A stretch of 33,547 bases of DNA from Chloroflexota bacterium (lineage in GTDB: Bacteria; Chloroflexota; Anaerolineae; Promineifilales; Promineifilaceae): the NCBI GenBank assembly GCA_018004935.1, contig JAGNBF010000088.1:1-33547 (forward strand), read 5' to 3'. The notes under the pieces were generated by a model. That model was given only the letters and a program-made list of their open reading frames with translations, made no database searches and was not told where the DNA came from. The position numbers were made by a program, and so were the translations under genes. Positions 1-33,547 of this stretch are shown piece after piece; the first letter of the stretch is position 1; every line of letters starts with the position of its first letter.

Positions 1-145
1 GAATTCCAATGGGGCATTTTTCGGGGCGAATGCCCCGAAAAATGCCCCTTAGAAAAGTTCCCCGCCCCTGGGGGCGGGGTTAGGGGTGGGGGGGATTCCA
101 TTACCTGATTAATTTTTTAAACGACAATACCCGAGGCGGCAATAA
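1..145 (+). repeat. Variable-core hairpin element, copy a (window edge)
   Basis: Starts at the window edge with GAATTCCAAT. A perfect hairpin follows: arms 11-27 and 32-48 (17 bp) with loop GAAT. Next comes the conserved flank, a C-rich/G-rich hairpin at about 58-78, and then AGGGGTGGGG. Bases 85-145 also match, in inverted orientation, the sequence at about 18957-19012. Copies a and e are therefore extended inverted copies of one another. The rest of 1-774 holds no gene, only this element and the repeat at 306-652. Confidence 0.85.
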
Positions 146-305
146 GCAACCGGCTTAATAATCGTTCGGAAATAAGATAGGTGGCTCGGTCAGGAAACCG
201 GCCACCCAACTTCATCTTGAGTGAACCTTAAGCCTCCCAAGGGCTGAGCTTGTCAAAGCCTGATTTGTCTTCGATAAGCTCAGGCAACAGGCTGAGTAGT
301 TACAC

Positions 306-652
306 AGCAACTCTCAATTGGCCTGAACGTCTAAAAGTGCCGAGGCCGCCCGGCCGTAAAACGGGCCAGGCTATCGCTACGAAAGCCGTTGGCCTGCTGT
401 TTTAGCCCGTAAGGCCTGGTATTGATAGCCCGGCAATTCAACTGGGCGTAGCACAGCCTTTCCAGGCTGTGCACTCTCTATACAGACAGAGCCGGGCTTC
501 GGCAAGCTCAGCCCTCGAGGACGTGTATCGTTACACCCATTTTTTTCACTAGAGGGCGAACAACCTGAAAGGCTGTTCTACGGGTTGGGCCATTTTTCGA
601 GCATGCTCCTGAAGTCCAACGGTTTTAACCGTTAGCTAAATTGAGAATTGCT
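306..652 (+). repeat. Multi-hairpin interspersed repeat bounded by AATTGAGAATTGC, copy 1
   Basis: Begins with AGCAACTCTCAATTGG and ends with AAATTGAGAATTGCT, so the ends are inverted repeats. Inside are three small hairpins: the ACAGCCTTTCCAGGCTGT type near 450-470, one related to GAACAGCCTGAAAGGCTGTT near 549-579, and CAACGGTTTTAACCGTT near 619-635. The same blocks occur in reverse order at 2808-3190 and in the same order at 25068-25270. A GCCCGG-rich block at about 345-435 resembles the one at 14972-15068. Confidence 0.75.
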
Positions 653-774
653 GGTAGTTACAGAAGTAGAGAAAAAATTGCCCACTTATTCATCTAAGGT
701 TAATATTAGTTTACTCACCTGAAGAGGAATGATAAGCAGGCGAGAACTATTGTTGATTACACTTGGAGGAAACT

Positions 775-2349
775 ATGAAAAAGCAGATGTCGTTTATTTT
801 GCTGGGCTTGAGTGTTTTTGTGGCCTTGTTTGCCCTGGCCATCAATACGCCTAATGCCTATTCCGCGCCTGAAGATACGGTCATGTATTCCAGTACAACC
901 GTTGGTGGCCCTACGTACAATCGTACCTTTGCCGACTGTAGCGGTCTTTCTAGTACGGGGATCGGTGTAGCTTATCATGTTCAGGCATTTGTTGTGGACA
1001 CAGCCGGAACCTACACCTTTAGCAGTGTTCAAGCCGCCGGTTGGGATGGCTTCCTGGTATTATACAGCCCAACGTTCGATCCCAACGACGCGATGACTAA
1101 CTGTCTGTCCGGGGATGATGATGGAGCTGGTGGTATTGGTACATCTGATTTCAGTTATGCCCTGACCTCTAGCACACCCTATATATTGGTAACAACCGGT
1201 TTTGATAGTACCGAATCTGGTCCCTTCGACAATACCATTAGTGGTCCTGGTATCATTACCTTGACCGGTGTAATGGCTCCTCCGGAAATCACCGTATCCC
1301 CTAGTGCCTTATCAGCCAATCTTTATGCGGGTACAACCACGGGTTACACCACCACACAGCAATTAGCCATTGGCAACATTGGCGAAGCCGATCTGGATTG
1401 GAGTATTTTGGAAAGCAATATTATGGAACCCGTACCTCATGCACCCGATGGGGCTTTGGTGGCTCGTACCACTGGTTCCGGCAATGTGCCCGCTGGTAAT
1501 GACAAAGGCGAATTTCTTAACCCCATGGGTGGTGTTGAATATATTCAGGATGGTAGTTTTGAAGCGGGTTCTCCCAACGCCTACTGGACTGAAGCCTCGA
1601 CCAACTTTGGCACACCTTTGTGTACATCAGCTTGTGGATTCGGGAGCGGCACTGGCCCGCGTACCGGTAGCTGGTGGGCCTGGTTTGGTGGTATTGCTAG
1701 TTACGAAGAAGCTTCCATGACCCAAAATGTCACTATTCCGGTAGGGATAACAGATCTGACCTTCTACTTTGAATTACCGGTCTGTGACTCTGCTTCCGAT
1801 TATCTGAACCTCACGATTGATGGAACGGTTGTTTGGACTGTGAATGGTGCTGATGCCCAATGTAATACAATCGGCTATACCCTGGAAACAGTAGATATTT
1901 CCGCTTATGCCGATGGTAACGTTCATGTCGTGGAGTTCTATTCCGAAACATTTGCAACGAATGCTAATGTCACAAACTTTATGGTTGATGACGTTTCCAT
2001 TTCTGCTCCCGATGCCTGTCAGGCAGATAACCTGGCCTGGTTAAGTGCTTCACCAACCAGTGGCACAACGGTATCCAATACTCAGTCTACGGTTGATGTT
2101 ACCTTCGATTCCACAGGTCTGGCTGTTGGTGTCTACACCGGTACATTGTGTGTGGATAGCAACGACCCCGTCAGCCCACGTGTTGGTGTACCCGTCACCC
2201 TGACCGTGGGTGCGCCCACGGATGTGGCCTTGTCCACTGTTGGTGGGGGTAGCACGACACCGGTGGCTTTGGTGACAATGGTGACTGTAGCTCTGATCGG
2301 CGTAGCTGGTTTGGTCATAGCCCGTCGTTCCCAACGGAATCAGGCCTGA
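775..2349 (+). CDS. Secreted, C-terminally membrane-anchored beta-sandwich protein
   Basis: The start is ATG 775, because GGAGG lies 5 nt upstream at 765-769; the protein is 524 residues. Residues 1 to about 31 form a signal peptide (KK, hydrophobic core, ending near NAYSA). An N-terminal pre-peptidase-like beta domain follows, with an Asp-rich GDDDGAGG loop. Next is an Ig/ASPM-like segment containing GEADLDWSI, then a jelly-roll-like region around WTEAS...MVDDVSI. A BACON-type segment (LAWLSASPTSGTT, then VYTGTLCVDSNDP) comes before a final hydrophobic helix and a basic tail (ARRSQRNQA). The tail resembles a surface-sorting or anchoring signal, but no sortase motif is visible. These domains are common in secreted Chloroflexota proteins, and the ligand or substrate cannot be told. 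The gene has no GCGGCCGC site and lies between inverted copies of a repeat family. Confidence 0.8.
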   Translation: MKKQMSFILLGLSVFVALFALAINTPNAYSAPEDTVMYSSTTVGGPTYNRTFADCSGLSSTGIGVAYHVQAFVVDTAGTYTFSSVQAAGWDGFLVLYSPTFDPNDAMTNCLSGDDDGAGGIGTSDFSYALTSSTPYILVTTGFDSTESGPFDNTISGPGIITLTGVMAPPEITVSPSALSANLYAGTTTGYTTTQQLAIGNIGEADLDWSILESNIMEPVPHAPDGALVARTTGSGNVPAGNDKGEFLNPMGGVEYIQDGSFEAGSPNAYWTEASTNFGTPLCTSACGFGSGTGPRTGSWWAWFGGIASYEEASMTQNVTIPVGITDLTFYFELPVCDSASDYLNLTIDGTVVWTVNGADAQCNTIGYTLETVDISAYADGNVHVVEFYSETFATNANVTNFMVDDVSISAPDACQADNLAWLSASPTSGTTVSNTQSTVDVTFDSTGLAVGVYTGTLCVDSNDPVSPRVGVPVTLTVGAPTDVALSTVGGGSTTPVALVTMVTVALIGVAGLVIARRSQRNQA

Positions 2350-2389
2350 TATTTGTCGGCAGAAGATAGCGTCAGGTTATACCTATAGC

Positions 2390-2478
2390 TTAGGAGTTAC
2401 GCGCTGTGGCCGGTGTTTCCACCGAAGCCCAACGAGCAGGTTCAGGAGACTGGCTCGAACAGCCCCGTAAGTTCTAAG
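2390..2478 (+). repeat. About 88-bp repeat with AGGAGTTACG ends, copy 1
   Basis: Starts AGGAGTTACGCGCTGTGGCC and ends CCCCGTAAGTTCT. The second copy is at 7685-7771 in the same orientation and ends CGTAACTCCT, the reverse complement of AGGAGTTACG. The unit therefore has about 10-bp terminal inverted repeats and an inner palindromic block around GGAGACTGGCTC. It begins about 40 bp after the stop of the secreted-protein gene. Confidence 0.65.
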
Positions 2479-2485
2479 AGGTTTT

Positions 2486-2522
2486 GGGGGTAGGGGCAGG
2501 CATGAGGCCAGCCCCTACCCCC
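2486..2522. repeat. Perfect 12-bp hairpin
   Basis: GGGGGTAGGGGC at 2486-2497 pairs exactly with GCCCCTACCCCC at 2511-2522, leaving a 13-nt loop. The loop text (AGGCATGAGGCCA) belongs to the GGGCAGGCACAAGGCCAGCCC repeat family also seen near 3034, 19238 and 25320. It could act as a terminator for the upstream gene, but no U-tract follows. Confidence 0.55.
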
Positions 2523-2574
2523 ATTCATTATCTTGAGGTCTATCGTACGTTCTTTCCAAAGTCCTGGGTCGGTT

Positions 2575-2712
2575 TGTTCTGAAGACCCATCCCCCCATCC
2601 CCCTTCCCGGCGGGAAGGGGGTGTTTAGCGGCACGGTTTTTCGGGGCGAAGGCCCCGAAAAACCGTGCTCAAAATATATTCCCCCCCTGGGGCGGGGTTA
2701 GGGGATAGTCAG
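2575..2712 (+). repeat. Variable-core hairpin element, copy b
   Basis: Flank A (GACCCATCCCCC, then a CCTTCCCGGCGGGAAGG hairpin) precedes the core. The core is a perfect 17-bp stem (2631-2647 with 2652-2668) with loop GAAG. Flank B (CCCCCCTGGGGCGGGGTTAGGGG) follows. The inner stem TTTTTCGGGGC equals that of copies a and e, but the outer six base pairs differ and are compensated on both arms. Confidence 0.85.
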
Positions 2713-2807
2713 GAGACCCCGATCACAGCAAATGTTCAAGTTATTTAAGCGTCAATCCTAATACCCTTTTAACAAGGTTGTTGGACTTACAAACCTGACA
2801 GATTTCC

Positions 2808-3190
2808 AGCAATTCTCAGTTTAGCCAACGATTAAAACCGTTGGACTCCAGGAGCACGCTCGAAAAATGGCCCCAATCGTAGAACAGCCTTTCAGGCTGT
2901 TCGCCCTACACGGCTTTGAGGGCTGAGCTTGCCGAAACCCGGCTCCGCCTGCGACAAGCTCAGGCAGAGCTATAGCTTTTAAAAAAAAGATTTTGACTGC
3001 ACAGGCAACCCTTGTGGTTGCCCCAGTGGAGGGCAGGCACAAGACCAGCCCCTACTCAAAATCATTATCTTAAGGTCTATATTACTCCACCTGTATAGAG
3101 AGCGCACTGCCTGGAAAGGCTGTGCTACGCCCATCTGACCGCCGGGCGACCTCACCATTTTTAGACGTTCAGGCCAAATTGAGAATTGCT
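2808..3190 (-). repeat. Multi-hairpin interspersed repeat, copy 2 (inverted)
   Basis: Reads as the reverse complement of the 306-652 unit: AGCAATTCTCAGTTTAGCC first, then the AACCGTT, AGCCTTTCAGGCT and CCTGGAAAGGCTGTG blocks. It ends AGACGTTCAGGCC followed by AAATTGAGAATTGCT. An inserted middle part holds a CTTGCCGAA...CGACAAGCTCAGGC hairpin and a GGCAACCCTTGTGGTTGCC hairpin. Most of the 959-bp gap 2350-3308 is accounted for by this unit, copy b and the shorter repeats; no gene is seen in it. Confidence 0.75.
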
Positions 3191-3308
3191 GACAGGTTTC
3201 TGAAAACGTGTCAGGTTTATCACCAACTCTCTGTTAAAGATACACCAAGTTAAAAACGAACGATTACTTACTTTGCGGAGTGCGCGGAGATGAACGAAAA
3301 TAGGTTCC

Positions 3309-6300
3309 GTGAGAACATACTGGCAACGCCTGGGGGCATGTATCCATTGGCCGCTGATCTTGACCCTGATTCTGGCAACCGCGGCCGCAATGCCTCTTTT
3401 ACATGAGCCGGGTTTATTGAATACCCGGGCAGGCGGTGACAGCCCATTCTTACTCCAACGTCTGCACCAACTAGAAACGGCCCTGCGCGACGGTCATTTT
3501 CCCGTCCGCTGGATGCCCGATGCTAATTATGGCTATGGGTATCCTTTTTTTAATTATTACGCTCCTCTTTCTATCTACATCGCGGCCGCATTTCGTTTTC
3601 TTGGTTTTAACTACGTGCGGGCCATTCACCTGGCCCAACTGAGCGGCTTCCTGGTAGCTGGCTGGGGCATGTATCACCTGGCACGCCGCTGGTGGGGAAC
3701 GGCATTAGCAGGGGTATTGGCCGCGGCCGCGTATACCTTCGCCCCCTTTCACCTGGTCAACATCTACGTGCGTGGCGACTCCCTGGCCGAATTCTGGGCC
3801 ATGGCCTTCTACCCGCTGGTTTTTCTGGCGGTTGAGGGGGTACTAAACCAGGGTCAGTTATCCCCCCATCCGCAAACAGCAACGGAACCTGCGGGTAAAT
3901 CGTTCACCATTCATTACTCACAATTCCTTTTCGCGCTGGTCTACGCCGCTCTCATTCTTAGCCACAACATCTCGGCTCTCATTTTCACCCCCTTTCTACT
4001 ACTTTACCTGTTGTTCCGGGTGATCCTCAGCGTCAGGCAAAACGCTTTTTCTACCCACACCCACAGCCCACACTCCCTCCGGCTTTATGTGACCCTCATT
4101 ACCCCACTTATTCTGAACCTGGGCTTCGCCCTGGTTTTAGCCCTGGCCCTCTCGGCCTGGTTCTGGTTGCCCGCACTCGGGGAGCAAAATCTGGCCCAAC
4201 TTGGCCCCGTCACAGAGGGGTATTTTCATTACAGCCAGCATTTTCGCGGCCGCGATCTCATCCAACCTTCCTTTTTCTTCCTTTACACCACCGATAACCC
4301 CTTCCGTATGGGTCTGGTACAGGCCCTATTAACCGGAGCCGGGGGGATAACCTGCCTCTGGTACAGCCTGCGGCCGCAAAAAAATAGCCTCAGGCGCGGG
4401 CTGGCCCTGGTCGCACTCACCTGTCTCGGTTTGGCAACCTTCATGATCACCCCGGCTTCCCAATTTCTTTGGGATCATCTACCCTTGTTGCCCTTCACCC
4501 AATTCCCCTGGCGTTTCCTCTCCGTGCAAGCCTTCGCGGCCGCACTCGTCATCGCCAGCCTGGCAGGGAGTGAACAATCAACAGGGGGTAATGAGCCATC
4601 AGCCGTTCCACATCATGCCCCACTCACCATTCACCAATCACGATTGACCATTCTCTTCTCCCTCTTCGCCCTTCTCATCCTCCTCTACTCTGCTCTGGGC
4701 CGGTTGCCCCAGGATTTTCTCTACCTGAGCGATGCGGATATAACGGCAGAGCGGCTGGCCCAATACGAATGGTTCACGGGCAATATTGGCAGTACCATCA
4801 GTGCCGAATATCTACCATTCGGGGTGCGGCCGCGACCCTACAGCAGTGATTGGTTAGTAAGTGGGGAACGGGATCACGCCATTATCCAGGGCGCGGCCGC
4901 GGCAGTCATTCAGGAGCGCACCACCGACCGGCAAATCTGGCAGATCAATGTCACCGCCAATTCAACCGCCACCATCACCCTGCCCACCCTGTACTGGCCC
5001 GGTTGGCAGGCAAAATTAGCCGATAATACACCCCTGGAATTGCACGCGGCCGCGGGTTCTGGTCTCATCCAGTTCACCCTGCCCGGCGGCACTCACACCC
5101 TCACCCTGCGCCTCACCCGCCCCCCTCTGCGCCTCAGCGCCGAACTGATTTCCCTCATCGCCTTGTTGTTGGTGATCACCCTTACCATAAAACAGTCTGG
5201 AAAGACTGTTTTACCTTTGCTCCGCTACACCGGGGGTGTCCTGGGTTTGCTCTTGCTTCTCCTTATCGTCGCTCGTCTCCTCAAACCCACCCCCAGCAAC
5301 CTGAACCAGAGTTGGGATTTTGCCCAGATGGCTTACCTGCATCCCAGCAAAACCATCACCTTCGCCAATGGGGCACAACTGACCCACTATGAGATGGCCA
5401 CAGAAACGACAGCCGGAACCCCCTGGGAAATTACCCTCTGGCTAACATTGGCTTCGGCCACGCCGATGAGCGGCACTATCCAACTCGTAACCCCGGCCCT
5501 TTACCGGTTCGCGGCCGCGCCCAGTCTCATCAGCTACACCCAGCCTTTACACGAGGGGGCGAACCAGTTCCGGCTTACCCTACCAGAAAATGCTCCTCCC
5601 GGCCTTTACCTGCCCCAATTCAGCCTCAACAATGCGGCCGCACTCACCCCTTCCGGCCAAACCCGTGTCCCTCTGTTACTACAACCTTTGCGCCTCACCA
5701 ACCCCATCCCCCACTCCTCACCGTCAACGGATCTAGCCGTACAGGCAGTAACCGTGCGGCCGCGTCCCACCCGGCTCAATGAGTGCCCTCAACCCCACGG
5801 TTGCCTGTTAGACATCCAACTGGCCTGGCTAACGCCAACCCCCCTGACGCAAAATCTGGGTGTTTCCCTGGTATTAACACAAGCCAATGGGGAATGGTTA
5901 GAGCAATTTGATACCCAGCCCGGTTATGGTTATCTCCCTTCCACTGCCTGGCCCCCTGCCACCTGGGTGAATGATTGGCTTACAATGCCCCTGCCCGCGG
6001 CCGCGCCCCCCTACACCCTGGTCGTCCGCCTTTACGAGGTAGATGGGGTCATCCGGCTCACCCGCCGCCTGGGAACCTTAAGCCTGGCTGGAGAAACGCT
6101 TGTTTTCCAGGCCAACCAGCCGGTTTATGTATTACCTGAAGAAATTACGGCCCTGGATGTGCGTCTGGGCGACGCGGCCGCGTTACGGGGCTATCAACTC
6201 AACCAGGCAAACAACCAGCTTGAGGTCACACTGTATTGGCAAGCCTTGACCTCCAGCTCCACCGAATACCGCCACTTTATCCACCTGATGGATCCCACCA

Positions 6301-6557
6301 CCGGCCAGGTTGTGGTTCAACACGATGCCCAGCCCGTCAACAACAGCTACCCCACCAGCCAATGGACACCCAACGAAATTGTGACCGACGCGGCCGCCCT
6401 GTCTCTGGAAAATATTCCCCCGGGTAAATATCAACTCGTCATTGGGTTATACCACCAGGCCACAGATGGCTCCTTCCCCCGCCTGCTCGCGCAAAACCCT
6501 GATGGATCTCTCTGGCCCAACAACGCCATCTCCCTCGTCCCCATCACCATCCCCTAA
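3309..6557 (+). CDS. Large YfhO/PTPS-related multispanning membrane protein
   Basis: 1082 residues from GTG 3309. The start is weakly supported (AGG 6 nt upstream), but a later start would remove the first transmembrane helix. The N-terminal half has about a dozen membrane segments and the motifs GGDSPFLLQRLHQLE, then PFFNYYAPLSIY and HNISALIFTPFLLLY. These are typical of the '6-pyruvoyl-tetrahydropterin synthase related' membrane family (YfhO/GT-C-like). The C-terminal half is extracytoplasmic beta-rich sequence broken by further helices. The family is thought to act in envelope glycan or lipid-linked sugar transfer; the substrate is unknown. It is the most extreme gene for GCGGCCGC: 15 copies in 3.25 kb, coding AAA, RPR, RPQ or RGR by frame. 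It is convergent with the next gene, and its stop lies inside the CCCTAACCTGGACAAGCC repeat. Confidence 0.82.
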   Translation: MRTYWQRLGACIHWPLILTLILATAAAMPLLHEPGLLNTRAGGDSPFLLQRLHQLETALRDGHFPVRWMPDANYGYGYPFFNYYAPLSIYIAAAFRFLGFNYVRAIHLAQLSGFLVAGWGMYHLARRWWGTALAGVLAAAAYTFAPFHLVNIYVRGDSLAEFWAMAFYPLVFLAVEGVLNQGQLSPHPQTATEPAGKSFTIHYSQFLFALVYAALILSHNISALIFTPFLLLYLLFRVILSVRQNAFSTHTHSPHSLRLYVTLITPLILNLGFALVLALALSAWFWLPALGEQNLAQLGPVTEGYFHYSQHFRGRDLIQPSFFFLYTTDNPFRMGLVQALLTGAGGITCLWYSLRPQKNSLRRGLALVALTCLGLATFMITPASQFLWDHLPLLPFTQFPWRFLSVQAFAAALVIASLAGSEQSTGGNEPSAVPHHAPLTIHQSRLTILFSLFALLILLYSALGRLPQDFLYLSDADITAERLAQYEWFTGNIGSTISAEYLPFGVRPRPYSSDWLVSGERDHAIIQGAAAAVIQERTTDRQIWQINVTANSTATITLPTLYWPGWQAKLADNTPLELHAAAGSGLIQFTLPGGTHTLTLRLTRPPLRLSAELISLIALLLVITLTIKQSGKTVLPLLRYTGGVLGLLLLLLIVARLLKPTPSNLNQSWDFAQMAYLHPSKTITFANGAQLTHYEMATETTAGTPWEITLWLTLASATPMSGTIQLVTPALYRFAAAPSLISYTQPLHEGANQFRLTLPENAPPGLYLPQFSLNNAAALTPSGQTRVPLLLQPLRLTNPIPHSSPSTDLAVQAVTVRPRPTRLNECPQPHGCLLDIQLAWLTPTPLTQNLGVSLVLTQANGEWLEQFDTQPGYGYLPSTAWPPATWVNDWLTMPLPAAAPPYTLVVRLYEVDGVIRLTRRLGTLSLAGETLVFQANQPVYVLPEEITALDVRLGDAAALRGYQLNQANNQLEVTLYWQALTSSSTEYRHFIHLMDPTTGQVVVQHDAQPVNNSYPTSQWTPNEIVTDAAALSLENIPPGKYQLVIGLYHQATDGSFPRLLAQNPDGSLWPNNAISLVPITIP
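5188..5213. repeat. Perfect 11-bp hairpin inside the PTPS-related gene
   Basis: TAAAACAGTCT pairs with AGACTGTTTTA around a GGAA loop, coding part of IKQSGKTVLP. Its form resembles the AACAGCCTGAAAGGCTGTT hairpins of the intergenic multi-hairpin repeat. It may be a repeat fragment captured in the reading frame between two membrane segments. Confidence 0.5.
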
Positions 6558-6593
6558 CCTGGACAAGCCAGAAGCAAAACATATAAGGCAAAT

Positions 6594-7577
6594 CTACCCG
6601 GTTAAGATTACTTTGCCCCGGCGGCCAGGGCGTTCACTGTGGGCCACCGCGGCCGCGAAATCGGCCAGGTCATACTCCGCTTCCACCGGGGGAATCAGGT
6701 GGCCCTCAGCCATCAGATTCATCAATTCACGGCATATCTGCGCGATCTTGGCCGGGGGGGTGACCCGCAACCAATGCGTCAACCAGTATCCTTTGACCGT
6801 CAACCCTTTAAATAACATTTCTCCGCTATGCAAGGGAATCAATTCGTGGCTCAACATGCCATACACTACCATCGTCCCCCCAGAACGCAGGCACGACAAA
6901 GCCAGGGAACCCGTCGCTCCACCGACAGCTTCAATCACCCCTTTCACCCCTTTTCCAGCAGTGAGGGTGCGCACCTTCGCCACCACATCGGGATCATCCG
7001 TTGTGAAAACAGCATCAGCCCCCAGGTCCAGAAGTTCAGCTACCTGCTCCTGGCGGCGTACCAGATTGACCGTTTTGAACCCTTTCAGGCGGGCAATCTG
7101 GAGCACCAGTTGACCTAATGTCGAACCAGCGGCCGTCTGCAATAACCAATCGCCAGCCTGCAAGCTGAGTTCATCCAATAACATAACCCAGGCGGTGACA
7201 GGGTTCGCCAGAAATTGAGCGGCCGTCTGATCTGCAACGCTGTCGGGTACAGGGAGCAGGTAAGTCGGGTTAGCCAGCGCATATTCCACCCAGGTTCCAC
7301 CCCGAACCCCCATGGGCACAACGCGTTGCCCGACGGTCAAACCTGTGACCCCCTCACCCAGTGCCGCCACCATAGCCAGGGCTTCTAACCCACCCACAGC
7401 GGGTAAGGCAGGCAAACGGCCATAGCGGCCGCGTATCGTCTCTAAATCAGAAGGGTTAATGGGACGATGCGTTAAACGGAGTTGGACTTCACCTGGTCCC
7501 GGTTCCGGCACCGGTAACGCCACCAGGGTTAAAACATCCACCGGTTCACCAAATTGAGAAAATTGTATAGCACGCAT
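6594..7577 (-). CDS. MDR-family NAD(P)H reductase (enoyl-reductase/quinone-oxidoreductase-like)
   Basis: 327 residues, ATG 7577. The N-terminal GroES-like domain carries PxPxPGPGEVQLRLTHRPIN followed by PSDLETIRGRYG. GGLEALAMVAALGEGVTGL and GQRVVPMG are typical of the zinc-free medium-chain dehydrogenase/reductase branch that includes mitochondrial-type 2-enoyl thioester reductase and quinone oxidoreductases. The nucleotide-binding motif AAGSTLGQLVLQIAR lies at about 149-163, and the second-half marker SGGTMVVYG follows. No structural-zinc cysteine cluster is seen. It probably reduces an activated C=C bond with NAD(P)H in the cytoplasm; the substrate cannot be read. Two GCGGCCGC sites lie in it. 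It ends the minus-strand gene block and is convergent with the PTPS-related gene, 36 bp apart. Confidence 0.88.
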   Translation of the reverse strand: MRAIQFSQFGEPVDVLTLVALPVPEPGPGEVQLRLTHRPINPSDLETIRGRYGRLPALPAVGGLEALAMVAALGEGVTGLTVGQRVVPMGVRGGTWVEYALANPTYLLPVPDSVADQTAAQFLANPVTAWVMLLDELSLQAGDWLLQTAAGSTLGQLVLQIARLKGFKTVNLVRRQEQVAELLDLGADAVFTTDDPDVVAKVRTLTAGKGVKGVIEAVGGATGSLALSCLRSGGTMVVYGMLSHELIPLHSGEMLFKGLTVKGYWLTHWLRVTPPAKIAQICRELMNLMAEGHLIPPVEAEYDLADFAAAVAHSERPGRRGKVILTG

Positions 7578-7589
7578 AAAAACTCATAG

Positions 7590-7771
7590 GGTTATCCTCA
7601 CCCTCGGCCCCTCTCCCGAAGCAGGAGAGGGAAGTCGGTTCCCTTTCCCTGGGGAGAGGGGTAGGGTGAGGGGTTGTATACACTAAGGACTTACGCGCTG
7701 TGGCCGGTGTCCCCACAGAACCACACCGAGCACGGTCAGGAGACCGGCTCGAACAACCCCGTAACTCCTAT
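7590..7771. repeat. CCTCACCCT/AGGGTGAGG inverted repeat and AGGAGTTACG repeat copy 2
   Basis: CCTCACCCTCGGCCCCTCTCC near 7597 is mirrored by GGGGAGAGGGGTAGGGTGAGG near 7653, giving an imperfect long hairpin. A half copy is near 33245. Directly after it, 7685-7771 is the second copy of the 88-bp repeat first seen at 2390-2478, with inverted AGGACTTACG/CGTAACTCCT ends. Confidence 0.65.
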
Positions 7772-7777
7772 ACTATC

Positions 7778-7930
7778 AACGGGCATAATCTGACACTTTT
7801 TCACCCTGTTGCTTTATCGCCGCGTCGGGTATATCCATGGCCACACCGCCCCCAGGGGTGGGGACGATTTCCGGCACAGTTGGGGTTTCCCCCCTTCCCT
7901 CTGGGCGCGAAGGGGAAATAGTCACTTACC
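7778..7930 (-). repeat. Variable-core element remnant, core hairpin lost (copy j)
   Basis: Carries the outer module GGGCATAATCTGACACTTTT, the TATATCCATGGCCAC junction, a shortened flank B (CCCCCAGGGGTGGGG) and flank A (GGGTTTCCCCCCTTCCCTCTG). In place of the core hairpin is an unpaired stretch (ACGATTTCCGGCACAGTTGG). Region 7578-7943 has no gene beyond these repeats. Confidence 0.6.
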
Positions 7931-7943
7931 TTTTTTCATAGGC

Positions 7944-8408
7944 TTATGGTTCACGCCTTACCACCTTCACCGCCTTTTCCACACTCTTCTCTGGGCTAAT
8001 CTTCACCTGGGTATCGGCCAGGTGGCCTTCGGCATCTATCACAAAATGGCTACGCAAGATACCCATGTAGGTTTTACCGTACATGCTTTTTTCTCCCCAA
8101 ACACCATACAAATCAGCTATCTTGTGGTCGGGATCGGCCAGCAGGTCATAGGGAAAACCCATTTTGTTATGCCATTTTGCCAGAACATCCACTGTATCGG
8201 GGCTGATGCCTAAAACCGTGGCGTTGGCCTCTTGAATGATGAGCCAGTTATCACGAAATCCACATGCCTGGGTCGTACAGCCAGGGGTATCGGCGCGGGG
8301 GTAAAAGAAAAGGATGACTCTGCGGCCGCGATAATCACTTAGCCGCACTTCTTCACCCTTATGGTTCAACAAGGTAAACTCTGGCGCAACAGCACCCGTT
8401 TCTAACAT
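7944..8408 (-). CDS. bcp: Thiol peroxidase of the BCP/PrxQ family
   Basis: The start is ATG 8408 with AAAGGAG just upstream; the protein is 154 residues, the usual length for the family. The thioredoxin-fold peroxiredoxin has the active-site stretch PRADTPGCTTQACGFRD. Cys44 is the peroxidatic cysteine, and Cys49 sits in the position of the resolving cysteine of atypical two-Cys BCP/PrxQ enzymes. GxVAPEFTL at the start and FVIDAEG near the C-terminus also fit. It would reduce hydroperoxides using thioredoxin in the cytoplasm. It follows hisI on the same strand after an 86-bp gap that holds a TTCGACAGGCTCAA repeat. One GCGGCCGC site (8322) lies in it, coding the RGR of DYRGRRVIL just before the active site. 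Confidence 0.95.
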   Translation of the reverse strand: MLETGAVAPEFTLLNHKGEEVRLSDYRGRRVILFFYPRADTPGCTTQACGFRDNWLIIQEANATVLGISPDTVDVLAKWHNKMGFPYDLLADPDHKIADLYGVWGEKSMYGKTYMGILRSHFVIDAEGHLADTQVKISPEKSVEKAVKVVRREP

Positions 8409-8494
8409 TTTGCTCTCCTTTTCGATTCTGGCAAATTTGGGCATGACCTCTAGCCGTTGGTTTCGACAGGCTCAACCACGGCACCGCACATCCA

Positions 8495-8827
8495 TTATTC
8501 AACCGGCTTGTCCACACGGGGGGCAGGCCGATAGAAACAACTGTGCTCGCCCGTATGGCAGGCAGGCCCTGCCGCATGCACCAACACCAACAAGGTGTCG
8601 CCATCACAATCTATACGGATATCTTGCACCCGTTGCACATGCCCTGAGGTTTCACCCTTGTGCCATAGCTTCTGGCGGCTCCGGCTCCAAAAATGCGTTT
8701 CACCCGTCGTCTGCGTCAGCCGAAAGGCTTCCGCATTCATCCAGGCGACCATTAATACCTCATGGGTACTGGTATCTTGTACCACCGCCGGGATTAAACC
8801 ATGTGAGTCAAATTTTAGTTCAATCAT
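8495..8827 (-). CDS. hisI: Phosphoribosyl-AMP cyclohydrolase
   Basis: 110 residues from ATG 8827; a TTG two codons upstream is possible, and no good ribosome site is visible for either. The protein is a stand-alone HisI without the HisE half. Family motifs are present: [10 protein letters not shown], then [18 protein letters not shown] and DCDGDTLLV, followed by GPACHTG. The metal ligands fit the known pattern: Cys74, Cys90 and Cys97 (spacing 16 and 7) for zinc, and Asp73, Asp75, Asp77 for magnesium. It opens the adenine ring of phosphoribosyl-AMP in the third step of histidine synthesis. No other his gene is in the window. No GCGGCCGC site. Confidence 0.95.
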
Positions 8828-8874
8828 AGGCAATTTACGTTTAACGATTTGTAACCATTCAGTCCAGAGAGTAT

Positions 8875-10281
8875 TCAGATGCCCTTTTCTCCGCTTTCCA
8901 TCTCACTTAGCCATAACCCCCACAACAGGCACCGCCACAACCGACCCTGTGCCCAGCCCCAGCTATAATAATCAAATAAATCGGTCACGGCCAGAACCAG
9001 CAACGAAGCCGTCAGACCCAATCCCCATAAGGTTAAGCGGCCGCGTCGCCATACCTGTATCATACCCCAAAAGGGGGCAATCATTAGCCAGACCCATAAT
9101 ACACCCCCCAACCAGCCTACTTCCGCGGCCGCAAGCAAAGGAATTATATGTACGGGTTGCGGCCGCACATTGGTCAATTCACTCGTGTGCGCGGCAATGG
9201 CCGGGGCAAATCCTCCCGCCCCCAGGCCACTAAGGGGATGAATGTCTATCATTTGCCAGGCCAGCGCCGCTAATGTATCCCTTTCAGATAACGAACGTGT
9301 TTCTGTGTAGCTGGCCGACGGACGCAGGCGAGCGAGAAATAAATCGGGGCGCAAGGCGATAAAAAGAAGCATCAGCCCTAGCGCCAGAGCCACCGGCAAA
9401 CCTACCAATCGCCCATATGCCCGCCGCCAGGCTGGCGTTCGCCATAATACCACCAGCAAGACGGCACCACCTACCACTCCCCCTACCCAGGCCGACCGGG
9501 AAAAGCTAACCAGCAACCCGCCCACGCCCACGGCTAAAATGAGGAGCCAGAGTACGCGGCCGCGTCGCCCTGCCTGTAAAAACACCATCAAGATGGGGAA
9601 TAACAGGGCCATGAGCACCCCCCCCAGGATGTTGGGGTGGGGTGTCAGGCCATAACCGCGAATATAGGGAGTTTCGCCTACCCGGATCACACTGACCAGT
9701 CCAGTTACCCCCAATTCCACTTCCCCCAACGCCTGCCACCCCAGATCGTTTTGTAGGCCAAATTGGGCCAGGGCTATAATAGCCTGCACAACCAGCGTTA
9801 CCGCCATGCCCACAACCAGCCATGAGGGGCGCGGCCGCAATCGCCTTACCGCCCCCACCAACAAAAACAACCCTAACCAGCGCACCCCCAGGTACAAGGT
9901 CAACGCTTCATCCCTTGCCCCCACCACGGAAAATAAAATCAACCCCATCAACAAAGCCAGTGGCACCAAAACAACACGCCCTGGATGATGGGTCTGTCGC
10001 TCATTCTCGTCTGGATGTGGTGGCGTCACAACCCCCTCTGCTGGCAGGTGAACGGTAGAGATGGGAGATGGCTCCTTATTGACGCCACCCCAAACACCTT
10101 CTACCAGTAACAACAAAACCACAGCGACATCTGACAGGTAAACAATGAACGAGGTCTGTTGATAATAAACACCCACCACCGGACGATAGACGATGATCCA
10201 GTGGTGGGCCAGAGGGAAAAGCAAGAGAATAAGCAGAATCGCGGCCGCGCTGAGCCAATTTTTATTCGTCACATAATTCAT
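8875..10281 (-). CDS. O-antigen ligase/polymerase-like (Wzy_C family) membrane protein
   Basis: 468 residues, ATG 10281, about 10-12 transmembrane helices. Family markers are [19 protein letters not shown] in the middle and [18 protein letters not shown] in the large periplasmic loop, as in WaaL and related exopolysaccharide or S-layer glycan polymerases. It likely joins lipid-linked oligosaccharides to an acceptor, or polymerises them, at the outer face of the membrane. There is a Pro/His-rich soluble insert near residues 66-95. Six GCGGCCGC sites lie in the gene. Same strand as its neighbours, but separated from the upstream gene by about 400 bp of repeats, so it probably has its own promoter. 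Confidence 0.85.
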
Positions 10282-10326
10282 AAGCCTGATTTACCGATAC
10301 AAGAGTGGTACCTGATATATTGGCAA

Positions 10327-10510
10327 TGGGCACAATCTATAGCTTTTTCGCCCTGTCGCCTTATTGCCATGTTGGACATATCCGAGGCCACCCCCACCCC
10401 TAACCCCGCCCCCGGGGGCGGGGAACTTTTCTCGGCGCGGTTGGGGGGCGTCTGCCCCCCAACCGCGCCGGTGGGTTTCTCCCTTTCCCTCTGGGATCGT
10501 CGGGGGGTGG
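10327..10510 (-). repeat. Variable-core hairpin element, copy c
   Basis: Order on the + strand: outer module (GGGCACAATCTATAGCTTTT to ATATCCGAGGCCACC), flank B (CCCCTAACCCCGCC hairpin), core, then flank A (GGGTTTCTCCCTTTCCCTCT). The core stem is 17 bp, 10433-10449 with 10454-10470, built on GGCGCGGTTGGGGGGC, with loop GTCT. This stem shares only its outer GGCGCGGTTGGG part with copy i and nothing with copies a, b or e, yet it is perfect. Confidence 0.85.
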
Positions 10511-10547
10511 GCCTTCAGCCCCAACCTACCCAGGCAGTGTCCGCCCA

Positions 10548-10675
10548 CAAAATGTCACTTTATGACCGTAGTAAGTATATCTGAAGCCCCTCCCAGGGGC
10601 GGGGAACTATTTCTGGTGTGGTTTGGCGGGCGGACGCCCGCCAAACCACACTCTTGGGTTTCCCCTTTGATTCTG
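10548..10675 (-). repeat. Variable-core hairpin element, copy d
   Basis: Begins with the module AAATGTCACTTTATGACCGT, then a short flank B (CCCCTCCCAGGGGCGGGGAAC). The core has a perfect 16-bp stem (10616-10631 with 10636-10651, GTGTGGTTTGGCGGGC) and loop GGAC. A flank A remnant (TTGGGTTTCCCCTTTGATTC) follows. It lies back to back with copy c; together they fill the gap 10282-10686. Confidence 0.8.
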
Positions 10676-10686
10676 GCCTGACCAGA

Positions 10687-13284
10687 TTAGGGTGCTGTTA
10701 CCTCAATCGTACCAGCCATTCCTACACCACCCGGCAAGCCGTGCAAGGTGCAGTAATAGCTATACGTTCCTGGTGCATCAAAGGTAAACGCCTGCGACTG
10801 GCTATTACCGATCAGCCCGGTATCGAAGTGACCATCATCAGCGGTAGCAGAGTGCAGGGCTTGCCCCACATTGACAAAGCGCACGACAGTACCGGCAATT
10901 ATAGAGATACGCGGCGGTTCATTGCTGAAATCACGCATCTCGACAACCAGCTCACCACTGTTCGTTGCCACGATCACGGCATCGGCGACCGGCTCCGGAT
11001 CCACAATCGCGGCCGCGGCCCCGGTTGTGACCCCAATGGCCCCGGTATACTGGGCATGCTGATAGGCGGTGAAGATACCACCCTCTTCCGGTTCCACAGT
11101 GCCATCCCCATCTGCATCTGCACCCCACAAGAGCAAGGTACTGACACGGCGCAAGGTTGCCACATCTTCGGCAATCTGACTCACCGAGGTCGCGGCCGCG
11201 ATATTTTGCACCGCCTGCTGAAGTTCGGCTGACCAGGCCAGGGCATTATCCGCGGCCATACCCACATGGGTAGAGTGAATACGGATGGCATTGGTCGCAT
11301 CGGCAGACGAACCTGCCGCCAGGGCTGTCGCCTTCAGGTTTTCCAGGTAGGTATCAATGCCAAAGGTATCACCCGGATTCTGGATTCCATGCCGTCCATC
11401 TATATCTTGAGCGGCCAGTTCACCGACCAAAATGTTGAGAATATGTTCTGAGTGTCGTTGGGCATCGGTGATACTGAGTAATTCCAGAGCCACCTCTACA
11501 AACTCGACATGGCGAATGAGTTCTTCTACCTGATAACGTGCCCCCACAGCATAACCCAGGCCACGTGGCGTTGCGGCCGCGACGGTCATCCGTCGTATGA
11601 TTTCGGTAGCCTGACGTGGTTGACTGCCACTATAGACCACCGTACCCGGTATTTGCACATTACCTTCACCCTGCTCCAGGGTAATCTCAAAACCATCATA
11701 TTGGGCCATCAGATTTTCGCCCAACGGATGGGTTGTGCTATGAGTAACAGCCCCACTACCATCTACCGTCAAAGTACCCACATTCCACACCTGACCGGTC
11801 AGGCTATTAATCAACCAACCGACATAAACAAAGCCGGGTGGGGGGGCCGCCATGCCATTCAATGTTACCATGACCGAATCACTGGCCTGAAACTGATCAT
11901 AAAAAGCGACAAGCCCTACAACCTGCACATCGGGTGTGGGTGGCTCAATCAGGGCCACGGGCGGCGGTGGTACGGAGGGGGCCGGTGTTGGCGTTGGTGG
12001 AACCGTATCTGGCGTTGGTTGCGCTAATACTTGTGCCACCGTCGCTTCTGTTCGTTCTACAACCGTCACCGTTGAAGACATGCCATTACCTGGCCCACCG
12101 TGCAGAGAGCAATAGATGACATATTCACCCGGCTCCGTAAAGGTAAAGGCAAAACTACCTGCCTGCCGGAAATCATCGCTGGTAACGGAACCATCGGCAA
12201 AAGTGACATTATGCAAGGCTCTGTCCTGGCTAAACCAGGTCACATTCGTCCCGGCCAAAACAGTTACCGTTGCCGGGCTAAAGACAAAGTTTTGCAGAAG
12301 GATTCGTTGTGGAGGAGGCGGCAAATCGGGGGGCAAATCTTCTATAGCGAAGGGGGTGGCGGTTACGTCAACGACTTCACCATCCGGGGCTTCTTCACCG
12401 CCAGTCAGATAATAAACGAAATACGTACCCGTCCCCAGGGCAAACGCCATTGTCCACAAGACAAAGGTTAGCCACATGAAGTAGCGTAAGGTTCCAATTT
12501 TGCGCGGTAATATTTTGTGCCCGGCCAACAAGCAGTAAATGGCGACTATTTCGGCCAGCGTGCCCAGACCGCCATGAACCAGCGGCAACAGCAGATCGGG
12601 ACTCAATGACGCATTGCCACTGACCATGAAGCCAAGAAGGGCGCGATAAGAGCCAATCATTAGGAAGAGGATGAGGAAGAAGTTGCCGATAACCACGATC
12701 GTCATGATCCAGTCATGGGCTTTCCATAACCGCATTAATTGCACGGCCACACCCAGGAGCAGAAGCATGTAGAGGGCCGCTTCTCCCAGGAGGGCAATAT
12801 CCGCCCCCATTGAGGCTCCCGTACCCAAGAAACCAGGCCCACGGACGAAACCGGGCGAACTCGGCTCCGCACCGGTGGTTGGGGTGATAGGTGAGGTAAT
12901 GGTGACTACCCCAGACGCGGCCGCGCCGGGCAAGTTCAAATCAGCATATAGCTCAACCGGCGCAGTTCCCGCCAGGGTTGGCGTGGCTAACGGTTTGGCC
13001 GTGGCCAAGGGGGTAGATGTGGGCAAATTTACCGTGGGGAGAGGTAACGACGGCTCCTGCGAGGGTGCCGGGGTCAGTTCTCCATATGGTTCAGCCGGAT
13101 CATCATCATCATCGTCATCATCGTCATACGGATCGTAGGCCTGGGCAAAAGCTGACCAGCTAAAGGAGCTATAAGCCAGTCCCACTACACGGGTGACAAT
13201 GAAATAATTGAGCAGGAGTACAATAAATACCACACTCAAGCTCCGCCAATAGGTAGAAATCCAACCACCAAGCCATTTACGCAT
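10687..13284 (-). CDS. Membrane protein with two plastocyanin-like copper domains
   Basis: 865 residues from ATG 13284 (GGAGTGAG upstream); a longer frame would run into the previous gene. Layout: membrane anchor at 17-37; run of nine Asp at 54-62; Pro/Thr-rich linker; four-helix membrane block at about 162-292 with His190, His237 and His256; first cupredoxin at about 327-410 with ligands His358, Cys392, His395, Met402. Next is a Pro-rich linker, then a roughly 250-residue helical region with several His (RHVEFVE, RHSEHIL, HSTHVGM) and an EF-hand-like DADGDGTVEPEE. The second cupredoxin closes the protein (ALHSAT, then YYCTLHG and GVGM). Both copper sites keep all four type-1 ligands. It is probably an extracytoplasmic electron carrier or copper sensor coupled to the membrane block. 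The partner is unknown, and the helical region is not recognised. Four GCGGCCGC sites. Confidence 0.8.
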   Translation of the reverse strand: MRKWLGGWISTYWRSLSVVFIVLLLNYFIVTRVVGLAYSSFSWSAFAQAYDPYDDDDDDDDDPAEPYGELTPAPSQEPSLPLPTVNLPTSTPLATAKPLATPTLAGTAPVELYADLNLPGAAASGVVTITSPITPTTGAEPSSPGFVRGPGFLGTGASMGADIALLGEAALYMLLLLGVAVQLMRLWKAHDWIMTIVVIGNFFLILFLMIGSYRALLGFMVSGNASLSPDLLLPLVHGGLGTLAEIVAIYCLLAGHKILPRKIGTLRYFMWLTFVLWTMAFALGTGTYFVYYLTGGEEAPDGEVVDVTATPFAIEDLPPDLPPPPQRILLQNFVFSPATVTVLAGTNVTWFSQDRALHNVTFADGSVTSDDFRQAGSFAFTFTEPGEYVIYCSLHGGPGNGMSSTVTVVERTEATVAQVLAQPTPDTVPPTPTPAPSVPPPPVALIEPPTPDVQVVGLVAFYDQFQASDSVMVTLNGMAAPPPGFVYVGWLINSLTGQVWNVGTLTVDGSGAVTHSTTHPLGENLMAQYDGFEITLEQGEGNVQIPGTVVYSGSQPRQATEIIRRMTVAAATPRGLGYAVGARYQVEELIRHVEFVEVALELLSITDAQRHSEHILNILVGELAAQDIDGRHGIQNPGDTFGIDTYLENLKATALAAGSSADATNAIRIHSTHVGMAADNALAWSAELQQAVQNIAAATSVSQIAEDVATLRRVSTLLLWGADADGDGTVEPEEGGIFTAYQHAQYTGAIGVTTGAAAAIVDPEPVADAVIVATNSGELVVEMRDFSNEPPRISIIAGTVVRFVNVGQALHSATADDGHFDTGLIGNSQSQAFTFDAPGTYSYYCTLHGLPGGVGMAGTIEVTAP

Positions 13285-13385
13285 AGGTCTTCTCACTCCT
13301 CTAAGATTAGTACAGGGATGAACACGAATTACCAGGGGGTGTTTCATTTGCCAATGGGAAAATTGGCACTCCCGGTGGCCTCGCC

Positions 13386-14897
13386 TTACTCCATCAGGGT
13401 CATGCGGGCACAACCACACCCCGCTACCGGGGAAAAGGTAAATGTATTCTCTGTAAACCAATTACGATGGGTGGTATAAACAATTTGTCCGGCGGCCAGC
13501 CGCTCTTTCACTTCCTCAGTGGCCCACGGCCGCCCGATGAAAATGAGATTACGCGCCACCACATCCGGGCGAACGGTTTCTACCAATTGCAGATATTCAA
13601 TAATGGGGATGTTGGTCCAGGTGCCATAAAGGATGGCCTGCTCTGGCAGATGGGTCAGAATAGCCTCGCCTCGCTCACGGGCTGACCAGTCCTGGCTGAC
13701 ATCGGTAAGGGGGTAGTTGAGGATAAACGCGGCCGCGACCAGGCACCCCAATGTCAGGGGCACAACCGGAGCCAACGACGTGTGCATAACCCATTCGTGC
13801 ACCCGGGCCGCCCCCACCCCTAACCAGATGCCCCAAATGAGATAAGCAGGAATAAACATGAATTGTTTGTCTACCACTTTGTAGGTCAGGTAAAAACTCA
13901 CATGCGCCAGGAACATGAGGAGTAAGGCCAGATGGAACACCGGTCGGCGACGCCAATCGGCGCACAGACCAAATAGGCCGAGCAGAATGCCCAGCCCCAG
14001 GTAATTGCTCCATAGTTGGTGCAGAAAGGTGAATAATTCACCGGGCAATTTGGCGCTGGAAACACCTAAAAAGAGGGAACCAAAGATGCGGCCGCTAACC
14101 ATCCACCAGAACCCTGACCATGTAGTTAGATCTATCCCCCAATAATCACGGGCATAATTCAGGTTGTCCGCATCCAGATAACGGAGGGGCAGGTAGAGGT
14201 AAATGAGCAAACCTAAAAGTCCGGTCGCGGCCGCGATCAGCCAGATAACCCCTGATTGTTGACCGTTCTCAGTTGCCTGTTCACGACCCTCTGCCCCCTT
14301 GCCCCACAACAGCCAGGCAAACCCCGGCACAAGCAACACCAACGACAAATGGTTCCCCAACCCCAGACCCAATAGAAACGTAAAAAGAGGGAGAAGCCAG
14401 CTTTGCTTTGTAGCACGCCAACGCAAAGCCAGCCAGAGCAAACCCACAAACCACGCTCCTTGCAACGCATAGAGTTCCGCGGCCAGGGTACTGATCCAGA
14501 TGTAGTAAGAAAAAGCACAAAACCAGGTTACAAGCAGAGCCAGCCAGCGGGAGCGGGTGAGGCCACGCAAAATCTGGAACAAAAAGGCGGCCATGATCAT
14601 CCCAGACACCACAGAGAGCAGGTTTACCCGGTAGCCAACATCCCCTACCGGGAGCCAGGTAAACAGGTGGGCCAACAACAAATAAAGGGGAGAGCCAGGG
14701 GGATGAACAATGCCCAGTGTGTAAGCGCCGGTTGTCAGTTCGGCGCTATCCAGGCCAAAAATGGTGGGGGCCATCGTTTGCAGGTAGACGAAAAAGGGAA
14801 GCAACGCGGCCGCGATCCACCAACCCCAATCAGCTACACGGGATCGGGACTGGGTTTGTACTTCTAGCACAGGGGGGAATATAAGTTCACGCTCCAT
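13386..14897 (-). CDS. DUF2723 membrane protein (O-mannosyltransferase-like GT-C)
   Basis: 503 residues from ATG 14897; a TTG seven codons upstream is the alternative, and no ribosome site distinguishes them. The N-terminal signature TMAPTIFGLDSAELTTGAYT followed by LGIVHPPGSPLYLLL matches DUF2723, where the Asp-Ser/Asp-Ala-X-Glu motif in the first loop is expected to be catalytic as in GT-C enzymes. About eleven membrane helices follow, with a short C-terminal soluble part. It likely transfers a sugar from a lipid carrier to a protein or glycan outside the cytoplasm. It stands 101 bp upstream of the cupredoxin gene and could be co-transcribed with it. Four GCGGCCGC sites. Confidence 0.85.
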   Translation of the reverse strand: MERELIFPPVLEVQTQSRSRVADWGWWIAAALLPFFVYLQTMAPTIFGLDSAELTTGAYTLGIVHPPGSPLYLLLAHLFTWLPVGDVGYRVNLLSVVSGMIMAAFLFQILRGLTRSRWLALLVTWFCAFSYYIWISTLAAELYALQGAWFVGLLWLALRWRATKQSWLLPLFTFLLGLGLGNHLSLVLLVPGFAWLLWGKGAEGREQATENGQQSGVIWLIAAATGLLGLLIYLYLPLRYLDADNLNYARDYWGIDLTTWSGFWWMVSGRIFGSLFLGVSSAKLPGELFTFLHQLWSNYLGLGILLGLFGLCADWRRRPVFHLALLLMFLAHVSFYLTYKVVDKQFMFIPAYLIWGIWLGVGAARVHEWVMHTSLAPVVPLTLGCLVAAAFILNYPLTDVSQDWSARERGEAILTHLPEQAILYGTWTNIPIIEYLQLVETVRPDVVARNLIFIGRPWATEEVKERLAAGQIVYTTHRNWFTENTFTFSPVAGCGCARMTLME

Positions 14898-14971
14898 GAA
14901 CTGGTTATTGGTTATCAATTATTGACCTGATAATCGTTCAGTTGTGTCAATTCATCCGCCAGCCCACCCGG

Positions 14972-15068
14972 TCATAAAACGACCGGGCTATCATGACAAA
15001 GGCCATTGGCCGGGCGTTTTGCCCGTAGGGCTTCGTCCATTGAGCTTGGCGATCAAACCGCCGGGCAA
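14972..15068. repeat. GACCGGGCTAT / GCCCGTAGGGC palindromic repeat
   Basis: The block CGGTCATAAAACGACCGGGC then ATTGGCCGGGCGTTTTGCCC is related to 345-435 and to 19176-19215 (ACGACCGGGCTATGGTTAC). It fills the gap between the DUF2723 and receiver genes. TTATTGACCTG near 14920 and the inverse CAGGTCAATAA-like text near 15090 suggest bordering inverted repeats. Confidence 0.55.
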
Positions 15069-15101
15069 GGTAACTGAATGCTTACATTGACCTGTCAATA
15101 A

Positions 15102-15506
15102 TTAATAACCTGATCCCGCTCCAGATCGGGCTAATAAATCCCTGATTTCAGCGATGAGGACGGACCAGCCTTGTCCCTTCTCTACAAAGGCATCGGCCCC
15201 AACAGCTAAAGCGTGGTGACGGGAATTGTCATCGGTGTGGACGGTGAGAAAAACGATGAGAGGGCAATTATCGGCTTGCTTGAGTTTTTGAGCAACCTCA
15301 TACCCATCGAGATAAGGTAGTTCAATGTCGAGAATGACAATATCGGGCTGAAGGTGGCTCGCGGCCGCGAGCGCTGACTGTCCATCACCCGCCTGCCCCA
15401 CCACCTTCAACTCCGGTGTATTCTCCAAGGCCCAGGACAACGCCTCGCGCACAGCAGGTACATCGTCCACCAACAAAATACGATACGGAATGCTCACACT
15501 TTCCAT
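15102..15506 (-). CDS. Stand-alone response-regulator receiver domain
   Basis: 134 residues from ATG 15506; an in-frame ATG four codons upstream is possible. The CheY-like fold has all key residues: acidic pair Asp14-Asp15 (LLVDD), phospho-acceptor Asp60 (DIVILDIELP), Thr88 (FLTVH) and Lys110 (FVEKGQ). The protein stops after the receiver with only a Gly/Ser tail, so output must pass through a partner protein. No histidine kinase is in the window. One GCGGCCGC site at 15361 codes AAA in the ALAAASHL loop. Confidence 0.93.
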   Translation of the reverse strand: MESVSIPYRILLVDDVPAVREALSWALENTPELKVVGQAGDGQSALAAASHLQPDIVILDIELPYLDGYEVAQKLKQADNCPLIVFLTVHTDDNSRHHALAVGADAFVEKGQGWSVLIAEIRDLLARSGAGSGY

Positions 15507-15712
15507 ACAAGGAAGCATAAACCACAACCGCAGACGCAACCGCTGACAGGGGTTATAAGTTATTCCTATCAAAAGTTAGGGGATAAGGTAGGGGGGCGGC
15601 GATAGCCTGGTACAGCCTGGCGAAAATATAGACCCTAAGATAATGATTTTGGGTACGGGCTGGCCTTGTGTGAATATCAGCCAGTGAAAACCCTGGTTTC
15701 TGTTCTAAACGG

Positions 15713-17278
15713 TTACTGGTTATTGCTGGCCGTTGTTTCAATCTCACCGCAGTTGGTTTTGGGGATCTCGAGCGTGTTGCTGGCAATGCCATCGCGTAAT
15801 ACATCTTCCAGATACGGAGTATCCTGATTGTAATAGTTATACGTCGCCCGCGACACATCCGCCATGAAAGGAAAACTGACCGTCCAGTCGAGCCAACCTT
15901 CAGCATAGATAAAAGTCACAATCACATAATCACGTCCGGCACTCTCTATAATAGCGGCATCCCCATGAGTGCCATAAAAACCCACATCACCGTCTATCCA
16001 ACCATGTTTATGAGCCACACGCGTACAGGGAGGCACACCTGGGCGCAAAATATATCCCTCCATATTCATACTGAGATAATGAATAAGCGCCTGACACTCC
16101 TGCGGGGTTAATTGATCGGGGTATACAGCTAAAAGCGTCCCCCCACCCTGGGCGCAGTAATACACCATAGACAACAAGTTACCGATTTCTCTGGCGGTTG
16201 TCTGCATGGCCGGGTCCAGGGGAATCTGGTTTTCCAGGTTGGTATTGGCCGGGGTGAGGTATGTTTGTCGCTCCAGGCGGGCCGGTTCTTCATAGGGTGT
16301 GGCAATAAAGGTATTTTCCAGGCCTAATCGGCGCATGGACTCCGTGAGAATGTCCGAACCTAAATAGGCGTTGTCTTGACCCGCTACCACATCCAGCAAA
16401 AGGTTCGCACTATAATTGCCGGAAAAAACCAACGTCTCGGACACCAGTTTTGTCTGATCTATAGATAAGTTCTCATCTACAGCGCGGAACATTTCCAGGA
16501 CGATGGCGATTTTCATAATGCTAGTACCCGACATGGCCTGATCCGCATTGATGGCGACCTCTTCCCCGGTTTGCAAATCCATGATATAGAAACTACCCCC
16601 ACCGGGAAAAGTAGCGAGTTGGTTCTCAATGAAGGTTTCTAATAGATCAAGACCGGGGGCGACACTGGATTGGGGGTTGACGGTAAGGGTTACAACCCGG
16701 TCTTCCAGGCGGTAAAGGGCCGCTTCCGCGGCCGCGACCCCACTCGCCACATCCGTTTTAATTCCCCCTTCACCAGCGCGAAATGTCAAGGTTGAAGGTT
16801 CAATCTGGGGCATGGTCACGGGTAGATCTAGATAATTAGCAATCGAAAGAATCGTGGCTTCCACCAGTTCTGGGTCGTGTGTGGCAACTAATTCAATGAT
16901 GGTGGGATTCAGCGGCCGCGATAACAAATACCCCACAAAACCCTCCCCAAATGTCATCTGTGTACGCACCTGTTCAGCTTCCCCCAACATCACATCCAGA
17001 TCCAGGGCAAAACCCACATCAGCCGGATTGATCTGCACCATATCCTCTAAATGGTACACGGCCACAGGCTGGCTATAAGCCGCTATCACCTTCTCCCTGG
17101 CCTCTTCACCTGTCAACCCCTCCACTACTACCCCCCCAATGGTTGTTCCGACAGGCAAAAAACGGCGTTCCTGCTGATACAAAAACGCCTGATACGCCAG
17201 GTACGCTCCCCCCAACAAAAGCGCAATCAACGTAAGATAACGAATAAGGATTCTGGTAAAAGAGTTTTCCCGCTTCAT
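15713..17278 (-). CDS. PG-binding plus class A beta-lactamase-fold serine hydrolase (active-looking)
   Basis: 521 residues from ATG 17278; the open frame extends upstream but runs through a repeat. N-terminal signal anchor at about 10-33, then a YoaR/PG_binding_4-like module (VGTTIGGVVVEGLTGEEA) typical of VanW/YoaR-type envelope proteins. A second similar module spans about 110-200, and a Beta-lactamase2-type catalytic domain about 225-495. The catalytic motifs are present: SxxK as Ser253-I-M-Lys256, SxN as Ser286-Gly-Asn288 (followed by YSANLLL), and the KTG equivalent as Lys424-His-Gly426. It likely acts on peptidoglycan or on beta-lactams outside the cell. It stands next to a close paralogue upstream. 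Two GCGGCCGC sites (16728, 16912). Confidence 0.85.
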   Translation of the reverse strand: MKRENSFTRILIRYLTLIALLLGGAYLAYQAFLYQQERRFLPVGTTIGGVVVEGLTGEEAREKVIAAYSQPVAVYHLEDMVQINPADVGFALDLDVMLGEAEQVRTQMTFGEGFVGYLLSRPLNPTIIELVATHDPELVEATILSIANYLDLPVTMPQIEPSTLTFRAGEGGIKTDVASGVAAAEAALYRLEDRVVTLTVNPQSSVAPGLDLLETFIENQLATFPGGGSFYIMDLQTGEEVAINADQAMSGTSIMKIAIVLEMFRAVDENLSIDQTKLVSETLVFSGNYSANLLLDVVAGQDNAYLGSDILTESMRRLGLENTFIATPYEEPARLERQTYLTPANTNLENQIPLDPAMQTTAREIGNLLSMVYYCAQGGGTLLAVYPDQLTPQECQALIHYLSMNMEGYILRPGVPPCTRVAHKHGWIDGDVGFYGTHGDAAIIESAGRDYVIVTFIYAEGWLDWTVSFPFMADVSRATYNYYNQDTPYLEDVLRDGIASNTLEIPKTNCGEIETTASNNQ

Positions 17279-17291
17279 ACTGTTTTCATTT

Positions 17292-17400
17292 ATGAGTCTA
17301 CTGCAAAAAGCCCGGATTCTGACCCATTTAACCAACGCTTCCAGAGAAAGAAGCCGGACTTTTAACTGTTTTGACCTTTTTTCAGTGGAGTCATTGGCTG
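17292..17400 (-). repeat. About 105-bp interspersed repeat, copy 1
   Basis: GTCTACTGCAAAAAGCCCGG, then a CCGG/GAAGCCGG hairpin, then TTTTGACCTTTTTTCAGTGG. The second copy is at 32908-33010, in the same order on the + strand. It lies between the two beta-lactamase-fold paralogues. A GCCGGTCTCCTGACCG palindrome follows at about 17402. Confidence 0.7.
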
Positions 17401-17447
17401 TGGCCGGTCTCCTGACCGCGCCACCCCACGTTATTTCAAGCGAACCC

Positions 17448-18938
17448 TTAGGGCGTCGTACCCACAAATGGTGCATCAAAATTGAAATAGTTATATGTTG
17501 CCCGGGAAATATCTGCCAGCAGAGGCGAACTTACTTCCCATTCCAACCACGTATCCCGATACAAGAGCACTACCACCACATAATCACCACCGGCACTATA
17601 AACTATCCCGGCGTCACCATGCGTATCATTGATCCAACCATGTCGGTGAGCAATTACGGTGCCATCAGGTGCACCCTGCTCGATGAGGCTATCAATATTG
17701 TTTTCTTGCATCAAAGCCAAAATCTGCTGGCACTCCGTTTGCGTAATCTGTTCTGGAAAAACAGCCCGCAACGCCCCCCCATCTTCCTGGGCACAGTAAT
17801 ACAACATCGCCAACAATAACCCCATGTCCTCAGCTGTCGTCTGCACAGTGGGATCAGGAATCGTATCCATAATTTCGACACTGTTGGCGGGTGTTTCCAA
17901 AGTGCGCCGATTCGTCCGTACCGGTTGCTCATAAGGCGTGACGATAAACGTATTTGTCAGCCCCAACCGGGTCATCATATCAGTGACAATATCTGTACCC
18001 CGATATGCGTCTGCTTCACCTTCAGTTTGCGCCGCAAACAGTTGTAACAAACTATTTGGGCCAGGACTGGTTACATCCAATAGAGTCTCTTGCAACCATG
18101 TCCGCTCTTCGGCTGTGGGGCTGGTCGTTAAAACCTGATACGTGGTCACAGCTAGAGGTAATTTCACCAGATGCATCCCTGACATGGCTACATCCGCCCG
18201 ATAGTTAATTTCCGCCCCATTGGTCAGATCCATAATAAAAATGCTCGCTACCCCCCCATATTCCTGTTCAAATTCCTGCACATGGTTGACAATCAGTCGA
18301 GCCAGCAGGTCAATATCTGGGCGTTCTGGATCAATTGGGTGCAGTTGCAGGCGGGCTTCTCGCGTTTCCGCCCGGTAAAAGGCCGCTTCCACATCCGCCA
18401 GACTGGACAAAATATCTACTTCGGTGCCAGATGTGCCATATTGAAAACTAAGAGAGGTAGGAACCGGCTGGGGTGGTTGAGCCGGGGCGTTCAGATTAAG
18501 GGCGATGGCTTCTAAAGTATCCATCAGCGCATCACGGTTATGGGTAGCATATAAATCAACTGATTCAACTTCAACCGGTTGATCCCACAAAAATCCCCAG
18601 AACCCGGCCCAGAAATCCTGCTGTGAACGCTGATAATCAGCATCCCGCAACATACTATCCATATCTAGTTGAAATTCGGCATCGGCAGGGGCAATCTCCA
18701 ATCGTTGTTCACCATACCAGAGGATAACCGGCGCATCTTCGTACCGGTTGCTGATAATTTCAGCCGCCTGTTCCAGGCTTTGGCCGCCTACGTTGATGCT
18801 GGCAATGGTAAGACCAGCCGGAAGGCGATCCCGCACCTGCCCGTATTGCCAGAGTTGGTACAGTATAAAAAGGAAAATGCCCACGGTAACGATAACAGTA
18901 AGCCACTGACCAATACCGGGTGAAGATTGTCGGTTCAT
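17448..18938 (-). CDS. Paralogous beta-lactamase-fold protein lacking the catalytic serine
   Basis: 496 residues, ATG 18938. Same layout as its downstream neighbour: membrane anchor at 10-30, YoaR/PG-binding-like modules (PAGLTIASINVGGQSLEQAA), then a Beta-lactamase2-like domain. Long stretches align with the neighbour (DLTNGAEINYRADVAMSG; TNTFIVTPYE; SRATYNYFNFD). The SxxK motif, however, reads His256-L-V-Lys259 (codon CAT), SxN reads Ser-Pro-Gly at 291-293, and KTG reads Arg-His-Gly. It is therefore predicted to be inactive, perhaps a binding or regulatory partner of the active paralogue. The fold residues and frame are intact, which argues against simple decay. It has no GCGGCCGC site, unlike its paralogue. 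Confidence 0.82.
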   Translation of the reverse strand: MNRQSSPGIGQWLTVIVTVGIFLFILYQLWQYGQVRDRLPAGLTIASINVGGQSLEQAAEIISNRYEDAPVILWYGEQRLEIAPADAEFQLDMDSMLRDADYQRSQQDFWAGFWGFLWDQPVEVESVDLYATHNRDALMDTLEAIALNLNAPAQPPQPVPTSLSFQYGTSGTEVDILSSLADVEAAFYRAETREARLQLHPIDPERPDIDLLARLIVNHVQEFEQEYGGVASIFIMDLTNGAEINYRADVAMSGMHLVKLPLAVTTYQVLTTSPTAEERTWLQETLLDVTSPGPNSLLQLFAAQTEGEADAYRGTDIVTDMMTRLGLTNTFIVTPYEQPVRTNRRTLETPANSVEIMDTIPDPTVQTTAEDMGLLLAMLYYCAQEDGGALRAVFPEQITQTECQQILALMQENNIDSLIEQGAPDGTVIAHRHGWINDTHGDAGIVYSAGGDYVVVVLLYRDTWLEWEVSSPLLADISRATYNYFNFDAPFVGTTP

Positions 18939-18956
18939 AAAATTAATATAAGTCCA

Positions 18957-19140
18957 TCACACCCGCCCGGTCGTATTGTAGTTTAAAAAATGAATCAGGT
19001 AATGGAATCCCCCACCCCTAACCCCGCCCCCAGGGGCGGGGAACTTTTCTAAGGGGCATTTTTCGGGGCGAATGCCCCGAAAAATGCCCCATTGGAATTC
19101 CCCCCTTCCCTCGGGAATCGGCTGGGGGGATGGGGTCAAT
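18957..19140 (-). repeat. Variable-core hairpin element, copy e
   Basis: Inverted copy of the element at 1-145. Shared text includes AATGGAATCC, flank B (CCCCTAACCCCGCCCCCAGG), GAACTTTTCTAA, the core and ATTGGAATTC. The core is a perfect 17-bp stem (19053-19069 with 19074-19090) with loop GAAT on the + strand. Because the flanks are inverted relative to copy a but the loop reads GAAT in both, the core is flipped relative to its flanks. Flank A follows at about 19100-19135. Confidence 0.85.
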
Positions 19141-19213
19141 GAATGCGTTACCCGATTAAAAATTTAATGAACAAAACGACCGGGCTATGGTTACAAAAGT
19201 CGCTGGCCTGGGG

Positions 19214-19380
19214 TCTTGTGGTTGCTCCACACGGGGCAGGTACAAGGCCTGTCCGTACATCTGCTGTCAACCCCCTGAATTCCCAAAGACTCATTATTCA
19301 ACTCATTTGAAACACACCCAGGCAACCCTTGTAGTTGTCTGTTGTGGGGACAGGCATAAGGCCAGCCCTCTGGTAGTTTA
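19214..19380 (+). repeat. GGTTGCCCCAC...AAGGCCAGCCC repeat with 41-bp shared block
   Basis: CTTGTGGTTGCTCCACACGG, then TACAAGGCC, then a block (19253-19293, CGTACATCTGCTGTCAACCC to CCAAAGACTCA) almost identical to 25339-25379. A second, degenerate GGCAACCCTTGTAGTTG copy is at 19321-19375. This and copy e occupy the divergent gap 18939-19533; no gene is seen there. Confidence 0.65.
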
Positions 19381-19517
19381 AACTTGTCTCTGGTTATACC
19401 TATATAGTTACCAATATAGTTACCAAAAACTAAGCATTACAGTATAACACAGGGCAAGCGACCAGGAGAAATAGATGGCATTTATCTCTCATCTTTCACA
19501 CTTGCACCCTGGCTCCA

Positions 19518-19534
19518 TGTTATAATTGGCGCCA
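19518..19534 (+). promoter_or_regulatory. Extended -10 promoter giving a leaderless transcript
   Basis: TGTTATAAT at 19518-19526 is a consensus extended -10 element (TGnTATAAT). The ATG of the next gene is at 19534, so transcription should start at or within a base or two of the start codon. No ribosome-binding site is present between them. No clear -35 box was found. Confidence 0.6.
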
Positions 19535-20721
19535 TGATTAGACAAACGCTTTCTCCCGAAGTGGTACTTGAACCAGTTTTAAAGGTGTTGGGGCCACAGG
19601 CTCAGTCAGCTTATTTGTATGGTAGTTACGCTCAGGGGTTCTATCAACCCGGCGAATCAGATATTAATTTACTGGTGATAATGACGGATGAAGGGGATAT
19701 CCATGCTGTACGTGAGGCGTTATTGCCGGTATGGACAGCCAATGTCGCGGCCGCGTTCCAGCATCCCCCCGCCCTCGTCCGTCGTACCCACCTGGCCCGC
19801 CACTTCCGCCTTAACCCCGCCTTCGCCTACCACCTCACCCACGAAGGCCAACACCTGGCCGGACGCTCCCTCGGTAAAGCCCCTGATTCCTTTGATCGGG
19901 CCGATCTCCTCGCTCAAGACATTAACCAGAGTATGATCGCCTCGGCCGCCATTGCCGAACATTTGCTAGAACCAGAAATAGCCCAAGAACGGCGGCTAAA
20001 ACTCCGCCACCTGGCGCGACGCCTCAGCCGCCAACCCCAGGCCGTCACCAAGAATGCTGTCCAATTACTAAGTTGTGTTCAGGAACATCTCCAAAAACGA
20101 TTTGAGGCTTTGCCAGCCCCCCCTACAGTCAATGGATCCCCAGACGAAGAAGCACCACCGCTCTTGCCTGACTTACAAGCTATTTACGAAGTCACCGAAG
20201 AGGTGCTTTTGGTTTTGCCCGATCTCTCTGGAACACGTCTCACCCAAACAGATTGGCGCAAAGTAGGTGATTTACTGGCGGGTGATTACAACGGCCTGCG
20301 CCTCGTTACACCAGCACAACTTCACCTGGCCCTGCGTTATGCCAATCCCCTGGGTATTCGCCTGCTCCGTTATAACCACGCCTGGGGCAGAAATAGCCTG
20401 GATAGTATCCCTGTCAACACCGCCGCTATTTGTCGGGAGGCATCTCGCTACTGCTCCCACTTGTTAACAATCACCTTACCCCAGCTTTATCTGGCCGCCG
20501 ACGAAGAAGAAGTAAGCAAAGTCATTCATGATTTACAGAATAAGTTGCTTAATGTGCAATTACAACATGAGCTACTCCATCGCCTATTAGGGTGGGAACG
20601 CCTGCTTCCCCCTACACCCTTACCAGATCGCCACACACCTTTTCCCCAGCGCATCGAGGCTATTGCCACCCATCTTGATTGGTGGAGCCAGTATTACCTC
20701 AATTTAGGCCAGACAGGCTGA
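19534..20721 (+). CDS. Nucleotidyltransferase-fold protein with degenerate active site
   Basis: 395 residues, ATG 19534. The N-terminus has the pol-beta-superfamily (MNT-like) signature GSYAQGFYQPGESDINLLVI. Gly30-Ser31 and Asp43 are present, but the second metal-binding acid is Asn45 (codon AAT), and no third carboxylate is obvious in the following LVRRTHLARHF strand. The rest is mostly helical and not recognised (RRLKLRHLARRLSRQPQAV; EVSKVIHDLQNKLLN). The family normally transfers nucleotides to proteins, RNA or antibiotics; here catalysis is doubtful and a binding role is possible. The downstream glycoside hydrolase starts 4 bp after the stop, so the two are probably translated together. 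One GCGGCCGC site at 19747. Confidence 0.72.
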   Translation: MIRQTLSPEVVLEPVLKVLGPQAQSAYLYGSYAQGFYQPGESDINLLVIMTDEGDIHAVREALLPVWTANVAAAFQHPPALVRRTHLARHFRLNPAFAYHLTHEGQHLAGRSLGKAPDSFDRADLLAQDINQSMIASAAIAEHLLEPEIAQERRLKLRHLARRLSRQPQAVTKNAVQLLSCVQEHLQKRFEALPAPPTVNGSPDEEAPPLLPDLQAIYEVTEEVLLVLPDLSGTRLTQTDWRKVGDLLAGDYNGLRLVTPAQLHLALRYANPLGIRLLRYNHAWGRNSLDSIPVNTAAICREASRYCSHLLTITLPQLYLAADEEEVSKVIHDLQNKLLNVQLQHELLHRLLGWERLLPPTPLPDRHTPFPQRIEAIATHLDWWSQYYLNLGQTG

Positions 20722-20724
20722 GGC

Positions 20725-21840
20725 GTGAACGCTACTGTGACACGCCAATATCACCTCGCTTTACGCCTGCTCTTACTGGCTTTCCTGATAAACCTGTTGC
20801 AACCGGCTCCCCTTTTGGTGACACCCGGTCCCCCGCAAACAGTGATAACCGGGCATCCCATTGTCGCTGTGCATACCCGCCTGACGGATGAGGTAGAACC
20901 CTGGAAGATTCAACGCTCCTTGCAATTGGTGCGGGAAATGGGGGCACCATGGGTGGTAGAGTTTTTTCCCTGGGCCTATTATCAGGGGTCTGATGGTTAT
21001 ATTGCCTGGGAGCATCAAGATTTAGTGGTGGAACATGCCTATGCGCAAGGGTTGACAATTATTGCCCGTATTGGCTGGACACCTGATTGGGCGCGGCCGC
21101 AAGATACCTCTATCGCTTATCTAGATGAGACTGCTTACCCGGATTTTGCCCGGTTCGCGGCCGCGTTCGCATCACGGTACCGGGGCAAAGTGGATTACCT
21201 CATCATCGGCAATGAACCGAACTTAAGCCGAGAATGGGGTTATCGTCAGACAACCCCTGATGATTACGTCAAACTCCTGTCCACCGTTTACCCTGTAGTC
21301 AAAGAAGCTAACCCCGCTATCACCATCCTGGCCGGAGCTTTGGCCCCCACCCTGGAGCCGCCTGGTTCTGTGAATGGGCTAAACGAAATAGATTATCTGC
21401 GCGGAATGTATGCGGCGGGCGCGGCCGCGTACTTTGACGGCTTAGCGGTACACACCTATGGCTTCAACTTTCCCCCTGACGCCGACCCCGACCCTACCAT
21501 CCTCAATTTCCGCCGTCTGGAGCTATTGCGCCAGATCATGGTTGAAGCAGATGACGCCGATACCGCTATGTACATCACCGAAATGGGCTGGAATGATCAT
21601 CCCCGCTGGACTATGGCCGTGCGTCCCGCGCAACGCCTCCAATATACGCTTGACGCCTTCCGCTATGCGGAGGAGCATTGGCCCTTTGTCAAAATGGCGG
21701 CCATCTGGATGTTCCGTCTGCCCGCTCCGGATAAGAGCCATATGGACTATTTCACCCTGGTAACACCAGAGTTTGTCCTCAAGCCCCTCTATTCCGCCAT
21801 TCAGAACTACACAGCCCCACCCAACCCATCCGGCAATTAA
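20725..21840 (+). CDS. Clan GH-A glycoside hydrolase-like secreted protein
   Basis: 371 residues, GTG 20725, 4 bp after the preceding stop. A hydrophobic N-terminal segment at about 10-33 (LALRLLLLAFLINLL) is a signal peptide or anchor. The TIM-barrel pattern of clan A hydrolases (GH5/GH39-like) is visible. The acid/base glutamate is Glu164 in YLIIGNEPN and the nucleophile is Glu286 in MYITEMGWN. Supporting motifs are TIIARIGWTPDWA and GLAVHTYGF. It likely hydrolyses a beta-linked polysaccharide outside the cytoplasm; the specific substrate is unknown. Three GCGGCCGC sites, two coding AAA (FARFAAAFAS; AAGAAAYF). Confidence 0.83.
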   Translation: MNATVTRQYHLALRLLLLAFLINLLQPAPLLVTPGPPQTVITGHPIVAVHTRLTDEVEPWKIQRSLQLVREMGAPWVVEFFPWAYYQGSDGYIAWEHQDLVVEHAYAQGLTIIARIGWTPDWARPQDTSIAYLDETAYPDFARFAAAFASRYRGKVDYLIIGNEPNLSREWGYRQTTPDDYVKLLSTVYPVVKEANPAITILAGALAPTLEPPGSVNGLNEIDYLRGMYAAGAAAYFDGLAVHTYGFNFPPDADPDPTILNFRRLELLRQIMVEADDADTAMYITEMGWNDHPRWTMAVRPAQRLQYTLDAFRYAEEHWPFVKMAAIWMFRLPAPDKSHMDYFTLVTPEFVLKPLYSAIQNYTAPPNPSGN

Positions 21841-21880
21841 ACCCTTCGCCAGATAGAGCATTTGCCTACGCACCAAAATA

Positions 21881-21945
21881 ACCCCATCCCCCTAACCTGG
21901 ACAAGCCCGAACCCCAAAAGGGGCAGGGTTAGGGGTGGAGGAAAT
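21881..21945. repeat. Degenerate flank-B palindrome
   Basis: CCCCATCCCCCTAACCTGG, then ACCCCAAAAGGGG, then CAGGGTTAGGGGTGG. It is an imperfect inverted repeat related to flank B of the variable-core elements. It contains CCCTAACCTGGACAAGCC, a motif also found at the stop codons near 6553 and 29244. Confidence 0.5.
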
Positions 21946-22021
21946 CCGAGTATGCAATCGCCCTACGAATTAGCGGATGAATTTACACAACTCGACTGGC
22001 ACAAATGAGGCCATCTGGCGC

Positions 22022-22055
22022 AGACCTGACAGGTTTTCGGAAACCTGTCAGGTCT
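22022..22055. terminator. Perfect 15-bp hairpin between convergent genes
   Basis: AGACCTGACAGGTTT pairs exactly with AAACCTGTCAGGTCT around a TCGG tetraloop. It sits between the glycoside hydrolase stop (+) and the metY stop (-), a natural place for a two-way terminator, but U-tracts are short. A looser copy (GACAGGTTTCTGAAAACGTGTCAGG) is at about 3190. Confidence 0.5.
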
Positions 22056-22072
22056 AAATTGGGAAGTTATTT

Positions 22073-23371
22073 TTAGACGCTCACTTCGTTCGCGGCCGCG
22101 GTCAGTGCCTGTTCCAGGTCAGCCAGAATATCGTCAATATGCTCAATACCAATGCACAAACGAATCGTATCCGCTGTCACCCCAGCCAAAACCAACTCCG
22201 CCTCATTCAACTGCCGGTGTGTTGTCGAAGCCGGATGGGCCGCTAACGACTTAGCATCACCAATATTCACCAGCCGTTTAAACAGCTTCAATGCATCATA
22301 AAACTTCACCCCAGCTTCAAAACCACCCTTGATACCAAACGTCAACAGCGCCGAGGGGCGCCCCCCCGTGTATTTTTGCGCCAGCGCATAATAGGGCGAA
22401 CTGGGCAGACCAGCATAATTAACCCAGGCCACACTCGGATGACTGTTCAGATAATTCGCCACAATCAAAGCATTCTCCGTGTGCCGCTCCATCCGCAAGG
22501 CCAATGTTTCTACACCTTGCAAAATCAAAAACGCATTCAACGGACTGATAGCCGAGCCGGTGTTACGCAAAGGCACCGTCCGGGCACGCCCGATATACGC
22601 CGCCGGGCCTAACGCCTGCGTATACACAACCCCATGATAAGCTGGTTCCGGTTGGTTCAACATGGGAAACCGCTCCGCATGTTCCGCCCAGGGAAATTTC
22701 CCCGAATCCACAATAGCCCCACCCAATGAATTACCATGCCCGCCAATATATTTGGTCAGCGAATGCACCACAATATCCGCCCCATAATCAATGGGGCGGG
22801 TAAGAATAGGAGTGGCGACGGTATTATCAATGATGAACGGAACACCATGTTTATGAGCAACCGCCGCCAGACCTTCGATGTCCACAATGTTGCCCGCCGG
22901 GTTGCCAATGGTCTCGGCAAACAAAGCCACAGTTTTGTCGTCAATCAATGCTTCCAGGCTTGCCGGGCTGTCATCTTGGGCAAACCGAACCTGGATGCCC
23001 AGTTTGGGAAGCATGTGGGCAAAGAGGGTATAGGTTCCCCCATACAGCAAAGGAACCGAGACCAGGTTGCTTCCTGCTTCAGCAATGGTGAGAATAGCAT
23101 AGTTAATAGCGGCACTCCCAGAACTCACGACCAGGCTGGCAATTCCCCCTTCTAACTCGGCGATGCGTTTTTCCAGCACGTCGGTAGTGGGGTTCATGAT
23201 ACGGGTGTAAATGTTGCCGGGAACGGCCAGGTTGAATAGATCAGCCCCATGTTGGGCGTCGTCAAATTCGTAGGCCACGGTCTGGTAAATCGGCACGGCC
23301 ACCGCTTTGGTGGTAGGGTCGGTCTGATAACCGCCGTGAATGCCTATGGTTGCTGGTTTCATGTTTCTCAT
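22073..23371 (-). CDS. metY: O-acetylhomoserine sulfhydrylase, PLP-dependent
   Basis: 432 residues from ATG 23371. AAGGAG lies only 2 nt upstream of it, so the ATG three codons later (23362, MKPAT) may be the real start. Family markers: N-terminal KPATIGIHGGYQTDPTT, then VPIYQTVAYEF and NIYTRIMNPT. The PLP lysine is Lys207 in VVHSLTKYIGGHG, with Asp182 (FIIDNTVA) for the ring nitrogen. The length and the long GKFPWAEH insert fit MetY rather than MetB/MetC. It converts an acyl-homoserine and sulfide to homocysteine in the cytoplasm. It follows metA on the same strand. One GCGGCCGC site (22092), near the C-terminus. Confidence 0.93.
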   Translation of the reverse strand: MRNMKPATIGIHGGYQTDPTTKAVAVPIYQTVAYEFDDAQHGADLFNLAVPGNIYTRIMNPTTDVLEKRIAELEGGIASLVVSSGSAAINYAILTIAEAGSNLVSVPLLYGGTYTLFAHMLPKLGIQVRFAQDDSPASLEALIDDKTVALFAETIGNPAGNIVDIEGLAAVAHKHGVPFIIDNTVATPILTRPIDYGADIVVHSLTKYIGGHGNSLGGAIVDSGKFPWAEHAERFPMLNQPEPAYHGVVYTQALGPAAYIGRARTVPLRNTGSAISPLNAFLILQGVETLALRMERHTENALIVANYLNSHPSVAWVNYAGLPSSPYYALAQKYTGGRPSALLTFGIKGGFEAGVKFYDALKLFKRLVNIGDAKSLAAHPASTTHRQLNEAELVLAGVTADTIRLCIGIEHIDDILADLEQALTAAANEVSV

Positions 23372-23469
23372 TTCTCCTTGAAAAAGATATTTGGGGATAC
23401 GGATTTGCGCGAATGGATACGGATGAGGGAATAGTGAACAGTGGGCAATGAACAGTTAATCACCATCTC

Positions 23470-23578
23470 GCTACCGGACAGTTTCACCGACAGAGGAGTG
23501 CGCACACCCACATGCAAATGGGTTAACCACAAGCGGCAGAGGGGATGCCTTACGCCGCACGCAAAACTGCCCGGTAGC
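23470..23578. repeat. 109-bp MITE-like unit with 15-bp inverted ends
   Basis: GCTACCGGACAGTTT at 23470-23484 is the inverse of AAACTGCCCGGTAGC at 23564-23578, with one mismatch. The inside has no gene. It lies in the metA-metY gap, just upstream of metY. Confidence 0.5.
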
Positions 23579-23621
23579 TAGAATTGCCATTAACCATTGT
23601 TTTTGAGTTCCCAGAGTTCCT

Positions 23622-24692
23622 TCATGACAACAACCCCAACGGATTTTTCGGATCAACGCCGGAAACAAACGGCTGTTTCCTATCGAGGGCGGTTAATTGG
23701 TACACCAAACCCAGCCAGTTATTAAAGAGGGCTTTGCCGGTGTCGCCCCAGGTATTGTCTAGATGGCGTTGTAAGGTTTCTTCGGGGAAGGGTGGGGTTG
23801 GCGTACCGGCAACGCGACTAGATAAGACGATTTGTTGATAAGCGTGGGCAATGGCCGCGGCCGCGTCGGGGAAATAGTTCTCCGGGTGAGGTGGGTACAC
23901 ATCCAATTCCCCCTTGATAAACCGAAGCACTTCCCGCTTATACTCCTTGAGCAAACTGTTGTAATCATATTCGGGATGCCCCTGAAAGTAGACAAAACGA
24001 AACTGATCAGGGCTTACCGCCATATGAACCCCACCTTCTTCACTTTCTACCAAAATGGTCAAACCTGCCGCCTCTAACTGCGCCCGTGTGATGGCATTAT
24101 AACGGGAATGGGGCACATCAAAACGGGTGTTTACATCCCGCAACAGGGGATGTTGGGGTCGTATAACACGATGACTGTAAACCCCCCATTTTTTGTGGGC
24201 GAGTCTTTGCCGACTGATGCCATAGAGTTGCTTCACCAACGCATGGGTTGCCAGACAAGAACAGAGCACCGAGGTTGTATTCCCCATTGCCCAGGCAATC
24301 ACCTCTTGAAGCGGCCGCCAAAATGGTTCCTCTTCCAGGGTAGGGTTAGCTACATTGGCCCCAGTTATTACCAAAGCATCCAAACCATCCTGCTGAAGCC
24401 TGTCAAATGTAGTGTAATACTGGTTGATATACGCCTGGGTTTCAACACTGCGCGGCAAACCGGGCACGGAAAATGGATGCACATAGAACTGGGCAATCTG
24501 GTTGCAACTACCCATCAACCGCATAAACTGCTGTTCGGTGACGGTGAGCGCGGCATCCGGCATCATGTTGAGTAAACCTATGTGCAATTCTCGAATGTCC
24601 TGGTGAATGGCATGTTCCAGGGTCAGGATTTCCTGCCCTTGCTGGCGCAGATGATCAAAGGTGGGAAGTGGCGTATGGGCAACTAAAGGCAT
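23622..24692 (-). CDS. metA: Homoserine O-acyltransferase, MetA family
   Basis: The start is ATG 24692 (AAGGAAC 1 nt upstream); 356 residues. The class I glutamine-amidotransferase-like fold is seen with ELHIGLLNMMPDAALTVTEQ at the start. The nucleophile is probably Cys146 (VLCSCLATHALVKQLYGI), with His239 and Glu241 in YFQGHPEYD and KKWGVYSHRV in between. It activates homoserine for methionine synthesis, supplying MetY next door. The residue that distinguishes acetyl- from succinyl-CoA use (Glu or Gly in ITGAPVE/ITGAPLG) reads Ala in ITGANVANP, so the acyl donor is uncertain; pairing with MetY favours acetyl. The C-terminal tail is longer than in E. coli MetA. Two GCGGCCGC sites. Confidence 0.92.
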   Translation of the reverse strand: MPLVAHTPLPTFDHLRQQGQEILTLEHAIHQDIRELHIGLLNMMPDAALTVTEQQFMRLMGSCNQIAQFYVHPFSVPGLPRSVETQAYINQYYTTFDRLQQDGLDALVITGANVANPTLEEEPFWRPLQEVIAWAMGNTTSVLCSCLATHALVKQLYGISRQRLAHKKWGVYSHRVIRPQHPLLRDVNTRFDVPHSRYNAITRAQLEAAGLTILVESEEGGVHMAVSPDQFRFVYFQGHPEYDYNSLLKEYKREVLRFIKGELDVYPPHPENYFPDAAAAIAHAYQQIVLSSRVAGTPTPPFPEETLQRHLDNTWGDTGKALFNNWLGLVYQLTALDRKQPFVSGVDPKNPLGLLS

Positions 24693-24833
24693 AGTTCCTT
24701 GAACTCGTGGGCAGAACCGAATCGGGTAAGCGCAGGTGGGGCTAACCGGACAGGTCATGCAAATGATCTGGCAAGAATAGATTTAGTAGCCTTAAGGGCT
24801 AAAAGCCAGAAGATTATTCAATTGATGGGAGTG

Positions 24834-24903
24834 GCGGGGGAAGTTCGGGACGCCAGTGAATTAGCGTACCACCGGTACCAACCGGGTGCGCGACCGCCCC
24901 CGC
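24834..24903 (-). promoter_or_regulatory. GC-rich structured leader upstream of metA
   Basis: In metA sense, GCGGGGG (24903-24897) pairs with CCCCCGC (24840-24834), closing about 56 nt. The interior contains CCGGTTGGTACCGG and ACGC...GCGT hairpins. It lies about 140-210 nt before the metA start. It does not match the SAM-I, SAM-II or cobalamin riboswitch core sequences I know. It could be an unassigned leader RNA or another repeat. Confidence 0.35.
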
Positions 24904-25067
24904 TTGATACACATGCACATACAGTAAGGCATTTCCGCTAGTGTGGAGATTATGGAGGAGTAGATTCGTGCTGAGCGCATCATAACACCTTCGCCTTCTG
25001 TATTTTCAACAAGGGGCGGATGTTAGCAAACAGTCTGGTAACTGTCAACTGCCATTATAGAAATGCC

Positions 25068-25270
25068 GCAATTCTCAATTTGAAGGGTAAACGTTCCGTA
25101 ATCCGCCCGGCAGTCAACTGGGGTAGCACAGCCTTTCCAGGCTGTGCGCTCTCTATGCAGTTTGTTTTCACGAGAGGGCGAACAGCCTTTCAGGCTGTTC
25201 TACGGGTTGGGCCATTTTCGAGCGTGCTTTTGGCGGGCAACGGTTTTAACCGTTGGTTAAATTGAGAGGT
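25068..25270 (+). repeat. Multi-hairpin interspersed repeat, copy 3
   Basis: Starts GCAATTCTCAATTTG and ends TTAAATTGAGAGG. In order it contains CCGCCCGGCAGTCAACTGG, the CACAGCCTTTCCAGGCTGTG hairpin, CGAACAGCCTTTCAGGCTGTTC, then GCCATTTTCGAGCGTGCTTT and AACGGTTTTAACCGTT. The same block order occurs at 306-652. Together with 25285-25380 it fills most of the gap 24693-25470; no gene is seen there. Confidence 0.75.
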
Positions 25271-25284
25271 TCTTGGGGATTACG

Positions 25285-25430
25285 CGGGGTACGGGCAACC
25301 CTTGTGGTTGCCCCACACTGGGCAGGCACAAGGCCAGCCCGTACATCTGCTGTCAACCCCCTGAATTCCCAAAGACTCAATTGAGAATTACTGAAAGAAA
25401 TGTCACTTTATGACCGGGGTAAGTATATAC
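25285..25430 (+). repeat. GGCAACCCTTGTGGTTGCC repeat and AAATGTCACTTTATGACC module
   Basis: GGGCAACCCTTGTGGTTGCC forms a hairpin, followed by GGGCAGGCACAAGGCCAGCC. The block 25339-25379 is shared with 19253-19293, followed by CAATTGAGAATTACTG. AAATGTCACTTTATGACCGG at 25399 then matches the outer module of variable-core elements d and i, here without a core. Confidence 0.65.
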
Positions 25431-25470
25431 CGGTTATAACCTCGATTCGCCAGCATTATGGTTAAGGGTG

Positions 25471-27210
25471 TCACGCCTTCAGATGCGCCAGAAGTCGTTC
25501 GACCGACCAGGTATTTACCACATCATTGGCGGTGGCCCAGGCTCGTTGGGCTGTGGCAAGACCATAATGGAGCAGGTCAAATTGGTCAGGGTGGTGGGCA
25601 TCACAGTTGATAGCCAGGCAGACACCAGATTCAATGGCCCGGCGGGCATGACTATCACGCAGGTCGAGCCGATTGGGGTTAGCGTTAATTTCCAAGATGG
25701 TATGGTTGGCCGCGGCCGCGCTGATCACCGCTTCCATATCCAGGTCGGCACCTGCCCGGTTAGGCAATAAACGCCCTGTCGGGTGGGCCAGCATGTCCAC
25801 ATGGGGGTTATTGATGGCATTCAGCACCCGTTGCGTCACCTGATCTCGTGGCTGATTTAGACTCACATGCAGGCTGGCAATGACAAAATCGAGTTCTGCC
25901 AACAGTTCATCAGGAAAATCCAGAGTGCCATCGGCTTTAATTTCCATTTCCGTGCCCTGCAAAACCCGAAAATCTGGCCCCATATCGGCATCTACTTGCC
26001 GTATTTCGGCGGCTTGTTGGCGCAAACGTTCAGGGGTCAGACCATTGGCGATACCCAACCCGTGGGAATGGTCGGTAATAACAATCGCTTTGAGGCCACG
26101 GGCTTGCGCGGCCGCGGCCATTTCGCGCACCGTTTTTGCCCCATCCGACCAGGTGGTGTGCATGTGTAAATCCATTTTTATTTGGTCAAGTTGAAGCAAA
26201 TGGGGCAATTCACCCCGCATCACCGCCTCAATTTCACCCCGGTCTTCACGCAAGACGGGTGGAATATAGGGTAAACCCAGGGTAGCGTAAACCTCTTCTT
26301 CGCTGGCACAGACGATTTCCGGGTCGCCATTTAGCGGCGTAAAAGCATGTTCATTGAGGGTAAACCCTTTTTTAAGGGCCAGCTCCCGCAGACGCACGTT
26401 GTGCTCTTTACTACCAGTGAAATAGGAAAGTAAAGTTCCCCATCGTTCAGCGGGTAGCACGCGTAGATCTACACCAAGGCCATTGAGTAAGACGACGCGG
26501 GATTTGGTGGGACCTGCGGCCGCGACGCTCTCTACGTTATCCATGGCCCGAAAATAGGTCATAATAGGCTCATAGTTTGCGGCCGCGACCAGCAAATCTA
26601 TATCCCCTATCGTCTCCTTCATTCGACGCAACGAACCACCAATAGCTGTTTGAGTAACCCCCGGCAACTGAGCCAACTGCGCCAGGATTTCCTGGGCAAT
26701 CGGCCAGGCAACACCTAACGGCGTGCGTTTATCACCATGGCGCATTAAAGCTTCCAACGCCGCCACCAGCTTGCCTTCCGATTTGGCTCCCAATCCAGGC
26801 AAGTTACGCAATTTGCCTTCGCGGGCGGCTTCAGCCAGTCCATCAAGCGTCGTAACCTGGAGCGTGTCATAAATCTGTTTAACCCGTTTTGGCCCCAATC
26901 CTTCCACCCGCAATAAATCTACTAACGAAGGGGGAATTTCCTGCGCCAGTTTCTCATAAAACTGAAGCCGTCCCGTGGTTAGCATCTCCACAATTTTTTC
27001 CGCCAAAACGGCCCCAATATGGGGAATAGTGGTGAGAGCACCTTCTTCATGGAGTTTTTCCAGGCTCTGACTAAGCTCGCCAATACTTTCACCGGCCCGC
27101 TGATAAGCCAATACCCGGTGCACATTGTCTCCCCGGATAGATAACATTTGGGCCACGGTAATGAACGCGGCCGCAATTTCTCGGTTCGTCATTTTGCTGA
27201 TCTGTGTCAT
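25471..27210 (-). CDS. polX: Family X DNA polymerase with PHP exonuclease domain
   Basis: 579 residues from ATG 27210 (MTQISKMTNREIA); an ATG six codons later is possible. Helix-hairpin-helix DNA-binding parts come first (IPHIGAVLAEKIVEM; VEGLGPKRVKQIYD; LPGLGAKSEGKL). The polymerase-beta nucleotidyl-transfer motif GGSLRRMKETIGDIDLLVAA, with both Asp residues, follows. The PHP phosphoesterase domain has DLHMHTTWSDG, then TDHSHGLG and LEINANPNRLDLRD, then NCDAHH as metal ligands. Such bacterial PolX proteins fill gaps in base-excision repair and have 3'-5' exonuclease activity. Five GCGGCCGC sites. It is divergent from the transglycosylase/M23 gene. Confidence 0.96.
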   Translation of the reverse strand: MTQISKMTNREIAAAFITVAQMLSIRGDNVHRVLAYQRAGESIGELSQSLEKLHEEGALTTIPHIGAVLAEKIVEMLTTGRLQFYEKLAQEIPPSLVDLLRVEGLGPKRVKQIYDTLQVTTLDGLAEAAREGKLRNLPGLGAKSEGKLVAALEALMRHGDKRTPLGVAWPIAQEILAQLAQLPGVTQTAIGGSLRRMKETIGDIDLLVAAANYEPIMTYFRAMDNVESVAAAGPTKSRVVLLNGLGVDLRVLPAERWGTLLSYFTGSKEHNVRLRELALKKGFTLNEHAFTPLNGDPEIVCASEEEVYATLGLPYIPPVLREDRGEIEAVMRGELPHLLQLDQIKMDLHMHTTWSDGAKTVREMAAAAQARGLKAIVITDHSHGLGIANGLTPERLRQQAAEIRQVDADMGPDFRVLQGTEMEIKADGTLDFPDELLAELDFVIASLHVSLNQPRDQVTQRVLNAINNPHVDMLAHPTGRLLPNRAGADLDMEAVISAAAANHTILEINANPNRLDLRDSHARRAIESGVCLAINCDAHHPDQFDLLHYGLATAQRAWATANDVVNTWSVERLLAHLKA

Positions 27211-27360
27211 AAAAGCATCCGTTTGGCTTCCCGATGGCGGGCTGGTTAATGGGCAAGCACTCACCTGGAGCGAATCTGGGTGACTGATGGCCGAGAAAAA
27301 GATGAAGGGGTGATTGGACTCAGATTATAGCCGACAGAGGCCTTCCTGCGTACGCAGAAA

Positions 27361-27492
27361 GCAATTCTCAATTTGGTTTGCTCCTGAGGTTTGCCGTTTT
27401 CTCGAGAGGGGAACAGCCTGAAAGGCTATTCTACGGCTTGGGCATTTTTCGGGTGGGCATTTGGCGGCCAACGGTTTTTGCGTTTTTCCGCA
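27361..27492 (+). repeat. Multi-hairpin interspersed repeat, truncated copy 4
   Basis: GCAATTCTCAATTTGG start, then CGAGAGGGGAACAGCCTGAA, then AGGCTATTC and GGGCATTTTTCGGGTGGGC. It ends in a decayed CAACGGTTTTTGCG instead of the usual AACCGTT and AAATTGAGAATTGC end. Confidence 0.6.
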
Positions 27493-27524
27493 ATAATGCA
27501 GGCATAGAATGGCTACCACGAAAG

Positions 27525-27640
27525 ACCCATCCCCTTCCGATCCCAGCATGAAGGGGGAAACCCCATTCGTGTCATTTTTCGCGGGCGGACGACCGCAAAA
27601 ATGACACGAGAAAAAGTTCCCTACCCTCAGGGGCGGAAGA
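27525..27640 (+). repeat. Variable-core hairpin element, copy f (decayed core)
   Basis: Flank A is AAGACCCATCCCCTTCCGAT followed by GGGGGAAACCCC. The core outer stem (12 bp, CGTGTCATTTTT with its complement) is perfect, but the inner part has a bulge and a mismatch (27580-27596). Compared with copy h (TGTCATTTTTCGCGGGC, perfect), it is a decaying member of the same core type. A short flank B (CCTACCCTCAGGGGCGG) follows. Confidence 0.75.
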
Positions 27641-27765
27641 TGATTTCCGTCGGGAAGGGAGAAACACCAGGCGTGCCGGTTATTGAGCGCGGCCGCGCTC
27701 AATAACCGGCACAGGAGAAAGTTCCCCACCCCTGGGGGCGGGGTTAGGGGTGAGGGGAGAAAATT
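27641..27765 (+). repeat. Variable-core hairpin element, copy g (GCGGCCGC at its centre)
   Basis: Short flank A (TTCCGTCGGGAAGGGAGAAAC), then a fully palindromic 40-bp core at 27673-27712 (arms GTGCCGGTTATTGAGCGC and complement around GGCC). Flank B follows (GTTCCCCACCCCTGGGGGCG). The central eight bases 27689-27696 are GCGGCCGC, the only intergenic copy of that octamer. The gap 27211-27977 is occupied by this element, copy f, the truncated multi-hairpin repeat and the promoter below. Confidence 0.85.
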
Positions 27766-27941
27766 CCGTTGGCAATCCCCTAAACCCACCTGGCTCGGCT
27801 CATAATCATCATGGATTCTTCCGCCTAAATCGCTCTACCTAAACCTTCTGCCTCTCCTTCAAATAAGCATACTTTAGTACTACTGCCTAAAGCTACGCAC
27901 GAACTTTTCCTTCTCGCCAGTGTATTTACCTTACATAACTC

Positions 27942-27978
27942 TTGACGATTTTTTAACATTGCGTTTATACTTATGTTA
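27942..27978 (+). promoter_or_regulatory. Sigma-70-type promoter giving a leaderless transcript
   Basis: TTGACG at 27942-27947, an 18-bp spacer, then TATACT at 27966-27971. The ATG of the transglycosylase/M23 gene is at 27978, exactly where transcription should start. No ribosome-binding site precedes it. This is the second leaderless arrangement in the window (see 19518). Confidence 0.7.
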
Positions 27979-29246
27979 TGTCGCTCTCTGGTGTTAAGGC
28001 ATTATTGCAGTCCTTAGGAGAGTGGATACGGTTTCATCTGGCAGGCAAACTCGGACTGACTATTCAGGACGTTTCCAGGGGCATATCCACCGGTGTTTTT
28101 GATATGGCAACCCTATTCCTACTTGTTGTAGGGCTGTTTCGGGGGAGTCAGGCGTATATGGATGCCCGTTACGATTTACCCGTTGCCATTCAGGAGACGG
28201 TGCTAGAGTGGGCCGTTATATCGGACTACGTAGCCCGTACTGTAGATATACCTCGTGAAGTGCCTCTAGTGCTGTGGTTTAAAGAAAATAGCATGTTAGC
28301 GGCGAATCCGGCTAATTGCACGGGCATTATCGGGGCCTATGATTTGGTCAGGTCAGGGGCACGACCCTGTTTTACCCCAGGGCCAATCAGTGATCTAGAA
28401 GTGGCGGATCAGTTGCTTATTGGTGCCCAGGAATTCAAGAAGCGTTGCCCGGAGATTCATTACCTGACCCAGGACCCGACCACTATCCAGACCTGTTATC
28501 TGGCGTACAATGCAGGTATGGGTGCGGCCGCGCGGTTAGACCCGACTAATTCTGCCTATGTCATGAACAACTATGACGCCGCCCACATTAACATGGTCTA
28601 TTCAGATATTGAGTTGGGGACAGTACAGGTGACAGCATTAGGGGCCTGGCCCGTTCACCTGGCTTTTCAAAGCATCATTGTTTCACGCATTGATGGATTA
28701 GATATGCCGGTCACGGCGGCCATCGTTGACACAAAGAATCGGTTGCTAGATTCGTTTTGGGCTTTTGTTACTGGTGTGGATATATTGAATGACACATCAT
28801 CAATGGATTTCCCCGGAGCACGCGACTTAAGCGATCAGTCGTGTCTGGGGGAACCCCACCGGGGGCGCCCCTCTCTACGGCCCAACCGTAACCCGGTCAG
28901 CGAAACGCCTCTTTTGACCCAAGATGTGCATGGTTGTAGCTATGGGTTGCCGGGCCTGGACATTTCTAGCAATAACCGTGCGGCGATGTTACAAGCACCC
29001 ATGCCTGGTGAAGTAACAACATTTACAGATCGTTGGTATAACAGTACCATCCGTATCGAAAATGAGGATTGGATTGTCTGGTTATTGCACCCACGTACCT
29101 ATCTGATCGCCGAAGGGACCGTGAGACGCGGACAGGCCGTTGGTGTAATGGGTGCGGTGGGGAACGCCACTGGCCCTCATGTGCATTACACCATTTATGA
29201 TAAGGTCAACGAGACTTTTGTAGACCCCAGTAAGTTCTTGCCCTAA
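27978..29246 (+). CDS. Bifunctional cell-wall hydrolase: lytic-transglycosylase-like plus M23 peptidase
   Basis: 422 residues, ATG 27978 directly after the promoter. Membrane segment at about 43-57. The middle part resembles SLT lysozyme folds, with candidate catalytic Glu103 in PLVLWFKENS and the typical YLAYNAGMGAA at 174-184. The C-terminal part is an M23 (LytM-like) zinc peptidase with His318 and Asp328 (VHGCSYGLPGLDIS) and His401-X-His403 (GPHVHYTIYD). Together they would cut glycan strands and peptide bridges in the wall. The LysM gene downstream supports a wall role. The canonical M23 first motif is HxxxD, but here ten residues separate His and Asp by position, so that half is slightly unusual. 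One GCGGCCGC site codes AAA immediately after the YNAG motif. Confidence 0.82.
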   Translation: MSLSGVKALLQSLGEWIRFHLAGKLGLTIQDVSRGISTGVFDMATLFLLVVGLFRGSQAYMDARYDLPVAIQETVLEWAVISDYVARTVDIPREVPLVLWFKENSMLAANPANCTGIIGAYDLVRSGARPCFTPGPISDLEVADQLLIGAQEFKKRCPEIHYLTQDPTTIQTCYLAYNAGMGAAARLDPTNSAYVMNNYDAAHINMVYSDIELGTVQVTALGAWPVHLAFQSIIVSRIDGLDMPVTAAIVDTKNRLLDSFWAFVTGVDILNDTSSMDFPGARDLSDQSCLGEPHRGRPSLRPNRNPVSETPLLTQDVHGCSYGLPGLDISSNNRAAMLQAPMPGEVTTFTDRWYNSTIRIENEDWIVWLLHPRTYLIAEGTVRRGQAVGVMGAVGNATGPHVHYTIYDKVNETFVDPSKFLP

Positions 29247-29258
29247 CCTGCACAGGCT
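29241..29258 (+). repeat. CCCTAACCTGnACAnGCC motif at the stop codon
   Basis: CCCTAACCTGCACAGGCT supplies the TAA stop of the transglycosylase/M23 gene. CCCTAACCTGGACAAGCC at 6552-6569 does the same for the PTPS-related gene, and 21890-21907 is an intergenic copy. Confidence 0.5.
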
Positions 29259-29454
29259 AGAACGAAAATCTGAAGACCTATCCCACTGATGATTGCCTGA
29301 AGAAAGGGGGAAGTCTGGCGGTGGGGGTTTCCGGCGACAAACCGGTTATGAGATGTCTCATAAAAACATAAACCATCCTTTCGTAATGATGTAGCAGGCA
29401 ATGAGGCAATTAAGAAATCCCGTGACTGTATCTTCTCAATAAAGCGCGGTGACG

Positions 29455-29505
29455 TTGGTTGAGCTTGTTGAAACCAACAGCCTTCGACAAGCTCAGACCT
29501 CGTTA
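29455..29505. repeat. TTCGACAAGCTCAG palindromic repeat
   Basis: GGTTGAGCTTGTTGAAACCAAC faces CCTTCGACAAGCTCAGACC, forming an inverted repeat. Related full or half copies are near 240-297, 8459-8477, 2922-2966, 31804-31842, 32884-32902 and 33017-33032. This REP-like text is common in many bacterial genomes. The rest of the gap 29247-29674 holds two ATTTTACTG-containing direct repeats (about 29552 and 29584) and no gene. Confidence 0.65.
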
Positions 29506-29674
29506 TCCTCGAAATATTGAGAAATTACCCGTGACTCTATAGAAAATACGTTTTCGCATTTTACTGGGTCACTGATACTTGTTCGCATTTTACTGTTTGT
29601 GGAGGAGTTTGTTGTCAGCACCGGGCAGTTATGACGGCTAATTCCCACCCCGGTGATAAAAAGGAGTAGTTCGC

Positions 29675-30229
29675 ATGGATCTGGCAAATTTGTTGGTTCT
29701 CGTCCCCCCTGCCTTAGCCCTGGCCTGGCTGGCTCATCTGTTGTTTCGCAAAGAATTAGCCACCCAATCATTGGGCAAAATTATCTCGTATTTTATAGGG
29801 GTAGTTATCATCTTCCTGGCTATTGCCTGGATTGTGGATAGTTTCTTCATTCCCTGGGTGAATGCTCGCCTGCTCAATGCCAGCAACTCCACAGAATTGG
29901 AACAATCCATTAACATCATTGAAAACGTGTTTGATGAATCGTTTACCGAAACGGGAACTGCGCCAGTTCCAACGCCAGGTCCTACTCCGATCATCATCTT
30001 TGCCACGCCAGTGCCTACGGTGCCTGGTGGCGGTGGTGGCGCAACAGCTCCCACAGAAAGTAATAATGGGGAATGGCCCAAACAACATGTGGTGCAACAA
30101 GGGGAAACATTGTCTTCTATCGGACAAATTTATGGTGTGACCTTTGAAGCGATTATGCAGGCGAATGGCCTTTCCGATTGGACAATCTTTCCAGGGCAAA
30201 CGCTCTTGATTCCCGCACCGGCGAAGTAA
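29675..30229 (+). CDS. Membrane-anchored LysM protein
   Basis: 184 residues, ATG 29675 with AAAAGGAG at 29660-29667. Two hydrophobic segments (about 4-23 and 33-58) are followed by an acidic helical stretch. A Pro/Thr linker and a five-Gly run come next, then a single C-terminal LysM domain at about 137-181 ([18 protein letters not shown], ending PGQTLLIPA). LysM binds N-acetylglucosamine-containing glycans, so the protein probably tethers the membrane to peptidoglycan or to an exopolysaccharide. It is followed by a strong terminator. No GCGGCCGC site. Confidence 0.9.
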
Positions 30230-30244
30230 GTAACATACGACCGG

Positions 30245-30280
30245 AAACCGTCAGAAGGAATAATTCTTCTGACGGTTTTT
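30245..30280 (+). terminator. Intrinsic terminator after the LysM gene
   Basis: AAACCGTCAGAAG at 30245-30257 pairs with CTTCTGACGGTTT at 30266-30278 (13 bp), followed by further T residues. It lies 16 bp after the LysM stop and ends 14 bp before the next start. Confidence 0.85.
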
Positions 30281-30293
30281 GTCTGGGTGAACT

Positions 30294-31139
30294 ATGAGTG
30301 GAAGCCATCAGAGACGGAGTTGGGTTGCGGCCGCGCAACAGCCCCGTCATCAACAATTAGAAACCGATGCTTTTTGGGGCCAGCTTTCTGACCTCTGGCA
30401 TCGTCTGCCCCCAGATGTACGGCGCAACATCGAAAACAACTTCTTGCCCGAAAATCCGATGGAGCGCCCCATCCCCGGTGAAGAAGTACAACTAGAAATC
30501 CGACCTGCGTGGTATCGTGATATCTTTGGGCACTTTTTCTTTCACAATGTGTGGCAAATTGGTGCTGTCACCCTCATTCTTATGGCGGTAATAGCGATTC
30601 TGGCTTTCGTCTTCCAATTCACCTTATGGGCCATGGTTATTCCGCCTTTACTCATGCTGGCGTTTGGTGCTTTTGCTTTTCAGGAGCGCATTGAATTTAT
30701 GCAGTTCCGGCTGGTAAAAACAAACGCTCGCCTGGTGGTATCATTACCCCAACATGGCGCATGGCCGTTGGTAGACAACATCGAATTGAAAGGTGTGCCC
30801 ACAGTACTGGACACCAACTGGTCATCTAATCCTATCTGGCGTATTTTTCAAGCTCTAACTGGAGCCAGAGATTTATACATCAGTATGTCTGCGTATCAGT
30901 TTACGCAGGGAACCGCTAAAGTAAAAGATGCTTTGTGTATTCCTGATGTCATGGCCGATGATGCCTTTCAGCTCAAACGTTTGGTTTTCCCCGTACCCGA
31001 TGGTAAACCAGGCAAGATGACCCTGGTGGATATTGGACCAGATTTCCAAAAACAACTCTCAGAGGCAGTTCGAGAGGGAACAAAACACCTTGAACCGCTG
31101 ATATTGCGCCGAAAACCCAGGCCAGAAGACAGCGAATAG
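30294..31139 (+). CDS. Two-helix membrane protein with PH (bPH/DUF304-like) domain
   Basis: 281 residues, ATG 30294. A cytoplasmic, charged N-terminal part (DLWHRLPPDVRRNIENNFL) comes first. A hairpin of two membrane helices at about 94-132 follows, then a beta-rich segment (MQFRLVKTNARLVVSLPQHG, then WPLVDNIELKGVPTV). The latter resembles the 'lTnyRli' strand pattern of bacterial PH-domain membrane proteins such as YdbS/YdbT. Function unknown; such proteins are linked to envelope stress in other bacteria. It stands between two terminators and is therefore a single-gene unit. One GCGGCCGC site (30327) codes part of VAAAQQ near the start. Confidence 0.65.
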   Translation: MSGSHQRRSWVAAAQQPRHQQLETDAFWGQLSDLWHRLPPDVRRNIENNFLPENPMERPIPGEEVQLEIRPAWYRDIFGHFFFHNVWQIGAVTLILMAVIAILAFVFQFTLWAMVIPPLLMLAFGAFAFQERIEFMQFRLVKTNARLVVSLPQHGAWPLVDNIELKGVPTVLDTNWSSNPIWRIFQALTGARDLYISMSAYQFTQGTAKVKDALCIPDVMADDAFQLKRLVFPVPDGKPGKMTLVDIGPDFQKQLSEAVREGTKHLEPLILRRKPRPEDSE

Positions 31140-31147
31140 ATTTTCTT

Positions 31148-31180
31148 AAGCCCGCAGATACCCCCCTGCGGGCTTTTTTT
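31148..31180 (+). terminator. Intrinsic terminator after the PH-like gene
   Basis: AAGCCCGCAG at 31148-31157 pairs with CTGCGGGCTT at 31166-31175, followed by a run of T to 31180. It begins 8 bp after the stop codon. Confidence 0.92.
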
Positions 31181-31285
31181 ATGCACCTGAACCCATTACA
31201 CTTGTCGCATCAAATCTTTGACGGATGTCACTAACCAGTGATAGGTGATTCCCCTACAATCATCCCAGTTCTTGGGGAGGAAAAG

Positions 31286-31756
31286 ATGATGCTTGCACGA
31301 CGTTGGCTTATCGGTTTGTTCATTACAGCGATGATCGCCAGTAGCACGGGTTGGTTGATCTGGCGTTTTACCAGCCCGGTTACGGTTGAAATTGCCAGTA
31401 CCGTGATTGGTTTACCCTTTGAAGTTGAGACAATCCCCTCTATTGTCACCGTCAAACCTGGAGAAATGGTGCAGGTTTATTACCGCATCAGAAATAATAG
31501 CCTTACCGGTCTGGAAGCCTATGCGACCATCACCGTTGAGCCAGGCCAGGCAGTTGACCAGATGGAAGTATTTGTTTCGCAATGTACGGGTTTGAATACG
31601 TTCCAGAGCAACTACACGGATGTGTATGAAGTGATGTTTCGGGTGGAACCAGCCGGATTCAGTGGGGAGCAACATTTGGTGTTGCGTCACACATTTGAAG
31701 CGGCAACCATGCGTTTCCCCGAAGATGGTACGTATGGGAGTGAGGGCATCGAGTGA
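31286..31756 (+). CDS. CtaG/Cox11-like copper chaperone with altered copper motif
   Basis: 156 residues, ATG 31286 with GGGGAGG 5 nt upstream. One N-terminal membrane helix (about 8-26), then an Ig-like domain. The pattern LPFEVETIPSIVTVKPGEMV, then VYYRIRNNSLTGLEAYATIT and VEP, with YEVMFRVEP and LVLRHTF at the end, lines up with Cox11 (CtaG, PF04442). Cox11 delivers copper to the CuB centre of cytochrome oxidase. Where Cox11 has the copper-binding CFCF, this protein has Cys100-Thr-Gly-Leu, leaving one cysteine. A SCO1-like gene follows, which supports the copper-assembly role. No GCGGCCGC site. Confidence 0.65.
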   Translation: MMLARRWLIGLFITAMIASSTGWLIWRFTSPVTVEIASTVIGLPFEVETIPSIVTVKPGEMVQVYYRIRNNSLTGLEAYATITVEPGQAVDQMEVFVSQCTGLNTFQSNYTDVYEVMFRVEPAGFSGEQHLVLRHTFEAATMRFPEDGTYGSEGIE

Positions 31757-31920
31757 AGTTAATTCGGCACTCTGTCTCTTCTCAATATTGCGGGGGAAAC
31801 GTAGCCTGAGCCTGTCGCAGGCGATTAGTTGCGACAAGCTCAACCCACGTCACCACACTTTATGGAGAAGAGACGGCACTCTACGGTTTTTGAGATTTAA
31901 TAAATTAATACCGGTATCGA

Positions 31921-32062
31921 GCTTCCCCCACCCCTAACCCCGCCCCCAGGGACGGGGAACTTTTTCTCTGTCATTTTTCGCGGGCGTCCGCCCGCGAAAA
32001 ATGACATGAATGGGGTTTCCCCTTGCCTTTCCCGCTGGGATTGCAGGGAGATGGGCTTTTGT
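31921..32062 (-). repeat. Variable-core hairpin element, copy h
   Basis: Flank B (CCCCTAACCCCGCCCCCAGG) precedes a perfect 17-bp core stem (31969-31985 with 31990-32006, TGTCATTTTTCGCGGGC) with loop GTCC. Flank A (GGGGTTTCCCCTTGCCTTTC) follows. The gap 31757-32181 also contains a GAGCCTGTCGCAGGC...CGACAAGCTC repeat at about 31804-31842. Confidence 0.85.
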
Positions 32063-32181
32063 GGTAGTCATGTTATGCCTGTGTTATTTTGGAAAAGTTC
32101 AATAACCGTTAGTAGAAGCCGTGATACGTTTAAAGTGAGAATTGCTGACATAAACGAATGGTCTAATTGGGAGTAATGAAC

Positions 32182-32844
32182 ATGGAAGAGAGTTTAGTTC
32201 CCGTAGAAGTTTCTAAACCTACCCGTAATTGGCGATGGGTTTGGTGGGTGGTTTTGGCCTTAGGGCTAGGGGGCGCGGCCGCGGGCGGTTATATTGCCTG
32301 GTACAATTACACGCATCATACCTTCACTGGGGGTACTGTCAGCCCCATTGAACGGGCTTATGATTTCACCTTAATTGACCAAACTGGTCAAAGTTTTACC
32401 CTCAGTGATCTTGAAGGCAAATGGATATTGCTGAATTATGGCTACACCACTTGCCCAGATGTCTGTCCGGCTACATTGGCAGTAATGGGGCGGGTGCAAA
32501 CGTTGTTGGGTGAAGATATTGAAAATGTCGAAATGCTTTTTGTGACAGTAGACCCAGAACGAGATACGCCGGAAAAAATGGGGGATTATGTAGATCATTT
32601 TGGGCAGGGGATGATAGCCTTGACCGGAACGGCTGAGGAGATCGCGGCCGCGGCCGAGCCTTATGGAGTACGTTATGCCCGAGTAGAAATGCCCGACTCG
32701 GTCCTAAAATATGCGATGAATCACACCGCCTTTGTCTATCTCATTAACCCTGATTTTGAGTGGATTATGGTCTTCCCCTTTGGTATCACAGCCGAAGAAA
32801 TGGCCTCAGACCTGGATTTTCTGATGCGCCAGGGGGCAGAATAA
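32182..32844 (+). CDS. SCO1/SenC-type copper chaperone and thiol reductase
   Basis: ATG 32182 fits GGGAG at 32169-32173 (8-nt spacing); 220 residues. Membrane helix at about 19-41, then a thioredoxin fold outside the cytoplasm. The copper-binding CxxxC is Cys91-P-D-V-Cys95 (YGYTTCPDVCPATLAVM) and the third ligand is His181 (MNHTAFVYLI). FVTVDPERDTPEKMGDYV is the usual SCO loop. It loads copper into the CuA centre of cytochrome c oxidase or reduces its cysteines. It lies downstream of the Cox11-like gene on the same strand, separated by 425 bp of repeats. Two GCGGCCGC sites, one inside the membrane helix (GGAAAGGY) and one in EEIAAAAEP. Confidence 0.94.
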   Translation: MEESLVPVEVSKPTRNWRWVWWVVLALGLGGAAAGGYIAWYNYTHHTFTGGTVSPIERAYDFTLIDQTGQSFTLSDLEGKWILLNYGYTTCPDVCPATLAVMGRVQTLLGEDIENVEMLFVTVDPERDTPEKMGDYVDHFGQGMIALTGTAEEIAAAAEPYGVRYARVEMPDSVLKYAMNHTAFVYLINPDFEWIMVFPFGITAEEMASDLDFLMRQGAE

Positions 32845-32907
32845 ACCTGATCTGGCTTGTTTATACCGGCGAATGCTGTCCGGGGTTGAGCTTGTCGAAA
32901 CCACCCA

Positions 32908-33010
32908 TAAGTCTACTGCAAAAAAACCGGTTTCTGATTAATCTAACCGTCGCTTCCAGAGAGAAAGAAACCGGGCTTTTACCTGCTTTGACCTTTTTTC
33001 AGGGGAGTCA
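32908..33010 (+). repeat. About 105-bp interspersed repeat, copy 2
   Basis: GTCTACTGCAAAAAAACCGG to TTTTGACCTTTTTTCAGGGG, matching 17292-17400 along its length. The inner hairpin has changed on both sides (AACCGGTTTC with GAAACCGGG here; GCCCGGATTC with GAAGCCGGAC there), which again suggests compensated pairing. Confidence 0.7.
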
Positions 33011-33239
33011 CCCATTGCCTTCGACAAACTCAGCAAATCGTTAGGTTAAATACGGACGATTGCTTAGGGTTCGTTCAAGATTAGGTTGGATGGCCCGGTC
33101 AGGAGACCGGCCACAGCAAACTCAAAAGTTATTGTAACTATTCAGGTGTCACAACTTATTCCCACGCTCGGCGTGGGAATTCCCTCTGGGACGCTCTGCG
33201 TCCTACGCGACGCCAAGCATGGAATGAGAAGGTGAACCC

Positions 33240-33547
33240 GCTGACCCTCACCCCCGGCCCCTCTCCCGAAGCGGGGGAGGGGAGTTATACTTACCACGGT
33301 CATAAAGTGACATTTTGTTAGCGGCAACAGATTGGTAAGTTTGGACTGAAGACCCATCCCCCTTCGATTCCAGAGGGAAGGGGGGAAACCCATCGGCGCG
33401 GTTGGGCGAGCGGACGCTCGCCCAACCGCGCCGAAAATAGTTCCCCGCCCCTGGGGGCGGGGTTAGGGGTGGGGGTGGCCTTGGATAAACCCAACACGAC
33501 GATAAAGTGAGACGGCGACAGGGCGAAAAAATGTCAGATTATGCCCT
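33240..33547 (+). repeat. Variable-core hairpin element, copy i (most complete)
   Basis: Order: ACCCTCACCCCCGGCCCCTC half-hairpin, outer module (ACTTACCACGGTCATAAAGT then GACATTTTGTTAGCGGCAAC), and flank A (GACCCATCCCCCTTCGATTC hairpin). The core follows with a perfect 19-bp stem (33393-33411 with 33416-33434) and loop GGAC. Flank B (GTTCCCCGCCCCTGGGGGCG) and the second outer module (GACAGGGCGAAAAAATGTCA to the window end) complete it. It defines the full unit. The 703-bp tail 32845-33547 has no gene. Confidence 0.85.

Follow-up and report, generated by a model that had tools for sequence, protein, structure and literature searches.

When one of two adjacent genes for serine hydrolase-like proteins has lost the residues on which the chemistry of its neighbour depends, is it a relic of duplication, or is it kept for a task other than catalysis? 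The question is raised by two genes on the minus strand of the window, by which we mean the whole analysed stretch of 33,547 nucleotides from a Chloroflexota genome. The upstream gene, here called P, had been described in a first-pass annotation as a catalytically dead paralogue retained next to its enzyme, here called A, and a binding or regulating role in peptidoglycan metabolism or beta-lactam sensing had been suggested for it. We examined the motifs, orthologues, phylogeny, selection and gene context of the pair.

P has lost the catalytic motifs that A retains

P is followed on the same strand, after 169 nt, by A; both frames are open, and the two proteins are 40% identical over 489 positions (the open reading frame of A was listed from a TTG at 17479, but its residues are numbered here from the ATG at 17278). 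They were the sole matches to P in the 8.0-Mb genome at E 0.001, and again the only two proteins found there in a PF13354 search at E 1e-8. Both scored as members of PF13354 (Beta-lactamase2), P with 72.3 bits (E 4.7e-20) and A with 78 bits against a cut-off of 22, and the domain was matched in 56/56 and 50/50 rows of two sets of relatives, A2 and A3 (E up to 1). The cut-off of 200 for the class A beta-lactamase model NF033103 (NCBIfam) was reached by neither (P 41.9, A 44.9 bits). PF12229 (PG_binding_4) precedes the fold domain in relatives, often as a weak match (33/56 rows of A2 and 43/50 of A3, E up to 1); it scored 15.9 bits in the window's A, below the cut-off of 22.1, and no match was obtained in the window's P (Pfam, E up to 1). 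AlphaFold models (mean pLDDT 91.3 for P and 92.8 for A) predict for both proteins an N-terminal helix, an N-terminal domain (N-domain) and a class A beta-lactamase/D,D-peptidase fold. The earlier description of P as an intact gene was thus borne out, by an open frame of 496 aa with an N-terminal anchor helix and a predicted fold.

Table 1. Features of the P-A gene pair in the window
Feature	Position	Strand	Remark
P	17448..18938	-	496-aa dead paralogue with membrane anchor, N-domain and Beta-lactamase2 domain
P single N-terminal transmembrane helix (aa 9-36)	18831..18914	-	model helix 9-36 and hydrophobicity by eye
P N-terminal extracytoplasmic domain (aa 37-206)	18321..18830	-	PG_binding_4-like in relatives
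P DFWAGFWGFLW stretch, inside N-domain	18585..18617	-	conserved among P orthologues
P beta-lactamase/D,D-peptidase-fold domain (aa 207-490)	17469..18320	-	fold matches LRA-5, PBP-A
P His256 (CAT), at catalytic Ser place	18171..18173	-	Asp in most orthologues
P Lys259, SxxK Lys retained	18162..18164	-	alignment of orthologue rows
P Val-Thr-Ser 289-291, at SxN place	18066..18074	-	P/A alignment
P Arg432, at Lys of KHG	17643..17645	-	alignment of orthologue rows
A	15713..17278	-	active-looking paralogue, 521 aa from ATG at 17278, pLDDT 92.8
A catalytic Ser253 of S-I-M-K	16520..16522	-	Ser in 45/45 A rows
A Lys256 of S-I-M-K	16511..16513	-	Lys in 45/45 A rows
A SxN motif Ser286-Gly-Asn288	16415..16423	-	SSN 34, SGN 11 among 45 A rows
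A Lys424 of KHG	16007..16009	-	Lys in 44/44 A rows reaching this place

In the P/A alignment, S253-I-M-K256 of A stands opposite H256-L-V-K259 of P, and K424-H-G opposite R432-H-G, exactly as had first been read. The SxN motif (S286-G-N288 in A) is likewise lost from P, but the Ser-Pro-Gly triplet originally assigned to its place is not the aligned one: Val-Thr-Ser (289-291) occupies it, and Ser-Pro-Gly starts two residues later. Judged by the triad of an active SxxK protein (Ser-x-x-Lys, SxN, K[T/H]G), A would be an enzyme and P would not. Loss of the nucleophile and loss of SxN are incompatible with activity by the SxxK mechanism. The Lys-to-Arg change in the third motif alone is no proof of inactivity, because the PDB titles of the PSE-4 carbenicillinase (1g68, wild type; 1g6a, 'R234K mutant') imply an Arg234 in an active enzyme. 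Furthermore, the catalytic helix begins at K259 in the P model and at residue 252 in the A model, so that its first turn is predicted to be missing from the window's P. As for the omega-loop Glu166 of class A beta-lactamases, a tyrosine of A aligns at Leu158 of PBP-A; the loop differs, and acidic residues come after it.

PBP-A and LRA-5 are among the closest structural matches

PBP-A of Thermosynechococcus (Tll2115; PDB 2j7v and 2j8y, and the L158E mutants 2j9o and 2jbf) was the best PDB sequence match for both proteins and among their best fold matches: compared with 2j7v by VIA-align, the P model gave Z 27.6 (rmsd 2.1, 231 aligned residues) and the A model Z 28.1 (rmsd 2.2, 231 aligned). The enzyme has D,D-carboxypeptidase and endopeptidase activity with specificity for amidated muropeptides (PMC11189452). 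Unlike PBP-A, P lacks the Ser, the SxN and the Lys, and P and A alike have a membrane helix plus an additional N-terminal domain; the spacing from Ser to SxN in A, 33 residues, is shorter than that of PBP-A in the HMMER alignment. The top VIA-align match of both models was LRA-5 (PDB 8eo5-8eo7), a class A beta-lactamase precursor from a soil metagenome, with Z 29.1 (rmsd 1.9, 229 aligned) for P and Z 29.5 (rmsd 2.0, 231 aligned) for A against 8eo7, although matches within Z 1 count as tied and many class A beta-lactamases score only slightly lower. To judge from the title of its V166E mutant, LRA-5 is without Glu166, and its PDB chains consist of the beta-lactamase-fold domain alone with no tandem pair, in which P and A differ.

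Another PDB entry, 2wuq ('beta-lactamase regulatory protein'), we take to be BlaB of Streptomyces cacaoi, a beta-lactamase-like regulator standing beside a beta-lactamase. BlaB keeps a Ser (S-L-V-K) where P has His. By analogy it may be the closest functional precedent for the P-A arrangement, but the match is weak (E 0.01, a 91-aa piece), and a common subfamily or regulatory role would be tentative.

Loss of the catalytic Ser is the rule among P orthologues

The sample consisted of 52 genomes from 22 genera of the host's family; all have a match, four as fragments only, and the P-A tandem pair occurs across this family of Promineifilum-type Chloroflexota. A first reading gave 45 rows each for P and A. 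At the nucleophile place the P rows held Asp in 34 cases, Ser in eight, His in one (the window), Gly in one and an ambiguous codon (GAN) in one; three further P genes, read later, added Asp, Asp and Ser. P was therefore readable in 47/52 genomes, with Asp in 36, Ser in nine, His in the window alone and Gly in one, the others being the ambiguous case and the four fragments. Ser is missing from 38 of the 47 readable orthologues; by genus it was lost in 17, kept in three and unread in two, which goes beyond chance. A, in contrast, has the Ser, the SxxK Lys and an SSN or SGN motif in 45/45 rows and the KHG Lys in 44/44.

Besides the window, 35 P rows have lost the Ser. All 35 have Arg at the KHG place, 26 retain the SxxK Lys (Arg in eight, Asn in one), and the SxN place of Ser-lost rows shows 17 different triplets. 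The eight Ser-type rows have Lys at the KHG place in seven cases and Arg in one (G026). Eight of the nine P orthologues with Ser also have that Lys and an SGN motif, and the exception is again G026 (S-V-L-K, T-G-N, Arg); since the Ser is kept in these nine, P may still be an enzyme there.

Ser loss is the rule in P, and only the His of the window is singular. Orthologues with Ser had been named beforehand as the observation that would expose a strain-specific mutation or a sequencing error; they do exist, yet they are outnumbered by 36 with Asp and one with Gly, and because the loss is common to relatives, such an error or mutation is ruled out as its cause. The His itself, for which conservation had been considered, is found in one of the 47 readable orthologues and is known from one MAG only.

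Two P genes are visibly broken, that of G044 (L092:8840-10376) being split into two overlapping frames and that of G037 (L043:8115-9320) being shortened; both may be assembly errors of the MAGs. A third, shorter and active-looking PF13354 relative (S-x-x-K, K-V/I/L-G) lies elsewhere in some genomes of the family (L057-L060). A fragment with Lys had raised the idea of G014 as a Ser-keeping sister of G015; it was dropped, because diagnostic residues place the G014 and G022 fragments with A, and they are thus silent about P.

One duplication was followed by repeated loss

P and A formed two clades with SH-aLRT supports of 99 and 99, and of 100/98 and 100/99 in a second tree. The sister family has one full Ser copy in each of four genomes, outside both clades (one of these genomes has an additional short match of 122 query positions). 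Separate P and A clades beside the Ser proteins of the sister family indicate one duplication before the host's family arose. Thus, the trees show that a single-copy, membrane-anchored SxxK protein of the PBP-A/LRA-5 kind, belonging to the Anaerolineae, was duplicated in tandem in the family ancestor.

Catalysis was apparently lost on several separate branches of P. In topology tests run with the motif columns left out, a single loss uniting all 35 Ser-lost P rows was rejected (p-AU 0.0014), whereas a grouping of the main clade, G015 and the window, chosen with the tree already in view, was not rejected (p-AU 0.306), so that the strict minimum within the family is two losses. Parsimony with regain allowed gave three changes on either the P tree or an RpoB-based tree, and the loss-only count was four on each, with some deep forks unsettled in both; the four loss branches are the main clade, G015, G007 with G008, and the window. 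Each of the four goes with a Lys-to-Arg change, which likewise counted four on the RpoB-based tree, and in the line of G026, G007 and G008 the change to Arg came before the Ser was lost. Ser is encoded by AGY in 45/45 A rows and 8/8 Ser-type P rows and Asp by GAY in 34/34, so every change from Ser to Asp took two base changes. Asp nevertheless arose on three of the four branches and occupies 34 of the 35 Ser-lost rows besides the window; the P of G008 has Gly.

The pair is retained while its surroundings differ

The two genes lay on the same strand in 45/45 loci that had both, with A downstream of P in 44/44 measured loci, so that the gene pair, whose conservation the first-pass annotation had proposed to check, is conserved among orthologues. 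The gap measured -26 to 98 nt in 39 of the 44 loci, 155-175 nt in four (including the window) and 1020 nt in one. The other 19 ORFs of the window were compared with the 44 sister loci by BLASTP (E 1e-8, 40% coverage; flanks up to about 10 kb, shorter on small contigs), and none occurred at the corresponding place. The pair is thus retained while its neighbours differ, and it stays together where the surroundings change.

The window encodes a response regulator 0.14 kb downstream from A, which is not at that place in the sister loci; its identification with a response regulator gene of 20/44 loci was rejected, the latter being situated upstream of P (-3 to -4 kb), with 35% identity. A Nudix-like gene stands directly upstream of P on the same strand in 37/44 sister loci, at about 1 kb (e.g., L095:7723-8616), and is absent upstream of the window's P. 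Further upstream, PspC-like, histidine-kinase/regulator and PAP2-like genes occur in 19 to 27 loci (these and the Nudix-like gene were named by reading their sequences). The gene context of the window and the 44 sister loci yielded no function for P-A. Elsewhere in the window, Pfam found a 924-aa protein with cupredoxin/plastocyanin-type domains (10687-13461; Copper-bind in two stretches, Cupredoxin_1) and a TMEM260-like protein of the protein O-mannosyl-transferase family (13386-14918), which adjoins the response-regulator receiver gene (15102-15572).

P is under purifying selection, and its membrane-near half is the most constrained relative to A

Nei-Gojobori dN/dS of the P fold domain was 0.025-0.127 in 11 of 12 Asp-type species pairs, the twelfth being saturated, and for A it was 0.030-0.110 in the 11 of these 12 pairs that were computable; both Ser-type P pairs were saturated. 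The pairs are of close species and share species, so that they are dependent, and the window's P is not among them. Among these close species, P is kept under about the same purifying selection as A. The other P frames are long and open, with 44-58% identity to the P of the window.

In 779/780 pairs of 40 species, the N-domain of P was more similar between species than that of A (means 0.583 versus 0.406), whereas the C-terminal domain (C-domain) was slightly more alike in A (0.621 versus 0.584 in P; P higher in 223/780 pairs). The N-terminal tail and helix of P are also much more conserved than those of A, and the part of P most constrained relative to A is the membrane-near half. The dN/dS values and this constraint show that P is not decaying. 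With catalytic residues lost across orthologues and the gene retained by selection, P is what is called a pseudo-enzyme, and the earlier view of it as one kept beside its enzyme is upheld by the conserved pair and the purifying selection.

The N-domains of P and A evolve in a correlated manner

Distances between the N- and C-domains of both proteins (PN, PC, AN and AC) were correlated across 34 species with RpoB distances held constant. All P-A domain pairs were correlated to some degree, PN-AN most strongly (0.65), compared with 0.47 and 0.46 for domains within one protein, 0.45 and 0.43 for the cross pairs (PN-AC and PC-AN) and 0.26 for PC-AC. The bootstrap proportions for PN-AN exceeding PN-PC, AN-AC and PC-AC were 0.92, 0.986 and 0.996; within the main clade alone (24 species), PN-AN was 0.45 and not above AN-AC (0.48). 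Because the C-domain of P is encoded between the two N-domains, linkage alone would not predict this order. The correlations hint that the N-domains of P and A may be in contact or share a ligand.

A dead copy outside the family, with no active partner found

In a class-wide sample, 152/249 genomes had a relative at E 1e-20. The 48 rows outside the family, which represent fetched loci only, a subset of the relatives with some genomes present twice, comprised 46 with Ser and two with Gly; the latter are evidently one record, G089, having the same length, scores, motif and contig position. Ser is also present in all 17 further relatives, which come from the sister family and from other families or are third copies inside the host's family. 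The G089 copy (L141/L279; G089:C5:18796-20214) is dead by its motifs, with G-L-L-R, D-D-T and Arg, and shares D-D-T at the SxN place with the P of G015; it branches outside the host's family and the sister family together (99/94). No second member of this kind, active partner included, was found in the G089 genome, which is a MAG (94% complete, 7% contaminated) and the sole genome of its family in the sample. A dead copy for which no active partner was found suggests a non-catalytic role independent of A and speaks against an obligate pair, so that, in G089 at least, such a protein need not work by way of A.

Possible roles of P

Inactive paralogues that partner active enzymes are known, and they are recognized by lost catalytic residues, purifying selection and pairing; to these P adds repeated loss, Asp at the nucleophile place, Arg at KHG and membership in an SxxK pair. 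The best explanation of our data, to which we give an even chance, is that P is a non-catalytic, membrane-anchored, wall-facing subunit or scaffold that works with A and was kept after duplication and catalytic loss. The single-copy SxxK ancestor was doubled in tandem in the ancestor of the host's family. A kept all SxxK motifs and most likely acts as a D,D-carboxy/endopeptidase on peptidoglycan stem peptides, and P lost catalysis in most lineages, its Ser mostly becoming Asp, its SxN being scrambled and its KHG Lys turning into Arg. By contacts between N-domains, the anchor and N-domain of P might hold, position or tune A or a larger assembly in the wall; the old active site might serve as a structural, closed or ligand-holding pocket, perhaps with an Asp/His-Lys-Arg cluster. 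The role originally proposed, that of a partner which binds or regulates in peptidoglycan metabolism, would be plausible.

P may instead be non-catalytic but act alone, as a membrane-anchored, wall- or stem-peptide-binding, lectin-like 'receptor' linked to A by inheritance and co-expression. This is quite possible, though we lean against it: G089 has a dead copy only, the N-domain with its aromatic DFWAGFWGFLW stretch, the tail and the helix are far more conserved than those of A, and PF12229 of the relatives is named a putative peptidoglycan-binding domain, but the retained pair and gene order and the rate correlation between the N-domains speak for a bond with A. New chemistry, with Asp as the nucleophile in place of Ser and Arg in place of the KHG Lys, is improbable. 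Asp replaces a Ser nucleophile in some alpha/beta hydrolases, and in P it appeared on three of four loss branches despite needing two base changes and is near invariant (34/35); however, the SxN place is free to vary (17 triplets), the SxxK Lys has given way to Arg or Asn in some rows, and other lineages have His (the window) or Gly (G008 and G089), which makes Asp catalysis unlikely.

We regard it as highly improbable that P is a decaying, redundant duplicate without function. Scrambled motifs and the two broken genes of G044 and G037 would fit such decay, but a degenerate pseudogene is rejected by the conserved, long open frames at 44-58% identity to the window and by dN/dS of about 0.03-0.13, like that of A, and an N-domain more conserved than A's speaks against decay as well. 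A covalent sensor of beta-lactams or muropeptides, the other half of the original proposal, is scarcely to be expected either. P does have a membrane-anchored ectodomain of beta-lactamase fold; nevertheless, sensing by acylation in the manner of BlaR1/MecR1 is unsupported, because P has no acylatable Ser and, by Pfam, no signalling domain. Only a short N-terminal tail precedes its one transmembrane helix, no second domain was found by Pfam, and the response regulator near A in the window is not at that place in the sister loci.

A bolder version may be considered, tentative and in our judgement rather doubtful, of a D,D-peptidase-like family in which the non-catalytic role is older and more constrained. 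Catalysis would have been repeatedly discarded (on the four branches and in G089, where no active copy was found), always together with a Lys-to-Arg change and, for three of the four branches in the family, with Asp at the nucleophile place. If this were true, the remodelled Asp-Arg pocket would have a new ligand or partner, and the pair, where it exists, would be a hetero-oligomeric regulated peptidase; that Asp and Arg recur leads one to expect a pocket that was selected and remodelled. Wall growth can be regulated by pseudo-enzymes that stand next to active cell-wall enzymes, and to our knowledge a natural series showing an SxxK peptidase turning into a pseudo-enzyme is rare. Here the intermediates are present, from Ser with SGN and Lys (8/9 Ser-keepers) through Ser with Thr-Gly-Asn and Arg (G026) to the fully dead forms, so that the order of steps is testable. 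P is a conserved pseudo-enzyme of an SxxK protein pair and apparently evolved repeatedly; our literature search, with subscription journals outside its scope, returned no paper describing such a pair. As a caution, Chloroflexota MAG genes labelled as beta-lactamase or serine hydrolase may encode non-catalytic proteins.

As regards the task of A, no Peptidase_S11 protein (DacA-type D,D-carboxypeptidase) was matched at E 1e-8 in five genomes, G000, G089, G033, G011 and G053, that of the window included. Given this, PF13354 proteins such as A may carry the D,D-carboxypeptidase task in these genomes.
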